Shown here: positions 1-64,000 of the stretch, one piece after another
Position numbering within the stretch: the first letter of the stretch is position 1
How the letters are laid out: every line of letters starts with the position of its first letter
DNA from: Ruminococcus sp. Marseille-P6503
GTDB lineage: Bacteria > Bacillota > Clostridia > Oscillospirales > Ruminococcaceae
Length of the DNA stretch: 64,000 bases
Reading direction: 5' to 3'
NCBI RefSeq assembly: GCF_900604945.1
Contig: NZ_UWPB01000002.1
Span: 248,001 to 312,000 of the forward strand
Notes under the pieces: model-generated
The model's input: the letters and a program-made list of their open reading frames with translations, nothing else
Database searches by the model: none
Told to the model about the DNA's origin: nothing
Position numbers and translations under genes: made by a program

Positions 1-577
1 AAACTCCGTGTACAAGCAGCAGAGGATATTTGGTTCTGCATAAGGCGCTTTCCGCCCTAATGCTGTCAAGCTCCAGCTTTTCCCGTTCAAAACGACATTC
101 AGCAGAAGCTATCCTGATAGTCTTAACAAGTACCGCGATATTAAGCACAGGTATCATTCCGCAGACAGCGCCTATAACACGCCACTTTATACCCAGCTGA
201 ACCGACGTGAGATAAAGCCTTATCGTTCCGTTCCAGAACAGAATAAATTCAGCCGCGGCGGCGATAACCGTATTTAATATTATTTCAGAAACGCTCATAT
301 CCGAAAAGCATATCAGCCAGACCAGAAAAGCGATACTTGCGGTTGCCGATACAAGAAAGACCTCCAGCAGCCTTACGCTGTTTCTAAGCGCTTTTATGCG
401 TTTCGCAGGCTGTTTTTTTAGAGTCGGCGCAGTGCTGAATTTTATATACCATAACGCGGCGGCGATACAATATATTACAGTGACCGCAGTTCCGGCATTG
501 AGCAGCCTCAGCACAGCGGCAGAATTTACCGCCGCGATCATAAGCAACGACTGAAATACAGTCATTAACGCTTCCAT
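1..577 (-). CDS. Alpha/beta-hydrolase (lipase-like) with membrane N-terminus, partial
   Basis: This gene runs off the left edge of the window, so only about 192 N-terminal residues are visible. The ATG at 577 follows a GGGGGAGAT ribosome-binding site. Hydrophobic stretches near residues 5-50, 75-110 and 120-160 look like several membrane segments. The visible end reads KYPLLLVHGVF, which matches the strand-loop start (LVHG) of alpha/beta-hydrolase lipases, where the oxyanion hole forms. From that I infer a membrane-anchored lipase or esterase. The catalytic serine, aspartate and histidine lie outside the window. It follows the small membrane protein gene by 22 bases and probably shares its T-box-controlled transcript. 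Confidence 0.6.
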   Translation of the reverse strand, partial: MEALMTVFQSLLMIAAVNSAAVLRLLNAGTAVTVIYCIAAALWYIKFSTAPTLKKQPAKRIKALRNSVRLLEVFLVSATASIAFLVWLICFSDMSVSEIILNTVIAAAAEFILFWNGTIRLYLTSVQLGIKWRVIGAVCGMIPVLNIAVLVKTIRIASAECRFEREKLELDSIRAESALCRTKYPLLLVHGV

Positions 578-599
578 TTCTATCTCCCCCAATCAGAAA

Positions 600-920
600 C
601 TAAAACGATTTATACAGCGATCTTGATATAAAAATATATGCCCATATCCCAAGCAGAGCTATGCTCACAAGCGTGACAAAATCCGACAGCAGACGCTTCA
701 GGGTTTTGTTTATATACGGCTTTCCGCTTTTATCGGTTCCGGAAAAAAGCTGCGTAAAAAAAGTATTGAACCAGTAACTTACTATAAATAAAGGTATAAA
801 CGTAATAAATCCCTGATAATACGAGATTTTTTCCTTATAAGCAAGATATGAACAATACGCCGCGGCTGCGTCCGCCGCCAGTACGGCAAGATAGCAAAGC
901 GTACCCAGTATTTTTCTCAT
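600..920 (-). CDS. Small hypothetical membrane protein (106 aa)
   Basis: I do not recognise a family. The start MRKILGTL at 920 is chosen because AGAAGGAGTGCAT lies immediately upstream; a longer reading exists but has no ribosome-binding site. The protein has three or four hydrophobic segments (about residues 5-25, 38-55 and 80-100) with a polar, lysine-rich stretch between them, so it is probably an inner-membrane protein. It is the first gene after the T-box leader and promoter at 942-1269, and the alpha/beta-hydrolase gene follows closely. Its role is unknown, but its position implies regulation by charging of a tRNA. Confidence 0.6.
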   Translation of the reverse strand: MRKILGTLCYLAVLAADAAAAYCSYLAYKEKISYYQGFITFIPLFIVSYWFNTFFTQLFSGTDKSGKPYINKTLKRLLSDFVTLVSIALLGIWAYIFISRSLYKSF

Positions 921-941
921 ATGCACTCCTTCTGAACAAAT

Positions 942-1235
942 AAAAAATCCCGCAAAAAGCACAAAAGCACTTTTTACGGGACGACAAAATCTATCGTGGT
1001 TCCACCCTTATTCATGCGGATATAAACCGCACCTTTGTCCGCTCGGCGCAAAACGGCAAGCGTAAGTTCTTTAACGGGAACTGTCCGTCGCTTATTAGGC
1101 GCGCTCAAAGGCGGTATCTCTAACATCACACAGCCTGCGCTGCTTTCAGCCGACGGCAGCGCTCTCTGGACGGCCGCTGTTACGATATTAAAGCTTCCTT
1201 ATCACAGCTTTCAATATTTATATGCTATTCAATGA
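942..1235 (-). promoter_or_regulatory. T-box riboswitch leader
   Basis: On the minus strand, AGGGTGGAACCACG (1008-995) matches the T-box antiterminator bulge consensus. It is followed by a GC-rich hairpin and T-run (981-942, CCCGTAAAAAG...CTTTTTGCGGG then TTTTTTA), the matching terminator. Upstream is a stem-I-like region with an AGAGAG bulge, a GCGCTGC/GCAGCGC distal stem and a kink-turn-like GTGATAAGGAAG. Aligning TTGAGC with my recollection of the B. subtilis glyQS leader puts the specifier at ACC, followed by a purine, which would read threonine. The specifier call is tentative. The leader controls the small membrane protein and hydrolase, not an obvious amino-acid gene. Confidence 0.88.
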
Positions 1236-1240
1236 ATAAT

Positions 1241-1269
1241 ATTCTATCACCGTTTGATACGTTTGTCAA
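1241..1269 (-). promoter_or_regulatory. Promoter of the T-box transcript
   Basis: On the minus strand TTGACA (1269-1264) and TAGAAT (1246-1241) are separated by exactly 17 bases, a near-consensus vegetative promoter just upstream of the T-box leader. Confidence 0.8.
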
Positions 1270-1320
1270 GAGTTTTTTATAAAACAGTCTCCTTTTTTGT
1301 ATAATTGTCTAAAAAATACC

Positions 1321-1349
1321 TTGACAATTGGGTGAATTTATTATACAAT
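1321..1349 (+). promoter_or_regulatory. Promoter of rny
   Basis: TTGACA (1321-1326) and TACAAT (1344-1349) are 17 bases apart. Transcription would start near 1356, giving a leader of about 240 bases before rny. It diverges from the T-box promoter, about 50 bases away. Confidence 0.75.
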
Positions 1350-1595
1350 AATATTATGCATTATGTTTTTATATATGGTGAGAATACTGATGGATTTTAC
1401 TGTGCGGAGGCCTGCGCCTGCGGCAGCTTTAAATCAAAACGTTTTCGACATTTGTTATATAATTAATATGCTGATCTGTAACTTTACAATTTTATATTGA
1501 TTGGAGGTGCGTAAAAAAACGCTTACAGACGGACGTTTTTTCTGTAAAGCCTTTTTATGCACAGCCAAAATAATCGAGGAGGAGGAAAGCTATAC

Positions 1596-3161
1596 ATGAG
1601 TATAGAAATCGCAGTTTTGCTGATTGTGGTTGCTCTTGCTGTCGGCGCGGCTGTAAGCGGATTTATAAGCTTTAAGCAGGGTATCAGATACAGGCAGAGA
1701 ACTGCAGAAGCTGCAATGGGTTCTGCTGAAAAGGAAGCCGAAAGAATAGTAGAAGACGCCAAAAAGACCGCGGAAACCTTGAAAAAAGAAGCTCTTGTCG
1801 AAGCAAAGGACGAAATACATAAGTCCAGACAGGAAACTGAAAAAGAGCTGAAGGAACGCCGTATCGAGGTTTCCAGACAGGAACGCAGGATCAATCAGAA
1901 GGAAGAAACTATCGACCGTAAGCTTGACAATCTTGAAAAAAAGGAAGAAACACTTCAGGGCAAGCTGAAATCCGCCGAGGAAAAGATGGCGGAGGCTGAA
2001 AGGATCAAAAATTCCCAGCTTGATATGCTTGAAAAAATCTCTGAATTCACCAAGGAGCAGGCTAAGGAATATCTGCTGAGCAATCTTGAAAACGAGCTTG
2101 TTCACGAAAAGGCGGTCAAGGTTTCAAATTTTGAGGCTCAGATTAAGGACGACTGCGAAGCCAAGGCAAGACAGTATATTTCACTCGCTATCGCAAGATG
2201 CGCGGCGGATCAGGTTTCCGAAACCGCAGTTTCCGTCGTGGCGCTGCCTAACGACGAAATGAAGGGCAGGATCATCGGACGCGAGGGAAGAAATATCAGA
2301 ACCATTGAAACTCTTACCGGAGTAGACCTTATCATTGACGATACGCCTGAGGCTATTACCCTTTCATGCTTCGACCAGGTTAGACGAGAGGTCGCGAGGA
2401 TAGCGCTTGAAAAGCTTATTCAGGACGGAAGAATCCACCCTACGCGTATTGAGGAAATGGTTGACAAGGCAAGACGCGAGGTTGAGTACAAAATCAAGCA
2501 GGAGGGCGAGCGCGCGGTTCTCGAATGCAACGTTCACAATCTTAATCACGAGCTTGTCAAACTGATCGGACGTCTGAGATTCAGGACAAGCTACAGGCAG
2601 AACGTGCTTGACCATTCTATCGAGGTGTCGCACCTTGCGGGAATGATGGCGTCCGAGCTGGGAGTAGACGCAAATCTGGCAAGACGCGCAGGCTTGCTTC
2701 ACGATATAGGCAAGGCCTTAAGCTATGAGATCGAAGGCTCTCACGTTCAGATAGGCGTTGACGTCTGCAAGAAGTACAAGGAAAACGCCGACGTTATTCA
2801 TGCTATCGAGGCTCATCACGGCGACGTTGAAACTCATACGGTAGTCGCGGCTCTCGTTCAGGCTGCCGACGCTATCTCTGCGGCAAGACCCGGCGCCAGA
2901 AGCGAAAACTACGAAAACTATATCAAGCGTTTGCAGAAGCTTGAGGAAATCTGCACTTCTTACGACGGCGTTGAAAAGTCCTACGCTATGCAGGCGGGAC
3001 GAGAGGTAAGAATCATGATCAAGCCGGAAAAGATAAACGACGAGAAAATGGTTCTTGTTGCAAGAGAGATCGCTAAGCGTATTGAAGATGAGATGGATTA
3101 TCCCGGACAGATAAAGGTTAATCTTATCCGTGAAAGCAGAGCGGTTGAATACGCTAAATAA
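1596..3161 (+). CDS. rny: Ribonuclease Y
   Basis: RNase Y is the membrane-bound endoribonuclease that starts mRNA decay in many Firmicutes. The protein has 521 residues, the usual length. An N-terminal membrane anchor (residues 3-25, [15 protein letters not shown]) is followed by a long charged coiled coil (about 30-185), a KH RNA-binding domain around residue 225 ([10 protein letters not shown]) and an HD metal-dependent phosphohydrolase domain with LLHDIGK near residue 367. The ATG at 1596 is chosen because GAGGAGGAGG precedes it and the anchor follows directly; an in-frame upstream ATG at 1557 lacks a good site. It stands alone with its own promoter and terminator. Confidence 0.97.
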
Positions 3162-3270
3162 TCTATAGAGCCGATTTTTTAATTTATTCTGAATCAGCTT
3201 TCAGGATAAAGGCTCTCAATATTCTGCAAAAACAAGTTCTGAGGACAGCGCTATGGTCGGCTGTCTTGAG

Positions 3271-3305
3271 TCGGCGGACAAAGCAATATTGTCCGCCGAT
3301 TTTTA
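3271..3305 (+). terminator. Terminator after rny
   Basis: The perfect stem TCGGCGGACA/TGTCCGCCGA with a short loop is followed by a T-run at 3300-3304. It ends rny transcription and shields it from the adjacent insertion element. Confidence 0.8.
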
Positions 3306-3350
3306 ATTTGAAAGACCAGCTATAAAAAGTCAATACCCAAAATGAAAAAA

Positions 3351-4550
3351 TCAAGATAAATTTTTAGGATTTTTCGTAGGGGTTGGCAAATAAGGTCTGT
3401 TCTCTTTGAGAATAACAAAAATAATATTACAAAGCTTGCGAGCAACACCTCCGACAGCAGTGAGATGGTGCTTGCCTCTGGCTCTGAGAGATTGATAATA
3501 TTCAGATAAAACGGGGTCGCAGAAAGCGGCACGCTGTGCGGCAAGCCAGATAGCTCTGCGCAGATAAGGTGAACCACGCTTGGAGATTTTGTTTTTAGTT
3601 CCTGAAAACTCTCCCGATTGTTTAACGGTAACGTCAAGTCCTGCAAAGGCAACAAGCTGATTAGGACGTTCAAAGCGGTTGATATCGCCGATCTCACTGA
3701 CGATGATTGCACCAAGAACATCACCGATACCGGTGATAGTGGTTATGTATTGATTGGTTTCGTGAAGAAGATTTGAAATCTGTTCTTCAAGCTCAGAAAG
3801 CTGATTTTCAAGGAAAACAACCTGCTGCATAAGCTGCTTGATCTGAAAAGAAAAAGCGTCTTTTGCAAAGGCGATACCAAAGGTGTTTTTAGCAGCAGCT
3901 TTGAGTTCTTCAGCCTTCTCTTTGCCAAATTTACCGTGACTTGCTTTGTTCAAAATATTGGTAAGCTTTCTTGTGGAAATTGCAAGCATATCTTCAGGTG
4001 TTGGGCAGTTCAGAAGCAACTCGGTTGATGAGCTTCCGAATGTATCTGTAAACAGCTGGTCATACTCGGGGAATACTTGGTCAAGCAATGCAATTACACG
4101 TCTTTTGCAGTCGCCGCAGGCGTCCACAAGTGCAAGACGATAGCGTGAAAGCTGTCTTAATGCAATGATATTTTCCTCAGAAAGCGAGGTTGCGGAATAT
4201 TCTCCGAAACGCATAATCTGAGCGATGATATATGAATCCTTAGAGTCGTTCTTGGTCTGACGAATATACATTTTTCTGAAAGCTTCGGACTGAATAGGGT
4301 TGATAACCTTGACAGTATATCCAAGCTCAAGGAAAAAAGCATATACGGAAAGCCAGTAGTGACCAGTTGCTTCCATTCCGATGATAACATCGTCAGGAGC
4401 AATTTCAAATTTTTCAAAAACAGCAAGGATTTTTCCGCAGCCTTGCTTGTCGTTGGCGAAGGGGATGCTGTCAAGCAGAGTTTTGCCGTTTATGTCGATG
4501 ACGGAAGCCTCGTGCTTGTATTTAGCGATGTCAATTCCGCAATAAAACAT
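3351..4550 (-). CDS. IS110-family transposase (DEDD recombinase)
   Basis: This 399-residue protein moves the element by RNA-guided recombination, in line with what is known for IS110 enzymes. The N-terminal RuvC-like DEDD domain starts YCGIDIAKYKHEA (first Asp near residue 7) with IIGMEATGHYW near residue 57. A coiled middle region (about 225-265) leads to the C-terminal Transposase_20 domain from about residue 270 (TTITGIGDVLGAIIVSEIGD), with QSGEFSGTKNKISKRGSPYL near residue 320. Length and both domains look intact, so the protein may be active. The long non-coding stretch upstream of the start is where IS110 members carry their bridge RNA. Confidence 0.95.
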   Translation of the reverse strand: MFYCGIDIAKYKHEASVIDINGKTLLDSIPFANDKQGCGKILAVFEKFEIAPDDVIIGMEATGHYWLSVYAFFLELGYTVKVINPIQSEAFRKMYIRQTKNDSKDSYIIAQIMRFGEYSATSLSEENIIALRQLSRYRLALVDACGDCKRRVIALLDQVFPEYDQLFTDTFGSSSTELLLNCPTPEDMLAISTRKLTNILNKASHGKFGKEKAEELKAAAKNTFGIAFAKDAFSFQIKQLMQQVVFLENQLSELEEQISNLLHETNQYITTITGIGDVLGAIIVSEIGDINRFERPNQLVAFAGLDVTVKQSGEFSGTKNKISKRGSPYLRRAIWLAAQRAAFCDPVLSEYYQSLRARGKHHLTAVGGVARKLCNIIFVILKENRPYLPTPTKNPKNLS

Positions 4551-4790
4551 TGTGATACACCTCGTAAAATTTTGTTACAGCAAAGGTTATCCTCTGTATT
4601 TTACGGAAATACAACCTCGTTAGATATTCAGCACTTAAATGCTATCCAGCTCATTCGCATCTGTCCGTAAAGCAGAGGCGCTACTCTTTCAAAGGAAGCC
4701 TTGCTTCAAGGAAGCGAACAGCGCCCTCTGACTGTACAGATTTATTATCTCACATTTCTGTGTGATAAACAAGAGGTTTCATAGGGGTTC
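4551..4790 (-). ncRNA. Candidate IS110 bridge RNA region
   Basis: This non-coding stretch directly upstream of the transposase start folds on the minus strand into several hairpins. They are an imperfect TATCaCACA/TGTGaGATA stem (4768-4747), a long stem CAGAGGGCGCT/AGCGCCTCTG closing a loop of about 35 bases (4731-4673), a small AGCA/TGCT hairpin (about 4653-4640) and TGTATTT/AAATACA (4613-4595). Bridge RNAs of IS110 elements lie at this position and present target- and donor-binding loops. Only the position and folding support the call; expression is not shown. Confidence 0.55.
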
Positions 4791-4834
4791 TCTTTAAATT
4801 ACCCTTAAATTTATTATACGAGGAAGGATCTGCT

Positions 4835-6325
4835 TTGGGAGAAAAAAAGCATTTATTCGGAACAACGGAAAAATCCGATTTTATATTGAATATGACCGAT
4901 CAGGGAGCAAAAAAGCTCTGCGGCGTTTACTGCATAATTGCAATGCTTGTGGTCGCCCTTGCCGCTCTTCCGTACTACCTGACGAAGGACGCTGTTGATT
5001 ACGTCAGCACGGAAACCGGCTTTGAGGTCACCCATTACCTGAGCGAGAAGCTGGTTTTTCTTGTTTCCACTCTTTTTATAGCGGCGGGGCTTATAGGATT
5101 TCTGGTTTTTCTTGTAGGACATATGAAGGAGCAGATAATCGTAAAAAAAAATAAGGCTCTGCTGTGGTTTGCCGGACTTATAATTATCAGTGTAATTTCA
5201 ACGCTGTGCGCCGACAGCATTATGTACGCCTTTTACGGTTATCTTGACAGAGCCGAGGGGCTTTTGTCCATTCTGGGATACCTCGGATTTTTTGCCATGG
5301 CAATGACCGTTACCGCGGAAAACTGGAAAATAAGAATAGCCGACTTCCTTGTGGGAATAGGCGCTGTAAACGGAATTATAGGCATACTGCAAAGTATTCC
5401 GGCAACGGGGGATAAGATACCGAATTATTTCCAGTATCTTTTCAAGGACTTCGGAACTATCGCGGGGGACGGAGAAATCATCATAGACGATCTGATACAT
5501 ACGGAAGGCTATATAGCCACAGGTCTTGCCGTTACTCCGTTTGCCCTTGCCGCGCTGCTGACCGTTTCCTTTGCCGCGGCGGTCTGCGGTATTGCCTTTG
5601 ATAAGTCCGCGCTAAGGCGCATACTGTATCTTGCGGCATCGGCAGTTATGGCGGTATGCTCCGCGTTTACCAGAGTTCTGCCCGCGGTCATTGGAATTTC
5701 AGCAGCCGCAGTTACAGCGGCTGTGATCGCCGTTATCAGAAAGGTCAAAAACGGGGATAAGCCCTCCGTTCTGCCGTCGCTCTGCGGAATAATAACAGCC
5801 GCTCTCGCCTTTGGGATCATGTTCGGTACGGGAATAAGCGATTTCAAGGACGAACAAATCATCTTCACCGACTGCTACGACAGGCTTTCCATATCCTCCG
5901 GAAAAAGAGACGATACCTCTGAATGGATCTACTCATATCTGTGGGACGACGGAATGTATATCGTTCAGAACCATCCGATAACGGGAACAGGTCCTGACAA
6001 CTGGGGTTCTATGTTTAAGCTCGGAGCAGTCATAGACCGCTCATATAACGAATACATAGATATTGCCGCCCAGCGCGGAATCCCCTGTCTTATAAGCTAT
6101 ATCGTCATACTGCTCATCACTCTGAAAAAAGCCTTTAAAGCGACAGCGGACTTTATCGGAGATAAAAACTGCTGGGCAGCCGCCGCCGCGGCAAGCGCCG
6201 TTATCGCTTATATAATACAGGCGTTCTTCAACATCAGCTCTGTTTCAAGCACGCCGTTTTTCTGGATATGCGTCGGTCTTATCTGGAGCTATACGGCAAA
6301 AGGAACGGAAACCAAGAAAAAATAA
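4835..6325 (+). CDS. O-antigen-ligase-like polysaccharide membrane protein
   Basis: This 496-residue polytopic protein has about 10-12 hydrophobic segments. Near the C-terminus, GTGPDNWGSMFKLGA followed by NEYIDIAAQRGIPCLI resembles the periplasmic loop of the Wzy_C/O-antigen ligase family, where the pattern is GTGPGNF...HNEYLQIAAE.GIPG. Such proteins ligate or polymerise lipid-linked surface glycans. The TTG at 4835 is taken as start because AGGAAGGA lies about 8 bases upstream. No glycan genes adjoin it here, and IS110 lies immediately upstream, so its native promoter may be lost or lie within the element. The exact substrate cannot be told. Confidence 0.7.
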   Translation: MGEKKHLFGTTEKSDFILNMTDQGAKKLCGVYCIIAMLVVALAALPYYLTKDAVDYVSTETGFEVTHYLSEKLVFLVSTLFIAAGLIGFLVFLVGHMKEQIIVKKNKALLWFAGLIIISVISTLCADSIMYAFYGYLDRAEGLLSILGYLGFFAMAMTVTAENWKIRIADFLVGIGAVNGIIGILQSIPATGDKIPNYFQYLFKDFGTIAGDGEIIIDDLIHTEGYIATGLAVTPFALAALLTVSFAAAVCGIAFDKSALRRILYLAASAVMAVCSAFTRVLPAVIGISAAAVTAAVIAVIRKVKNGDKPSVLPSLCGIITAALAFGIMFGTGISDFKDEQIIFTDCYDRLSISSGKRDDTSEWIYSYLWDDGMYIVQNHPITGTGPDNWGSMFKLGAVIDRSYNEYIDIAAQRGIPCLISYIVILLITLKKAFKATADFIGDKNCWAAAAAASAVIAYIIQAFFNISSVSSTPFFWICVGLIWSYTAKGTETKKK

Positions 6326-6334
6326 GCGCAAAAA

Positions 6335-6369
6335 ATCCCGATACGTCACCGTATCGGGATAATTTTTTA
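6335..6369. terminator. Bidirectional terminator
   Basis: The perfect stem ATCCCGATAC/GTATCGGGAT with a five-base loop has an A-run on its left and a T-run on its right. It can end both the O-antigen-ligase-like gene and the convergent GH130 gene. Confidence 0.85.
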
Positions 6370-6382
6370 TTAAGCGGATAAA

Positions 6383-7390
6383 TCAGAAATCGCTCATTGA
6401 AGAATGTGACTTAACGTAGTCAACAACGTCGTCAACAGTAGTGAAGGCAAGTCCGACAACCGTATCAGCACAGCCGTAGTAAATAGCGATTCTTCCGGTA
6501 TCCTTATCGCAGAGAGTCGCGCACGGGAACGTTACGTTAGGAACGTCGCCTACGCACTCATAGATCTCCTGCGGGCTGATAAGGTACTCAGCGCAGCGGT
6601 ACTTAACCTTCCAGGGCTCGTCAATGTCGAGAATGCAGGCGGAGAAACTGTAAACAAAGCCGTTGCAGCTTTCAAGCACGCCGTGATAGAACACCAGCCA
6701 GCCTTCAGATGTTTCGATAGGAATCGGTCCCGCTCCGATCTTCTTTGCCTCCCAGCCTCTCAGAGGTCCCATAACATGACGGTGCTCGCCCCAATACTTC
6801 ATATCAGGCGACTGCGATATGTACATATCTCCGAAAGGAGTGTGGCCTGAATCGGAAGGACGGGAGAACATTACATACTTATCGTTGATCTTTCTAGGGA
6901 AGAGGACGCCGTTTCTGTTGAAAGGAAGAAAAGCGTTTTCGCACTGGTAGAAGGTCTTGAAATCAAACGTATAGCCGACGCCGATAGTAGGCTTCCAGCC
7001 GTAAGCGTTGCACCAGGTCACCCAATATCTGTCCTCGATCCAGCATACTCTGGGGTCATAACCGTAGCCCCACTGGTTGACCTCTTCGGTAGATTTATCA
7101 GCCTGCTCGAAAACGATTCTTTCCTCGTTTATCTTCCAGTTAATGCCGTCGTCGGAGAAGCCTGCGTGAAGCTCCATATTTCTTTCCTTGTCGTCGCAGC
7201 GGAAAACGCCTGCGAATTTGCCCTCAAAGGTAACTACGGCGCTGTTGAAAATCGAGTTTGAGCATTTGATAAGATTCCTTGGAATTACCGGATTCTCTGA
7301 ATATCTCCAGATAACGTCCTTGCAGTCCGCCGGCTTGTCCTGCCAGGGCATATTGGGAATTGACTGACCGTTGATAATTTTTACGTTCAT
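6383..7390 (-). CDS. GH130 beta-1,4-mannooligosaccharide phosphorylase
   Basis: The 335-residue protein has the five-bladed beta-propeller family signatures of GH130: NPVIPRNLI near residue 33, [20 protein letters not shown] near residue 48 (with the Arg and Asp expected to hold phosphate and act as the acid) and [19 protein letters not shown] near residue 105. The short length and N-terminus resemble the R. albus mannooligosaccharide phosphorylase type more than the longer mannosylglucose type. The enzyme phosphorolyses beta-1,4-mannosides to mannose 1-phosphate in the cytoplasm. It is monocistronic with AAGGCGG upstream of the ATG. Two cre/LacI-like operators precede its promoter. Subfamily, and thus exact substrate, is inferred. 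Confidence 0.82.
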
Positions 7391-7516
7391 GATTAAATTC
7401 CGCCTTTCATAAAAATAAAATTTTTGATTTTCAAGAAATTACTCAAGAACACTTTTTATCTTCTTTAAGAAATATCTTTTTATCGGCGCGCGTTTATCCG
7501 TCCGACCGCCTTATAT

Positions 7517-7545
7517 ATTAAAGCATATTTTTTTATTTTTTGCAA
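7517..7545 (-). promoter_or_regulatory. Promoter of the GH130 gene
   Basis: On the minus strand TTGCAA (7545-7540) and TTTAAT (7522-7517) are 17 bases apart with TATGC just before the -10, an extended -10 form. It leaves a leader of about 120 bases. The cre-like sites lie upstream of the -35. Confidence 0.6.
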
Positions 7546-7558
7546 GTCCCAATTTTTA

Positions 7559-7594
7559 TTGAAAACGTTTAAAAATTAAATGTAAACGTATACT
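7559..7594. promoter_or_regulatory. Two cre/LacI-family operator-like sites
   Basis: ATGTAAACGTATACT (7580-7594) fits the cre consensus WTGNAANCGNWNNCW at every fixed position. TTGAAAACGTTTAAA (7559-7573) fits all but one. They lie 14 and 35 bases upstream of the GH130 -35 box, so a CcpA- or LacI-type regulator may control mannoside use. Their upstream position would suit activation or looping better than simple blockage. Confidence 0.6.
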
Positions 7595-7775
7595 TTTTGA
7601 AGTTCATATTTTTTTTACAATTAACTTTTTATGCAATGTTGCGATATTAAACTGCATAAGTTTTTTTGTTTCATATTTTTGTATTTATCTTGATATACTA
7701 ATACTATCGAGCCTTGCAAGCATCGCCAGATTTTTTACGCCCGCTAAAAGCCACTTGTTTTGTATACTTTATCTA

Positions 7776-7804
7776 TTGACAAAGGCTGACGGCAGGGGTA
7801 TAAT
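7776..7804 (+). promoter_or_regulatory. Consensus promoter of the Fe-S assembly operon
   Basis: TTGACA (7776-7781) and TATAAT (7799-7804) are both perfect consensus hexamers with 17 bases between, about 125 bases before the ATPase gene. Strong constitutive expression is expected. Confidence 0.85.
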
Positions 7805-7928
7805 AAATTATGGCATAAAGCATTGCTTCTCGCGATTCGATTTGAATCCGTTGAAGCAGTAAGGAAAGGATATGTAAAAAACATCTGATTTGTGCCTGAA
7901 GGCGCTTATCAGCAGGAGGTTAGCGTTA

Positions 7929-8663
7929 ATGCTTGAATTGAAAAATATAAGCTGGAGTCTTTCGGGCGGAGAAAAAATCCTTGAAAACGTCAGCCTTGAA
8001 ATACCGTCAGGTAAGCTTACGGTAATAACCGGCCCTAACGGAGGCGGAAAAACCTCGCTGGCAAAGCTTATCGCCGGACTTGAGAAGCCTGATTCAGGAA
8101 GAATACTTCTCGACGGCGAGGATATCACCGACTGGGATATGACAAAGCGTTCCCTGAGCGGAATCGGCTACGCGTTTCAGCAGCCCGTGCGCTTTAAAGG
8201 ACTTACAGTGAAAGATCTGCTGGAGCTTGCCGCCAGGCGAAGTCTTGAAGAAGCCGAGCTCTGCGACTATCTGGGAAAGGTAGGGCTTTGCGCTAGGGAA
8301 TATATCGACAGAGTAGTGGACGCAAGCCTTTCAGGCGGCGAAGCAAAAAGAATAGAGATCGCTTCCGTTCTTGCCAAAAAGGACGCCAAGGTGTTAGTTT
8401 TTGACGAGCCGGAGGCAGGCATAGACCTATGGAGCTTTTCCAGCCTGATAGACGCTTTTGAAAAGCTGAAAATCACCGAAAACAAATCGCTGCTTATCAT
8501 TTCCCATCAGGAGCGTATTCTTGAAATTTCCGACTATATTGCGGTAATTGCCGACGGTCATGTAAGAACGGTAGGCGAAAAAAGCGAAATACTTCCCACG
8601 CTGTTTTCCGAAGAAAAAGCGGTTCGCTGTCCCCTGGGAAAAAATACTGAGGAGGGTATATAA
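7929..8663 (+). CDS. sufC: SufC-type Fe-S assembly ATPase (SmsC-like)
   Basis: This 244-residue ABC ATPase has Walker A GPNGGGKTS near residue 36, the Q-loop FQQPVRF near 83, the signature LSGGEAKR near 136 and Walker B VLVFDEPEAGID near 156, followed by the switch histidine in ISHQER. The SufC-style signature and the neighbouring SufB/D-like gene identify it as the cytosolic energising ATPase for iron-sulfur cluster assembly, not a transporter. The ATG at 7929 has AGGAGG nine bases upstream. Its TAA stop directly abuts the GTG start of the next gene, so the two are translationally coupled. No SufS, SufU or SufE gene adjoins, which fits the minimal SMS (SmsCB) layout. Confidence 0.85.
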   Translation: MLELKNISWSLSGGEKILENVSLEIPSGKLTVITGPNGGGKTSLAKLIAGLEKPDSGRILLDGEDITDWDMTKRSLSGIGYAFQQPVRFKGLTVKDLLELAARRSLEEAELCDYLGKVGLCAREYIDRVVDASLSGGEAKRIEIASVLAKKDAKVLVFDEPEAGIDLWSFSSLIDAFEKLKITENKSLLIISHQERILEISDYIAVIADGHVRTVGEKSEILPTLFSEEKAVRCPLGKNTEEGI

Positions 8664-9584
8664 GTGGATAAGACGACCGAAGAGCTGCTGGGCATAGTTT
8701 CCGACTGGAGCGGAAAATTCCAAGGCGCGTATAATATCCGCGAAAACGGAGCCTGCGCCGGAAGGCAGTCCTCTGAAAATATACAAATTGATTCAAAGCC
8801 TGACGCCCCGGGGCTAATTATACGCATAAAGCCCGGAACAAAAGGAGAAACCGTATATATTCCCGCCTGCGTGACCCACGGGGATATTGACGATCTTGTT
8901 TACAACGACTTTTACGTAGGCGAGGGAGCCGACGTAACTATTGTTGCTGGCTGCGGCGTACACACCGACGACGGACACGACGCCCGTCACAACGGAATAC
9001 ACAGATTCGTTCTCGGTAAAGGCTCCCGTGTTCTTTACAAGGAAAAACATATCGGCACAGGCAGCGGCGCCGGACTGAAAAGAATAGATCCGGTTACCGA
9101 CGTAGTGCAGGATGAGGATTCGTATCTGGAAATGGATACTATACAGCTGCGCGGTGTTGACAGTACCATTAGAAAAACGACCGCCAGACTCGGCAAGGGA
9201 GCGAAGCTTGTTATACGCGAACGTCTGCTTACCGACGGAAACGAAACCGCCTCTACCGATTTCCATGTTGAGCTTGAGGGGGACGATTCCGGCGTGGATA
9301 TCGTTTCACGCTCCGTTGCCAGAGGAAATTCGTATCAGGAATATCATTCAAAAATAAGCGGAAACTGCCGCTGTACAGGTCACTCCGAATGTGACGCTAT
9401 TCTTGCCGAAAATGGCAGAGTAAACGCCGCGCCGGAGCTTTTCGCCGGAAATATAGACGCTTCACTTATTCATGAAGCGGCGATAGGAAAAATAGCCGGC
9501 GAGCAGATAATAAAGCTGCAAACTCTCGGACTTACCGAGCAGCAGGCGGAAGAAAAAATAATCGAGGGCTTTCTGCGAGGATAG
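8664..9584 (+). CDS. SufB/SufD-family Fe-S scaffold (SmsB-like)
   Basis: The 306-residue protein is much shorter than classical SufB (about 470) and consists mostly of the beta-helix core and C-terminal helices. The C-terminal region retains CTGHSECDAILAENGRV near residue 238 and SLIHEAAIGKIAGEQI near residue 270, the SufB/D signature where cluster ligands lie. It would form a dimeric scaffold activated by the preceding SufC-like ATPase. The GTG start follows GAGGAGGGTATATAA, overlapping the upstream gene's end. A two-gene operon with one SufB/D paralog instead of two supports a minimal SMS-type machine. The terminator at 9607 closes the operon. Confidence 0.82.
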   Translation: MDKTTEELLGIVSDWSGKFQGAYNIRENGACAGRQSSENIQIDSKPDAPGLIIRIKPGTKGETVYIPACVTHGDIDDLVYNDFYVGEGADVTIVAGCGVHTDDGHDARHNGIHRFVLGKGSRVLYKEKHIGTGSGAGLKRIDPVTDVVQDEDSYLEMDTIQLRGVDSTIRKTTARLGKGAKLVIRERLLTDGNETASTDFHVELEGDDSGVDIVSRSVARGNSYQEYHSKISGNCRCTGHSECDAILAENGRVNAAPELFAGNIDASLIHEAAIGKIAGEQIIKLQTLGLTEQQAEEKIIEGFLRG

Positions 9585-9606
9585 CCGGAGATATATCCTG
9601 AAAATT

Positions 9607-9645
9607 CAGGGCGGCACGGAATTAAGGCTGTGCCGCCCTGATTGA
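9607..9645 (+). terminator. Terminator of the Fe-S operon
   Basis: CAGGGCGGCAC/GTGCCGCCCTG is an 11-bp perfect stem 22 bases after the scaffold gene. The T-run after it is weak (ATTGATTTTC). Confidence 0.7.
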
Positions 9646-9699
9646 TTTTCAGCTACCTGAAGCCTGAGGTTCAAAACGACGTAAGCCTATTTTTATATC

Positions 9700-9750
9700 T
9701 AAAAAATCGGAACGCGCGGCGTTTTTCATTCTGCCGCCCGTTCCGGTTTT
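9700..9750 (-). terminator. Terminator of pth-mfd
   Basis: On the minus strand CGGAACGGGCGGC/GCCGCGCGTTCCG, with one mismatch, is followed by ATTTTTTAG, immediately after the mfd stop. A shorter T-run on the other side may let it act in both directions. Confidence 0.75.
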
Positions 9751-9752
9751 TG

Positions 9753-12700
9753 TTATTCCGCTTTGTCCATAATGCCTATGACCTCGGTCATAAGCTCAGG
9801 AGTTTTCTGCTTTTTGTCAAGTCTTACTGAAAAATAAGGCTTTCCGCCGTCCGCAAACCTTATGCGGTTTTTGTAAAACGCTGAAAGAGCCTGTATCTGT
9901 GAAACCTCCGGGCGCTGTATAAAGAACAGCACATTTTCGCCTCTCTGGGAAATCTCCGTTATTTTCAGACGGGAGGCTGTATTCCTGGTAAGAGATATAT
10001 TTATAAGTCCCAGCACCGATTTCGGAGGCTCTCCGAACCTGTCTATAAGCTCGTCGATAACATCTCTGCTGTCCTCCTCCGTTACAATCGACGCTATCTT
10101 GCGGTATGCGTCTATCCTCAGCGGCAGGCTTTCGATGTATTTTTCGGGGATGTAGGCGTCTACCGAAATATCAACAAGGCAGTCCTCCGGCGAACGGGGC
10201 GGAGCTTCACCTTTCTGCTCGGCTATCGCTTCGTTAAGCAGACGGAGATACATATCGTAGCCTACAGCCTCCATATGCCCGTGCTGCCTTCCGCTGAGAA
10301 TAGAGCCGGCTCCCCTTATTTCAAGATCCCTCAGAGCAATATGAAAGCCCGAACCGAACTGCGTAAATTCCTTTATTGCGCTGAGCCTTTTTTCAGCCAC
10401 ATCGGTAAGCACCTTTCCGCGGCGGAAGGTGAAATAGGCAAACGCCCTTCTGCTTGATCGTCCGACGCGCCCCCTCAGCTGATAAAGCTGTGAAAGCCCC
10501 AGCCTATCGGCGTCCTCTATAATAAGGGTATTTACGTTCGGCACGTCCACGCCTGTTTCTATAAGGGTTGTGCACACCAGAATATCTATTTCCCTGTCTA
10601 TAAGCTGACGCCATATCTCAGAAAGCTCGGACTCTGAAATCTGTCCGTGAGCGCAGCCTATACGGGCGTCGGGAAGAAGCTGCTGAAGTCTGGAAGCCGT
10701 TCTCTGTATCGTATCGATCCGATTGTGGATATAATAAACCTGTCCCCCGCGCCTTAGCTCCTTCTGAATAGCCTGAACTATAACGCCGTCGTTGTGCTCG
10801 ATCACATATGTCTGTATCGGCTGTCTGTCCTGCGGCGGCTCTTCTATAACCGACATATCTCTTATTCCGCTCATAGCCATATTGAGAGTTCTGGGTATAG
10901 GCGTAGCCGAAAGGGTAAGGACATCGACGCCCTTGAAGGTTTCCTTGAATTTTTCCTTGTGGGCAACGCCGAAGCGCTGCTCCTCGTCAATAATGGCAAG
11001 CCCCAGGTCCTTAAACTCAACGTCCTTCTGAACAAGTCTGTGCGTTCCGATTATGAGATCTATAGTGCCTCTTTTAAGCTCTCTGATTATCTGCTGCTGT
11101 TGCTTGGGGCTCCGGAAGCGCGAAAGCAGCTCTACCTTGATCGGAAAATGCTCAAAGCGCTTGACCGCCGTCTGATAATGCTGCCACGCCAGAACCGTAG
11201 TCGGCACCAGAATCGCCGCCTGCTTAGAATCGAGCATACATTTAAACGCCGCTCTCAGCGCCACCTCCGTTTTTCCGAAGCCTACGTCTCCGCAGAGAAG
11301 TCTGTCCATCGGTACGGATTTCTGCATATCCTCTTTAATTTCCTGTATGCTTTTCAGCTGGTCGTCGGTTTCCTGATAATCAAAGCGTTCCTCGAAATCA
11401 CGCTGCCAGTCGTTATCCTCAGAAAAAGCAAAGCCCTCCGCCGTCTGCCTCTGAGCGTAAAGCCTGGTAAGCTCCTCCGCCATATCCTTTACCGCCGTTT
11501 TTACTCTGGAGCGGGTTCTTTTCCATTCGGAAGAATTAAGCTTGTTAAGCTTTACGCCGCTGTCGTCACGGGGTCCGATATATCTTGATACGAGATCAAG
11601 CTGGGTGACGGGGACATAAAGCACGTCGGTTCCGGCGTATTTTATAGTAATATAATCCTTTGTGATCCCGTTGGTTTCAAGACTCCGTATCCCTGCAAAT
11701 TTTCCTATGCCGTACATTGAATGAACCACCAGATCGCCGGGAGCAATGTCGGAAAGGCTTTTTATTTCCTCGCCTTTTTTATTCCTGGTTTTCTTTCTTT
11801 TCGCGGTCATCGCTTTGATCTGGGTAATGGCGGCGCATTTTATGTCCGGATAATCAAAGCCTCCGGAAAGACTGCCGGTCCTTACATAAACGGTCTTTGG
11901 CGCTATCTCGCTGTTTTCGGTGAGAATTTCAGCGGGAATACCCTGTTCATTCAGGTCGCTGACGATTATAGGCGCCGTTTTTTCGCTGCCGGCAAGCACG
12001 ACGGTGCAGTAGTCCTGTTCGCAGAAGCTTCTAAGCTCCTCCGCCAGATTGGATATATTTCCTCCCCAGACGCCTGTCTGGCGGCAGTCAGAGTTGATAA
12101 GCTTTCGGAATTTCACATCGTTGTTTGAACGCATAAAGGTGTCGGCAAAAATACACGGCACAGACTGGATCTTCGACTGAACCTGCGCAAAATCTATAAA
12201 GAAGCCCTCAAGCCGTCTGAAAAGAATACCTTCCTCGTAAAGCAGCTTAATATCCTCCTGAAGCTGAATAAGAACAGCCTTCGCCTTTTCGGCGCAGTTT
12301 GCATACTCGCTGACAAAGCAAATGCCGTCCTTAAAATAATCAAATACCGTAGCGGCGCTTTCATATGCCAGACTATAATATTTGTCCAGATTTGTAAGGG
12401 TGATCCCGCTTCTGACAAGCTCGGTATCTCTGGCAATATGCGACCTTATCTTATCCGTGTTTTTTCCTCTCGCCGACGCGGAAAGCCTTTCAAGCTTCTC
12501 AGCAAAATCCTCGCTGCTGGGAAAGATGATTTCAAGAGCGGGAAATACTGTGATCTCATCTATCGGATCAGTTCTGCGCTGGCTTTCTGTATCAAAATAT
12601 GAAAGAACGTCGATCTCATCTCCCCACAGCTCCGCCCTGACAGGCTGCTTTTCCTGAACGGGGAAAATATCCACAATAGACCCTCTTACTGCAAACTGCG

Positions 12701-13208
12701 CCTGCCCCTCTACCTGTTCTGTTTTGCTGTAGCCCGCCGAGATCAGCTTTGAAACAAGCTGAGTAAGATCAACCTCCGAGCCGGATTTCAGCGAAAACGA
12801 GTATTCATTCAGCGCGTCCGGCGGTATAGTTCCCTGCATAGCGGCTTCGGCGGAAGCGGCAATTATGCGGCAGGCTCCACTTTGTATCTTGGAAAGCGCC
12901 TCAATCCGCTTGTGCTCGTATTCTCTTGAAACGCCCTCCATGTAGGCAAAGTTAAAATCCTTGGCAGGAAAAACGCAGGCAGCTTCCCCGCATGACAGCT
13001 CGTTCACGTCCTGAACAAGTCTGGTGCAGGACGCCTCGTCGTCGCATATCACCAGCACCTTTCTGCCGCGCGAAAGAGCGGCGGCAAGCTGAGCCTTATG
13101 AATATTTGAAACTCCCGTGACTGCACAGGGAGTAAAATTTCTGTCGAGCGCCTTCGTCAGCTCTCCGTAAAACGGAAGCCTGTCGCACATCTGATAAAAA
13201 ATGTTCAT
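9753..13208 (-). CDS. mfd: Transcription-repair coupling factor
   Basis: Mfd removes RNA polymerase stalled at DNA lesions and recruits UvrA. At 1151 residues the length is typical. The N-terminal UvrB-like region (1-350) is followed by a CarD-like RNA-polymerase-interacting domain near residue 495 (GDLVVHSMYGIGKFAGI), then the RecG-like motor with LLCGDVGFGKTEVA near residue 637 and IIDEEQRFGV near residue 740, helicase motif VI (QLRGRVGRSSR) near residue 910 and the TRCF C-terminal domain. It starts 27 bases after pth and shares its promoter at 13947-13975. Long open frames on the opposite strand are shadows of this gene. Confidence 0.98.
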   Translation of the reverse strand: MNIFYQMCDRLPFYGELTKALDRNFTPCAVTGVSNIHKAQLAAALSRGRKVLVICDDEASCTRLVQDVNELSCGEAACVFPAKDFNFAYMEGVSREYEHKRIEALSKIQSGACRIIAASAEAAMQGTIPPDALNEYSFSLKSGSEVDLTQLVSKLISAGYSKTEQVEGQAQFAVRGSIVDIFPVQEKQPVRAELWGDEIDVLSYFDTESQRRTDPIDEITVFPALEIIFPSSEDFAEKLERLSASARGKNTDKIRSHIARDTELVRSGITLTNLDKYYSLAYESAATVFDYFKDGICFVSEYANCAEKAKAVLIQLQEDIKLLYEEGILFRRLEGFFIDFAQVQSKIQSVPCIFADTFMRSNNDVKFRKLINSDCRQTGVWGGNISNLAEELRSFCEQDYCTVVLAGSEKTAPIIVSDLNEQGIPAEILTENSEIAPKTVYVRTGSLSGGFDYPDIKCAAITQIKAMTAKRKKTRNKKGEEIKSLSDIAPGDLVVHSMYGIGKFAGIRSLETNGITKDYITIKYAGTDVLYVPVTQLDLVSRYIGPRDDSGVKLNKLNSSEWKRTRSRVKTAVKDMAEELTRLYAQRQTAEGFAFSEDNDWQRDFEERFDYQETDDQLKSIQEIKEDMQKSVPMDRLLCGDVGFGKTEVALRAAFKCMLDSKQAAILVPTTVLAWQHYQTAVKRFEHFPIKVELLSRFRSPKQQQQIIRELKRGTIDLIIGTHRLVQKDVEFKDLGLAIIDEEQRFGVAHKEKFKETFKGVDVLTLSATPIPRTLNMAMSGIRDMSVIEEPPQDRQPIQTYVIEHNDGVIVQAIQKELRRGGQVYYIHNRIDTIQRTASRLQQLLPDARIGCAHGQISESELSEIWRQLIDREIDILVCTTLIETGVDVPNVNTLIIEDADRLGLSQLYQLRGRVGRSSRRAFAYFTFRRGKVLTDVAEKRLSAIKEFTQFGSGFHIALRDLEIRGAGSILSGRQHGHMEAVGYDMYLRLLNEAIAEQKGEAPPRSPEDCLVDISVDAYIPEKYIESLPLRIDAYRKIASIVTEEDSRDVIDELIDRFGEPPKSVLGLINISLTRNTASRLKITEISQRGENVLFFIQRPEVSQIQALSAFYKNRIRFADGGKPYFSVRLDKKQKTPELMTEVIGIMDKAE

Positions 13209-13235
13209 GCCGTATCCTTTCGGTGAAAACGTAAA

Positions 13236-13862
13236 TTATCTGTTGTATAAATTCATCGCTTCCGAGATTCCGCCCTTGACTATCAGCTCGGCGGCGGAGC
13301 AGACGTTTTTGCATACCTCGCCGATTTTTTTTCGGTCGTCTTCAGTGAATTTCCCCAGAACCCAGTCGGCGAGATCGTAATCGGGACGCGGCTTTTTTCC
13401 GACGCCGATCTTTATCCGCGGAAAGTCCTCTCCTCCGCAAAGCTCAATAATACTTTTTATTCCGTTATGTCCGCCGGCCGAGCCTTTACGGCGTATTCTC
13501 ATGTGACCCGGCTCAAGGGAAATATCGTCAAATATGACCAGCACGTTTTCAAGCGGTATTTTATAAAAGCTCATTGCCTGAGAAACCGACTCTCCGCTGA
13601 GGTTCATAAACGTTTCCGGCTTCATTATAAGACAGCTTTTTCCGCCTATGCTGCAAACAGCGGTCTTTGCCTTATACTTAAAGGTATCGGTCTTAAAGCC
13701 GTATTTTTCCTCCATTGCGTCCACCGCCATAAAGCCTGCGTTATGACGCGTATTTTCGTATTTTATTCCCGGATTGCCCAGACCTGCAATAATAAATTCA
13801 GGCTTCGTTCCCGTCTGTTTTTTCCCAGCGGAAAGCCTGTCAAAAACGTCCCATATGCTCAT
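13236..13862 (-). CDS. pth: Peptidyl-tRNA hydrolase
   Basis: Pth recycles peptidyl-tRNAs that drop off ribosomes. The 208-residue protein contains the family core FIIAGLGNPGIKYENTRHNA near residues 24-43, with the catalytic His in TRHNAGF, then MNLSGESV near 95 and the AGGHNGIKSI substrate loop near 137. A short N-terminal extension of about 22 residues (MSIWDVFDRL...) precedes the core. The ATG at 13862 is chosen because CAGGAG lies 9 bases upstream. It is the first gene of a two-gene operon with mfd. Confidence 0.96.
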   Translation of the reverse strand: MSIWDVFDRLSAGKKQTGTKPEFIIAGLGNPGIKYENTRHNAGFMAVDAMEEKYGFKTDTFKYKAKTAVCSIGGKSCLIMKPETFMNLSGESVSQAMSFYKIPLENVLVIFDDISLEPGHMRIRRKGSAGGHNGIKSIIELCGGEDFPRIKIGVGKKPRPDYDLADWVLGKFTEDDRKKIGEVCKNVCSAAELIVKGGISEAMNLYNR

Positions 13863-13946
13863 AGCTGTAATCTCCTGACTAACGCACAATAACCCCGTCC
13901 TTTATCGGGCGGGGGTATTATTATTTTATTCGGTTTTACAGATTTT

Positions 13947-13975
13947 ATTATAGCACGGCAAATCCGGTTTGTCAA
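13947..13975 (-). promoter_or_regulatory. Promoter of pth-mfd
   Basis: On the minus strand a perfect TTGACA (13975-13970) and a perfect TATAAT (13952-13947) have a 17-base spacer. Confidence 0.85.
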
Positions 13976-14186
13976 ATTCACTTTACGGACAAATAATTTT
14001 TTCAGCCTTACGCTAACAATTGAAAGCTGTCTGAAACTATATAATCAATACTGGAAAATGTAAATATATACATCGGGCGGCGGCCTCATTTAAAATTTTT
14101 ACATTTTATTAAATATCTCCTTTATATGGCTTGTATTTCTCCAATAATTTAAATGAGAATACCCTATGAAAAAACGTATATAAGCC

Positions 14187-14215
14187 TTGACAAAACTTTA
14201 ACGAAAAGGTACAAT
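14187..14215 (+). promoter_or_regulatory. Promoter of the [FeFe] hydrogenase gene
   Basis: TTGACA (14187-14192) and TACAAT (14210-14215) are 17 bases apart, about 60 bases before the hydrogenase start. The rest of 13976-14186 is AT-rich and shows no gene. Confidence 0.8.
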
Positions 14216-14276
14216 AAAAACATGAGGATATGTTAAAATCACAGTTTTATTGAGAAGGAAAGGAGAAATACTCTTA

Positions 14277-15797
14277 ATGAAAATGAGAGGTATATATTCT
14301 TCCGTTACGGATATCAGAAGAAAGGTTTTTACCGAAGTCGCCAGGCTTGCGTATGAAGGCGGCGACTACAGCAGAATAGATAATCTGCCTTATAAGATCG
14401 TACCGGGAAAGGTAGCGGTTTACCGAGAATCTATTTTTCTGGAAAGAGCAATCGTTGAGGAAAGACTGCGTCTTGCGATCGGTCTGCCGCTTCGTCCTAT
14501 AGATGAGCACGAGTCGGTTGCCGACGGTATTGAGGAATCCGCCATTGCGGAAAAATATTACGATCCGCCGCTGGTAAACATAATCAACTTTGCCTGCAAC
14601 GCCTGCCCGGAAACCCATTATCATGTAACCGACTGCTGTCAGGGCTGTCTTGCTCACCCCTGCAAGGAGGTTTGTCCCAAGGGAGCTATCGAGATAGTTC
14701 ACGGCAAATCGGTCATTGATCAGTCAAAATGTATTAAATGCGGCAGATGTCAGAGCGTTTGTCCTTATAACGCAATCAACAAAATGGAACGTCCCTGCGC
14801 CAGAGCCTGCGGAATGGACGCTATAGGCTCGGACGAGAACGGAAAGGCAAAAATTGATTACGATAAATGCGTTTCCTGCGGAATGTGCCTTGTAAACTGT
14901 CCGTTCGGAGCGATCGTTGACAAGGGTCAGATATTCCAGCTTATTCACGCAATGAAATCCGGTAAAAGGGTCATCGCGCTCGTAGCTCCCGCGTTCGTGG
15001 GACAGTTCGGTCCCAAGGCTTCCCCTGAAAAGCTTACCGCCGCAATGAAGAAGCTGGGCTTTGACAGCGTAGTTGAGGTAGCTATCGGCGCGGACCTGTG
15101 CGCTATTGAAGAGGCCAAGGACTTTATGCGCGAGGTGCCTGAGCATCAGCCGTTTATGGCGACCTCCTGCTGTCCTTCATGGTCGGTAATGGCTAAAAAG
15201 CTTTTCCCCGATCTTGCGCCGTACATATCAATGGCTATGACGCCGATGGTGCTTACCGCAAGAATGGTCAAAAAGGAAAACCCCGACGCCTGCATTGCTT
15301 TTATCGGACCGTGCGCCGCTAAAAAGCTGGAGGCAAGCAGACGTTCGGTGCGCTCGGACGTTGACTTCGTTCTTACCTTTGAAGAGCTTATGGGTATGTT
15401 TGAGGCAAAGGACGTTAAATTTGAAGACATAACGGACGACGAAGCTGTTCCGCTTGACAAAGGCACCGGCGACGGCAGAGGCTTTGCCGTAAGCGGCGGA
15501 GTTGCCAAAGCTGTGGCGGACGTTATCAAACGCCTTGATCCGGAACGCGAAATAAAGGTCGCCTCGGCGCAGGGGCTGAGAGAATGCAGAAAACTGCTTC
15601 AGCTTGCCAAAGCCGGAAAATACGACGGCTATCTGCTTGAAGGAATGGGCTGTCCCGGAGGCTGCGTGGCAGGAGCCGGAACGCTTCAGGCTGTTGAAAA
15701 GTCAACCGCCTTGGTCAATAAATATGTCAAGGACGCTGAAAAGCAGAATTCTCTTGACTCGGATTATGAGATTACCCTGGGCTTCAAAAGACCCTGA
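14277..15797 (+). CDS. [FeFe] hydrogenase, group-B-like, monomeric
   Basis: The 506-residue enzyme evolves or oxidises H2, probably with ferredoxin. The N-terminal half carries several cysteine clusters, including CCQGCLAHPCKEVCP near residue 122, CIKCGRCQSVCP near 153 and CVSCGMCLVNCP near 200. H-cluster motifs follow: TSCCPSW near 295, GPCAAKK near 343 and GCPGGCVAGAG near 457. The first and second differ from the canonical TSCSPGW and PCTAKK of group A and agree with group B. It stands alone with its own promoter, without bifurcating partners or maturases nearby. The ATG at 14277 follows AAAGGAGAAA. Confidence 0.9.
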   Translation: MKMRGIYSSVTDIRRKVFTEVARLAYEGGDYSRIDNLPYKIVPGKVAVYRESIFLERAIVEERLRLAIGLPLRPIDEHESVADGIEESAIAEKYYDPPLVNIINFACNACPETHYHVTDCCQGCLAHPCKEVCPKGAIEIVHGKSVIDQSKCIKCGRCQSVCPYNAINKMERPCARACGMDAIGSDENGKAKIDYDKCVSCGMCLVNCPFGAIVDKGQIFQLIHAMKSGKRVIALVAPAFVGQFGPKASPEKLTAAMKKLGFDSVVEVAIGADLCAIEEAKDFMREVPEHQPFMATSCCPSWSVMAKKLFPDLAPYISMAMTPMVLTARMVKKENPDACIAFIGPCAAKKLEASRRSVRSDVDFVLTFEELMGMFEAKDVKFEDITDDEAVPLDKGTGDGRGFAVSGGVAKAVADVIKRLDPEREIKVASAQGLRECRKLLQLAKAGKYDGYLLEGMGCPGGCVAGAGTLQAVEKSTALVNKYVKDAEKQNSLDSDYEITLGFKRP

Positions 15798-15800
15798 GCT

Positions 15801-15850
15801 GATTTTAATTCGGAGCAAAGCCCGATGTGAGCATAGCTTTTCATCGGCAC
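15801..15850. repeat. Intergenic hairpin repeat, copy 1
   Basis: This copy aligns without gaps with 59661-59710. Bases 11-28 (CGGAGCAAAGCCCGATGT) are identical, and most of the preceding ten also agree. CCGATG (15822-15827) pairs with CATCGG (15842-15847). It begins four bases after the hydrogenase stop. The family is unknown to me. Confidence 0.65.
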
Positions 15851-15868
15851 AAGATTATAAAACAGAAA

Positions 15869-15907
15869 GACTGCTGTACTTAATGAATGGTACAGCAGTC
15901 TTTTTTA
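15869..15907. terminator. Bidirectional terminator
   Basis: GACTGCTGTAC pairs with GTACAGCAGTC and is followed by TTTTTT on the plus strand. It separates the hydrogenase gene from the convergent GH5 gene. Confidence 0.85.
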
Positions 15908-15921
15908 ATTTAAATAACAGC

Positions 15922-17076
15922 CTATTCGGAGTAAACAGACATTATAGCGTCGACTATCTCCTGGAATTTCCATGCCGGCGGAAGGCTTCTGTCCATAAGC
16001 CCGAAGTTTTCACCGTTTCCTACGATCGCTCCGTTATCCCACCAGATACACGGAACTCCCGCCTGCTTAGCGGCATTGAGATAATATTCAACGCACTCGA
16101 TTCTTTCCTCCGGATTGTACTTATTAACGCAGCCGTATTCTCCCACTATAACGGGAATATTCTTGCTGAGGAACAGATCGTTCAGATCGGCAAACAGCGT
16201 GTCGATTGAGGAAGCGTCCGTTGCAGGGTCAAAAACGTCGGTTCCCTTGGTGTCAAGAGCAAAAGAATAGGGCAGGTATGCGTGAACTGAAACGATTACC
16301 TTATCGTCAAAATCAGAAAGGTCGATAGCTTCAAGGCAGCTCCTGTTTGAGGAGGCCGCATAGCCGGTAATCATCAGATGACGCTTTGCATTGTTTCCTC
16401 CGCTGTTTCTTACAGTGTCATAAAACGCCTTGGCATACTCGTTTACTATAGCTCTTGAGGAATCGTCTCCGCCCGTCCACTCGGAAGGCGTATTTCTCAG
16501 TCTGGGCTCGTTAAGTCCTTCAAAGATAAGATGCTCGTCGTAATTTTTGAATTCTTCCGCGATCTGCGTCCACAGAGCCGTAAGCTGCTTGATGTCCTCG
16601 TCCTTGTTTTCGGCAGTAGGGAAATACCATTCCTCATGATGAGTGTTGAGGATCACAAACATATCGTTGTCAATGCCGTAATCCACTATCTCCTTTACTC
16701 TCGCCATCCACGCCTCGTCAACGTTGTACTGGTCGTCCATATGCGTTCCCCAGGAAACAGGCACTCTGAGCACGTTAAAGCCGCTGGATTTAAGCAGGTC
16801 TATCATTTCCTTTGAGGTTTCCTTGTTTCCCCATGAGGTTTCTGCGTCAACTCCGCTTCCTCCCGTGGCGTCCATTGTGTTTCCTAGATTCCAGCCGGTC
16901 TTCATTTCCTTTACCAGATCCCATGAGGTTATATCACGGATCTCTTCGGGTGTTTCCTCCGTCTGTGATGTACCGCTTCCGGACTCCTTTTCACCGTCCT
17001 TATCGGAGCAGGCGGCAAAGGAGGAAACAGCGATTGCCGCGCCGATAATCATCGCGAGTGTTTTTTTCAGCTTCAT
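15922..17076 (-). CDS. GH5 endo-beta-glucanase lipoprotein (subfamily 4-like)
   Basis: The 384-residue extracellular enzyme has a signal peptide ending SFAAC (Cys near residue 22), an imperfect lipobox, then a Ser/Glu-rich linker. The catalytic domain starts with MKTGWNLGNTMDATGG near residue 57. FEGLNEPR near residue 190 holds the acid/base Glu and PVIVGEYGC near residue 312 the nucleophile. The wording FEGLNEPR recalls GH5_4, whose members cut cellulose, lichenan or xyloglucan; the substrate is inferred. It follows the PHP gene by 71 bases, with AAAGGA before the ATG, so it is likely the last gene of the epimerase-PHP-GH5 operon. Confidence 0.88.
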   Translation of the reverse strand: MKLKKTLAMIIGAAIAVSSFAACSDKDGEKESGSGTSQTEETPEEIRDITSWDLVKEMKTGWNLGNTMDATGGSGVDAETSWGNKETSKEMIDLLKSSGFNVLRVPVSWGTHMDDQYNVDEAWMARVKEIVDYGIDNDMFVILNTHHEEWYFPTAENKDEDIKQLTALWTQIAEEFKNYDEHLIFEGLNEPRLRNTPSEWTGGDDSSRAIVNEYAKAFYDTVRNSGGNNAKRHLMITGYAASSNRSCLEAIDLSDFDDKVIVSVHAYLPYSFALDTKGTDVFDPATDASSIDTLFADLNDLFLSKNIPVIVGEYGCVNKYNPEERIECVEYYLNAAKQAGVPCIWWDNGAIVGNGENFGLMDRSLPPAWKFQEIVDAIMSVYSE

Positions 17077-17147
17077 AAAATTTTCCTTTCAAACTTTTAT
17101 TTATAATCAAGGGGAATCCCCCTGTTTTCACCATTGCAAAGCTTCTG

Positions 17148-17861
17148 TCAGATATGTTCTGCTGTCTGCATTTCGCTTTCAAACTGAATCGTTTCAAGGG
17201 TAAGCTTTCTGTTTTTTACCGCGCTGATATAATCGCTTACGGTCGTAATTTTCTTTTCAGTGCATACGGCGCAGAATTCTCCGGCAGGAACATCATGATT
17301 ATCCGTTCCGCCGGTAACGCAAAAATCAAACTGCCGCGCGTACCATTTCGCTCTTTCATTGGAAAGCCCGTCCTTGTTGTGAGTATTTATTATCTCTACA
17401 GCGTCGGTATAATCGGGGATAAGCCTTATTTCACGCAGATATCCGGCACGCCTGAACGGATGAGCGTGTACAAGAAAGCCTCCCGCCTCATGAACAAGCG
17501 CGGCGTATCTGAAAAAGTCGTTATCCTCAAGCTCGGGGTGCGAAACAAGCCACCGCTTGTCAACTCCGTAGGTAAGAAAATCAGCGCTACCATAGGTGTA
17601 TTCAATTCCGAAAAGAACAGTAAGTCCTATCTCTTTTCCTCTTGCCTGCGCGTTTTCAAAGCCTCTGCAATAAGCGTTTATCCTTTCCTCCCAAGGCAGG
17701 GAACGGTCAACCGCGCTGTTGCCGTTGAAAAAATGATCCGTCACAAAAATCGTATCATATCCGAGAGCCCTGTAGCGCTCAGCCTGCTCCGCGCCGCTTA
17801 CAGAAGCGCAGGCGCTCCCTTCGCTGGTGTGCAGATGAGCCTCGCACAAATGCTTTTTCAT
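17148..17861 (-). CDS. PHP-domain phosphoesterase
   Basis: The 237-residue protein shows PHP metal-binding motifs: EAHLHTSEGS near residue 7, VTDHFFNG near 39, a glutamate in FGIEYTYG near 84, VHAHPFR near 127 and TGGTDNHD near 194. PHP proteins hydrolyse phosphate esters such as histidinol phosphate or nucleotides, but the substrate here is unknown. Its ATG overlaps the stop of the cellobiose 2-epimerase gene (TGATG), which indicates translational coupling. The sugar context suggests a role near oligosaccharide metabolism; that is inference. Confidence 0.8.
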   Translation of the reverse strand: MKKHLCEAHLHTSEGSACASVSGAEQAERYRALGYDTIFVTDHFFNGNSAVDRSLPWEERINAYCRGFENAQARGKEIGLTVLFGIEYTYGSADFLTYGVDKRWLVSHPELEDNDFFRYAALVHEAGGFLVHAHPFRRAGYLREIRLIPDYTDAVEIINTHNKDGLSNERAKWYARQFDFCVTGGTDNHDVPAGEFCAVCTEKKITTVSDYISAVKNRKLTLETIQFESEMQTAEHI

Positions 17862-19030
17862 CAGAAATCAACGCCTCTCTTAATTACCTCAAGGCACATC
17901 CTTCCGTTGTGATAAGGACATTTCCACGGACCTACGATTTCCTTAAAGTCGTGGGGCTTATGATCAAAGGAGACCTCGGAGTACCATTCGCCGCCTTCAC
18001 GTTTGTCAATAATGTCAGACTTTATGTATTCCCAGACCGACTTTGCAGCTTCAAGAAAAGCTTCGTTGCCGCTGTGCTGATAGGCGTTTATAAAGCCGAC
18101 CACAGACTCGGCTTGAACCCACCATACGCGCTTCCTGTCGATCTTATCGTTTTCGCGCTCGTTGTTGAGCGCTCCGCCCTCCATCGCTATATTCAGAATA
18201 TTATTTGAAATTTTCAGATCCATTTCGGCAAACTGCACTTTCAGCTCCCCGTCCCCAAGAGTATCGCACGCCAGATCAATAAGCCAGGAAGCTTCAATGT
18301 CATGACCGTAGGAATGTATATCTCCTATTACCTCCAGCTTTTCGTTGAAAAACACCTTCAATGCGCCGGTATCAGGATCAAAGATCTTTTCCGACACCTG
18401 TGAAAGCAGAAAACGCAGTCTTTCGCCTACTTTTTCGTTTCCGTCAGCCTTGTAAAGCTCGGTATAGGCTTCTATAAGGTGAAGAACAGTATTCATCGTC
18501 TTGTCAGCCATCAGTCCGTTTTCTGAAAGAGCGTCGTTGGGGATCAGCTTCCAGCCTGTAGTGAACGCCTCTCTGTAGCCGTAATCGTCAAGAGTATTGG
18601 TTTCAATATCGTCAAACAGCTTATAGGCAAGACAGAGAGCAAATCTGTCGCCGACGGCATTGTAATAGGCAGACAAAGCGTAAACGGCAAAAGCAATATT
18701 ATAGGTATGCTTCATCGTATCAGACGGCTCGCCCTTACAGCCTGTCATCCAATAGACGCCGCCGTTGTCATAGTCTATACAATGATCTTTAATGTATTCA
18801 AACGCATGGTCCGCAAGCTCTCTGCATTTTTCGTCCTTCAGAACGATATAGCAGCTTGAAAAGAACCAAAGTATCCTCGAGTGGAGAATAACTCCCTTGT
18901 CGGCTTTTTTGTCAAGGCTCAGATCATAGCCCATATAGCCGTAAAAGCCGCCGTTTTCCTCGTCCTTCAAATTTGCCCAGAACGGAATAATATGTTCCGT
19001 AAGCTCTTTTCTTACTTCTGAAATAATCAT
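17861..19030 (-). CDS. Cellobiose 2-epimerase
   Basis: The 389-residue protein belongs to the N-acylglucosamine 2-epimerase (AGE) superfamily, an (alpha/alpha)6 barrel. Its N-terminus (HIIPFWANLKDEENGGFYGY, near residue 13) and length match the R. albus cellobiose 2-epimerase as I recall it. Conserved histidines are visible in MKHTYNIAF, SYGHDIEASWL near residue 240 and KCPYHNGRM near residue 375. It converts cellobiose to glucosylmannose and mannobiose to mannosylglucose in the cytoplasm. With a GH130 phosphorylase at 6383 and GH26 at 46430 it forms a mannan route. AAGGAG lies seven bases before the ATG. Confidence 0.9.
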   Translation of the reverse strand: MIISEVRKELTEHIIPFWANLKDEENGGFYGYMGYDLSLDKKADKGVILHSRILWFFSSCYIVLKDEKCRELADHAFEYIKDHCIDYDNGGVYWMTGCKGEPSDTMKHTYNIAFAVYALSAYYNAVGDRFALCLAYKLFDDIETNTLDDYGYREAFTTGWKLIPNDALSENGLMADKTMNTVLHLIEAYTELYKADGNEKVGERLRFLLSQVSEKIFDPDTGALKVFFNEKLEVIGDIHSYGHDIEASWLIDLACDTLGDGELKVQFAEMDLKISNNILNIAMEGGALNNERENDKIDRKRVWWVQAESVVGFINAYQHSGNEAFLEAAKSVWEYIKSDIIDKREGGEWYSEVSFDHKPHDFKEIVGPWKCPYHNGRMCLEVIKRGVDF

Positions 19031-19080
19031 ATTCTGACTCCTTTATTCTTATTATTTTAAGAAATATTACTCCGGTTTGC

Positions 19081-20343
19081 CTATTCTGCTATCCTTCTTG
19101 CTTCAATATAAAATCTTTTATCCTCGGCGTGACCCATTGAAAAGGTTTTTCTGGGCAGCGCCCCGTCGCAGACCACCGTAGGAAAAAGCTCTGATTTCGC
19201 CATATCCGGCAGTATAAAGCCGATCGTATCTTCTTTCATCGAAAGCCTGTCTACAACGTCGGCGCCGTGAATATAATCGATCTTTCCTCCCGTTTCGGGC
19301 AGCAGTCTGTCCAACACTGTCTGAAGGCTTCCGACCGCAAGCTTGGAAAGGGGCTTATGCACATACTTCTCTGTATGAACGCCGTTTTTTACTATCGTTA
19401 TTTTCTGACCGCTCCTGTCGCTGCTGAGCTCAAGCTCTTCGGTTATCCTTTCCTCAAGCTTTTGCGCGTCAACGCCGGTCACGATCCTGTGGATAGCCTC
19501 AAATTCCAGCGCGGGAGAGTGAAGATCGACTATTTCGGCAAGCGCGTATCTTGCAGGGCTGCGGGACATATCCTTATCGGGGTTCTGAGCCTTCAGCCTC
19601 TCATAAAACTCCTTGGCGGAAGCAAGAGAGTGATTTCCGTCGCCCATTGCGTAAACGAGAGACGAATCCTCGCTGACCCCGTATTTTTTGTTGAACGTAT
19701 CAAGGTCGGCAAGCTTTTCAAGCGCGGCAAGCACACTGTCCGCGGTTTTATCGTCAATAAGCCAGCCCTTGATACTTCCGCCCTTCTGCATAAGCGTAAA
19801 GTCATAAAGCTTTTTCATGCCTGCCGTTTTTTCCGCCAACGGCTCTATCACCGCTTTTTCCGCGTCGTCTATCAGCAGCATAATGTGAGGAAGCTCTATC
19901 CGCGCGCCCTCGCGCACCTTTACTCGCGGCGGTATACGCTCTATCACCGTAGCCTCCGTCGCTCTTACCTGAGAGCGCGAGCCCTTCCGATAGTCGTATT
20001 CTTCAAGGTCGATAGCTCCGACGATTCCCGCCCTTACCTTTCCGTCGGACTGGGTGCGCTCTATATAGATAAGAGAATTTTTAAATTCTTCAAAGGTATC
20101 CGTTTCAAGATACCCGGTCATATTATTATGTATTTTTTCTATGCGCCTGTCAACGTCGGGACTTTCCAGATAAACCTCCGGGAGTATCAGATTGAGAGCG
20201 GATTTTGAACCGGCGGCAAGCTTCTCCGTTTCAAGCCAGTATTCCGGCTGAGAGGTGTATTGGTCGCAGGCTACTACCGCCCATTTTGACATATCGGTAT
20301 TCTTCGGAAGTAAAATATCTGCTTTTTTAAACGCGGTTGACAT
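19081..20343 (-). CDS. DUF1015 family protein
   Basis: The 420-residue protein begins MSTAFKKADILLPKNTDMSKWAVVACDQYTSQPEYW, interrupted only for display here as MSTAFKKADILLPK then NTDMSKWAVV then ACDQYTSQPEYW, the recognisable start of DUF1015 proteins. YAMGDGNHSLASAKEF near residue 240 is the other hallmark. Function is unknown; members are often annotated as putative HTH-free conserved proteins. The start at 20343 is chosen because AAAGGAG lies 11 bases upstream and the conserved start matches. A longer frame extends into the secA terminator and is not used. It lies 50 bases upstream of the epimerase gene and may be co-transcribed. Confidence 0.85.
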   Translation of the reverse strand: MSTAFKKADILLPKNTDMSKWAVVACDQYTSQPEYWLETEKLAAGSKSALNLILPEVYLESPDVDRRIEKIHNNMTGYLETDTFEEFKNSLIYIERTQSDGKVRAGIVGAIDLEEYDYRKGSRSQVRATEATVIERIPPRVKVREGARIELPHIMLLIDDAEKAVIEPLAEKTAGMKKLYDFTLMQKGGSIKGWLIDDKTADSVLAALEKLADLDTFNKKYGVSEDSSLVYAMGDGNHSLASAKEFYERLKAQNPDKDMSRSPARYALAEIVDLHSPALEFEAIHRIVTGVDAQKLEERITEELELSSDRSGQKITIVKNGVHTEKYVHKPLSKLAVGSLQTVLDRLLPETGGKIDYIHGADVVDRLSMKEDTIGFILPDMAKSELFPTVVCDGALPRKTFSMGHAEDKRFYIEARRIAE

Positions 20344-20393
20344 ATATGTAAGGCTCCTTTTTTCGATAACGTTTTCGCTGCTTATATCCCAAA

Positions 20394-20420
20394 ACAGGAC
20401 GGTCAAATGCCGTCCTGCCA
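20394..20420 (-). terminator. Probable terminator after secA
   Basis: CAGGACGG and CCGTCCTG form an eight-base stem, followed on the minus strand by TGTTTTGGG. The T-run is short, so read-through into the DUF1015 gene is possible. Confidence 0.5.
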
Positions 20421-20489
20421 ATATCTCCCGTCCTTGCTGCGCGTACGGCATAAAAGCTGCACGCGTACCCTGTAAAGACAGAAGCTTAT

Positions 20490-23222
20490 TTATTCGTTTG
20501 TATTCTGACCTGCTCCGCAGCACTTCTTGTATTTCTTGCCGCTTCCGCAGGGACACGGGTCGTTAGGACCGACCTTGCTTGACTTCCTCTGCATATTGAA
20601 ATGCTGAGGTCCCTCGTTCAGAACCTGTTCTCTTTTCGGAGCGGGCGCCGCTTTTCTGACCTGAATGGTAAACAGCATTCTTACGGTATCCTCACGGATA
20701 GCGTCGATCATAGCGTCGAACATATCGAAGCCTTCCATACGGTACTCAACAACAGGATTCTTCTGACCGTAAGACCGCAGACCGATACCACGCTTCAGCT
20801 CCTCCATATCGTCGATATGAGCCATCCACTTGGTGTCTACCACCTTAAGCAGAACAACTCTCTCGATCTCTCTCAGCAGCTCCTTGCCGAGATCCTCCTC
20901 ACGGCGCGCGTATATCTTATCCGCGCGGTCGCTGAGCATTTCGGAGATGTCCTTTTTGGTTATCTCGTCAAGCTGAGCGGCGTCGTATCTGAAATCGCTG
21001 TCAACGGTAAACAGACCCATAAGATGATCTCTCAGTCCCTCGAGATTCCAGTTGTCGTGAACCTCGTCGTCAAGCAGATACATATTTACGGTGGAATCTA
21101 TATATTCCTTTATCATGCCGATGATATACTCGTGAATATCCTCGCCGTCAAGCACCTTCTGGCGCTGACCGTAAATGATCTCACGCTGTGTGTTCATTAC
21201 GTCGTCATAGTTAAGAACGTTCTTTCTGATGTTGAAGTTTCTGCCCTCGATCTTCTTCTGCGACGATTCGATAACGCTGGCAAGCATTTTCGACTGGATA
21301 GGAGTATTCTCGTCTACCTTGAGAGCCTCCATCATGGAATTTATTCTGTCGCCGCCGAACAATCTCATAAGGTCGTCCTCAAGCGACAGGAAAAACAGGC
21401 TTTCTCCCGGATCTCCCTGACGTCCTGAACGTCCTCTGAGCTGATTGTCGATACGTCTTGACTCATGCCTTTCGGTACCGATAATGAACAGACCTCCGGC
21501 TTCCTTTACCTTTTCAGCCTTTTCGGCAACCTCGTCGGAATATTTGGCGTAAAGCTCCTTATACTTTGCTCTTGCTTCAAGCACCTGCTCGTCCTCGCTT
21601 TCAGCGAAGCCAGTCGCCTCCACAACTACCTCTTCCGGATAATCCAGCTTATAAAGCTGCTCGGTAGCAAGATATTCGGCGTTTCCTCCCAGCAGGATAT
21701 CGGTTCCTCTTCCCGCCATGTTGGTAGCGATCGTAACGGCACCGTATTTACCCGCCTGGGCCACTATCTTAGCTTCCTTATCGTGGTACTTCGCATTGAG
21801 GACCTCGTGCTTGATACCCTTGTTTTTCAGCAGCCTTGACAGATATTCCGATTTTTCAATTGAAACCGTACCTACAAGCACAGGCTGACCCTTTTTATTA
21901 CATTCGATTATCTGCTCGATAACGGCGTTGAATTTTCCCTTTTCGGTCTTATAAACAACGTCGGGATGATCCACTCTTATAACAGGCTTGTTTGTAGGAA
22001 CCTCGATAACGTCCAGCTTATAGATCTCCCTGAACTCGTCCTCCTCGGTAATAGCTGTACCGGTCATACCGGAAAGCTTGGAGTAAAGACGGAAATAGTT
22101 CTGATAGGTAATCGTAGCGATAGTCTTTGACTCTCTCATTACCTTTACGCCCTCTTTTGCCTCGATAGCCTGATGCAGACCGTCGTTGAAGCGGCGTCCT
22201 ATCATGATACGCCCGGTAAATTCGTCTACGATAAGAACCTCTCCGTCCTTGACAACATAGTCGATATCCTTGCGCATAGTACCGTTTGCCTTGATAGCCT
22301 GATTAATATGGTGCAGCAGCGTCATGTTGTCCGCGTCCATAAGATTTATGACGTTAAACGCCTTTTCCGCTTTCTTAACGCCCGACTTTGTAAGAGTGGC
22401 GGTCCTTGCCTTTTCGTCGATGATATAATCGCCGTCGAGAGCGTCGTTATCCGCCTTGTCGTCCATTTCAACTACCGTTACGGGCTTGAGCGTCTTGGCG
22501 AAGCGGTCGGCAAGAGTATAAAGCTCTGTGGATTTGTCACCCTGTCCGGATATAATAAGCGGAGTTCTCGCCTCGTCAATAAGTATCGAGTCCACCTCGT
22601 CCACGATAGCAAAGGCGTGCTCCCTCTGAACCTTATCCTTTTTATAAATTACCATGTTGTCGCGGAGATAGTCAAAGCCGAACTCGTTGTTTGTTCCGTA
22701 TGTAATATCCGCGTTGTATGCTTTGCGCTTTTCTTCCTTGTCCATACCCGAAAGCACTACGCCGATGGACTGTCCGAGAAATCTGAAGACCTTTCCCATT
22801 TCCTCCGACTGGAACTTAGCCAAATAATCGTTGACCGTAACAACGTGAACGCCGCGGCCGTTAAGGGAGTTTGCATAAGCCGCTAGACAGGCTACGAGAG
22901 TTTTACCTTCACCTGTTTTCATTTCGGCGATTCTGCCCTGGTGAAGAATAATAGCGCCGACTATCTGAACAGGGAACGGCTTTTTGCCCAGCACCCTGTA
23001 AGCCGCCTCACGGCACACCGCGAGAGCGTCCGGCAAAACGTCGTCAAGCGAGCTCAGTCCGTCCGCGATCTTATCCTTCATGATCTGAGTCTGCTCCCTC
23101 AGCTCATGATCAGACATAGCCTGATACTTTTCTTCAAGCTCAAGAACCTTATTCTTTATAGGCTCTATTCTCTTCAGCTCTTTTTTAGAGTAATTGCCGA
23201 ATATTGCTTCAATTAAACCCAT
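20490..23222 (-). CDS. secA: Preprotein translocase ATPase SecA
   Basis: SecA drives Sec-dependent export. The 910-residue protein shows [13 protein letters not shown] near residue 99 (Walker A), [20 protein letters not shown] near residue 205 (DEAD), [14 protein letters not shown] near residue 480, and the C-terminal zinc-binding tail [17 protein letters not shown]. The start MGLIEAIFG at 23222 is preferred because AGGTGG sits nine bases before it; the ATG three codons upstream is too close to that site. It is transcribed from the consensus promoter at 23347-23375. Confidence 0.98.
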
Positions 23223-23346
23223 TTCTTCCATTCCACCTTTTAAAATTTCAGTCCTGCAAAAATATATATGAAATTTGTTCCCAAATATATCACGTCAGTA
23301 AAGCGTTACGCTTCTGCCCTTGGCTGGATACAAAAATACATTTTAT

Positions 23347-23375
23347 ATTATATCAAATAACAAAGGATTTGTCAA
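23347..23375 (-). promoter_or_regulatory. Promoter of secA
   Basis: On the minus strand perfect TTGACA (23375-23370) and perfect TATAAT (23352-23347) have a 17-base spacer. The leader is about 120 bases. Confidence 0.85.
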
Positions 23376-23433
23376 TTGGTTTTGATCACATTTAAACGGG
23401 AAATTTACAAATTCTATAAACCGGACATACCCC

Positions 23434-23472
23434 AATAAAAGCGAGCCGGAGGCATTGGGTTTCCTCCGGCTC
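23434..23472 (-). terminator. Terminator of typA
   Basis: GAGCCGGAGG/CCTCCGGCTC is a ten-base stem, followed on the minus strand by GCTTTTATT, 20 bases after the typA stop. Confidence 0.8.
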
Positions 23473-23491
23473 GTCCTCCGATAAGCCATGA

Positions 23492-25309
23492 TTACATTTT
23501 CGCTCTTTCCTTTGCCCTCAGACTGTTGCTGAGGGTTCTTTTTCTGATACGGATATTTTTCGGAGTTACTTCCAGCAGCTCGTCGTCCGCAAGAAATTCC
23601 AGCGAATCCTCCAGGCTGAGATTTCTGGGAGGTATAAGCCTTAAAGCGTCGTCGCTTCCGCTGGCTCTGGTATTGGTAAGATGCTTTTTCTTGCATACGT
23701 TTACTACCAGATCCTCAGCCTTGGGCGACGCTCCTACGATCATTCCCTCGTATACCGGAGTTCCGGCGGAAATAAAAAGCTCTCCTCTTTCCTGAGCGTT
23801 ATAAAGTCCGTAGGTCACCGCTTCGCCGGTTTCAAAGGCGACAAGCGAGCCGGTGCTTCTTCTCGGAATATCTCCCTTATAGGGCTGATAGCTGTGGAAC
23901 ACCGAGCTCATTATTCCTTCGCCCTTCGTATCGGTCAGAAATTCGCTTCTGTAGCCGAAAAGACCTCTCGCGGGGATAAGGAATTCAATTCTCATACGGC
24001 TTCCCACCGGAGTCATCTGGGTAAGCTCGCCTTTCCTTGAGCCAAGCTTTTCCATTACAGAGCCGACGCAGTTTTCAGGCACATCAATAACAAGCCTTTC
24101 CATAGGCTCGTTAAGCTTTCCGTCTATCTCCTTAAATAAAACATGAGGAGTAGAAACCGAAAGCTCGTAGCCCTCGCGGCGCATATTCTCGATCAGTATG
24201 GACAGGTGCATTTCTCCTCTTCCGGCTACCTTGAAGCTGTCGGTGGAATCCGTTTCGGAAACCCTCAGGGAAACGTCCTTAAGAAGCTCCTTAAAAAGCC
24301 TGTCCCTCAGCTGACGCGAGGTGACAAACTTGCCTTCTCTTCCGGCAAAGGGAGAATCGTTTACCGAGAAGGTCATTTCAACGGTAGGCTCGGATATCTT
24401 TACAAAGGGAAGCGCCTCAAATTTTCCGAATTCGCAAATCGTATCTCCTATGGTGATATTTTCAATTCCGCTTATACAGACGATGTCTCCTGCCTTTGCC
24501 TCGTCGCAGGGTACGCGGTTAAGCCCCTCTATCTGATACATCGTAACGACCTTTCCCCTGTATTCCTTTTTGGACTGATGAAAGTCGCCTACGCTTACCT
24601 CCTGATTTACTCTCATAACGCCACGCTCGATACGGCCTACAGCGATACGTCCGACATAGTCGTTGTAGTCGATCGCGGAAACAAGATACTGCATAGAGCC
24701 GTCAATTTCAACCTCCGGCGCGGGAATATAGCTGAGGATCTCGTCAAGCAGAGGAATAAGATTTTCTCCCTGCTCATTGGGATGATAGGAGGCGGTTCCG
24801 TCGCGTCCGGAGCAGTAGAGAATAGGACTGTCAAGCTGCTCGTCGCTGGCGTCAAGATCCATAAGCAGCTCCAGCACCTCATCGCCCACCTCGTTGAGCC
24901 TTGCGTCGGGCCGGTCTATCTTGTTTATGACCACAATTATTTTATGACCCAGCTCCAGAGCCTTCTGAAGAACAAATCTGGTCTGAGGCATAGGTCCTTC
25001 AGCGGCGTCCACCAGCAGGATTACTCCGTTTACCATTTTAAGCACACGCTCTACCTCGCCTCCAAAATCGGCGTGGCCGGGCGTATCTATAACGTTGATC
25101 TTAACGTCCTTATAACGAATAGACGTATTTTTGGCGAGTATCGTTATTCCTCTTTCCCTCTCAATATCGTTAGAGTCCATAACTCTCTCGTCAACCGTCT
25201 GATTATCCCTGAAGGTTCCGCTCTGCTTGAGCATTTCATCAACCAGAGTAGTTTTTCCGTGATCGACATGGGCAATGATCGCAACGTTTCTTAAATCTTC
25301 TCTTATCAT
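23492..25309 (-). CDS. typA: Translational GTPase TypA/BipA
   Basis: TypA is a ribosome-associated translational GTPase involved in stress adaptation and 50S assembly. The 605-residue protein has G1 [10 protein letters not shown] near residue 14, the effector region with [13 protein letters not shown] near 50, G3 [12 protein letters not shown] near 76, G4 NKIDRPDA near 130, and the TypA C-terminal region ending in [23 protein letters not shown] precedes the ATG. Transcription starts about 140 bases upstream, and the leader contains a long-range hairpin (25366-25421). Confidence 0.97.
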
Positions 25310-25365
25310 AAAAATCCTCCCTCTGAGCTGTCCGCGCTTTCCGGCTTGCTGTAAGGCAGCCCATA

Positions 25366-25421
25366 ATCTGTCCTTAACGCAGTTTGCTGAAATTGCTCAG
25401 GAAGCGTATGTCAGGACAGAT
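25366..25421 (-). other. Structured typA leader hairpin
   Basis: ATCTGTCCT (25366-25374) is the exact reverse complement of AGGACAGAT (25413-25421), closing 38 bases in the typA 5' untranslated region. No known leader class is recognised. Confidence 0.45.
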
Positions 25422-25454
25422 TTAAAAATTGAGTTTACATATTTCCAAACATAT

Positions 25455-25483
25455 ATTATACCACATCAGACGATTTAATGCAA
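25455..25483 (-). promoter_or_regulatory. Promoter of typA
   Basis: On the minus strand TTGCAT (25483-25478) and perfect TATAAT (25460-25455) are separated by 17 bases. Confidence 0.8.
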
Positions 25484-25530
25484 ATATAATTTTATTTCAA
25501 ACCGGCTCCGCATTTTGTGAATTATAACGA

Positions 25531-25569
25531 CAAAAATCCGCAGAATGCAAAAACATATGCATTCTGCGG
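25531..25569 (-). terminator. Terminator of the zinc-ribbon protein gene
   Basis: CCGCAGAATGCA pairs perfectly with TGCATTCTGCGG and is followed on the minus strand by ATTTTTG, 25 bases after the stop. Confidence 0.85.
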
Positions 25570-25593
25570 GAATATAAGCTCAAAAGCGTCGAT

Positions 25594-26625
25594 TTAATAG
25601 TTCATATCTATTACCGCGTCGCCTGTATGTATATTAAAGGCAATGCTGTAGCCGTGGTTGTCCTCGGTATATACATAGTAGTACCTGTAATTCGCGTCGG
25701 CCTGTCTGAATTCATAGGACGCTATGGTTCCGCTTATCTGAGGCGTGATAGCCGCGATTATAGAGCCGTCGTCCGTTGGGACCGCGGCAGACGACGTATC
25801 GGCTTGCGAAGAAGCTCCGGAGGAAATATCGTAAGAACTGTCATCGGCGGAGGAGTCACCAGCGGAGGAGGTATCTGAAACGGAAGAGGTATCATCAGAA
25901 GCGCTTGAAAAATCGGCTACCGAAGAATCGGATACAGACGAATCCTCGTCTGAAGATACCGCATTGTCCGAATCGTCCCCGGTATTTGAAGCGTCGCCGG
26001 AAGGATCTGCCGGCTGCGCCTCAGACGACGGTTCAACGGCCGACTGACTTTCTGACTGCTGTATTGACGGATTATCGTCCTGAACGTCGTTCTGGCTCTG
26101 AGAGGAATTTGCGTTGACAACAATATCGTCAAGATCCGTTGAGGAATCGTCCTTTCCGGAGAAGCCGAATATCTTATAGCCTACGATAACAGCCACTATA
26201 ACTATAATAAGTATGCCGACCGCAATAACGGCGGCGATCATTAGGGTTTTCTTCCTAGGGTCTATCTCTCCGTCGTAATCGCTGTATTCGTCCTCGTCCT
26301 CATATTCTTCCTCATATTCCTCATCGTAATAATCTTCCGGCTCGTCCTGATCATATCCGTCATAGATAACGTTCTGTCCGCCCGCGGCAGACGTGCCGCC
26401 GCCTAACTGATCGTTCACCTGAGCCGCAGAAAAAATTCTTGTTCTGTCGTCGTCCTGCTGAAGCTGCTGCTTGTTAAAAACTATGGTGCTTTCCTGATCA
26501 GCGTCAGCGACGCCCGCACCCGAGTTTTCAGTATCGTCGTCAATCAAAAGAGAATGACAGTATTTGCAGAGAATAGCTTCCTCAGAAATCTCCGCATGAC
26601 AATGAGGACATTTTTTTGTTTTCAT
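25594..26625 (-). CDS. Zinc-ribbon, single-span membrane protein with Ser/Asp-rich stalk
   Basis: The 343-residue protein starts with a double-CXXC zinc ribbon (CPHCHAEISEEAILCKYCHS, residues 6-25). An acidic Tyr/Glu/Asp stretch (about 85-120) leads to a membrane segment near residues 130-155 (TLMIAAVIAVGILIIVIVAV). A long Ser/Asp/Thr-rich low-complexity stalk (165-290) ends in a small globular domain of about 50 residues. The predicted topology is ribbon in the cytoplasm and stalk outside. The ATG at 26625 has AAAGGA nine bases upstream. Function is unknown; similar architectures occur in Firmicute envelope or stress sensors. Confidence 0.75.
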   Translation of the reverse strand: MKTKKCPHCHAEISEEAILCKYCHSLLIDDDTENSGAGVADADQESTIVFNKQQLQQDDDRTRIFSAAQVNDQLGGGTSAAGGQNVIYDGYDQDEPEDYYDEEYEEEYEDEDEYSDYDGEIDPRKKTLMIAAVIAVGILIIVIVAVIVGYKIFGFSGKDDSSTDLDDIVVNANSSQSQNDVQDDNPSIQQSESQSAVEPSSEAQPADPSGDASNTGDDSDNAVSSDEDSSVSDSSVADFSSASDDTSSVSDTSSAGDSSADDSSYDISSGASSQADTSSAAVPTDDGSIIAAITPQISGTIASYEFRQADANYRYYYVYTEDNHGYSIAFNIHTGDAVIDMNY

Positions 26626-26671
26626 GACAAACAATCCTTTCTTTCATCTGTAAATACATTAATTATCAATA

Positions 26672-26700
26672 ATAATAGCATATAATCTGAAAAAAAGCAA
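26672..26700 (-). promoter_or_regulatory. Promoter of the zinc-ribbon protein gene
   Basis: On the minus strand TTGCTT (26700-26695) and TATTAT (26677-26672) have a 17-base spacer and an ATGC extension before the -10. Confidence 0.65.
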
Positions 26701-26831
26701 TGGATATCATTTAATTTTCACCAAACATTTTTATTTTTCACCTTATATCGGAGACAAGCCGTCATTAGGCGATACAAATCCGCCTTAATACAATATTAAT
26801 TTGTGCAAAATGCAGAAAGTCAATTTCAGAC

Positions 26832-26860
26832 TTGACTTTTTATTAAAAAAAGTATATAAT
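26832..26860 (+). promoter_or_regulatory. Promoter of tRNA-Pro
   Basis: TTGACT (26832-26837) and TATAAT (26855-26860) have a 17-base spacer, about 60 bases before the tRNA. The rest of 26701-26831 shows no gene. Confidence 0.8.
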
Positions 26861-26924
26861 TATAAAGCTGTCTTATCGCAGAGGTTTAATGATTTGAAAA
26901 AATCAAAATAGCTTTAGTCAGGAA

Positions 26925-27001
26925 CGGGGCGTAACTCAGTTTGGTAGAGTGCTTGGTTTGGGACCAAGATGCCGCAGGTTCAAGTCCTGTCGCCCCGACC
27001 A
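26925..27001 (+). tRNA. tRNA-Pro (anticodon TGG)
   Basis: A 77-base cloverleaf: acceptor CGGGGCG/CGCCCCG, anticodon stem CTTGG/CCAAG with loop TTTGGGA (anticodon TGG, reading CCA), T-loop GGTTCAAGTCC and encoded CCA end. The accessory island starts immediately downstream. Confidence 0.96.
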
Positions 27002-27022
27002 TATTAAGGGACAAACTTTAAT

Positions 27023-27059
27023 ACAAAAACAGCCTTCCGATTTGGAGGGCTGTTTTTGT
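27023..27059 (+). terminator. Terminator of tRNA-Pro
   Basis: ACAAAAACAGCC..TCC pairs with GGA..GGCTGTTTTTGT with one bulge, giving an A-run before and a T-run after. It lies 20 bases after the tRNA. Confidence 0.8.
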
Positions 27060-27065
27060 ATCTAT

Positions 27066-27106
27066 GCCCGGAAAGCCTGATAGTATGGGCCTTTCCGGGC
27101 TTTTTC
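27066..27106 (+). terminator. Second terminator downstream of tRNA-Pro
   Basis: GCCCGGAAAG/CTTTCCGGGC is a ten-base stem followed by TTTTTCTGTTTTC, directly after the first terminator. Between it and 27286 no gene is visible. Confidence 0.75.
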
Positions 27107-27286
27107 TGTTTTCTGTGAGTTTGGCAACACAGCTCACCAGCGGGCCTAACCTTGGTATGGCAGCTTGGTAGGCGCTTGGAAGCTCATTTTTGCACCCCCC
27201 CTCCGGCCTATACAAATAAGGAAATGTGTAAACGCTAAAAAGTGCCCGCCACCAGCCAGCGCCTCATATCCCATATAGAACAATTT

Positions 27287-27322
27287 AGCGGGAACCTTTG
27301 CGGCTCCCGCTTTCTTTATTTT
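27287..27322. terminator. Terminator-like hairpin
   Basis: AGCGGGA pairs with TCCCGCT, with TTTCTTTATTTT after it on the plus strand. It marks the 3' end of the SprT-like pseudogene, but its T-run suits only plus-strand transcription. Confidence 0.45.
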
Positions 27323-27932
27323 ATGCCCGCTCGAAAGGCTCTCCGCAATCCCCGCAGATTACATTGACCTCCCGTGTTGCCCGGATGATGGTGCCGCAGC
27401 AGGGGCAGACATATTTGATACTGCAATTCTTAGATTTTTTGCTCCCGCCTTTAGTAGTGCCTTCCACCGGTAAGCGGCTGGCGTTGATTTTATCCTCGCC
27501 CAAGGTTTCTCTAATCCATGCCTCCGCCTCCGGGGCCAACGTCGTTACCGTCCATCCGTATTTGTCGTGCTTCTCAATGTGCAACCCATGGGCCTCGGCG
27601 GTGGCTTTGAATTTCAGGTTGTGGTAATAGCCGTTGTTGCTTACGTCTTGGATGCCATGAACCAGATTATAGAGGTGCGCCATTTCATGTAAGAGCGTAG
27701 CGGCCAGCTCGAAAATAGGTCAGTCAAGATACTCAGCGCAAAGATTGATTTCCCGGTATTTCTCACCGCTGGCGTTCCAGATTTCATTGATACTACACCA
27801 GCCGTAAGCCCCACGCCCTCCGTCCGGGGATACGGTGATTGCCGGGCGAGTCAATTCATTATCATAAAAATGCTCGTTGAACAGGTCGAACATTTCCTCG
27901 GTTTTCTTTACGATTTCAGATATTTGCAGCAT
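27321..27932 (-). pseudogene. SprT-like zinc metallopeptidase, broken by an in-frame stop
   Basis: Two frames that are exactly in phase form one SprT-like gene. The N-terminal part (MLQISEIVKKTEEMFDLF...NLCAEYLD) ends at a TGA at 27722-27720. Reading on in the same frame gives PIFELAATLLHEMAHLYN, whose HEMAH is the HExxH zinc site, then a C-terminal zinc ribbon (CPCCGTI, CGDCGEPF). A single change such as CGA to TGA would explain the stop, since many relatives have Arg after EYLD (recollection). GAGGAGG precedes the ATG at 27932. SprT-like proteins are common cargo of clostridial conjugative elements, so this is probably a decaying element gene. Confidence 0.75.
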
Positions 27933-27947
27933 GATTGCGTCCTCCTC

Positions 27948-28068
27948 AAAGATATGTTTTATTTCTGTGAGTGACAGCTTACACACCACCGGTCAAAAAG
28001 CAAGCTCAAAAACCATAAAACATATCTTTTCTTTTAATTGAGGACGAAAAAGCCCCGCCGAAGCGGAG
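27948..28068 (-). repeat. Repeated leader cassette, copy 1
   Basis: This leader of the SprT-like gene is nearly identical to 28591-28714. AAAGATATGTTTTA (27948-27961) and TAAAACATATCTTT (28016-28029) are perfect inverted repeats enclosing the conserved GTGAGTGACAGCTTACACAC core. A GC-rich terminator-like hairpin with the sequence GCCCCGCCG lies at its upstream end. Confidence 0.75.
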
Positions 28069-28077
28069 CTACTTTCT

Positions 28078-28575
28078 TTACTCACTATCACGGTTGACTT
28101 GGTAATAATATCCATGTCCCCGTTTCTCGTCGTCAAAGGTAAACTCGCAGATTTCATTAAACATAGAGCCGTCATGGTTGAGGATATAGGTCTGGTAGTC
28201 ATAGGCGAAGGTTCGGCAGATTTCCGCCCGGCATGGCGCGTCATCCCCATTCTCCGTCCAGTCATAGCGGCAAAGCTCGGTCTTTTTATATTCTTCCAGC
28301 TCATCCGTGTAATAATATCTTGTAAATCCCTGTGTGGTCTGATAGCTCGCCAGCTTACGCCGGAAATAAGTCCGCGTCTGATATTCTGCGGAGTGGCATT
28401 TCTTTTCTCCATTGATTACGGAATAGCTGTAACTGCTCTCGGTTAAAGGCTTCTCAAAGGTATCACGATCTATTTCCATATAGATGCCTTTCTTCTCGCA
28501 TTGCTGCCGGACATACCGTAGAAATTGTGCGAGGGTTACATTGTTACGTTCAATCTCAATCTGATAATTCGCCAT
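28078..28575 (-). CDS. Hypothetical conjugative-element protein (165 aa)
   Basis: I recognise no named family. The protein begins MANYQIEIERNNVTLAQFLR and is rich in Tyr, Glu and Asp, with cysteines scattered (CRYDW, CRAEICRTF), and looks soluble. The start at 28575 is chosen because GAGGAGG stands upstream; the longer frame starts inside the repeated leader and its first 16 residues are coded by that repeat. Proteins of this type occur as orphan cargo in clostridial integrative elements, which agrees with its position between the SprT-like pseudogene and the 28723 gene. Confidence 0.55.
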   Translation of the reverse strand: MANYQIEIERNNVTLAQFLRYVRQQCEKKGIYMEIDRDTFEKPLTESSYSYSVINGEKKCHSAEYQTRTYFRRKLASYQTTQGFTRYYYTDELEEYKKTELCRYDWTENGDDAPCRAEICRTFAYDYQTYILNHDGSMFNEICEFTFDDEKRGHGYYYQVNRDSE

Positions 28576-28590
28576 GGTGTGGGCCTCCTC

Positions 28591-28714
28591 AAAGATATGT
28601 TTTATTTCTGTGAGTGACAGCTTACACACCACCGGTCAAAAAGCAAGCTCAAAAACCTTAAAACATATCTTTTTCTTTTATTTGAGGACGGAAAAGCCCC
28701 GCCGAAACGGGGCC
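28591..28714 (-). repeat. Repeated leader cassette, copy 2
   Basis: This leader of the 165-residue gene repeats copy 1 almost base for base. It includes the 14-base inverted repeat (28591-28604 and 28659-28672) and the upstream CCCCG/CGGGG hairpin that also terminates the 28723 gene. Confidence 0.75.
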
Positions 28715-28722
28715 TTCATGCT

Positions 28723-29343
28723 TTATTCTGCTGCTACGAAGCCTTGTTCTTTCAGGCTTTCAATCAGCGCCGGATTCTCCGGGCCGGTCAAGGTTCCTTC
28801 TTTGTCGATGTTATAGCTTCCTACTGCAAAAGCGTATGTCGGCGCTCGCAGGTATTCCGGTTTTGCTCCAATGAAGTCACCCACCGCCACCACCAGCTCC
28901 TTGCGGCGGATTCCGGTTACATTGTAAGCGGCCTCGATGCCTTCCGCCTCGGTTTCCTCGGTGGTAGGTTCACCGGGATTCTCTGCCTGAGGCTCGTCTA
29001 TCGGCTGGTTATCTTCCGGTTCATCCACTGCTGATGCTTCTATGGCCTCTGCCGCTTCGTCCTCTGCGGGCTGCTGCATGGCAGCCTTGGCGGCGGTTTT
29101 TGCCGCCCGGCTTACTCTGGTGCGGGCCTCCGGGAATACCTCCGGCAATACACCTTCTTCATAATGGATTTCAAAGGTGATCTTCCCGTCCATGTGTACG
29201 TTGAAATGGAAATCGGTCATTTCTACCTCTTTGAGCATATCCGGCAGCTCGATGTTCTTATACCGTTTGACTTCCTCTCCGTTTACCATAAGGCAAACCG
29301 GCACCGCATCTCTCAGTTTCGCTGTGATTTTTCCTGTTTTCAT
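28723..29343 (-). CDS. Hypothetical conjugative-element protein (206 aa)
   Basis: The N-terminal 70 residues (MKTGKITAKLRDAVPVCLMV) form a small beta-rich domain. A long Glu/Pro/Ala-rich linker follows (about 75-135). The C-terminal 65 residues (NVTGIRRKELVVAVGDFIGA, then YLRAPTYAFAVGSYNIDKEG) resemble a domain repeated in clostridial mobile-element proteins often labelled virulence-related; its function is unknown. The start at 29343 is favoured by AAGGTGG nine bases upstream, although an ATG two codons earlier cannot be excluded. The GC-rich stem just after the stop serves as terminator. Confidence 0.6.
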   Translation of the reverse strand: MKTGKITAKLRDAVPVCLMVNGEEVKRYKNIELPDMLKEVEMTDFHFNVHMDGKITFEIHYEEGVLPEVFPEARTRVSRAAKTAAKAAMQQPAEDEAAEAIEASAVDEPEDNQPIDEPQAENPGEPTTEETEAEGIEAAYNVTGIRRKELVVAVGDFIGAKPEYLRAPTYAFAVGSYNIDKEGTLTGPENPALIESLKEQGFVAAE

Positions 29344-29386
29344 TATCATTTCCACCTTTCATTTTTCTGCTTGGGCTTGTGCCTCG

Positions 29387-29427
29387 TGTGAGTCACAGCT
29401 TACACACCACGGGTGGAAAAGCAAGGC
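29387..29427 (-). repeat. Repeated leader core, partial copy 3
   Basis: TGTGAGTCACAGCTTACACACCAC here matches the core of leader copies 1 and 2 (shown there in two parts: GTGAGTGACAGC and TTACACACCAC), but the long inverted repeat is missing. It lies upstream of the 206-residue gene. Confidence 0.6.
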
Positions 29428-29431
29428 TTTT

Positions 29432-30331
29432 TTATACCTTAACAGAATTTCTTGAGATTTTCTTTGCCGCCGCAATAAATTTTTTTGTTGCAGGAGTTTG
29501 CTCGTTCTCATAAATCAATCCGTATGGCATGGTATAGGGCGTATCCAGCGGAATTGTAACCAGATTTGGGTGAATATCCTTATAAACCTCCTGGGTAATC
29601 AGAACATACGGATTTACCTCGCACAACGTAAAGGTATCGACGCCATAGTAGGAGGAATCCACGAACTGAACCGTTGGATAGCTTTCTTTGATCTCTTTTC
29701 GCAGGCTGTCAAGCTCATACGACAATCCTTCTAATGGCATCACAATATATTCCCCGTTCAAATCCGGCAGCGAAAGTCTGTCTGCCTTTGCCAGACGGTG
29801 ATTTTTCGCAACCGCACAGCAAATGGGAGTCTGCTTTAATTCTAAAAACTGGCAAATTCCTTTCCAGCCCTTTGTGCAGTAGATTCCTTCCCATAAATCG
29901 TATTTTGTTCCCAGCTCCGAAAAGGAATCGCTTCGGCTCTGATGATCGGCCATCGGCAGGATTTCTATTTTCAATTCCGGGTATTCTTCACTAATCGCCG
30001 CCCATATATCCGGCAGAAGCCTGCACTTGAAAAGCAAAGAGGTGGCGATTCGCACCGTAGTTTCAGAAGTGTCTGCCAACCGCTTCGCCTTATTCAGGGA
30101 ATCCTCTGATAGCTTAATGATGGTCTTTGCGTCTTCATAAAGAGATTTCCCCGCCGGAGTGAGCTTTACGCCCTGATTGGAACGGGTAAACAGCTTAAAT
30201 CCGCACCGATTCTCCAAAATATTAACCTGCTGAATGACGGCAGGAGCCGAAATATAGAGGGCTTCCGCAGCCTTTCCAAAACTCCCCAAGTCGGCAACCG
30301 TTAGGAACGTGTCCAACTGATGATTATACAT
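29432..30331 (-). CDS. LysR-family transcriptional regulator
   Basis: The 299-residue protein has a typical N-terminal winged helix-turn-helix (LDTFLTVADLGSFGKAAEAL, residues 5-24, then ISAPAVIQQVNILE) and a C-terminal periplasmic-binding-like effector domain (about 90-290). It is transcribed divergently from the redox cluster that starts at 30445. LysR regulators usually control the divergent neighbour and respond to a small metabolite, so it probably activates the SnoaL-flavodoxin-aldo/keto reductase operon. The start MYNHQLDTFL at 30331 puts the helix-turn-helix at the usual position and has GCGAGGCG upstream. Confidence 0.92.
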   Translation of the reverse strand: MYNHQLDTFLTVADLGSFGKAAEALYISAPAVIQQVNILENRCGFKLFTRSNQGVKLTPAGKSLYEDAKTIIKLSEDSLNKAKRLADTSETTVRIATSLLFKCRLLPDIWAAISEEYPELKIEILPMADHQSRSDSFSELGTKYDLWEGIYCTKGWKGICQFLELKQTPICCAVAKNHRLAKADRLSLPDLNGEYIVMPLEGLSYELDSLRKEIKESYPTVQFVDSSYYGVDTFTLCEVNPYVLITQEVYKDIHPNLVTIPLDTPYTMPYGLIYENEQTPATKKFIAAAKKISRNSVKV

Positions 30332-30384
30332 GAAAATCGCCTCGCAATAAGTTTTGACTTTATATAATGATAACATATCTGAAC

Positions 30385-30413
30385 TTCCGAATCAAGAGCA
30401 GCGAGGCTATAAT
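30385..30413 (+). promoter_or_regulatory. Activator-dependent promoter of the redox cluster
   Basis: A good -10 (TATAAT, 30408-30413) has a poor -35 (TTCCGA, 30385-30390) 17 bases upstream. That pattern is expected for a promoter activated by the divergent LysR regulator. Confidence 0.6.
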
Positions 30414-30444
30414 TAAGATAACAAAAAACAAGGAGGAACCGCAG

Positions 30445-30882
30445 ATGGAAATGAAAGAATTACAAGACAGGGTGGAAATCCGGGAACTGACAGACGTATT
30501 CGCTAACCTGGCAAATGTGAAGGATGTGGACGGTCAAGGCAAGCTGTTTTTGGAGGACGGCGTTCTGGAATTTCAGATGGGCACCGATGGAGAAGTCAAC
30601 GAAATCAAAGGCCGAAAAGCTATTGTGGAAGCCTTTCGCAATACAGTGGGCCCTGCCAAGCGGGTGTATCACATCAACGGGCAGCAGACATTGATCTCAT
30701 ACACAGGAGATGAGGCACAGGGCGTGTCCTACTGTGAAGCTACGCTCTCGAACGACATGGAGACCGTTACCACCAACTATGTGCGCTACAACGATCACTA
30801 TGTCAAGTTAGATGGGAAATGGTATCTGAAAAAACGCCGCACTGTCTTTATCTATTCAGAAAGCCGTCCGGCACAGGTGTGA
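30445..30882 (+). CDS. SnoaL/NTF2-like protein
   Basis: The 145-residue protein shows the NTF2-like fold of the SnoaL_4 type: REIRELTDVFANLANV is written here only as IRELTDVFANLANVKD near residue 11, followed by a mid-region with GRKAIVEAFRNTVGP and a C-terminal sheet (YVRYNDHYVKLDGKWYLKKR near residue 112). Such proteins act as small isomerases, dehydratases or binding proteins. AAGGAGGAACCGCAG precedes the ATG at 30445. It is the first gene of the LysR-linked cluster. Substrate is unknown. Confidence 0.8.
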   Translation: MEMKELQDRVEIRELTDVFANLANVKDVDGQGKLFLEDGVLEFQMGTDGEVNEIKGRKAIVEAFRNTVGPAKRVYHINGQQTLISYTGDEAQGVSYCEATLSNDMETVTTNYVRYNDHYVKLDGKWYLKKRRTVFIYSESRPAQV

Positions 30883-30921
30883 AGATTATGACCTATGAAA
30901 AACGAATAGGAGGAACCAACT

Positions 30922-31443
30922 ATGGGGAATAAACTGATTGTATTCTTCTCCCGCGCGGGAGAGAATTATTTTGGCGGCAGTATGCGCCGTGTGGAAATTG
31001 GCAATACCAAGATTCTTGTGCAGACCTTAAAAGAGCTGACTGGCGCGGATGTGTTTGAGATTGAGCCGGTCACGCCTTACTCAGAGGATCATATGACCTG
31101 CATCGAGGAAGCAAAACGGGATTTGCAATCCAATGCCCGCCCTGCTTTGAAAACTTTCCCCGACAGTCTGGATGGCTATGACACCATCTATCTGGCCTAC
31201 CCGAATTATTGGGGGACTATGCCGATGGTCGTCTGGACATTTCTGGAACACTTCGACTTTTCCGGCAAGACCATCCTTCCCATTTGTACCCACGAAGGCA
31301 GCGGTATGGGACACAGCGAAGCGGATATTCGTAAGCTCTGCCCCGATGCGAAGATGGGAAAGGGGCTGGCTGTGACGGGCAGCAAGGTAAAGGTGGCAAA
31401 GCCGGAGCTGGAACGCTGGTTGAAACGAAATCAGCAGATTTGA
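30922..31443 (+). CDS. Flavodoxin-like protein
   Basis: The 173-residue protein begins with the FMN phosphate-binding loop variant LIVFFSRAGENYFGG (residues 5-19), characteristic of the Flavodoxin_4 group, which differs from the classical SxTGxT loop. YPNYWGTMPMVVWTFLEHFD near residue 93 binds the isoalloxazine, and THEGSGMGHSEADI near residue 128 closes the fold. It would carry low-potential electrons or act as a small NAD(P)H oxidoreductase in the cytoplasm. AGGAGGAACC precedes the ATG. It lies between the SnoaL-like gene and the aldo/keto reductases in one operon. Confidence 0.88.
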   Translation: MGNKLIVFFSRAGENYFGGSMRRVEIGNTKILVQTLKELTGADVFEIEPVTPYSEDHMTCIEEAKRDLQSNARPALKTFPDSLDGYDTIYLAYPNYWGTMPMVVWTFLEHFDFSGKTILPICTHEGSGMGHSEADIRKLCPDAKMGKGLAVTGSKVKVAKPELERWLKRNQQI

Positions 31444-31454
31444 GAGAAAACCGT

Positions 31455-32420
31455 ATGAAAACAAGAAAATTAGGTGAAATCACCGTATCAGAAGTCGGCA
31501 TGGGCTGTATGGCGTTCTCCCACGGCTATGGAAAAATGCCATCGGAGCAGTACAGCATCGAAGCAATCCAAAATGCCTATGCGTATGGATGTACTTTCTT
31601 TGATACCGCAGAAATTTACAGCCCGAACCTTTCCGGTATCGGTCACAATGAGCGGATTGTAGGCAAGGCTCTCCATGATGTCCGGGGAAACGTAGTCATT
31701 GGAACGAAACTATTTCTAAGCAGTGCAGAGGTGCGGCGAGAAGGCTCCGTCTATGGCGCAGTCCGCAGACATCTGGAAGGTTCTTTAGACCGTTTGCAGA
31801 CAGACTATACGGATATTTACTATCTGCACCGGACGTCGGGCGGCGTTCGGATTGAAGAAGTGGCCGAAACGATGGGACGGCTCGTGGAGGAAGAACTGAT
31901 CCGGGGATGGGGGCTGTCCCAGGTGGATGTGATCGACCGGGCGCAGCAGGTTACTCCTCTCTCCGCTATTCAGAACATCTACTCTATGGTAGAGCGGGAT
32001 ATGGAGCAGGCTGTCATTCCCTACTGCATGGAGCATAACATCGGCGTGGTGCCTTTTTCCCCTATTGCCAGTGGGCTTTTATCGGGAAAGATTACGACAG
32101 ATACAAAGTTTGAGCGGAATGACGATGTGCGCAACTGGGTTCCCCAGTTAAGCCGCCAGAATATTGCCGCCAATCAGCCCATTGTTGACTTGCTTGGGCG
32201 GTATGCAAAGCAGAAAGACGCGACCAGTGCGCAGATTTCCCTGGCGTGGATGCTCCATAAATACCCGAATGTGGTTCCCATTCCGGGATCAAAAAACAAG
32301 GATCGTATCGTTGAAAATCTGAACGCCGCACAGGTGGAACTGACAACAGAAGAATTTGAATCTCTGGAAGAATCCCTGAACCAGTGCAGGGTCTATGGAC
32401 ACCGGGGATTTACCAGATAA
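31455..32420 (+). CDS. Aldo/keto reductase 1
   Basis: The 321-residue protein has the AKR barrel with catalytic residues in TFFDTAEIYSPN near residue 48 (Asp, Tyr), GTKLF near 85 (Lys) and IYYLHRTSGG near 119 (His). The NADPH site has IPGSKNKDRIVENLNA near residue 275. It reduces carbonyls of an unknown substrate. The ATG at 31455 starts 11 bases after the flavodoxin stop. Start choice follows MKTRKLGEITVSEVGMG, the usual N-terminal sheet. Confidence 0.92.
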   Translation: MKTRKLGEITVSEVGMGCMAFSHGYGKMPSEQYSIEAIQNAYAYGCTFFDTAEIYSPNLSGIGHNERIVGKALHDVRGNVVIGTKLFLSSAEVRREGSVYGAVRRHLEGSLDRLQTDYTDIYYLHRTSGGVRIEEVAETMGRLVEEELIRGWGLSQVDVIDRAQQVTPLSAIQNIYSMVERDMEQAVIPYCMEHNIGVVPFSPIASGLLSGKITTDTKFERNDDVRNWVPQLSRQNIAANQPIVDLLGRYAKQKDATSAQISLAWMLHKYPNVVPIPGSKNKDRIVENLNAAQVELTTEEFESLEESLNQCRVYGHRGFTR

Positions 32421-32437
32421 AAGGAGGAAGGTTAGTA

Positions 32438-33544
32438 ATGAAAAAATTAGGCTTTGGGGCAATACGCCTGCCAATGATGAACGGAGACAGTGCGAAGATT
32501 GATATAGAACACCTTACGGAAATGGTGGATTTGTTTTTGGAGCGGGGTTTTACTTACTTCGATACTTCCTATGTCTACCACGGAGGCGAGAGCGAAAAAG
32601 TCTTAAAACAGGTATTGGTAGACCGCTATCCGCGAAGCAGCTTTACAATCACCACAAAAGCTCCTGTGTTTCTCATCGAGAGCCAGCAGCATTTTTTCCG
32701 TATTTTTGAGGAACAGCTTGACCGGCTGGGGACGGACTATGTGGATTATTACTGGCTTCATGCGGTCAACGGGGAGATGTATAAAAGAATCGAATCCCTG
32801 AAACTGGTGGATGCACTGGTTCAGCTAAAGCAGGAAGGCCGCGCCCGGCATATCGGTTTTTCCTACCACGATTCCCCGGAATTGCTGGATCAGATATTGA
32901 CCGATCACCCGGAGTTGGAATACGTTCAGCTTCAGCTCAACTATTTTGATTGGGAATCTCCCTATGTGGCGGCAAAGGACTGCTATGAGGTCTGCAAAAA
33001 ACACGGCAAGCTGGTGGTTGTGATGGAGCCAGTCAAGGGCGGTGCGCTGGCGAACCTTCCGGGGGAATTGGAGGATATTCTGAAAACCTGTGACCCGAAC
33101 CTCTCCCCGGCATCATGGGCCATTCGTTTTGCGGCCAGCCTGGATCATGTGTTTATGATGCTGTCGGGGATGTCCAACATGGAGCAGATGCAGGATAACA
33201 TTTCCTATATGGAACAGTTTCAGCCGTTCTCTGAACAGGAAAGCGAAGCTGTGAACAAGGTAGCTAAAGCGATGCGTCAGGATATGGCCTATAGCCCGGA
33301 GGATTTTGCGGAGGCGGAAACCCTCTGTCCGAAGAAGATTGGGCTTGTAAAAATCGCACAGATGCTGAACGATCACAAGAAGATGGCAGGCTTATCCAAC
33401 ACCTGTATCTATTATGAACCCTACCTCGGCTCTGCCGGGAAAGCCGCAGACTGCGACCAGTGCGGGAAGTGCCTGCCTGCGGCGAATGGGCAGGACGTGA
33501 TTGCCATGCTGAAAGAGGCCAATGATACGATTACACATTTTTAA
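32438..33544 (+). CDS. Aldo/keto reductase 2 with degenerate ferredoxin tail
   Basis: The 368-residue protein has an AKR barrel (TYFDTSYVYHGGESE near residue 47; ITTKAPV near 73; YYWLHAVNG near 105) followed by a tail that in relatives holds a ferredoxin-like Fe-S domain (MLSGMSNMEQMQDNI near 240). Here the tail keeps only one Cys of the first motif (TLCPKK) and three of the second (CDQCGKC), with no final CP. It therefore probably cannot bind [4Fe-4S] clusters in the usual way. AAGGAGGAAGG precedes the ATG. It is the second AKR in the operon. Confidence 0.9.
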   Translation: MKKLGFGAIRLPMMNGDSAKIDIEHLTEMVDLFLERGFTYFDTSYVYHGGESEKVLKQVLVDRYPRSSFTITTKAPVFLIESQQHFFRIFEEQLDRLGTDYVDYYWLHAVNGEMYKRIESLKLVDALVQLKQEGRARHIGFSYHDSPELLDQILTDHPELEYVQLQLNYFDWESPYVAAKDCYEVCKKHGKLVVVMEPVKGGALANLPGELEDILKTCDPNLSPASWAIRFAASLDHVFMMLSGMSNMEQMQDNISYMEQFQPFSEQESEAVNKVAKAMRQDMAYSPEDFAEAETLCPKKIGLVKIAQMLNDHKKMAGLSNTCIYYEPYLGSAGKAADCDQCGKCLPAANGQDVIAMLKEANDTITHF

Positions 33545-33561
33545 GAAAAGGAGAAATTACG

Positions 33562-34416
33562 ATGAAACAGACTTATATCACTTTGAATGACGGAAACAAA
33601 ATCCCCCAGTTTGGAATGGGCGTGTATATGGTACCGGACGGGGAACCGACTAAAAAGGCGGTTCTGGATGCGCTGAAATTGGGCTACCGGCATATCGACA
33701 CCGCCCACGCTTATCAGAATGAGCGCAGCGTTGGCGCAGCAGTAAAGGAAAGCGGCATCCCGCGGGAGGAAATCTGGATCACCACCAAGCTGTGGCCCAG
33801 TGAATACGGCGAAGGCAAGATAATGGCAGCTATCGACAAAATGCTCGCCCGTCTGGATACGGAGTATATCGACCTGCTCCTTCTGCACCAACAGTTTAGA
33901 GATTATCTCGGCGCTTGGAAGGATATGGAGAAGGCGGTGGCGGAAGGCAAGGTAAAATCCATCGGCATCTCTAACTTTGAATCGGAGCGCCTGGAAGAGC
34001 TTTGTCAGGCGGCCAACATCAAACCCGCCGTTTTGCAGGTGGAGTGCCATCCCTATTATGCGCAGGAAAAACTGAAAGAGCGCATTGCTCCTTATGGAAC
34101 GATGATTGAGAGCTGGTATCCCATCGGTCACGGTGATAAAAATCTGATCAACGAGCCGGTGTTCACCGAGCTGGGGAAAAAGTACGGAAAAACCAACGTC
34201 CAGATTATCCTGCGGTGGCATATTCAGGAAGGAAATATCATTTTCCCGAAATCCACCAACCCTGAGCATATCCGGGATAACTTTGACATCTTTGATTTTG
34301 AGCTGACTGAGGAAGAAATGGATTCTATTCGCGTACTGGATAAAGGGGTCCGATTCTTCAACATGAGCCTTGCCGAGCAGGAGGCACATTTGGGGCAGTT
34401 TGTGCCTGCGGACTAA
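33562..34416 (+). CDS. Aldo/keto reductase 3 (2,5-diketogluconate reductase type)
   Basis: The 284-residue protein has the short AKR5-like form. YRHIDTAHAYQNERSVG near residue 46 gives Asp and Tyr, ITTKLWPSEYG near 73 the Lys and IDLLLLHQQ near 107 the His. FPKSTNPEHIRDNFDIFDFE near residue 230 is the NADPH-binding motif. The closest general relatives are 2,5-diketo-D-gluconate and glyoxal/aldehyde reductases. GGAGAAATTACG precedes the ATG. Between it and the next AKR there are 30 bases. Confidence 0.92.
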   Translation: MKQTYITLNDGNKIPQFGMGVYMVPDGEPTKKAVLDALKLGYRHIDTAHAYQNERSVGAAVKESGIPREEIWITTKLWPSEYGEGKIMAAIDKMLARLDTEYIDLLLLHQQFRDYLGAWKDMEKAVAEGKVKSIGISNFESERLEELCQAANIKPAVLQVECHPYYAQEKLKERIAPYGTMIESWYPIGHGDKNLINEPVFTELGKKYGKTNVQIILRWHIQEGNIIFPKSTNPEHIRDNFDIFDFELTEEEMDSIRVLDKGVRFFNMSLAEQEAHLGQFVPAD

Positions 34417-34446
34417 CAGATAAAAATAAAGAAATGAGGTGCTCAC

Positions 34447-35460
34447 ATGAAAAAACTAACTGTTATCGTCACAGCACTTGCGCTGCTGCTTTCCTTTACA
34501 GCTTGCAGCGCACTTGAAGGCAACCAGTCTTCTCAGGAGCAAACTTCCCAACCGGAAACGTCACTATCTTCTACACCGGATACCAGTGCAGAAGATAGTA
34601 TGCAGGAACCATCGAACAATGAAACCGCACAGTTTAATCTGGAAACCGGAACTGTGCTGCTCAACAGCGGATATGAGATGCCGATCATCGGTCTTGGTAC
34701 TTTTCAACTTTCGGACAGCGAATGTGAAAACTCAGTCTACCATGCCCTTCTCTATGGAGGCCGTCTGATCGACACCGCCCGTATTTACGGCAACGAGGAA
34801 GCTGTGGGACGGGCCATCCAAAGGGCGATTGACGAAGGGATCTGCACCAGAGAAGAAATTTTTGTAACCACGAAGATGTGGACAGCCGATTATGACAATG
34901 CAGATGCGGCGATTGACGCCTCCCTGGAACGCCTGGGACTTGACTATATTGACCTGATGATCTTACACCACTCCCAGCCGGAAAATGACGTGGAGGCTTA
35001 TCAGGCAATGGAACGCGCGGTGGAGGATGGGAAACTGCGCTCCATTGGATTATCAAACTATTACACACCGGAGGACTTTGACCGGCTGGTGAATGCGACC
35101 ACCATTACTCCCGCCCTTTTGCAGAATGAAACGCACCTTTACCACCAGAGTACCCAGATGAAAGAACACCTGGAGCAGTATGGTACGGTTCTGGAAAGCT
35201 GGTTCCCTCTCGGTGGCAGAGGACAGACACAGATTCTCTTTAACGATGAAACGGTTGTCTCCATTGCAGAGGCCCACGATAAAACCTCGGCGCAGATTAT
35301 TCTCCGCTGGCACCTGCAGGCTGGAAATATTGCAATTCCGGGCTCCAGCAATCCCGACCATATCCTTGAAAATCTTTCGGTTTTCGATTTTGAGTTAAGT
35401 CAGGAAGAAATGGATCGTTTAACTGCACTTGACCGCAACGAGAGATTTGCAGACTACTGA
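34447..35460 (+). CDS. Aldo/keto reductase 4, predicted lipoprotein
   Basis: The 337-residue protein starts with a lipoprotein signal (MKKLTVIVTALALLLSFTAC, lipobox FTAC, Cys 20), a Ser/Gln/Glu-rich linker (21-60), then a complete AKR5-like barrel. LIDTARIYGNEEAVG near residue 108 provides Asp and Tyr, FVTTKMW near 138 the Lys and LMILHHSQ near 174 the His. IPGSSNPDHILENL is the cofactor motif. Signal plus barrel is unexpected because NADPH is cytosolic. The paralog at 33562 is cytosolic, so it may be a diverged copy with a signal sequence. It closes the operon. Confidence 0.88.
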   Translation: MKKLTVIVTALALLLSFTACSALEGNQSSQEQTSQPETSLSSTPDTSAEDSMQEPSNNETAQFNLETGTVLLNSGYEMPIIGLGTFQLSDSECENSVYHALLYGGRLIDTARIYGNEEAVGRAIQRAIDEGICTREEIFVTTKMWTADYDNADAAIDASLERLGLDYIDLMILHHSQPENDVEAYQAMERAVEDGKLRSIGLSNYYTPEDFDRLVNATTITPALLQNETHLYHQSTQMKEHLEQYGTVLESWFPLGGRGQTQILFNDETVVSIAEAHDKTSAQIILRWHLQAGNIAIPGSSNPDHILENLSVFDFELSQEEMDRLTALDRNERFADY

Positions 35461-35550
35461 TTATGAACTGAACTGGATATATACTAAAAAAGTGGACAAG
35501 TAAGATATAATAAAAACATCAAAATAAAAGACAAGTAGGAGGAATAAAAA

Positions 35551-35838
35551 ATGTCAGGAAAAAGCAAACCGAAGTACACAGAGGAATTCAAGCAAACAAT
35601 CGTAAATTTATATCAATCAGGGAAAACCTATTCTCAGATAAGTCAGGAATACGGAATATCGCACAGCGCCTTAGCCAACTGGATAAAGAAGTATTCAGAG
35701 GTCAAAATGGACGATAACACTATTCTTACCTCCAAGCAAATCAAGGAGCTTCAGAAACGAAACGCACAGCTTGAGGAGGAAAATCTGATATTAAAAAAAG
35801 CCATTGCGATATTCACGCCTCACTCAGACAAAGATTAA
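35551..35838 (+). CDS. IS3-family OrfA (DNA-binding)
   Basis: This 95-residue protein has the helix-turn-helix of IS3 OrfA (KYTEEFKQTIVNLYQSGKTY, then SQISQEYGISHSALANWIKK) and a leucine-zipper-like C-terminus (QIKELQKRNAQLEEENLILK). It would bind the element ends. TTAAAAAAAG at 35791-35800 allows a -1 shift into OrfB. AGGAGGAATAAAAA precedes the ATG. Confidence 0.93.
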   Translation: MSGKSKPKYTEEFKQTIVNLYQSGKTYSQISQEYGISHSALANWIKKYSEVKMDDNTILTSKQIKELQKRNAQLEEENLILKKAIAIFTPHSDKD

Positions 35839-36689
35839 AAGCCGTTAAGCTGCTTTCCGGTGAACACAAAATCACAACACTTTGCCGTGTTCTCGGTGTA
35901 AACCGAAGTACTTACTACAAATACATAAATCATCATGAAAGCAGCCGCGAAAAGGAAAACCGCCATATACGCAAATGTATTCTTGAGCTTTATACAAGAA
36001 CTAAAAAGCGTTTTGGCGCTGAAAAAATGAAAATTTGTCTTCAGCGTGATTATCGCATAAACATCAGCGCCGGCAGAGCGTACCGTCTGATGAAGAGTAT
36101 GAACTTACCTAAAATGAGCGCTGTTAAGCCATTTAAGCACAAAGCAAAATCGGGTTCCGATGGAGAATGCAAAAATATTTTGTCTCAAAATTTCAATCAA
36201 TCTGCTCCGAACAAGGCGTGGGTATGCGACTTTACATACATAAGAGCAGCGGGAAGATCTTATTACTTATGCGTAATTCTCGATCTGTTTTCAAGGAAGG
36301 TGATTGCATACAAATTATCAAATAAAATTGATACTAAACTTGCGATAGATACCGTTAATGCGGCTGTTGCCGCAAGAGGTAAATCCATAGGTATAATATT
36401 CCACACGGACAGAGGGAGCCAATTCACATCCTCTGAATTTCGCAGACATCTGGACAATCTGAACATGATTCAGTCCTTTTCGGCAAAGGGGCATCCTTAT
36501 GATAATGCTGTTATGGAATGCTTTTTCAAATACTTGAAAAAGGAAGAGGTTAACCGTAAGGCTTATTCTTCTCTTGAGGATTTAAACCTTGCTCTTTTTC
36601 AATACATTAACGGTTTTTACAATTCGGTAAGACCTCATTCTCATAATAACGGCTTGACTCCTATTCAAGCTGAATCCAATTTTTTCTGA
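35799..36689 (+). CDS. IS3-family OrfB (DDE transposase), by frameshift
   Basis: Read in the -1 frame after the A7G slip, about 296 residues. It starts with a helical HTH-like part (SLRQRLKAVKLLSGEHKITT) and contains the DDE integrase core: WVCDFTYIRAAGRSYYL (first Asp), IIFHTDRGSQFTS (second Asp) and GHPYDNAVMECFFKYLKKE (Glu). No good start codon with its own ribosome-binding site is seen at its head, so the fusion OrfAB is the likely transposase. The frame is intact, so the element may still move. Confidence 0.93.
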   Translation, partial: SHCDIHASLRQRLKAVKLLSGEHKITTLCRVLGVNRSTYYKYINHHESSREKENRHIRKCILELYTRTKKRFGAEKMKICLQRDYRINISAGRAYRLMKSMNLPKMSAVKPFKHKAKSGSDGECKNILSQNFNQSAPNKAWVCDFTYIRAAGRSYYLCVILDLFSRKVIAYKLSNKIDTKLAIDTVNAAVAARGKSIGIIFHTDRGSQFTSSEFRRHLDNLNMIQSFSAKGHPYDNAVMECFFKYLKKEEVNRKAYSSLEDLNLALFQYINGFYNSVRPHSHNNGLTPIQAESNFF

Positions 36690-36713
36690 TTTTTCTTGTC
36701 CACTTTATTGACA

Positions 36714-36991
36714 TTGGTTCAGAAATTATTTCAGTTTATCCTTTAAACGCTTTAATCATTGCGCCGCTGAGTTTCCGTGAAGACACTTTCGTTCAAGCCT
36801 GCGCGGCGTCAAGTTTCGGATAGTGGTAACGCTATTGGTCGTACTGTTCCTTTGTGATTTCTCCGTTTCTCTATTTCCCCGCTTGTTCAGCCCAAGCGCA
36901 AAGAGCTTCAATTACGGTTTTGTATAATCAAAGCGATCCGTTCTTGTTTATAAGAGCATAAAAAGCGAAAGCAGCTGTCGCTGCGTCAGGA
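36714..36991. other. No gene recognised downstream of IS3
   Basis: No supported gene is seen in these 278 bases. On the minus strand a short stretch reads NGEITKEQYDQ followed by stops, which recalls a SHOCT-like motif and may be a decayed gene end; support is weak. Confidence 0.4.
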
Positions 36992-38245
36992 CTAAGACCT
37001 TATCTGACCGCTGCCGTTGATAAGGAATTTTGTGGTGGTAAGCTCCTTTAAGCCCATTGGACCTCTGGCGTGAAGCTTCTGGGTTGATATGCCTACCTCC
37101 GCGCCCAAGCCGAACTCCTCACCGTCGGTAAAGCGCGTGGAGCAGTTTACATATACGCAGGCGGAATCTACACGGCTCTGAAATTCCTCGGCAACGTACA
37201 GGCTTTCGGTCACTACGCATTCCGAATGACCCGTCGAATATTTCGCGATATGCTCCAGAGCGTCGGCAAGTCCGTCAACGACCCTGACCGCAAGTATATA
37301 GTCGCCGAACTCCGTGGCATAGTCGTCCTCGTCGGCAGGAGTAACGTTTTCCGCTCCAAGTATCATTCTCGTCAGCTCGCAGCCCCGTATTTCCACATTG
37401 TGCTCGTCAAGCCTTGCCTTAAGCTTAGGCAGGAAATCCTCCGCGATGTCACGGTGAACAAGACAGGTTTCCACCGCGTTGCATACCGACGGACGCTGGG
37501 TCTTGCCGTTGTCCACAATATCTACCGCCATATCAACTGAAGCCGTTGAGTCAACGTAAACGTGGCAGTTGCCCGTACCCGTTTCAATTACCGGAACAGT
37601 AGCGTTCTGCACTACCGCCTTTATAAGCTGAGCGCCGCCCCTCGGTATCAGTACGTCGATATAGCCGTTCGCCTGCATCATCTGAGTAGCTATAGCTCTG
37701 TCGGTGTTCTCCACAAGCTGAATAATGTCGGGTGAAAAACCGGCAGTCTGAACCGCCTGACGCATAAGGTCGCAAAGTATTTTGTTTGAGTTGAACGCTT
37801 CCTTGCCGCCGCGGAGGATAACCGCGTTTCCGCTTTTAAGGCACAAAGCCGCGGCGTCTACCGTAACGTTGGGCCTTGCCTCGTAAATGATCCCCACAAC
37901 GCCCATAGGCACTCTTACCTTTGTTATCCTCATTCCGTTGGGACGGACCGAGCCGCTTATTATCTCGCCTATCGGGTCTTCGAGAGCAGTCAGCTTTTCA
38001 CAGGCGCAGGCTATTCCCTCGATACGCTTTTCGTCCAGCCTGAGCCTGTCCTGAAGCGACGTGGTCATATTGCGGCGCACCGCGTTCTCAAGATCAAGCT
38101 TATTTGCTTCGATGATCTTCGGCATACACCTTCTCAGAATATGCGCGATCTCAAGCAGCGCGTCGTTCTTCTGTCCCGTTGAGGCGTTTGCAAGCTCGCC
38201 TTTGCAGGCTTTTGCCTTAACGCCAAGCTCTTCAATATAGTTCAT
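36992..38245 (-). CDS. proA: Glutamate-5-semialdehyde dehydrogenase
   Basis: ProA reduces gamma-glutamyl phosphate to the semialdehyde, the second step of proline synthesis. The 417-residue protein shows the family signature TQRPSVCNAVETCLVH near residue 245 with the catalytic Cys, MGVVGIIYEARPNVTVDAAA near residue 114 and the GLGAEVGISTQKLHARGPMG C-terminal block near 383. It is separated from proB by three lipoprotein genes and a 23-codon frame but lies on the same strand and apparently in the same operon. AAAGGAG precedes the ATG. Confidence 0.97.
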   Translation of the reverse strand: MNYIEELGVKAKACKGELANASTGQKNDALLEIAHILRRCMPKIIEANKLDLENAVRRNMTTSLQDRLRLDEKRIEGIACACEKLTALEDPIGEIISGSVRPNGMRITKVRVPMGVVGIIYEARPNVTVDAAALCLKSGNAVILRGGKEAFNSNKILCDLMRQAVQTAGFSPDIIQLVENTDRAIATQMMQANGYIDVLIPRGGAQLIKAVVQNATVPVIETGTGNCHVYVDSTASVDMAVDIVDNGKTQRPSVCNAVETCLVHRDIAEDFLPKLKARLDEHNVEIRGCELTRMILGAENVTPADEDDYATEFGDYILAVRVVDGLADALEHIAKYSTGHSECVVTESLYVAEEFQSRVDSACVYVNCSTRFTDGEEFGLGAEVGISTQKLHARGPMGLKELTTTKFLINGSGQIRS

Positions 38246-38277
38246 ATATATTACTCCTTTCAGGGTAGATTTGATTT

Positions 38278-38349
38278 TTACTTGATATGTATCATGTCCT
38301 TATCTAATTTTAATATAATTTCAAAACCGGTATCAATATTAATTGACAT
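38278..38349 (-). CDS. Very small open frame (23 codons) with strong ribosome-binding site
   Basis: The sequence AGGAGGAAAATAAA-ATG is the same start cassette as that used by the paralogous lipoprotein genes. It opens a frame MSINIDTGFEIILKLDKDMI ending HIK and stop. The peptide has no signal sequence and resembles nothing I know. It may be a small protein, a remnant of a fourth paralog unit or a coupling leader for proA, which starts 32 bases later. Confidence 0.4.
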   Translation of the reverse strand: MSINIDTGFEIILKLDKDMIHIK

Positions 38350-38361
38350 TTTATTTTCCTC

Positions 38362-39072
38362 CTAAAAATATGTAAAACTAATTCTTTTTATCAGACCTTC
38401 GGAATTAATTACAAATTCCAGATGTTTCGTATCTGATATTTCATATTTATATTCTATCTTTTTATTATTCATATTGACTTTTTCAATTGGCTCTCCGAAA
38501 TATTGGATAACCTTTTCCTTGTAGTCATTGATTTCAATACTGCCAACTGACAAGCTTATTCCTTTTGGTAAATCGTCATTCAAAAATGTAAACCCTATTG
38601 AACCTATCTTATTATCACTATAATCTTTATCATCTACCGCACAATGCATTGTTACCGTAGCCAAAGACTCTCCTTCATATAGCAGAACACAGCTTCTGAG
38701 TTCAGATTCTTCATCAACTATCATTGTTTCGTTTTGATAAGAAAAACCCTCACCCAAATCCTCCAGCGAGCATGGAAATGAAAAAGTTTTATCGCCTATA
38801 ACAACGTTACTGACGATCTTATCAAAAACATCCTCGTTAAATGTTCCGTCGTACTCATTTATTTCCGACTGAACCTCAGTTTTTCTCTGAGTATCGCTTT
38901 CCGTACTTTCCGATACCGATTCGGAAATACTGCTTTGTGTACTTCGGCTTTTATCATTATCGGTCGATAATGTGTTTTCAGAATTTTTGCAGGAGGTCAA
39001 ACTAAGCGGAAAGACTGTTAGTAAAAGCATTAGAATAATATGTGATCCTGTTTTACCCGTAAATTTCCCCAT
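38362..39072 (-). CDS. Tandem lipoprotein paralog C
   Basis: The 236-residue predicted lipoprotein has a signal ending in SLTSC (Cys near residue 28), a Ser/Thr/Asp-rich linker (29-75) and a C-terminal domain beginning EVFDKIVSNVVIGDKTFSF-like (here EDVFDKIVSNVVIGDK). The family is unrecognised. Its first 100 residues match paralog B almost exactly, while the C-terminal 100 residues differ (QYFGEPIEKVNMNNKK). GGAGGAAAATAAA upstream of the ATG overlaps the stop of paralog B. It is the last of three tandem copies inside the proBA operon. Confidence 0.75.
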   Translation of the reverse strand: MGKFTGKTGSHIILMLLLTVFPLSLTSCKNSENTLSTDNDKSRSTQSSISESVSESTESDTQRKTEVQSEINEYDGTFNEDVFDKIVSNVVIGDKTFSFPCSLEDLGEGFSYQNETMIVDEESELRSCVLLYEGESLATVTMHCAVDDKDYSDNKIGSIGFTFLNDDLPKGISLSVGSIEINDYKEKVIQYFGEPIEKVNMNNKKIEYKYEISDTKHLEFVINSEGLIKRISFTYF

Positions 39073-39073
39073 T

Positions 39074-39787
39074 TTATTTTCCTCCAAAATTAAGATCTAT
39101 AATATTTAGATGCCCATAATTAAAAGAAAGAGTCAGCCGCTTTTTATCAATTAAATATAAATATGAGCTAAAGTGACTTGAATCTTCATGATTGTCTGTC
39201 GGTTCACCAAACATTTGATTTATTTCTGCTTCTGTACTCTCAAAGGTTATTCCGCCTATTGAAATATTATCAATCGTATCCTGCCTTTTGAAAGCACTCG
39301 CAGTAAAGCTTATACAAATAATATCATTATCACTATAATCATTGTCGTCTGCTGCACAATGCATTGTGACCGTAGCCAGCAATTTACCGTCATATAACAA
39401 TCCACAGCTTCTAAGTTCGGTTTCCTCCTCATATATCATGCTTTCATCCCAAAAAGAAAAACCCTCACCCAAATCCTCCAGCGAGCATGGAAATGAAAAA
39501 GTTTTATCGCCTATAACAACATTACTGACGATCTTATCAAAAACCTCTTCATTGAAAGTTCCGTCGTACTCATTTATTTCCGACTGAACCTCAGTTTTGC
39601 TCTCAGTATCGCTATTTGTACTTTCCGATACCGATTCGGAAATACTGCTTTGTGTACTTCGGCTTTTATCATTATCGGTCGATAATGTGTTTTCAGAATT
39701 TTTGCAGGAGGTCAAACTAAGCGGAAAGACTGTTAGTAAAAGCATTAGAATAATATGTGATCCTGTTTTACCCGTAAATTTCCCCAT
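39074..39787 (-). CDS. Tandem lipoprotein paralog B
   Basis: The 237-residue protein shares the signal MGKFTGKTGSHIILMLLLTV and lipobox LTSC with paralog C, and most of the C-terminal domain with paralog A (CISFTASAFKRQDTIDNISI; GGITFESTEAEINQMFGEPT). The last codons GGA GGA AAA TAA are at once the ribosome-binding site and spacer of paralog C, which starts one base later. The family is unrecognised. It looks like a chimera of its neighbours, consistent with gene conversion in a tandem array. Confidence 0.78.
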   Translation of the reverse strand: MGKFTGKTGSHIILMLLLTVFPLSLTSCKNSENTLSTDNDKSRSTQSSISESVSESTNSDTESKTEVQSEINEYDGTFNEEVFDKIVSNVVIGDKTFSFPCSLEDLGEGFSFWDESMIYEEETELRSCGLLYDGKLLATVTMHCAADDNDYSDNDIICISFTASAFKRQDTIDNISIGGITFESTEAEINQMFGEPTDNHEDSSHFSSYLYLIDKKRLTLSFNYGHLNIIDLNFGGK

Positions 39788-39788
39788 T

Positions 39789-40481
39789 TTATTTTCCTCC
39801 CAATTTAAACTCTATAATATTTAGGTTCCCGCTATTAAAAGAAAGGGTCATTCGCTTATTATCAATAGAATAAATATATAATTCAAAATCATCAGAATCT
39901 TCATACTTATCTATTGGTTCACCAAACATTTGAAGTATTTCTTCTTCAGTACTATCAAAGGTTATTCCGCCTATTGAAATGTTATCTATTGTTGTCTGCC
40001 TTTTGAAATCACTCGCAGTAAAACTTATACAAATAATATCATTATCACTATAATCATTATCGTCTGCTGCACAATGCATTGTTACCGTAGCCAAAGATTC
40101 TCCTTCATATAGCAGAACACTGCTTCTAAGTTCAGTTTCTTCCTCATACATCATGAGATCATCCCAAAAAGAAAAACCCTCACCCAAATCCTCCAGTGAG
40201 CATGGAAATGAAAAAGTTTTATCGCCTATAACAACGTTACTGACGATCTTATCAAAAACTTCCTCGTTAAATGTTCCGTCGTACTCATTTATTTCCGACT
40301 GAACCTCAGTTTTGCTCTGAGTATCGCTTTCCGTACTTTCCGATACCGATTCGGAAATACTGCTTTGTGTACTTCGGCTTTTATCATTATCGGTCGATAA
40401 TGTGTTTTCAGAATTTTTGCAGGCTGTTGAATTCGAAGCTAAAATAACAGCAGCCATAATTAAAACAAGTTTTCTTTTCAT
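39789..40481 (-). CDS. Tandem lipoprotein paralog A
   Basis: The 230-residue protein is the first copy in transcription order. It has a different signal (MKRKLVLIMAAVILASNSTAC, lipobox STAC, Cys 21) but the same linker KNSENTLSTDNDKSRSTQSS as its neighbours. The domain FSFPCSLEDLGEGFSFWDDL follows near residue 95. It ends LGGK and stop, where GGAGGAAAATAA supplies the ribosome-binding site for paralog B. It begins 23 bases after proB. The family is unrecognised. Confidence 0.78.
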   Translation of the reverse strand: MKRKLVLIMAAVILASNSTACKNSENTLSTDNDKSRSTQSSISESVSESTESDTQSKTEVQSEINEYDGTFNEEVFDKIVSNVVIGDKTFSFPCSLEDLGEGFSFWDDLMMYEEETELRSSVLLYEGESLATVTMHCAADDNDYSDNDIICISFTASDFKRQTTIDNISIGGITFDSTEEEILQMFGEPIDKYEDSDDFELYIYSIDNKRMTLSFNSGNLNIIEFKLGGK

Positions 40482-40504
40482 AGAACCTCCCCCATTTTTC
40501 TGCT

Positions 40505-41296
40505 CTACTTTGCCGCCTTGAAAAGCGTTCCCAGATTTCCGTTCTCAAAAAGATAATATAGGTTGTCCGGGTTCTTTCCGTTCAGGATTATCATGTCTAT
40601 TCCGCTGTTTACGGCTATTTCCGCGGCGTTTATCTTTGTTATCATTCCGCCTGTGCCCAGCTTTGTTCCCGCTCCGCCCGCAAGCGCCCTTATCTCGTCG
40701 GTGATCTCCTCAACCACAGGAATAAGCTCAGCGTTTTCGTTCTGTCTGGGGTCGCTGTCGTAAAGCCCGTCTATATCGGACATTATCACAAGCAGATCGG
40801 CATGAGCGATAGAAGCTACCGTCGCGGCGAGGGAATCGTTCTCTCCCACCTCAAGCTCCAACTCGTCGATAGCTACTGTGTCGTTCTCATTGACTACGGG
40901 AATAACTCCCTGCTGTATAAGCCTTTCAAGCGCGTTCTGTACGTTTATCCTTCTGTCCTCTATAAGAATATACTTGGTCAGCAGAACCTGCGCCACAGTC
41001 AGACCGTAATCGGAAAAAAGCTTGTCGTAAAGATACATAAGCTCGCACTGACCGACTGCTGCGCACGCCTGTTTTGAGGGAGTGTCCTTAGGTCTTTCCA
41101 TAAGCCCCAGCTTCGCCACTCCCAACGCGATAGAACCGCTTGAAACCAGAATTATCTCATGTCCGGCGTTATGGAGATCGGCGATATTCTTTACAAGCTG
41201 CTCCACACGCCTTATGTTAAGCCTGCCCGTTCTGTGAGTAAGCGTCGAGCTTCCCAGCTTTACGACTACTCTTTTTTTATCTTTCAGATATGACAT
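40505..41296 (-). CDS. proB: Glutamate 5-kinase
   Basis: ProB phosphorylates glutamate in proline synthesis. The 263-residue protein has only the amino-acid-kinase domain: VVKLGSSTLTHRTGRLN near residue 11, VSSGSIALGVAKLG near 51, VNENDTVAIDELELEVGEND near 136 and TKLGTGGMITKINAAEIAVN near 212. The PUA domain found in the E. coli enzyme is absent, as in many clostridial forms. It starts nine bases after the preceding 193-residue gene and heads the segment that includes the lipoproteins and proA. Confidence 0.97.
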   Translation of the reverse strand: MSYLKDKKRVVVKLGSSTLTHRTGRLNIRRVEQLVKNIADLHNAGHEIILVSSGSIALGVAKLGLMERPKDTPSKQACAAVGQCELMYLYDKLFSDYGLTVAQVLLTKYILIEDRRINVQNALERLIQQGVIPVVNENDTVAIDELELEVGENDSLAATVASIAHADLLVIMSDIDGLYDSDPRQNENAELIPVVEEITDEIRALAGGAGTKLGTGGMITKINAAEIAVNSGIDMIILNGKNPDNLYYLFENGNLGTLFKAAK

Positions 41297-41305
41297 CTTG
41301 ATTCC

Positions 41306-41887
41306 TCATTTCAGGTTTTTATTTTCACATTGCTTTTCCCAGACTTCATGAAATCTTTCCCTTAAAAACCGCGCGTACGGATTTTCAGGCTTTTCATAAA
41401 GCCTGTGTTCCTTGATTTCATCGGCAATCATTTTTTCGGCAAAGCTTCTTTGTCTTTCGTTTGTATTATCAAATTTTTTCAGAACAAGCCTTCCCTGTTC
41501 TATATATTCAAGCAGCCTTTCATAAACGTCGTCCAGCTTTTCAACGCTCATGATTTTACATGGCTTATAGCTGACGAATGCGTCCTTTATATTTTCCAGA
41601 GGGACAATGTCCGGCTTTTTTTCACAGCAATAAATATACCCGGATTTTCCTTTGTAAATATCCGAAAGAGCGTTTTCGTAATACTCGTTATAACAAACTC
41701 TTCCCTTTTGGTCGAAGCCGTAGGGATACCAATAATATGGCGCTTCCACAGGCTTTACGGAATAAACCGCCGCCAGAACCTCGTTTGAAGTAAGGCAGAC
41801 AACCTTTTTGCCGTGAACAGAGCTTACAGGTAAAAGGCTCTCGATTCCGGCAATCTGACTTCCATGGAAAAGCACTTTATCCTTCAT
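41306..41887 (-). CDS. Hypothetical protein, possible ADP-ribosyltransferase fold
   Basis: The 193-residue protein begins MKDKVLFHGSQIAGIESLLP, followed by SSVHGKKVVCLTSNEVLAAV. The LFHGS...L.P.....G..V..T....A pattern resembles the NAD-binding start of small ADP-ribosyltransferase-fold proteins found in Firmicutes. The C-terminus has helices with charged residues. It lies in the proBA operon between a NUDIX hydrolase and proB. The fold assignment is tentative and no catalytic Glu can be placed with confidence, so an NAD-linked role is speculation. Confidence 0.5.
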   Translation of the reverse strand: MKDKVLFHGSQIAGIESLLPVSSVHGKKVVCLTSNEVLAAVYSVKPVEAPYYWYPYGFDQKGRVCYNEYYENALSDIYKGKSGYIYCCEKKPDIVPLENIKDAFVSYKPCKIMSVEKLDDVYERLLEYIEQGRLVLKKFDNTNERQRSFAEKMIADEIKEHRLYEKPENPYARFLRERFHEVWEKQCENKNLK

Positions 41888-41925
41888 ATGTTAAATTTCT
41901 CCTTTAAAAGCTGAATTTCTTCACT

Positions 41926-42438
41926 TCAGCCCTTAACGCTTTCACCTAAAATATCGGGAAAAACTCCCTTTATCCGGTTATACAAATATTCCAAAAACTC
42001 TCCCCGCTCCGCCATAGCGTAAAGCTCTTTAGGGGTGACAAGCTTGAAATCAACCGTTTCACTCTCCTGCAAAACAATATCGCTTTCGTCAAAGTCCCCT
42101 TTAAAAAGATATAATTCATGTATCGAATTTGTCTGAGGTCGTATTATCGTTCCACGGAGATCAAGCTCGTTTGCTTCCAGTCCCGTTTCTTCAAAAAGCT
42201 CTCTTTTCGCACCCTCCGAAGCGCTCTCGCCTGCTATAACAGAGCCTCCCGTTATCTCCCATTTACCGCCATAGGGCTTATTCGGGTGACGCTGGGTAAT
42301 AAGTATTTTTCCTTCTTTGCCGACAGCTAAAATATCCGCAACCAGATGAAACTCCCCGAAAGCAAGTCTGCTTCCTCTTTCGGCGGTTCTTCCGAGAGGG
42401 GATTTATATTTATCGTACAGATCCCATAACTCCGGCAT
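41926..42438 (-). CDS. NUDIX hydrolase
   Basis: The 170-residue protein contains a complete Nudix box, GGSVIAGESASEGAKRELFEE then TGL near residue 62-85 (split here only for display), with the metal-binding REXXEE. The N-terminal MPELWDLYDKYKSPLGRTAE matches isopentenyl-diphosphate-isomerase-like or general NUDIX proteins that start with this type of extension. It hydrolyses a nucleoside diphosphate linked to another group; substrate is unknown. The start at 42438 has AAAGGAG about eight bases upstream. It sits in the operon upstream of the ADP-ribosyltransferase-like gene. Confidence 0.88.
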   Translation of the reverse strand: MPELWDLYDKYKSPLGRTAERGSRLAFGEFHLVADILAVGKEGKILITQRHPNKPYGGKWEITGGSVIAGESASEGAKRELFEETGLEANELDLRGTIIRPQTNSIHELYLFKGDFDESDIVLQESETVDFKLVTPKELYAMAERGEFLEYLYNRIKGVFPDILGESVKG

Positions 42439-42461
42439 ATAAAAAGCTCCTTTCAAGCCTA

Positions 42462-43412
42462 TCAATTCACTTTATTACGGGGCTTCCCCTCGATCCAGCA
42501 TTTAAGATTGAGAGCGACCTCCCTGAGCAGCCGTTCCCTCGTTTCCCTCGGCGCCCATGCGACGTGAGGCGTAATCGTACAGTTTTTCGCATTTCTCAAA
42601 GGGCAGTCCTCTTTCATAGGTTCAAGAGTCAAAACGTCGATACACGCCGCCGCAATAGTTCCGTTATCAAGCGCTTCGGCTAAAGCGTATTCGTCCACAA
42701 GCCCACCTCTTGCCGTATTGACAAGAATCGCGGAGCTTTTCATAAGCTTCAGGCTTTCGGCGTTTATCATTCTTTCGTTGTCCTTGGTAAGAGGGCAGTG
42801 CAGAGTTACCACGTCAGAGATCCTAAGAAGCTCCTCGAAGGTAACGCTCTCTGTGCCGTCGGTAACCTTTTCAGGAGTTCTGGTAAATGTCACGACCTTC
42901 ATATCGAAAGCCCTGGCGATCCTTGCCGCCTGTCTGCCTATATCGCCGTAGCCGATTATGCCGATAGTTTTTCCCGCCAGCTCATAGGTTGGTATGCCGA
43001 AATACGAAAACAGCTTATAGTTTACCCATTCGCCGCTGTCGACCGAATCCGCGTATTCCCGTATCTTGTTATAATAGTTCAGTATCATTGCGAAAGTATG
43101 CTGCGCCACCGAATTTGTGGAATAAGACGGAACGTTGCACACGACCGCCCCGTGCCGCCTTGCCGATTCCGTGTCAACATTGTTGTAGCCTGTAGCAAAA
43201 AGCCCCACATATTTAAGATTGGGACATTTTTCAAACACCTCGTCGGTAATAAGGCATTTGTTGCATATCACAGCGTCGGCGTCCCCTATCCTTGCGGCGG
43301 TTTCTCCGTCGGGAGTATAGCCGTATACCTCCGCTTTTCCCAGCGAGGTTATTCCTTCAAGGGAAACGTCGTTCCTCGTTACTGTTTCAGAGTCAAGTAT
43401 TACTATTTTCAC
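42462..43412 (-). CDS. D-2-hydroxyacid dehydrogenase
   Basis: The 316-residue NAD-dependent enzyme has the Rossmann motif GIIGYGDIGRQAARIA near residue 149, substrate-binding region LFATGYNNVD near 71, VNTARGGLVDEYALAEAL near 231 (catalytic Arg) and TPHVAWAPRETRERL near 283 (catalytic His). It resembles glycerate dehydrogenases. It reduces a 2-keto acid such as hydroxypyruvate, and the exact substrate is unknown. It lies 25 bases after the membrane protein gene and belongs to the operon that later includes proB and proA. Confidence 0.92.
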   Translation of the reverse strand: MKIVILDSETVTRNDVSLEGITSLGKAEVYGYTPDGETAARIGDADAVICNKCLITDEVFEKCPNLKYVGLFATGYNNVDTESARRHGAVVCNVPSYSTNSVAQHTFAMILNYYNKIREYADSVDSGEWVNYKLFSYFGIPTYELAGKTIGIIGYGDIGRQAARIARAFDMKVVTFTRTPEKVTDGTESVTFEELLRISDVVTLHCPLTKDNERMINAESLKLMKSSAILVNTARGGLVDEYALAEALDNGTIAAACIDVLTLEPMKEDCPLRNAKNCTITPHVAWAPRETRERLLREVALNLKCWIEGKPRNKVN

Positions 43413-43437
43413 CGCAAAAACCTCCGAAATAAACGGT

Positions 43438-43836
43438 TTATTCTTCGCCGTCCTTGAAAGCGTTGTCTACAAGCTCCTTGTCCTCTTCCTCTTTTATCCT
43501 CTGCATAAGCTTTGCCTTTATAGCCGCCTTTTTCTCTTCCTCAAACAGCTTCTGACGCACGGCCTTTACCGCCTTGTTATAGCGGTAGGACAAAACCGCC
43601 GCGCCTATAAGCAGAGCCGCCTCGGACACCGCGAGCGTCCATATTGCAAAATGAGACGTCCAGAACTGAGTTATAAAGGTCAGGTCAACCGCAGCCATCA
43701 GCAGTATATAATGCCATGATCCCTTTCTGTAAAACTGCACCAGATAAAGCAGCGTCGCTATAAGACAAAAGATAAAATGAACGCCAAGAGGCATAGGCGT
43801 ATAAACGTTCTGCATTCCGCGTGATAGAATTTCCAA
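43438..43836 (-). CDS. Small membrane protein, first gene of the proBA operon
   Basis: The 132-residue protein shows three hydrophobic segments (about residues 18-35, 45-62 and 68-88) and a highly charged Lys/Glu C-terminus (KLFEEEKKAAIKAKLMQRIK). Function is unknown. The start is uncertain: TTG at 43836 has GAGG eight bases upstream, while the first ATG (43815) has no site. It is the first gene after the promoter at 43893-43921. Confidence 0.6.
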   Translation of the reverse strand: MEILSRGMQNVYTPMPLGVHFIFCLIATLLYLVQFYRKGSWHYILLMAAVDLTFITQFWTSHFAIWTLAVSEAALLIGAAVLSYRYNKAVKAVRQKLFEEEKKAAIKAKLMQRIKEEEDKELVDNAFKDGEE

Positions 43837-43892
43837 AATCAAAACCTCGCATTTCCCTTACCTTTCGGTATTTCTGTATTCCTGTAATTTTT

Positions 43893-43921
43893 ATAATACC
43901 ACAATTCTCCGGATAAAGCAA
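43893..43921 (-). promoter_or_regulatory. Promoter of the operon ending in proA
   Basis: On the minus strand TTGCTT (43921-43916) and TATTAT (43898-43893) are separated by 17 bases. Transcription would cover 43836 to 36992. Confidence 0.7.
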
Positions 43922-44005
43922 CCGTTTAAAGAAAAATAACTTTTCCGCCGTCATCTTTCTCCGCCGTAAGCCTCCGCGCCTTCATATGCCGCCGGAATTA
44001 CGGGG

Positions 44006-44034
44006 TTGAAAAAAACAAAATAGTATGCTATACT
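44006..44034 (+). promoter_or_regulatory. Promoter of GH95-GH26
   Basis: TTGAAA (44006-44011) and TATACT (44029-44034) are 17 bases apart with TATGC before the -10. The 12-mer GTATGCTATACT recurs in the promoter at 52881-52909. Confidence 0.75.
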
Positions 44035-44084
44035 GTAAATTAGGTATATTCTTATGCCGAAATTAAAGAAACGAGGATAAGACT

Positions 44085-46367
44085 ATGGCTTCATATTCAC
44101 AGCTTCTGAAATATACCGAGCCTGCCGACGACTGGAACAAGGCTCTGCCCGTAGGCAACGGCAGGATAGGCGGAATGATATTCTCCCAGCCCCTGTGCGA
44201 ACGGATTCAGCTCAACGAGGATTCCGTATGGTCCGGCGGCTTCAGAGAACGCAACAACCGCTCAGCCCTGCCTAATCTTCAAAAGGTAAGAGAGCTGCTT
44301 TTTGAGGAAAAAATAGCCGAGGCGGAAAGCATAGTATTGGACGCTTTCTGCGGAACTCCCGTAAATCAGCGTCACTATATGCCTCTGGGCGATCTGAATA
44401 TAATCCATTACAAGGACGATACGGCGGATTTCAAGTACCGCTGCCTTGATCTTGAAACAGCCGTATGCACCACGGAATACTCCATAAACGGCTGCGATTT
44501 TAAAAGAGAGAGCTTTGTTTCACAGCCCGATCAGGTAATGGTGATACATATGACCGCTTCAAAGCCGGACGGAATAAACGTGCGGCTGAAGCTGGACGGA
44601 CGCGACGACTATTTTGACGACAATTCCCCCGCCGGCGAAAACAGCCTGCTTTTCCGCGGCGGCTGCGGCTCGGAGGACGGAATAAATTTCGCCGCCTATC
44701 TTAAGATACTGAACAAGGGAGGAAAGGTATATCCCTACGGAAGCTTCCTTACCTGCGAGGGCTGCGGCGAAATAACCGTCCTGCTGGGGGTTCAGACCAG
44801 CTACCGCCACAGCGACTACAAGGGTCAGGCGGTTTACGACGTTGACCGCGCCGCGGAAAAATCCTACGACCTGCTGAAAGCGGAGCATATAAAGGATTAT
44901 CAGTCCTACTATAAGCGATGCGAAATTAACCTTGAGGACAACAGCGGCGGAGCAGCAGAGCTGCCTACCGACCAAAGGCTTGAAAGAGTCCGTGACGGCG
45001 GAAGCGACAACAAGCTTATGGAGCTTTATTTCAACTTCGGCCGCTATCTCATGCTGGCGGCAAGCCGCGAGGGCACACTGCCTATGAATCTTCAGGGAAT
45101 ATGGAATCAGGATATGTGGCCGGCGTGGGGCTGTAAATTTACTATAAATATAAACACCGAAATGAATTACTGGCCGGCGGAAGTATGCAATCTCAGCGAG
45201 CTTCACACCCCGCTGTTCGACCATATAGAAAAAATGCGCCCCAACGGCAGGGTCACCGCAAGGGAAATGTATGACTGCCGCGGCTTCGTATGTCACCACA
45301 ACACCGACATCTGGGGCGACACCGCGCCGCAGGACCTCTGGATGCCCGGAACTCAGTGGCCGATGGGCGCCGCATGGCTGTGCCTGCATATATGGGAGCA
45401 TTACAGGTTTACTCTCGACAAGGCTTTTCTTGAGGAAAAATATGAAACTCTGAGAGAGGCGGCGGAATTTTTCACCGATTTTCTCATTCCTGACAAAAAG
45501 GGACGGCTCGTTACCTGTCCGTCCGTTTCTCCGGAAAACTCGTATCTTACCGAAAGCGGCTCCCAAGGAGCGCTGTGTATCGGACCGTCAATGGACAGCC
45601 AGATAATCTATGAGCTTTTCACCGCCGTTATTGAAGCCTCCGAAATCCTCGGACGGGATAAGGCGTTTGCCGAAAAGCTTTGCTCGATGAGGGACAGACT
45701 TCCCAAGCCGGAGATAGGAAAATACGGACAGATCAAGGAATGGGCGGAGGATTATGACGAGGTTGAGCCGGGGCACAGGCATATTTCTCAGCTTTTCGCC
45801 CTGTATCCCGCGGACATAATATCCGTTAGAAGAACTCCCGAGCTTGCCGCCGCGGCAAGAGCCACGCTTGAAAGACGGCTTTCACACGGAGGCGGTCATA
45901 CCGGCTGGTCGAGAGCCTGGATAATAAATCACTGGGCAAGACTTTTCGACGGAGAAAAGCTGTATGAAAATATAACCGCGCTGCTCTCACATTCCACAAA
46001 TCCCAATATGTTCGATATGCATCCGCCCTTCCAGATAGACGGAAACTTCGGCGGAACGGCAGGAATATGCGAAGCGCTTTTACAGTCTGAGAACAGCGAG
46101 ATCATTCTGCTCCCCGCGCTTCCCAAGGCGTGGAAAAACGGCTCCTTCAGCGGACTGAGGGCAAGAGGCGGCTTCGAGGTGGCCTGCCGCTGGGAAAACG
46201 GCGCTGTGCTCTGCGCCCGTATACGTTCCCTCAAGGGCGGAAAATGCTCTTTGGTTACAGACAGAAAATACAGGATATACAGAGGGGAAAACGAGGTGTC
46301 CGCCGTATATTCAGACGGAGCCTACACCTTTGATACGGACGCCGGCGCGTTATACTGTGTAAAATAA
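44085..46367 (+). CDS. GH95 alpha-L-fucosidase/alpha-L-galactosidase
   Basis: The 760-residue protein starts with the GH95 signature [20 protein letters not shown], residues 16-35, and [14 protein letters not shown]. Its catalytic domain keeps the residues known from AfcA: Asn-X-Asn in [14 protein letters not shown] near residue 351, Glu in VSPENSYL near 483 and Asp in [10 protein letters not shown] near 651. It inverts configuration and removes alpha-L-fucose or alpha-L-galactose from side chains such as those on xyloglucan. No signal peptide is visible, so it probably works on imported oligosaccharides. It is followed by the GH26 gene after 62 bases. Confidence 0.92.
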
Positions 46368-46429
46368 CGGCGGCGCATAAATAAAAAGGAGAATATTGAA
46401 ACGGCTTAAAGAAAGGATGTTAATTTGCA

Positions 46430-48160
46430 ATGAAGCTTCAGCGAATAATTTCATTGACTCTGGCGGCTGGAATCGCCCTGCTCTCAACGGGCTGCGGACA
46501 GAAAATACAGGACAACGAAGCTCTTAAATCCGCGGTATCGCCACAGAAGCCGGAGCAATCCGCTCAGGACGATACGGACGACGCTTCCGGCGAGGCTGCC
46601 GCGGTATCGGAAAAAACCATAACCCCGAACGAAATACCTTATGTAAAATACAGCAAGACCTATCAGGCGGAAAGCGGAACGCTTACCGGCAAGGCAAAGG
46701 TCGGTTCGGCAAGGGACGGCTTTAAAGGCGAGGGCTATGTAACGGGGCTCTATACCGAGGAGGACAGCTGGGAGCTTACCTTTGAGCTGACCGACTCTCA
46801 GTATTACAATATAACCCTTGCGGTCGCTACAGGCAATCCCGTAAAGAACACCGTTACCGTAAACGGCGCTTCAATAGGCGAATTTCTTACCGCGGGCTCC
46901 GGAAAATTTGAAACCGTAACCTTTGAAAACATCTACATTGAAAAGGGCTACGCCAAAATCTCCGTACCGCCTGTCGCCGACAGAATAGATATAGACTACG
47001 TTAAGGTAACGGCAAGCGACGAGATAAGCAAGCTGGACCTCGGTCTGAAAAACGCTTCGCTTGTAAACAAAAACGCCGATTACAAAACCAGAGCGCTGTA
47101 TAAATACCTGTGCGACAACTTCGGGCGAAAGGTAATTCTCGGACAGCACGACTCCGTAGGCTCAGTCACCGAAACAAGCGCGATATACGAAGTAACGGGC
47201 AGATACCCCGCCATACGGTTCGGCGATCTCATGCCCTTTACGCAGGACAGCACCGTACTGGGCGAAAACGAAATAGAGCTTGCCGAAAGCTGGGCGGAAA
47301 GCGGCGGTATCGTCAGCTATATGTGGCACTGGACCGATCCTATGGGAAGCGGCGAATACTATTCCGACAAGACCGATTTTGACGTTGACAAGGCAGTCAC
47401 CAAGGAGGATATCGCCCTTAAATCCCTTGACGAGCTAACCGAGCTTCACGACGACGGAAAAATATCCGACGAGTGCCTTGCGATAATCGAGGATATCGAC
47501 AGAATCTCCGAAAAGCTCGGAGAGCTTCAGGACGCGGGCATACCCGTTCTGTGGCGTCCTCTGCACGAGGCTTCAAACGGCTATTTCTGGTGGGGAAAGG
47601 ACGCCGACTCTTATCTGTGGCTGTGGAAGCTGCTTTACGAACGGCAGACGAACTACCATGAGCTAAATAACCTTATCTGGGTATGGTCGGCTCAGAACGA
47701 AGCATGGTATGTAGGCGACGATTACTGCGACATACTCTCAGTCGATATCTACGATCAGGGTAATTATTCCGGTCAGATCAACCGTCTGCTTTTCCTCCAT
47801 AAGCTTTCTGGCAGTAAGCCGGCGGCGATAAGCGAGTGCGGAAACTTTCCGGCGATACAGAATATTGCCGATGAAAAGGCGGAATGGTCGTATATCGGAC
47901 AATGGGGAGGAAACTTCCTGCTCAGCGAAGACGGCAGTATAAACGAGGAATACAACACCAAGGAAAGCCTGATAGAAATATACAACAACAATCTTACCGT
48001 TACAAGGGACAAGCTGCCCGATTTCCAGAGCATGGCGGACAGGCTTAAGCAGGACGAGGAAAACGCTGAAATAGAAAACAGGAATACGGCTTCGTCGGAT
48101 AAAGACGGTGAGGACAGCGGCAAAGATACGGACGAATCACAAGACGATTCACCTTCATAA
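46430..48160 (+). CDS. GH26 beta-mannanase lipoprotein with CBM35-like domain
   Basis: The 576-residue enzyme has a signal peptide ending in LLSTGC (Cys 24), a linker, and an N-terminal beta-sandwich (about 75-185, YQAESGTLTGKAKVGSARDG) like CBM35. The GH26 domain starts near residue 215 (YLCDNFGRKVILGQHDSVGS), with the acid/base Glu in RPLHEASNGYFWWG near 379 and the nucleophile in ISECGNFP near 467. The C-terminal tail is acidic. It cuts beta-mannan outside the cell. The products could feed the epimerase at 17861 and the GH130 phosphorylase at 6383. It follows GH95 in one operon. Confidence 0.92.
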   Translation: MKLQRIISLTLAAGIALLSTGCGQKIQDNEALKSAVSPQKPEQSAQDDTDDASGEAAAVSEKTITPNEIPYVKYSKTYQAESGTLTGKAKVGSARDGFKGEGYVTGLYTEEDSWELTFELTDSQYYNITLAVATGNPVKNTVTVNGASIGEFLTAGSGKFETVTFENIYIEKGYAKISVPPVADRIDIDYVKVTASDEISKLDLGLKNASLVNKNADYKTRALYKYLCDNFGRKVILGQHDSVGSVTETSAIYEVTGRYPAIRFGDLMPFTQDSTVLGENEIELAESWAESGGIVSYMWHWTDPMGSGEYYSDKTDFDVDKAVTKEDIALKSLDELTELHDDGKISDECLAIIEDIDRISEKLGELQDAGIPVLWRPLHEASNGYFWWGKDADSYLWLWKLLYERQTNYHELNNLIWVWSAQNEAWYVGDDYCDILSVDIYDQGNYSGQINRLLFLHKLSGSKPAAISECGNFPAIQNIADEKAEWSYIGQWGGNFLLSEDGSINEEYNTKESLIEIYNNNLTVTRDKLPDFQSMADRLKQDEENAEIENRNTASSDKDGEDSGKDTDESQDDSPS

Positions 48161-48180
48161 GAGGCTCGGCTGAAATAACA

Positions 48181-48218
48181 GCGGGTCTGCTGATTTTGTA
48201 CAGCAGACCCGTTTTATA
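48181..48218 (+). terminator. Terminator after GH26
   Basis: The near-perfect stem CGGGTCTGCTG/CAGCAGACCCG is followed by TTTTATATTT. Confidence 0.85.
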
Positions 48219-48509
48219 TTTACAGTATAAACTGCGGCTAAGGACCGATTGACGGTTTCCGATCGCATTATTCCGCAGAGCGTAAACCTGCCGAATTTTT
48301 CTTAGCAAAAAACAGCGCTCACGTCATAGCCGTGTAAATATATCATAACAAAATCCAGACCGCCGTCCTGATCATTTGAGAAGCAAAGACTTTTCCGTAA
48401 TCCGGCGGCAATTAAGCGGGCGGTCGCAGACTCCCTTCACGATAATCGTAAGGGTATCCGCGGCAGCCCGCCTCTGAATTTATTTTGTTTCTGTAGTTCC
48501 AGCATATAT
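48219..48509. other. Intergenic region with nothing recognised
   Basis: I see no gene, promoter or repeat in these 291 bases between the GH26 terminator and the GH25 stop. Confidence 0.5.
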
Positions 48510-51113
48510 TCACTGCGGTATAATAAGCTTACCGGCTTTAAGCAGATTGAGCATCTGGGTATTCTGCGCGACCGTTCCCGTGTAATTTCCCACGCCGTTG
48601 GCTTCGGCTATTCTTTCCTGAAGCGAATAGCTGCTGGTTACTCCGATATCCGCCAGACCGTAATACAGCGAACCTCCCGTATAGGAAGTTTTTTTGTAAT
48701 ACATAACGCCGGAGGTAGCGACGGAAATATTGTCTGACTTGGCGGAAATATAATTCTTTATGCTGGTAGTTCTCGCCGCCCCTACTTTGAAACGGTATCT
48801 TGAGCCTTTGGAAAGCCCCGTTATCTTGCAGGAGGTAGCGCCGTATACGTCAATTTCCTTTTCATACTCGCCTGTGTCGTTGCTGTAAATATATATTCTG
48901 TAAAAATCCGTTCCGCTTACCGCGTTCCATTTCAAAGATATGCTGGTTTCCGTCTTGGAGGAAGCCTTAAGCCCGTCAGGCGTGTCAGGCTTGGTGTTTA
49001 TAGTATAAGCCGAAGTGGCTTTTCCTGCCTCTTCGCCGTAGACCGACTTAATCTTTATTTTATAGGAGGTGTTCCCTTTGAGATTTGAATACCTGTACTC
49101 GGTATCGGTTACTTCCGCAAGACGCGCATAGCTTCCGCTTGACGTATCGTAGCGGTATACATAATAGCTGGTCGCTCCGGGGACGGCGTTCCATCTGACT
49201 CTGACGCCGTTATCAACATAGCTTACAACGCTTATTCCCGTCGGAGCCTGATAAACCGGCTTCAGCAGCTTGCCCGCTTTAAGCAGATTGAGCATCTGCG
49301 TGTTCTGCGCCGGCGTTCCGGTATAGTTTCCTATTCCGTTGATAAGCGCAACGCCCTCGCGGTAGCTGTAATCCGCCGTTACTCCTATTTCTGCAAAGCC
49401 CTGTATCAGCGACGATCCCGTATAGGGAGTTTTCGCGTAATACTGCGCTCCCGAAGTCGCGACCGAAATATTATCCGACCTCTCAGAAAGATAATTCCTG
49501 ATGTCCGTTGTTCTTACGGCGGCAATTTTGAAGCGGTATCTCGAGCCTTGGGTGAGACCTGTGATCTTGCAGGTAGTCGCGTCATAAACGTCAAGCTTTT
49601 TCGTATAAGTATCCGTATCGTTGTTATACATATATATCCGGTAAAAGCTGGTTCCGCTCACCGCGCTCCATTTCAGGGTTATGCTCGTTTCCGTTTTGGA
49701 GGACGCCTTAAGCCCTGACGGAACGTTGGGCTTGGTGCTTATAGTATACGAGGCGCTTTCGCTTCCGAGCTTACCGCTGAACGAGGCTCTTACCTTTACC
49801 TTGTAATACGTATTTGCCGACAGTCCGGAGATCCTGTACTCATTGGTAGTCGCGGTGTACTGCTTTTTCAGGGCTCCGCTGGAATAATCGTAAATGTAAA
49901 CGTAATAGCCGGTAGCTCCGGAAACCTTGTCCCAGCCGATCCTTACCGCGTCTGAAACAGACCCTTTGACCTGAATATTCTTAGGCGCGTCCGACGGCTG
50001 AGCTGATGAACCTCCGCTTCCGTCGTCGTAAAGCACGTTCATATCCACATAGGCGCTTCCTACTCCGTTTACGCTTCCCGTTCCGGTATACTGCCACATA
50101 TTGAACTCGCCGGTATAATCCGTATTGGTGGTATAGTGCGCAAGCCAGATAGGATAGGTTTTTCCAAGCGCTTCGCCGTCTATCTGATATGTAAGCCATG
50201 ACATATTAGCGTAAATTCCGGCTTCGTAGCCCGCGTTTTCAATCGTTTGGGCAAACGCCCTGCAAAGCGCGGTTTTCTCCGATTTTGAAAGATTAGCGGC
50301 GTCAAGTCTTCCGACGTCGTAATCAACGCCCTCTATATCATAATAAACAGGCAGCTCAAGGTCGTAATTCTTGATATATTTCAGGACAAATTCCGCTTCC
50401 TCCTTAGCCTCGGCGGTATTTATCGCCTGAGTATAGAAGTAAACTCCGACGTCAAGTCCTGCCGCCTTTGCTCCCTTTATATATGTGGAGAAGTTATCGT
50501 CTAGTACGAGCCTGCCGTTTCCGTAGCCTCTGTATCCGACGCGGATGATCGCATACTCGATCCCCGCCGCCTTTACCTTGTTCCAGTCTATCGTCTGCTG
50601 ATAATACGAAACGTCTATACCGTAAATCTTTTCATGGTTTTTGAATCTCTGCTGATGCACAAGATTTGCCGAACCCCATACCGCTCTGGTTTTAGCCTGA
50701 TTATTAATAAATTTATGATACGAAGGATCGTTTTCCGAGCAGGGCGCCGTATCCCCCTCAAAAACGTAATCAGCAAGCTGACCGTCCGTATCGTTTACGG
50801 AGCCTTCCTCAAATACCGCTTCCTTATCTCCGGCTGACTCCGTATCCGAAGAATCCGCGTCTTGAGCCGGCTCTTCTCCGGAGCTGTCAGAAGAATCCCC
50901 GCTGTTTTCCGTGGCGTCGGAGGACATATCCGCGCTGTCATTGCCGTCATCATCAGACGGCAGGCTGTCTTCCGCCCCCGAGCTGTCTGTATAGAGGTTC
51001 AGATCGATCTGATTTACCGAGCTGTCCGTTTCCTCGGCAGACGCCGAAAACACAGGCTGAGCAAGCATTGCCGCCGCCAGTGCAAGCGTTATTGCCTTTT
51101 TTGAATAACTCAT
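48510..51113 (-). CDS. GH25 lysozyme with fibronectin-III and repeated C-terminal modules
   Basis: The 867-residue secreted muramidase has a signal peptide (1-26), an Asp/Ser-rich linker (27-115), then the GH25 barrel: YGIDVSYYQQTIDW near residue 165 and PVYYDIEG near 256 hold the catalytic Asp and Glu. Fibronectin-III-like domains follow (about 380-470, 470-555, 620-715, 715-800; for example KNIQVKGSVSDAVRIGWDKV). Two near-identical C-terminal modules (SLIQGFAEIGVTADYSYREG and SLYYGLADIGVTSSYSLQER, each ending LLKAGKL) may bind the wall; I recall such modules in other Ruminococcus hydrolases. It is monocistronic. Function is peptidoglycan remodelling or lysis of competitors. Confidence 0.9.
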   Translation of the reverse strand: MSYSKKAITLALAAAMLAQPVFSASAEETDSSVNQIDLNLYTDSSGAEDSLPSDDDGNDSADMSSDATENSGDSSDSSGEEPAQDADSSDTESAGDKEAVFEEGSVNDTDGQLADYVFEGDTAPCSENDPSYHKFINNQAKTRAVWGSANLVHQQRFKNHEKIYGIDVSYYQQTIDWNKVKAAGIEYAIIRVGYRGYGNGRLVLDDNFSTYIKGAKAAGLDVGVYFYTQAINTAEAKEEAEFVLKYIKNYDLELPVYYDIEGVDYDVGRLDAANLSKSEKTALCRAFAQTIENAGYEAGIYANMSWLTYQIDGEALGKTYPIWLAHYTTNTDYTGEFNMWQYTGTGSVNGVGSAYVDMNVLYDDGSGGSSAQPSDAPKNIQVKGSVSDAVRIGWDKVSGATGYYVYIYDYSSGALKKQYTATTNEYRISGLSANTYYKVKVRASFSGKLGSESASYTISTKPNVPSGLKASSKTETSITLKWSAVSGTSFYRIYMYNNDTDTYTKKLDVYDATTCKITGLTQGSRYRFKIAAVRTTDIRNYLSERSDNISVATSGAQYYAKTPYTGSSLIQGFAEIGVTADYSYREGVALINGIGNYTGTPAQNTQMLNLLKAGKLLKPVYQAPTGISVVSYVDNGVRVRWNAVPGATSYYVYRYDTSSGSYARLAEVTDTEYRYSNLKGNTSYKIKIKSVYGEEAGKATSAYTINTKPDTPDGLKASSKTETSISLKWNAVSGTDFYRIYIYSNDTGEYEKEIDVYGATSCKITGLSKGSRYRFKVGAARTTSIKNYISAKSDNISVATSGVMYYKKTSYTGGSLYYGLADIGVTSSYSLQERIAEANGVGNYTGTVAQNTQMLNLLKAGKLIIPQ

Positions 51114-51289
51114 TAAATTTAACCCGTTCCTTTCATTTCCCGCCGCCGGCGGGTCATCCGTTAAATATTCGTACCTAAGCGCAGCTTATTTCTGTTTGAA
51201 CACGCTCTGTTGTCTTTTCTCTTTCTCCGAATATTTATTATCTTCAAAATCACTCTCCGCCCTGTAAACGCGGAGACTTACACACAAAT

Positions 51290-51318
51290 ATTATACAGAA
51301 TAATCGTTATCATGTCAA
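51290..51318 (-). promoter_or_regulatory. Promoter of the GH25 lysozyme gene
   Basis: On the minus strand perfect TTGACA (51318-51313) and perfect TATAAT (51295-51290) have a 17-base spacer. The leader of about 170 bases includes a CCCGCC/GGCGGG hairpin near 51139-51153. Confidence 0.85.
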
Positions 51319-51343
51319 CAGTTTTCGTTTATTTACAATAAAA

Positions 51344-52690
51344 TCAGAAATTTTGTTCCATAATTTTCAATTTACTTTTTCTGAGCTGCAAAGCAGTAAA
51401 AATTACCGAAAGCGCCGTTGAAAACAGCCAGCCTACAGGCCATGACATCCATATGCCCTTTTCTCCGAAGGGACCGGAAAGAACAAACGCCAGAACGACC
51501 CTTATGATAAGATCGGAAAAGGTCGTTATCATGAAATACAGCATAGCGCCCTTTCCCCTGAGAACGCCGTCGCTCATTATTTTTATTCCAACGGCTATAT
51601 AAAAGGGCGAAACTATCCTCAGAAACTGAGAGCCTATAGCCAAAGCCTTATCTCCTCCGCTGTCGAGAAACAGACCGATAAACGTATCTGAAAACAGAAA
51701 ATAGCAGATTATAAACGGAACCGCCACTGCCGCGACCATTACAAGTCCCGCCTTATAGCCCGCCCTTATTCTTTCGGGCTTGTTTGCTCCGTAATTCTGA
51801 GCCGTAAAGCTGGACAGCCCGTTTGAGAGGGTAGAAAAGCTTGTAACGGCAAAGGTGTTGAGCTTAACGGCGGCGGAATATCCGGCAATGCAGGAGGAGC
51901 CGAAGCCGTTGACAAGAAACTGCACAAAAATATTTCCGACGGAAACAAAGCTCTGCTGTAAAATACTGGGAACTGCGTAAAGCGTGATCCTCCGCAGCAT
52001 TCCGGCGGAAAATTTGGCTGGACGCCTTTCTGTTTCTATCTGCCCCAGCTTTTTTCCCAGAGAGACGAGCGCAAGCACGCAGGCAACCCCCTGAGCGATA
52101 AAGGTCGCCCACGCGACGCCGCCTACTCCCCAGCCGAATACCGCTACGAAAACATAGTCCAGAACAACGTTTCCCACAGACGAGCCTATGAGAAAATACA
52201 GCGGAGTTTTAGTATCGCCCAGAGAGGTGAAGATTCCCGTGCAGATATTGTAAAGGAAAAGAAACGTCAGTCCGCCGATATATATTTTAAGATAAAGCGT
52301 GCCGTCCTTCATAACGTTTGCCGGCGTATTTATTATGCGCATAAGCGGTTTTGAAAATATCAGCCCTGCCGCCGTCATCACGACCGAAAGCGCGAATCCG
52401 GCAGCCAGAGTGGTAGACGCCGCTGTTTTTACGCTTTCAAAAGCCTTTGCCCCAAAATACTGTGAGATAACGACGCAGCAGCCTACGTTGCAGCCGACGG
52501 CCACCGCCATAAATATCATTGTTATCGGATAGGAAGCTCCTACGGCGGCAAGGGCGTCCTCCCCCGCGTATCTTCCGGCTATCGCGCTGTCAAAAATACT
52601 ATACATCTGCTGGAAGATCACGCTTATAAACATAGGCAGCGAAAATCTCCACAGCGCCGTCCACGGCCTGCCGACCGTCAGATCATTCAT
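51344..52690 (-). CDS. MATE-family efflux transporter
   Basis: The 448-residue protein has 12 predicted membrane segments and MATE signatures: LPMFISVIFQQMYSIFDSAI near residue 18 and CVVISQYFGAKAFESVKTAA near residue 71, with a duplicated half starting near residue 235. It exports drugs or metabolites by Na+ or H+ antiport. The start MNDLTVGRPW at 52690 has AAGAGG upstream; a longer frame to 52777 has no site. The promoter at 52780-52808 has a palindrome in its spacer that could be an operator. Confidence 0.92.
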   Translation of the reverse strand: MNDLTVGRPWTALWRFSLPMFISVIFQQMYSIFDSAIAGRYAGEDALAAVGASYPITMIFMAVAVGCNVGCCVVISQYFGAKAFESVKTAASTTLAAGFALSVVMTAAGLIFSKPLMRIINTPANVMKDGTLYLKIYIGGLTFLFLYNICTGIFTSLGDTKTPLYFLIGSSVGNVVLDYVFVAVFGWGVGGVAWATFIAQGVACVLALVSLGKKLGQIETERRPAKFSAGMLRRITLYAVPSILQQSFVSVGNIFVQFLVNGFGSSCIAGYSAAVKLNTFAVTSFSTLSNGLSSFTAQNYGANKPERIRAGYKAGLVMVAAVAVPFIICYFLFSDTFIGLFLDSGGDKALAIGSQFLRIVSPFYIAVGIKIMSDGVLRGKGAMLYFMITTFSDLIIRVVLAFVLSGPFGEKGIWMSWPVGWLFSTALSVIFTALQLRKSKLKIMEQNF

Positions 52691-52779
52691 AGCAAAAACC
52701 TCTTTTAACGCTGAAATATACCCGCCCGCAGGAACCGAAAAGCCGAAGGAGCAAGATCCCCGCGCGGCGCTTATCATAA

Positions 52780-52808
52780 ATTATATCACGGTTTCACCGT
52801 TTTGTAAA
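52780..52808 (-). promoter_or_regulatory. Promoter of the MATE gene with palindromic operator
   Basis: On the minus strand TTTACA (52808-52803) and perfect TATAAT (52785-52780) are 17 bases apart. The spacer contains ACGGTgaaACCGT, an inverted repeat likely bound by a repressor. Confidence 0.7.
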
Positions 52809-52880
52809 CCGCTTTCGGCTTCCGCCGCGTCCGCACACGGCTTACGCGCTGATATTTGCGAAATTTAAGCCGTCAGGCTA

Positions 52881-52909
52881 TTGAAATTACAAAGCCGGTA
52901 TGCTATACT
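52881..52909 (+). promoter_or_regulatory. Promoter of the YfhO-type gene
   Basis: TTGAAA (52881-52886) and TATACT (52904-52909) are 17 bases apart with the GTATGC extension that is also seen at 44006-44034. Confidence 0.75.
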
Positions 52910-52993
52910 TAATTGTGTATGTGACAAATTATGTACAAAGCCGCGAATAAAATATGGTGAAAGGAGAAATGCTCCGGTCTGCGGGGCAAGCTA

Positions 52994-55552
52994 ATGAAGA
53001 TGTCTAAAAACAAAGCTTTTTTGAAAAGCCCCTTTTCAAAGGGTAAGCAAAAAGAAAAATACCTTATGGTCTTTCTCTTTGCGTTCTTCGGAATGATGGT
53101 GGCTTTTCTTCCGTCTATGATCGTCAATAAGGGGATATTCCTTTATTACGGAGATTTCAATTCACAGCAGATGATGTTTTATCAGCACGCCAACGAAGCG
53201 GTCAGGGAAGGCGCGACCGCCTGGGACTGGGGGACCGACCTCGGCTCCAACTTTATCGGCTCCTATTCCTTCTATCTGCTGGGAAGCCCCTTTTTCTGGC
53301 TTTCCACTCTGTTCCCACTGAAAGCCGTGCCTTATCTTATACCCTGGCTGCTCGCGCTCAAAACAGCAGTGGCGGCTCTTACCTCATACGCTTATATAAG
53401 ACGCTTTGTAAACAATCCCAATGCCTGCTTTATCGGAGCAATGCTCTATGCCTTCTCAGGCTTTCAGACCTACAACGTTTTCTTCAACCACTTCCACGAC
53501 GTTACGGCGTTCTTCCCTCTGCTGCTGCTGAGCTTCGAGCTGCTGACACAGGAGCATAAGAAAGGAGCGTTTGCTCTTGCCGTAGCGATATGCGCCACTA
53601 TAAGCTACTTTTTCTTTGTGTGCGAGGTAGTGTTCACCGTTATCTATTTCTTTATCCGCTGCACCGACAAGGAATTTAAGATCGACCTGAAGCTGTTCGG
53701 TCTGCTGGTATTCGAGGCGGCGCTTGGAGTTATGATCTCAGCGGCGATACTCCTTCCGGCTGTAATCGACGTGTTCTCCAACCCGAGAGTTTCCTCCCGT
53801 CTTTACGGTCTTGATATGGTCATCTACAGCGAAAACGTGCGTATCCCCAGAATAATCCAGTCATTCTTCATGCTTTCGGATATGCCCGCAAGAATAAATA
53901 TCCTCAACTCCGACAAGGCAAGATGGGCTTCAATGGCGGGCTACCTGCCTATGTTCTCAATGTGCGGAGTCATCGCGTTCATGAGGACGCGCAAAAAGCA
54001 CTGGGCTACCAAGCTGACGGCTGTCTGCGGAATAATGGCGTGCGTTCCGATACTCAATTCCATGTTCGTTATGTTCAACAGCAGCTACTATGCGAGATGG
54101 TACTATATGCCTATCCTTATAATGTGCCTGATGACCGCAAAGGTAATAGACGAAAACAAGGCGGATCTTAAAAAGGGCTTTGCCATAGTAGTCGCGGTGT
54201 GCGCGATATTCATAGGAATAGGACTTCTTCCTACTCAGGAAAACGGAAAGACCGTATACGGAAAGGTTCCTGAATATATCGAGCTTTACTATATTCAGGC
54301 TATAGTTACCGCCCTCATGACAGTAATGCTGTTCTATATCGTTTACCGTCTGAATGAAAACAACAAAAACTGGTACCGCATTGTAAACGGCATGACCGCC
54401 GCCGCCTGCGTGATATGCATGACCTCGTCCGTAATTTACGGCGTCGCTCAGGGGGACGACAACGCCGACTACATTGAAAGAGCCATAAACGGTTCGGACA
54501 ATCTTGATATGGCAAAGCTCGACGGCGATATGTCAGCTTCCCAGAACACCTTCTACAGGATAGACACCTCGGAAAACGTAGACAACTGGTGTATGTTCTG
54601 GGGACTTTCCTCAATGAGAACCTTCCACAGCGTGGTTCCGACCTCGATAATGGATTTCTATTCCTCTATCGGTCAGACGAGAGACGTAGCCTCAAGAATG
54701 GAAACTAAGCTTTATCCGCTGAGAGGACTTTTCTCGGTAAAATACTATTTCAAGGAGCTTTCCGAGGCGCAGCTGAACGGAACCGCCTCCAACGATCCCC
54801 CGGAAAACCTTGCAAATCTGGCGGGCTTCAAATATGTCGATACTCAGAACGGCTTTAATATTTACGAAAACGAATATTTCGTTCCCATGGGCTTCACATA
54901 CGACTACTACACCACAGACAGCGTTATCAAGTCGGCTCAGGAGGTTCACAAGACCAACATTCTTATGGAGGCGCTGGTTCTCGACCCAAGCCAGATAGCA
55001 AAATATTCCGACATCCTCACGCCTTACGACTATGATGTTTCAAAGCTCAATACCGAAAGCTATAAAAAGGTCTGCGAGGAAAAGCGCAGCAGCTCCTGCT
55101 ACTATTTCAAAGAGGATACCAACGGCTTCGACGCCAGAATAGACTTAGAGGAACCAAAGCTTGTATTTTTCAGCGTTCCCTACGAGCAGGGCTGGACCGC
55201 CGAGGTAAACGGCGAGCCTGCCGACATCGAAAAGGTATCCTACGGCTTTATGGCTGTGAAGTGTCCGGCAGGAGATAATGCCATTACCTTCAGGTATGAA
55301 ACCGCCGGTCTTGCCGAGGGAAAAATAATCTCGCTTACCGGCTGGGGAATACTTGCCGTATATATCGCCGCCAGCTTTGTTTACAGAAAAAAGCACCCTG
55401 AAAAGGTCTCTGTAAACGCCTTCGGCGACGGATCCGAACAGGAAACGCCCAGGCTCGGACTGTCTGATAGCTCAGAAAACGACGGCAGCGGCGAAACGGC
55501 TGAAAGCGCAAACGATCCGGAAGATGAAACCGGCAGGGAAGACCAAGCCTGA
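52994..55552 (+). CDS. YfhO-family membrane glycosyltransferase
   Basis: The 852-residue GT-C-fold protein has about 12 hydrophobic segments. A first extracellular loop holds YYGDFNSQQMMFYQHANEAV near residue 50, where YfhO enzymes have their acidic site, followed by DWGTDLGSNFIGSYSFYLLG near residue 77. A large extracellular C-terminal part (about 490-790) precedes a last membrane segment and an acidic cytoplasmic tail. YfhO proteins transfer sugars onto lipoteichoic or wall teichoic acids, which suits the gene cluster downstream. The NUDIX gene begins 20 bases after it. Confidence 0.9.
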   Translation: MKMSKNKAFLKSPFSKGKQKEKYLMVFLFAFFGMMVAFLPSMIVNKGIFLYYGDFNSQQMMFYQHANEAVREGATAWDWGTDLGSNFIGSYSFYLLGSPFFWLSTLFPLKAVPYLIPWLLALKTAVAALTSYAYIRRFVNNPNACFIGAMLYAFSGFQTYNVFFNHFHDVTAFFPLLLLSFELLTQEHKKGAFALAVAICATISYFFFVCEVVFTVIYFFIRCTDKEFKIDLKLFGLLVFEAALGVMISAAILLPAVIDVFSNPRVSSRLYGLDMVIYSENVRIPRIIQSFFMLSDMPARINILNSDKARWASMAGYLPMFSMCGVIAFMRTRKKHWATKLTAVCGIMACVPILNSMFVMFNSSYYARWYYMPILIMCLMTAKVIDENKADLKKGFAIVVAVCAIFIGIGLLPTQENGKTVYGKVPEYIELYYIQAIVTALMTVMLFYIVYRLNENNKNWYRIVNGMTAAACVICMTSSVIYGVAQGDDNADYIERAINGSDNLDMAKLDGDMSASQNTFYRIDTSENVDNWCMFWGLSSMRTFHSVVPTSIMDFYSSIGQTRDVASRMETKLYPLRGLFSVKYYFKELSEAQLNGTASNDPPENLANLAGFKYVDTQNGFNIYENEYFVPMGFTYDYYTTDSVIKSAQEVHKTNILMEALVLDPSQIAKYSDILTPYDYDVSKLNTESYKKVCEEKRSSSCYYFKEDTNGFDARIDLEEPKLVFFSVPYEQGWTAEVNGEPADIEKVSYGFMAVKCPAGDNAITFRYETAGLAEGKIISLTGWGILAVYIAASFVYRKKHPEKVSVNAFGDGSEQETPRLGLSDSSENDGSGETAESANDPEDETGREDQA

Positions 55553-55572
55553 TACGAAAGGAGAAAACCGCA

Positions 55573-56103
55573 ATGCACTTATGTGAAAAGAAGCTGTCGG
55601 GCGAACAGATATTCAAAGGACGGGTAGTAGACCTGTCTGTAGACAAAGTGGAGCTGGAGGACGGAAAGATAACCACCAGAGAGCTTATAACTCACCCCGG
55701 AGGGGTCTGCGTTGTCCCGCTGAACGAAAAAGGCGAAATATATATGGTCAAGCAGTTCAGATACCCGTTTTCCTCCGTATTGCTGGAGATTCCCGCCGGA
55801 AAGCTTGAAAAGGGCGAGGATCACAGGGAATGCGGCATCAGGGAGCTTAAGGAGGAGATAGGAGCGGAGGCGGAGTATTTTGAATATCTCGGCTGCCTTT
55901 ATCCTACCGTAGCCTATGATACCGAGATAATCCATATGTATCTTGCAAAGGGCTTATCCTTCGGAGAGCAGAGTCTTGACGACGGCGAGTTTATCGACGT
56001 GATAAAAATGCCCTTTGAGCAAGCGGTTGAAATGGTGATGAAAAACGAAATTCCCGACGCCAAGACCCAGCTTGCGATTTTAAAGGCGAAGCTTTTTCTG
56101 TAG
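55573..56103 (+). CDS. NUDIX hydrolase, ADP-ribose pyrophosphatase-like
   Basis: The 176-residue protein has a full Nudix box (GKLEKGEDHRECGIRELKEE then IGAEAEYF, residues 76-103) and the MVKQFRYPFSSVLLEIPAGK context of ADP-ribose pyrophosphatases. ADP-ribose or a sugar nucleotide would be cleaved. AAAGGAG lies nine bases before the ATG. It is the second gene after the YfhO promoter and may share its transcript. No terminator is visible before the next promoter at 56121. Confidence 0.9.
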   Translation: MHLCEKKLSGEQIFKGRVVDLSVDKVELEDGKITTRELITHPGGVCVVPLNEKGEIYMVKQFRYPFSSVLLEIPAGKLEKGEDHRECGIRELKEEIGAEAEYFEYLGCLYPTVAYDTEIIHMYLAKGLSFGEQSLDDGEFIDVIKMPFEQAVEMVMKNEIPDAKTQLAILKAKLFL

Positions 56104-56120
56104 GCGTATGCCACGCTTGT

Positions 56121-56149
56121 TTGACAATGTAAAAATAATGTGATATAAT
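56121..56149 (+). promoter_or_regulatory. Promoter of the teichoic-acid-like cluster
   Basis: Perfect TTGACA (56121-56126) and perfect TATAAT (56144-56149) with a 17-base spacer and a TGTGA extension. The leader before the first gene is about 190 bases. Confidence 0.85.
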
Positions 56150-56292
56150 AACCCTAAAACTTTGTATTTAACGCGGATTCCGACAGCGTTCGTCAGAAAG
56201 CCCGCGGCGGCGTCTCATTTTTTACGCAAGACGAATATAATACGCTGTTTACGGTACAATTTAAATATACGCGCCGTTTTATACCGCAACAG

Positions 56293-56325
56293 CAGAGCTG
56301 TTTTCAGACAAGCCTGACAGCTCTG
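56293..56325 (+). other. Leader hairpin before the glycerophosphotransferase-like gene
   Basis: CAGAGCTGT (56293-56301) pairs with ACAGCTCTG (56317-56325), ending 17 bases before the ATG. It may affect translation of the first gene. No T-run follows, so it is not a terminator. Confidence 0.45.
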
Positions 56326-56342
56326 AAACACAGGAACAGATA

Positions 56343-57506
56343 ATGATAAAAAAAATCGTGAAATGGCTGGCGTTCAGGGTCGTTTATCCCTGCGCTTACA
56401 GGATCGGCTGTCTTAAGAGGCAGGATCCGCGGAAAGTAATATTCGCGGAGGTAAGACATTCTTTTCTTACCGACAGCTACAGACTTATATATGAGGAGCT
56501 GAAAAAAAGACCTGACCTCAGCCTGGAAATAGTTTACCTCGTAACCAACAGCGGCGGGCTGTCATATTTATGGCGGTATTTTAAGCTGTGCCTTAAAATG
56601 GGCTCGGCAGGCTGTATTCTCTGCGACGATACCTGCAATCTTTTCGGAGCCTTCAGGCTGAGAAAGGGAACCAAGCTGATACAGACCTGGCATTCCTGCG
56701 GAGCCTTTAAAAAGTGGGGCGAATGCATAAGCGGACTAAGCTTCGGGGAAGATATTGAGGAGCTTAGAAAATACCCCGCCCACACCAATTACACGCTCTG
56801 CACGGTAAGCTCCGAGGAATGTATAGAACCGTTCAAAGCGGCATTCGGGCTTCCTGAGGAAAACCGCTGCGTAAAGGCGGTGGGTGTTTCAAGGACAGAC
56901 GTTTTTTTCAGGCCGGAAAACAGAATAAAGGCGTTTGAAAGCCTTGCCAAGGCCTGTCCCGAGGCTGACGCTGCCCGCGGAGATGGGAAAAAGCTTATGC
57001 TTTACGCTCCTACCTACCGTGGGGACGCCGATAGGGCGTATATTCCCGAAGAGCTGGATATTCCGCTGATGAAAAGGGAACTGGGAACAGAATATGTCCT
57101 GCTTATCAAGCGGCACGGCTTCGTCAGAAAGCAATGGGATATACCTGCGGGCTGTGAGGATTTTGCTTTTGACGTTTCCGAAAGCATGAAGATCGAGGAG
57201 CTGCTGTTTGTTTCAGACCTCTGCGTTACTGATTATTCCTCTCTTATTTTCGAGTATTCGCTGTTTGAACGGCCTATGTATTTTTTCGCGTTTGACCTTG
57301 ACGATTTTTATGATTACAGAGGCTTTTTCTACGACTACGAAGAATTCGCTCCCGGACCGATCGTCAGAACCACGGCGGAGCTTGCAGAGAAAATAAAGGA
57401 CGGAAAAAATTCTGACAGCGGCAGAATAAAGGAGTTCCAGAAAAGATTTATGGGCGCCTGCGACGGAAATTCCACCCAGCGCGTCGTCGATTACATTGTT
57501 AATTAA
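56343..57506 (+). CDS. CDP-glycerol glycerophosphotransferase family protein, short form
   Basis: The 387-residue protein consists mainly of the TagB/TagF-type glycosyltransferase domain. LIQTWHSCGAFKKWGE near residue 110 matches the nucleotide-binding QxWHxxGAFK motif, LYAPTYRGDADRAY near 219 and LLIKRHGFVRK near 254 the next blocks, and VTDYSSLIFEYSLFERP near 297 the acceptor/catalytic block. It transfers a polyol phosphate from a CDP donor to a lipid-linked acceptor at the cytoplasmic membrane face, probably priming or extending a teichoic-acid-like polymer. AGGAAC precedes the ATG. It is the first gene of the cluster. Confidence 0.9.
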   Translation: MIKKIVKWLAFRVVYPCAYRIGCLKRQDPRKVIFAEVRHSFLTDSYRLIYEELKKRPDLSLEIVYLVTNSGGLSYLWRYFKLCLKMGSAGCILCDDTCNLFGAFRLRKGTKLIQTWHSCGAFKKWGECISGLSFGEDIEELRKYPAHTNYTLCTVSSEECIEPFKAAFGLPEENRCVKAVGVSRTDVFFRPENRIKAFESLAKACPEADAARGDGKKLMLYAPTYRGDADRAYIPEELDIPLMKRELGTEYVLLIKRHGFVRKQWDIPAGCEDFAFDVSESMKIEELLFVSDLCVTDYSSLIFEYSLFERPMYFFAFDLDDFYDYRGFFYDYEEFAPGPIVRTTAELAEKIKDGKNSDSGRIKEFQKRFMGACDGNSTQRVVDYIVN

Positions 57507-57615
57507 TATTGACTGTTACGCCGCCCGTCTGAACGTATTCAAAAGCCTGCTTCCTCGCCGGTGCGCAACGCCGTCCGAACCGAAGCAGAAAGCTCTTTAC
57601 ATTTGGAGGTTATTC

Positions 57616-58899
57616 ATGAAATTTGGTATTTTAATGCATAAAAACACCCAGAATATAGGCGACGATATCCAATCCTTCGCCGCGGCAAATCTTCTTCCGT
57701 CGGTCGATTATTTTCTTGACAGAGAAACTATGGATACCTTTGAAACAGACGACGGAGAGCCTGTTGCCGCAGTAATGAGCGCATGGTATATGTGGTCAAA
57801 ATGGAACTGGCCGCCTTCCAAATACATCGTTCCTCTTTATATAGGTATGCACTGGGCGGATCATCAGGTTGCTCAGCAGGACGGTTCTCCGATAAAGACC
57901 GAATTTCTTACCGGTATCGGCGGGGAGTATCTTAACGCCTACGGTCCGATCGGCTGCAGAGATATGTTTACCTACGACAGCTTTAAGGAGATCGGGATAG
58001 ACTGTTATTTTTCCGGCTGTATCACACTTACGCTTCCGAAAATGAAAACCGTGAAAAGAGAGCGGGAGTATATATGCGTTTGCGACCTGCCCAAGCCTGT
58101 TGTAAACAGAATTAAAAAGCTGATGAAAAACACCGGCATAGACGTGGTTGAAACCACGCATTACAAGGATTACCGCAACAGCGCCGCTACATGGGAGGAA
58201 AGGGTAGAGGCGGTCAAAGAGCTGCTTACTATCTATCAGAACGCCAAATGCGTTGTCACCAGAAGGCTTCACTGCGCGCTCCCCTGTCTGGCAATGGAGG
58301 TACCTGTATTTCTGGCAACCAAAAACAGCCCGCCGGTTTCCGGACGATTCGATCCGTATTGGGACTGGCTGCACCACTGCAGCTACGAGCAGTTTTTGAA
58401 AGGCGAATATGAATACGACTTTGCAAACCCTCCCGAGAACGGCAAAGAATACCTTGAATTCAGAAATTCTCTTATAAAGAGCGTAAAGGATTTTGCCGCC
58501 AAGTACAAGGACGCGGAGGGAAGCTGCGATGACTTCTGGCGTCTGAAACATTCCGACGCGGAAATAATGAAATGGCGTCATGACACAATGAAAAGCGCTA
58601 TGTACGACTGGCTTATGTACACCCGCAAGGATTTCCAGACGATCAAAAAGCTGAACTCCCAGATTGACCAGGCTGAAGCGCGCTTCAAAAAGGAACATCA
58701 GTCGATCATAGCCGAAAACGATAAGCTTAAAAGCGAAATAAGCGCGCTGGAAAAGGCAAAGTCGGAGCTTGAAAAAACAAAGTCCAAGCTGGAGGCGGAA
58801 AACATAAGATATGAAAAAATTCTCAACTGCCGTCCGGTAAAGACTACTATAAAGCTCAGGAACACTTTTATGAACGACAATAAAAAAATCAAACTTTAA
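57616..58899 (+). CDS. Polysaccharide pyruvyl transferase family protein
   Basis: The 427-residue protein starts MKFGILMHKNTQNIGDDIQS and includes IGCRDMFTYDSFKEIGIDCY near residue 113 and CVVTRRLHCALPCLAMEVPV near 215, the pattern of polysaccharide pyruvyl transferases (PF04230). The C-terminal 70 residues (from ISQ.. QIDQAEARFKKEHQ) form a predicted coiled coil, unusual for the family. It may add pyruvate ketals to surface polymers and form oligomers via the coil. The ATG at 57616 has TTTGGAGG upstream; the longer frame is rejected. It is co-transcribed with the neighbours. Confidence 0.8.
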   Translation: MKFGILMHKNTQNIGDDIQSFAAANLLPSVDYFLDRETMDTFETDDGEPVAAVMSAWYMWSKWNWPPSKYIVPLYIGMHWADHQVAQQDGSPIKTEFLTGIGGEYLNAYGPIGCRDMFTYDSFKEIGIDCYFSGCITLTLPKMKTVKREREYICVCDLPKPVVNRIKKLMKNTGIDVVETTHYKDYRNSAATWEERVEAVKELLTIYQNAKCVVTRRLHCALPCLAMEVPVFLATKNSPPVSGRFDPYWDWLHHCSYEQFLKGEYEYDFANPPENGKEYLEFRNSLIKSVKDFAAKYKDAEGSCDDFWRLKHSDAEIMKWRHDTMKSAMYDWLMYTRKDFQTIKKLNSQIDQAEARFKKEHQSIIAENDKLKSEISALEKAKSELEKTKSKLEAENIRYEKILNCRPVKTTIKLRNTFMNDNKKIKL

Positions 58900-58921
58900 A
58901 TATGAACGGAGATTTTGCCCA

Positions 58922-59629
58922 ATGATATACGGAGCCATGCTCGCCGGAGGTTCGGGCACAAGGATCAAGACCTCGGCAATACCCAAGCAGTTTATTGAAA
59001 TAAACGGTCAGCCGGTTATTCTGTATACGCTGAAAAATATGCTTAAGGTCGACAGATTCGACTATATTTATATCGCCGTAAGAAACGACTATATAGATTA
59101 CCTGAAAAAGCAGGTCGAGGACAATGTGCCGCAGAAGGAAAAGGTAAGGATAATCGAAGGCGGAAAGGAGCGTATCGACTCGATAAACAACGTTACCGAC
59201 GCGATCGTTTCGGACAACGGTCTGAGAGAGGACGACGTTATTATTATACACGACGCCGTTCGGCCCTTTGTTACGGAAAAGATCCTTAACGACAGCATCG
59301 ACTGCGCCGCCAAATACGGAGCGTGCGTATGCGGTCTGCCCTGCGCCGACACTATCCTTCATTCAAAAAGCGGAGATATCGTGGAGGATATTCCGCCGCG
59401 GAGCGAGCTTTTCAGCGGACAAGCTCCCGACAGCTTCAGATTAAAGCATTTTATAGATATGAAAAACAGCCTGACGGACGAACAGAAAAAAATCATTACC
59501 GGAACGTCGCAGATATGCACCTTCAACAACCAGCCTATCTATATAATCGAGGGCGACGCGATCAATTTCAAAATCACCACCGACAGCGACCTTGTAATGG
59601 TCAGACATCTGCTCGGAGCAGGCAATTAA
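58922..59629 (+). CDS. IspD/TarI-type cytidylyltransferase
   Basis: The 235-residue protein has the CTP-binding loop MLAGGSGTRIKTSAIPKQFI near residues 6-25 and DDVIIIHDAVRPFVTEK near residue 103, then GLPCADTI near 139. IspD makes CDP-methylerythritol and TarI makes CDP-ribitol, and sequence motifs do not separate them by eye. The neighbours, a TarJ-like dehydrogenase and a glycerophosphotransferase, favour TarI (CDP-ribitol for wall polymers). If no other ispD exists in the genome, it could serve isoprenoid synthesis. The ATG is 22 bases after the pyruvyl-transferase gene. Confidence 0.85.
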   Translation: MIYGAMLAGGSGTRIKTSAIPKQFIEINGQPVILYTLKNMLKVDRFDYIYIAVRNDYIDYLKKQVEDNVPQKEKVRIIEGGKERIDSINNVTDAIVSDNGLREDDVIIIHDAVRPFVTEKILNDSIDCAAKYGACVCGLPCADTILHSKSGDIVEDIPPRSELFSGQAPDSFRLKHFIDMKNSLTDEQKKIITGTSQICTFNNQPIYIIEGDAINFKITTDSDLVMVRHLLGAGN

Positions 59630-59660
59630 ATACAGTGCGGCAGACTGCGGCGCTTTATTT

Positions 59661-59710
59661 GGTTTTAACTCGGAGCAAAGCCCGATGTAAGCTTGTTTAA
59701 CATCGGTGAA
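59661..59710. repeat. Intergenic hairpin repeat, copy 2
   Basis: This copy is collinear with 15801-15850 (CGGAGCAAAGCCCGATGT identical). CCGATGT (59682-59688) pairs with ACATCGG (59700-59706). It sits between the cytidylyltransferase and the dehydrogenase gene, so it would be inside their mRNA. Confidence 0.65.
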
Positions 59711-59744
59711 TAGGTTATTTTCAACGACGGAAAGGACTCTTTTT

Positions 59745-60815
59745 ATGAAAAGCTTAATTGAAATTCCCCGGAAAATGGAAGCTCTCGTTCTGGAGGGAGT
59801 CGGCGATCTCAGACAGGAAACCGTCGACGTTCCCGAACTTAAGGAGGGTACCGTTCTGGTAAAAATAAAGGCCTGCGGAATATGCTCCAGCGATATTCCC
59901 AGAATTTTTGTAACCGGAACCTATCATTTTCCGACTATCCCAGGCCATGAGTTTTCAGGACAGATAGTCGCGATAGGCGACGGCGTGGACGAAGCTCTGC
60001 TCGGCAAAAAGACCTGCGTTTTCCCGCTGCTGCCCTGCGGAAGCTGCAAGGCGTGCGGACTTGAGGAGTACGCCCAATGCTCAGGGTACAGCTATTTCGG
60101 CTCGCGCTGCGACGGGGCTTACGCCGAATATCTTGTTGCTCCCGTATGGAACCTTGTACCCTTCAGCGATAGTCTGTCATATGAGGTCGCGGCTCTCTGC
60201 GAGCCGGCGGCGGTAAGTCTTCACGCGGTCGATATCGGTCAGATAAAGGAAGGTCAGAACGTAATGATAATCGGCACCGGTACTATAGGCTTCCTTATCG
60301 GCGCGTTTGCCAAAAAGGCTTCAAAGACAGGAAAGGTCATCGTTTGCGGACGCTCGCAGAACAAGCTGGATTATGCCAAGAAGCTGGGCTTTGAAACGGT
60401 GAATCCCAAGGACGAGCCTATTCCCGACGCAATCAGGAGAATTACCGGAAGCGACGGAGCGGACGTATGCTTTGAAGCGGTTGGAACCAACGAGGCTATT
60501 GAAAACGCTATAAGGGCTACCGGCGCGCTTGGCAGGATCGTTCTGGTAGGAAATCCGGCAAGCGACCTTGCTTTGCCCAAGGACGTCTACTGGTCAATCC
60601 TCAGAAAGCAGATAACCGTGGCGGGCTCATGGAATTCCAGCTATAACAGCAGGGTCAACGACTGGGCTAAGGCGCTTGAGATATTTGAAAGCGGAGAGCT
60701 TAACGTAAAAGAGCTTATTACTCATACCTTCCCGATTTCGGAACAGGAAAAGGCGTTTGCCGCTTTGAAGGATCCGAGCGAATTTACCGTTAAGGTAATG
60801 TTTACTTTTGATTAA
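59745..60815 (+). CDS. Zinc-dependent medium-chain dehydrogenase (TarJ/galactitol-phosphate type)
   Basis: The 356-residue protein has the catalytic zinc ligands in KACGICSSD near residue 40 and IPGHEFSGQ near 67, the structural zinc lobe CGSCKACGLEEYAQC near 98, and the Rossmann motif VMIIGTGTIGFLIG near 175. Its overall form suggests a polyol-phosphate dehydrogenase. In this context a TarJ-like role, reducing ribulose 5-phosphate to ribitol 5-phosphate for the cytidylyltransferase, is likely. AAAGGA stands eight bases before the ATG at 59745. Confidence 0.85.
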   Translation: MKSLIEIPRKMEALVLEGVGDLRQETVDVPELKEGTVLVKIKACGICSSDIPRIFVTGTYHFPTIPGHEFSGQIVAIGDGVDEALLGKKTCVFPLLPCGSCKACGLEEYAQCSGYSYFGSRCDGAYAEYLVAPVWNLVPFSDSLSYEVAALCEPAAVSLHAVDIGQIKEGQNVMIIGTGTIGFLIGAFAKKASKTGKVIVCGRSQNKLDYAKKLGFETVNPKDEPIPDAIRRITGSDGADVCFEAVGTNEAIENAIRATGALGRIVLVGNPASDLALPKDVYWSILRKQITVAGSWNSSYNSRVNDWAKALEIFESGELNVKELITHTFPISEQEKAFAALKDPSEFTVKVMFTFD

Positions 60816-60827
60816 TTTAAGGAAAAT

Positions 60828-62714
60828 GTGATTTTATATATGGATACTTTGCTAACAGACGAGCAGCTTGAATTCTATGAGGACAGAAAAAAGGCTGTTG
60901 AGGAACAGGAGCTTCGCGGCAAGCAGTACGCCCTCCTGACAAACATCGAATTCAAGCGCGTTATCATGCACATTGAAGGAGAGCTGAAAGGCTTTGACAA
61001 TACTAAGGGGCTTTCGGCAAGATTTGTTACCAGGAACAGAAGGCTTGTGTTTTATCCTCAGCATTTTGACGTAAACGGCAACCTGTTTCACCTGACCTTT
61101 AATATAATGAGCGTCAATAACGAGAGTCCCATTGAAACCGGAAATTACTATCTGGTGATCTTCAGGGAATACGAAGGCATGGAGGCGGAATTTTCCCCTG
61201 AGATCATCGGCGACCCCAATACCGAAATCGCAGTCCGTTCAGGTACGGTTTACCGGATAACCTACGACGAAAACGGAAACGCCGCGGAAAAACAGGAGCT
61301 TACAAACGAATATCCGGCGTTTATTTCACCAGACTTTGAATGTGAAATAAACAAGCTTAAGGATAATCCTCTTAATTTCAGGCTCAGGAGAAGCGCCGGC
61401 AATCTTTTCTACTGCGACTCGACGACCGATATGGATACAATGGAATATTCGGTAAACGTGGAATATAAGCAGCCCCAGCCTCCCCAGACGCTTTTCAGAC
61501 GGACTAAAAAGAAATGGACCGAACGCAAAAACAAGATCGTCAGGGATTTCAACGCCTTCAACCTGTTTTTATACAGAGGCTTTTTCAGGCTGTTTACAAA
61601 GTTTGCAAAGAAAAAGGGCAATATAATCCTGTTTGCTTCCGGCTCGAGAGCTGAGATAGGAGGAAACGAAAAGGTCATCTACGACAGAATGATCGAGCGT
61701 GGTCTTGATAAAAAGTATAAGTTCCGCTTTGATTTCAAGGAAAGCATAAATATCAAGCGCAGCAGCCTTAAAATGCTGAGATTCACATGGTATCTTGCAA
61801 CCTCTGATATAATCATTATAGACGACTATTATCCTGAGATATACAAGGTGGATTATCCGCCCAACGTCAAGATCCTCCAGGTGTGGCACGCCTGCGGAGC
61901 TTTTAAGTCTCTTGGCTTTGAAAGACTGGGAAAGCCGGGCGCTCCGCCGTTTAACACAAGGGTCCACAAATGCTACACCCACGTTCCCGTAAGCTCCTAT
62001 CACTCGGCAAAGCACCACGCCGAGGGCTTCGGAATAGACGAAAGCAAGTTTTATCCCGTCGGTATCCCCAGAACGGATATCTTTTTTGACGAGGAATACA
62101 AAAAGAATACCCGTCTGATGATGCTGGAGGAATTTCCCGCCTGCAAAAACGCGTCTAAGGTTTATCTTTACGCTCCGACCTTCAGAGGCGAAAATGCCGA
62201 AAACGCATATTTCCCCTTTGACCGGTTTGACCTTAACGTATGGGGAGAATTTCTGCGGCAGACAAATTCGGTTCTTATTATAAAGCTTCACCCCTTCGTT
62301 ACAAGGCGGGTCGAGATACCGCCGGAGTATTCCGATATTATCATAGACGCGTCGGATTACCGCGAGGTAAACGACATACTGTTTATCGTAGACGTGCTTA
62401 TAACCGATTACTCGTCTATTATATACGAAATGTCGCTGCTTAAAAAGCCTATGCTCTTTTTCGCGTTCGACCGTAAATACTATGAAGCGACCAGAGATTT
62501 CTATGAGCCCTACGAGGAGCTTGTTCCGGGAAAGATCGTCCATTCCTTTGACGAGCTGATGGAGGCGCTTAAAAATCAGGACTATCAGTTCCACAAGATG
62601 GACAGCTTTATAAAGAAAAATTTCACCTATACAGACGGAAAAGCCACCGACAGAGTGATCGACCAGCTGATCATGGGACTTCCGCCTGCTGACAGCGGTA
62701 CAGGAAAGGATTGA
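60828..62714 (+). CDS. CDP-glycerol glycerophosphotransferase family protein, long form (TagF/TarL-like)
   Basis: The 628-residue protein has an N-terminal domain of about 230 residues (first 130 beta-rich) and a C-terminal TagF-like transferase domain. ILQVWHACGAFKSLGFERLG near residue 350, VYLYAPTFRGENAENAY near 445, LIIKLHPFVTRRVEI near 487 and LITDYSSIIYEMSLLKKPML near 527 match the family blocks. With the CDP-ribitol-type neighbours, a ribitol-phosphate polymerase is the likely role. A GTG start (60828) is chosen from AAGGA nearby; ATG at 60840 is the alternative. The epimerase-like gene overlaps its end. Confidence 0.9.
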   Translation: MILYMDTLLTDEQLEFYEDRKKAVEEQELRGKQYALLTNIEFKRVIMHIEGELKGFDNTKGLSARFVTRNRRLVFYPQHFDVNGNLFHLTFNIMSVNNESPIETGNYYLVIFREYEGMEAEFSPEIIGDPNTEIAVRSGTVYRITYDENGNAAEKQELTNEYPAFISPDFECEINKLKDNPLNFRLRRSAGNLFYCDSTTDMDTMEYSVNVEYKQPQPPQTLFRRTKKKWTERKNKIVRDFNAFNLFLYRGFFRLFTKFAKKKGNIILFASGSRAEIGGNEKVIYDRMIERGLDKKYKFRFDFKESINIKRSSLKMLRFTWYLATSDIIIIDDYYPEIYKVDYPPNVKILQVWHACGAFKSLGFERLGKPGAPPFNTRVHKCYTHVPVSSYHSAKHHAEGFGIDESKFYPVGIPRTDIFFDEEYKKNTRLMMLEEFPACKNASKVYLYAPTFRGENAENAYFPFDRFDLNVWGEFLRQTNSVLIIKLHPFVTRRVEIPPEYSDIIIDASDYREVNDILFIVDVLITDYSSIIYEMSLLKKPMLFFAFDRKYYEATRDFYEPYEELVPGKIVHSFDELMEALKNQDYQFHKMDSFIKKNFTYTDGKATDRVIDQLIMGLPPADSGTGKD

Positions 62715-62719
62715 TTTGT

Positions 62720-63403
62720 ATGGATTCACCGCAGAAGGGAATGATCTCAGTTTCAATGATGTGCGTAAGCATCGACCAGACCCTGGATTATCTTGCGGCT
62801 TTTGAGAAAAACGGCGTAGAGCTTCTTCACATAGACGTTATGGACGGAGATTTTGTGCCTAATATCACGCTGGGCACCGATTATGTCAGACAGCTGAGAA
62901 AACTTACGAAAATACCCTTTGATTTTCACTTCATGGTTACCGAGCCGGAGGAAAAAATGAAATGGTACGATATACAGGAAAACGACTATGTCGCGGTGCA
63001 TTACGAATCCACAAGGCACATCGACAAATGTATGCAGTATATCAGAAGTCTGGGAGCAAAGCCTATTCTCGCGCTTAATCCGGGAACTCCCATATGCGTG
63101 ATCGAGGAGGTTCTGGATTATCTGGACGGCGTTCTTGTCATGAGCGTTAATCCCGGCTTTGCGGGACAGAAGCTTATTCCCGGCACCCTTGAAAAAGTAA
63201 AAAGGGTAAGAAGCTTTCTTGACGAAAGAGACAGACAGGACGTTATCATCGAATCGGACGGAAATATGTCGAACGAAAACGTCCGGCTGGCCTACAGGGC
63301 AGGCTCGCGTATTTTCGTAGCGGGAACCTCAAGCATAGTAAAGCCCTCTCTTGACGGCGTGGACGAAAGGATCGCCGAAAAGAGAAAACATATGACGCTA
63401 TAA
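62720..63403 (+). CDS. Ribulose-phosphate 3-epimerase-like protein
   Basis: The 227-residue TIM barrel retains HIDVMDGDFVPNITLG near residue 37, FHFMVTEPEEK near 73, ALNPGTPICVIEEVLDYLDG near 120 and MSVNPGFAGQKL near 144. It departs from the canonical VDGGI at the last catalytic Asp, where it reads IESDGNMS near 177, and from AGSAIF with AGTSSI. Both metal-binding Asp positions are kept. It probably interconverts pentulose phosphates and could supply ribulose 5-phosphate to the TarJ-like enzyme. AAAGGA precedes the ATG, which overlaps the end of the preceding operon gene closely. Confidence 0.88.
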   Translation: MDSPQKGMISVSMMCVSIDQTLDYLAAFEKNGVELLHIDVMDGDFVPNITLGTDYVRQLRKLTKIPFDFHFMVTEPEEKMKWYDIQENDYVAVHYESTRHIDKCMQYIRSLGAKPILALNPGTPICVIEEVLDYLDGVLVMSVNPGFAGQKLIPGTLEKVKRVRSFLDERDRQDVIIESDGNMSNENVRLAYRAGSRIFVAGTSSIVKPSLDGVDERIAEKRKHMTL

Positions 63404-63414
63404 AACTACAGCAT

Positions 63415-63447
63415 TGCCGCAGACGCTTTTGCCCTGCGGCATTTTTC
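63415..63447 (+). terminator. Terminator of the teichoic-acid-like cluster
   Basis: GCCGCAG pairs with CTGCGGC and is followed by ATTTTTCATT, 13 bases after the epimerase stop. Confidence 0.75.
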
Positions 63448-63752
63448 ATTATCAGGCATTAAATACTTCACCCCTTCACTTACAGGCACAAAAGGGGCGG
63501 AGGTTGCACGCAAACGTGCAACTTTGCTTAAAAAAATTATGCTTGATCCCAAAATTCGTATTTCTGTACAAAAATCCAATGGAACATTTGTGCAAAGCGA
63601 CGGCAATTTTTTTGTTTTTAAACCGCCCCGTATATTTCGGCGCAAAAAGCAAATAATATTGTCAGCGTGAATAAGCTTATAAAATTACGGATTGGAGGAT
63701 TGTCCTCGCAGCTACGCTTCACGTCTGCTAAAGGCTGCGCAGGACGGAAATA
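63448..63752. other. Intergenic leader of spoVAC with a perfect hairpin
   Basis: No gene is supported here. GGTTGCACG CAAA CGTGCAAC (63503-63522) forms a perfect stem of eight bases or more with a CAAA loop and only a weak T-run. A spore-stage promoter is expected near 63660-63730 but not identified. Confidence 0.45.
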
Positions 63753-64000
63753 ATGGATATAAAGTTAAGCAAATCTCAGTATTCCCAAATGTACAAGAAA
63801 GCTTCAGAGGGAACCAAGTGGTATCTGACCATACCTAAAGCGTTCGTCATTGGCGGACTTATCTGCGTGCTGGGAGAAGCTTTGCTGAATATGTACTCTT
63901 CCTACGGACTTTCCGAAAAAAACGCGGGAACGGCGACCTCGATAACTTTGATTCTTATTTCCGCGGTCCTTACCGGCTTCGGACTTTATGATAAAATTGC
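63753..64000 (+). CDS. spoVAC: Stage V sporulation protein AC, partial
   Basis: The visible 82 residues start MDIKLSKSQYSQMYKKASEG and continue with PKAFVIGGLICVLGEALLNM, TATSITLILISAVLTGFGLY, the SpoVAC pattern of paired membrane segments. SpoVA proteins move dipicolinic acid into spores. The gene runs off the right edge; spoVAD and spoVAE would be expected to follow. AGGACGG precedes the ATG. It suggests the organism can form spores, or retains genes for it. Confidence 0.88.
   Translation, partial: MDIKLSKSQYSQMYKKASEGTKWYLTIPKAFVIGGLICVLGEALLNMYSSYGLSEKNAGTATSITLILISAVLTGFGLYDKI

What the first reader, a model, noticed from the sequence alone, without database searches (positions are those of the whole stretch)
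38362..40481. Triplicated lipoproteins in the proBA operon with stop-SD overlap
Three paralogs lie between proB and proA. The last codons of A and B (GGA GGA AAA TAA) are the ribosome-binding site of the next copy, so the duplication unit preserves coupling. Copies B and C share signals and linkers, A and B the domain, showing recombination between copies. A surface protein array embedded in proline synthesis may serve osmotic or envelope stress, and could vary by copy number.
Basis: partly seen in the sequence, partly recalled or inferred. Interest (0 to 1): 0.6.

Follow-up and report, generated by a model that had tools for sequence, protein, structure and literature searches.

The report
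Orphaned partner lipoproteins of lost RTX
Three near-copies of a surface lipoprotein gene inside a gut bacterium's proline operon are not proline genes: they are the leftover, shuffled partners of a giant calcium-binding secreted protein that travels on a conjugative element and whose own gene here is cut down to its first 19 codons, so they most likely now act as orphan immunity proteins.

Summary
Three paralogous lipoprotein genes (230, 237, 236 aa) lie between proB and proA. Each ends in the ribosome-binding site of the next gene, and the copies are recombination mosaics. The proline/osmotic reading is not supported. In Ruminococcus sp. UBA1394 (proA only 67% identical) a single copy, 95% identical in DNA, sits 1 bp upstream of a 1,907-aa RTX gene. 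That gene is cargo of a conjugative element, followed by a type I exporter, and has a FrpC-type self-processing module. In the window the same ATG, with the same ribosome-binding site, follows copy C: 19 RTX codons remain (6 synonymous, 0 non-synonymous differences), then similarity ends. The genome has no RTX gene left, but carries the same conjugative element (94-99% identical) with other toxin-like cargo. Four further lipoprotein/SPM-protein pairs, in three other genomes of the family, support a lipoprotein-RTX module. proB and proA are adjacent, or hold unrelated genes, in relatives. Most likely the array is an orphan, diversifying set of partner (probably immunity) lipoproteins. The origin is shown; the immunity role is inferred from anatomy and the FrpD/FrpC and Smlt3025/Smlt3024 precedents. 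The predicted fold is BamE/BLIP/DUF4309-like; FrpD was not among its matches.

The parts
39789..40481 (-). lipoprotein copy A (230 aa), closest to the UBA1394 cargo lipoprotein (93% aa; 95% DNA over 708 bp)
39074..39787 (-). lipoprotein copy B (237 aa); signal peptide of C type, C-terminal half of A type
38362..39072 (-). lipoprotein copy C (236 aa); linker and N-half like A, divergent C-terminal half
38278..38349 (-). stump of the lost RTX gene: 23-aa ORF MSINIDTGFEIILKLDKDMIHIK*, of which the first 19 codons match codons 1-19 of the UBA1394 RTX gene (6 synonymous, 0 non-synonymous differences); DNA similarity ends at 38292
39785..39801 (-). A-to-B junction GGGAGGAAAATAAAATG (stop codon and ribosome-binding site overlap); the 17-bp junction is identical ahead of the UBA1394 RTX gene
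39070..39085 (-). B-to-C junction GGAGGAAAATAAAATG
38347..38362 (-). C-to-stump junction GGAGGAAAATAAAATG; C stops at TAG inside AGGAGG
40505..41296 (-). proB, glutamate 5-kinase; host gene upstream of the inserted array
   Evidence: TIGR01027
36992..38245 (-). proA, glutamate-5-semialdehyde dehydrogenase; host gene downstream of the inserted array
   Evidence: NF001221, TIGR00407

Best explanation
The array is the remnant of a horizontally acquired lipoprotein-RTX cassette that landed between proB and proA. Shown by sequence: the lipoprotein is the upstream partner of a giant RTX protein with a FrpC-type self-processing module, carried with its own type I exporter in the cargo slot of a conjugative element in another species; in the window the RTX gene is reduced to 19 codons while the partner gene is present three times as recombining mosaics. 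Inferred: the lipoproteins are anchored outside the membrane and bind the N-terminal domain of the RTX protein (or of related ones) released by neighbouring cells. With the effector gone, they are kept and diversified as orphan immunity proteins, each copy with its own binding surface, translated through stop/start coupling and probably transcribed from the proBA operon because that site is a permissive slot.
For: Stump of the RTX gene with 6 synonymous and 0 non-synonymous changes in 19 codons. Lipoprotein DNA 95% identical to UBA1394 while proA/proB proteins are 67-69% identical. Lowest-GC 2.2 kb of the window, 34.3% against 47.1 +/- 2.7. RTX residues 386-553 match the FrpC self-processing module structure 6sjw (E 1.6e-28), with Asp-Pro in place. 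Exporter ABC (C39) and HlyD, serine recombinase, MobL relaxase and conjugation genes around the UBA1394 cassette. Lipoprotein directly upstream of an SPM-bearing protein in G216 and twice in G267, and of an RTX-N plus SPM start in G208. Same element in the window's genome, with Ntox44 and RHS proteins in the same cargo slot. No RTX repeat anywhere in the genome. Precedent: FrpD binds the FrpC N-terminus at Kd ~0.2 nM (PMC5233953); Smlt3025, an FrpD-fold protein, is the immunity protein of Smlt3024, a homologue of RTX N-termini, and its authors propose FrpC/FrpD as effector/immunity (PMC6759196). Exchanged segments lie in the globular domain: 13 of 33 residues differ between A and UBA1394 at about residues 101-133, against 3 of 132 in the rest of the domain.
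Against: No toxicity is known for this RTX N-terminal domain; it matches no Pfam family and its structure model failed. The lipoprotein domain is predicted as BamE/BLIP/DUF4309-like, with FrpD absent from the matches. Many distant members of the lipoprotein family sit in housekeeping operons without an RTX gene, so the family has wider uses. dN/dS between copies is below 1 (about 0.25-0.5), so diversifying selection is not shown; exchange between copies also explains the variable segment. Promoter and expression were not tested.
Confidence: 0.55

Rival explanations
1. Surface-anchor reading (FrpD adhesion model): the lipoprotein tethers or captures the clipped N-terminal RTX fragment so that the cell sticks to whatever the RTX protein has been cross-linked to; the three copies now capture RTX fragments made by others or have lost their use.
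For: FrpD/FrpC in Neisseria is described this way: FrpC1-414 becomes covalently linked to host proteins and is bound by FrpD (PMC5233953). The UBA1394 RTX protein has the same order: N-domain of 384 aa, Asp-Pro, SPM, RTX repeats.
Against: An anchor loses its point when its ligand is deleted, yet three intact copies remain. The element's other cargo is toxin-like (Ntox44, RHS).
Confidence: 0.2
2. General envelope lipoproteins: the BamE/BLIP-like domain has a housekeeping or inhibitor role unrelated to RTX proteins; the pairing in UBA1394 is one of many chance neighbourhoods.
For: Distant family members lie in rimM-trmD, hisZ-hisG and ruvC-ruvA gene pairs with no RTX nearby. The fold is shared with BamE, DUF4309 and CAP-associated domains.
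Against: Direct adjacency (gap -8 to 48 bp) to SPM/RTX-N genes in UBA1394, G208, G216 and twice in G267, out of about 30 lipoprotein ORFs examined, and the RTX stump left in the window, which ties this array to RTX.
Confidence: 0.15
3. Decaying relic: the array is neutral debris of a transferred cassette, duplicated by recombination and awaiting loss.
For: The effector gene is already lost, and the array is AT-rich and foreign.
Against: Three full-length ORFs, each with a lipobox cysteine and a ribosome-binding site; differences in the domain favour synonymous sites (dN/dS about 0.25 for A/B).
Confidence: 0.08
4. One reading: a surface protein array serving osmotic or envelope stress through co-regulation with proline synthesis.
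For: Same strand and operon-like spacing with proB and proA; no terminator-like site on the minus strand inside the array.
Against: No other fetched homologue lies at proBA; the proB-proA gap is empty or holds other genes in relatives; horizontal origin.
Confidence: 0.02

Closest known systems
FrpD-FrpC of Neisseria meningitidis (frpDC operon)
   Same: Lipoprotein gene immediately upstream of a giant RTX gene (1829 aa there, 1907 aa in UBA1394); N-terminal domain of about 400 aa, then Asp-Pro, self-processing module, then RTX repeats.
   Different: Host is a Firmicute (Ruminococcus); cassette lies on a conjugative element; lipoprotein model is BamE/BLIP-like, ends in beta strands and did not retrieve FrpD; in the window only the lipoproteins remain, in three copies.
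Smlt3025-Smlt3024 immunity/effector pair of Stenotrophomonas maltophilia (T4SS)
   Different: Smlt3024 is exported by a type IV system, not a type I exporter; Smlt3025 has the FrpD topology.
Orphan immunity arrays (rAID) of gut Bacteroidales
   Same: Arrays of divergent immunity genes without their effector (PMC12247911).
   Different: Bacteroidales, recombinase-associated, against type VI effectors, and experimentally shown; here a Gram-positive, against a type I-exported RTX protein, and inferred.
BLIP / BamE (SmpA-OmlA) / DUF4309 (YjgB) / CAP-associated domain fold group
   Same: Predicted fold of the globular domain: 4h0a Z 8.2, 4ygt Z 7.4, BtiO immunity protein 9uu1 Z 5.2, BamE 5d0o Z 5.1.
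   Different: No sequence-level membership: best DUF4309 hit for copy C is E 0.03, below the curated cut-off.

Membership tests
FrpD-FrpC-type lipoprotein/RTX-SPM module | lipoprotein gene immediately upstream of an RTX gene | tested here: met
   Met in UBA1394 (1 bp), G208 (48 bp; RTX-N and SPM start only), G216 (19 bp), G267 twice (-8 and 10 bp; few or no RTX repeats); in the window only as a 19-codon stump.
FrpD-FrpC-type lipoprotein/RTX-SPM module | RTX partner carries the self-processing module with Asp-Pro at its start | tested here: met
   UBA1394 RTX residues 386-553 match 6sjw at E 1.6e-28 with VDPLILDINGDG; not testable in the window, where the gene is lost.
FrpD-FrpC-type lipoprotein/RTX-SPM module | lipoprotein has the FrpD fold (C-terminal helix across an antiparallel sheet) | tested here: inconclusive
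   The model ends in beta strands and best matches are BamE/BLIP/DUF4309-like; FrpD does not appear in the list, which does not exclude it.
FrpD-FrpC-type lipoprotein/RTX-SPM module | lipoprotein binds the RTX N-terminal domain | not testable with these tools
   needs purified proteins
orphan immunity array | two or more homologous immunity genes without an adjacent intact effector | tested here: met
   Three copies; effector gene reduced to 19 codons; no RTX repeats in the genome. That the genes are immunity genes is itself inferred.
orphan immunity array | homologous to a cognate gene that sits next to an effector elsewhere | tested here: met
   UBA1394, 95% DNA identity, directly upstream of the RTX gene; that the RTX protein is an effector is inferred.
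orphan immunity array | protects against the effector | not testable with these tools
   needs a growth assay
proBA-linked stress operon | homologues conserved at proBA in relatives | tested here: not met
   0 of 15 other genus genomes carry a close homologue, and none was found at proBA.

The most novel reading that the evidence does not exclude
Gram-positive gut bacteria exchange, on conjugative elements, a type I-exported RTX effector with a clip-and-link module together with a dedicated lipoprotein immunity protein of BamE/BLIP-like fold; recipients that lose the effector keep and amplify the immunity gene as a recombining array parked in a housekeeping operon. This would be an RTX-based interbacterial antagonism system with acquired immunity in Firmicutes.
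Probability: 0.4. Interest if true: 0.75.

Novelty: new variant of a known kind. Interest (0 to 1): 0.55.

Why it matters
The function of FrpC-type clip-and-link RTX proteins is unsettled (adhesion or antibacterial effector); [quoted passage not shown] A natural case in which a recipient dropped the RTX gene but tripled and shuffled the lipoprotein partner is what the immunity model predicts and the adhesion model does not. It offers small proteins from a gut commensal with which to test that question, and a Gram-positive setting for orphan immunity arrays, which the papers read here describe in Gram-negatives.

Tried and rejected
Pfam, NCBIfam and PADLOC on the lipoproteins: nothing above cut-off. 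Plasmid records: no homologue. IMG/VR: no relative of the lipoprotein or of the RTX N-domain, so no evidence of a phage carrier. PDB by sequence profile: nothing credible. AlphaFold model of the RTX N-domain from a two-row alignment failed (pLDDT 39) and was not used. Foldseek and VIA-align did not list FrpD among matches. BFVD gave no strong match. Other strains of the window's species: none found in the searched collections, so copy-number variation is untested. proBA linkage as the organising idea was rejected after comparing the gap across the genus. The genus of UBA1394 (11 genomes) has no second close copy.

Full report
What is in the sequence. On the minus strand, between proB (40505-41296) and proA (36992-38245), lie three intact lipoprotein genes: A 39789-40481, B 39074-39787 and C 38362-39072. 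Each has a signal peptide ending in a cysteine, a Ser/Thr/Glu-rich linker and a globular domain of about 165 residues. A and B end GGA GGA AAA TAA, which is the ribosome-binding site of the next ATG. The genome has no further copy.

The copies are mosaics. Signal-peptide DNA is identical in B and C and quite different in A; the linker is nearly identical in all three; the first part of the domain is closest between A and C; the C-terminal half is shared by A and B and diverges in C. Informative sites cluster strongly (61 runs, 124 expected, 0 of 20,000 shuffles); within columns 105-480 alone the clustering is weaker (p = 0.008). Part of the overall clustering simply reflects the swapped signal peptide and the divergent end of C.

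What the array came from. The only close relative found is in Ruminococcus sp. UBA1394 (L009), where one copy, 95% identical in DNA over 708 bp, is followed 1 bp after its stop by a 1,907-aa RTX gene. The proA and proB proteins of the two genomes are only 67-69% identical, so the lipoprotein moved horizontally. The RTX gene begins MSINIDTGFEIILKLDKDM; so does the small ORF after copy C. Over these 19 codons there are 6 synonymous and no non-synonymous differences, after which similarity stops. The window therefore holds the start of a lost RTX gene, and the repeated stop/ribosome-site overlap is the old lipoprotein-to-RTX junction (17 bp identical at the A-to-B junction). No RTX repeat remains in the genome. 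The array is the most AT-rich 2.2 kb of the window (34.3% GC against 47.1 +/- 2.7).

The partner. UBA1394's RTX protein has a 384-residue N-terminal domain without Pfam match, then Asp-Pro and a self-processing module (residues 386-553 match the FrpC module structure 6sjw, E 1.6e-28), then RTX repeats. Downstream are a second RTX protein with an Mbeg1-like domain, a C39-type ABC exporter and HlyD, then serine recombinases; upstream are a MobL relaxase and VirB4/VirD4-type conjugation genes. It is cargo of a conjugative element. The same element backbone occurs in the window's own genome at 94-99% identity, where its cargo slot after the relaxase holds an Ntox44/VWA protein and an RHS protein, both classes known from polymorphic toxins (general knowledge).

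How general is the pairing. In about 400 genomes of the family, lipoproteins of this family lie directly upstream of genes with this RTX N-domain or the self-processing module in G208, G216 and twice in G267; an exporter ABC gene follows in G208 and G267. The G208 partner is short (368 aa: N-domain and only the start of the module), and G267's partners have few or no RTX repeats. The G216 partner gene's N-terminus reads more like a membrane anchor than a clean lipobox. Another SPM protein without a Sec-type start, in G380, has a different lipoprotein upstream. Other members of the broad lipoprotein family sit inside housekeeping gene sets (rimM-trmD, hisZ-hisG, ruvC-ruvA) with no RTX gene, so the family is wider than this module.

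Why not proline. In the relatives examined, proB and proA are adjacent (16-279 bp) in UBA1394, G002, G008, G011, G014 and G015; other genus members have unrelated genes in the gap, for instance membrane proteins in most, or a methyltransferase and another protein in G010. The gap is a tolerant slot, and the array's link to proline synthesis looks incidental.

Function. [quoted passage not shown]). In Stenotrophomonas, Smlt3025, with an FrpD-like topology, is the immunity protein for Smlt3024, a homologue of RTX N-termini, and those authors propose that FrpC/FrpD are effector and immunity protein (PMC6759196). Loss of the RTX gene with retention and diversification of its partner fits immunity better than adhesion. 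The variable segment (about residues 101-133: 13 of 33 positions differ between A and UBA1394, 3 of 132 elsewhere in the domain) would be the natural place for specificity, but exchange from another allele is enough to explain it and dN/dS is below 1. The lipoprotein model (domain pLDDT mostly above 90) resembles BamE/BLIP/DUF4309/CAP-associated domains, including the T6SS immunity protein BtiO (Z 5.2). Z values below 8 are weak evidence, and FrpD is not in the list. So 'works like FrpD' rests on gene order and partner type, not on fold.

Verdict. Origin as an orphaned lipoprotein-RTX cassette: strongly supported. Immunity role: the best guess, about even odds. The proline/osmotic reading: not supported.

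Noticed in passing
G000:C4 about 573000-609000 (L150, L151); L152; L153:5837-7130: The window's genome carries at least one near-full copy, and pieces, of the same conjugative element as UBA1394 (94-99% DNA), with an Ntox44/VWA protein (L151:2699-6601) and an RHS protein (L151:11019-17606) in the cargo slot.
   Followed up: partly
L151:393-2196: A 478-aa protein followed by a 112-aa ORF resembling the start of Sec-type SPM/RTX proteins, cut short where a duplicated Sel1/relaxase end begins; possibly a second effector lost with its neighbour kept.
   Followed up: partly
proB-proA gap in L034, L039-L048: The proB-proA intergenic slot holds different genes in different species of the genus (0 to about 4.6 kb), as if it were a tolerant insertion site.
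   Followed up: partly
L112:9126-9686, L130:2891-3538, L011:8200-8733, L012:6410-6955: Distant relatives of the lipoprotein sit between rimM and trmD, between hisZ and hisG, and between ruvC and ruvA: a recurring habit of lipoproteins inside housekeeping operons.
   Followed up: partly
L120:5688-12547: G267 has two lipoprotein-SPM protein pairs in tandem followed by an ABC exporter and HlyD; the 655-aa SPM protein has no RTX repeats found by the motif search.
   Followed up: partly
window 35551-36689: IS3-type transposase genes (HTH_Tnp_1 and rve) just downstream of proA.
   Followed up: no
window 34447-35460: Aldo/keto reductase with a lipoprotein-type signal and an acidic linker, i.e. predicted to be surface-anchored, which is unusual for this enzyme family.
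   Followed up: no
L104:7026-7733: A lipoprotein in G123 shares the window copies' linker (85% DNA over 92 bp) but has a very different domain, suggesting that signal/linker segments are swapped between lipoproteins across genera.
   Followed up: no
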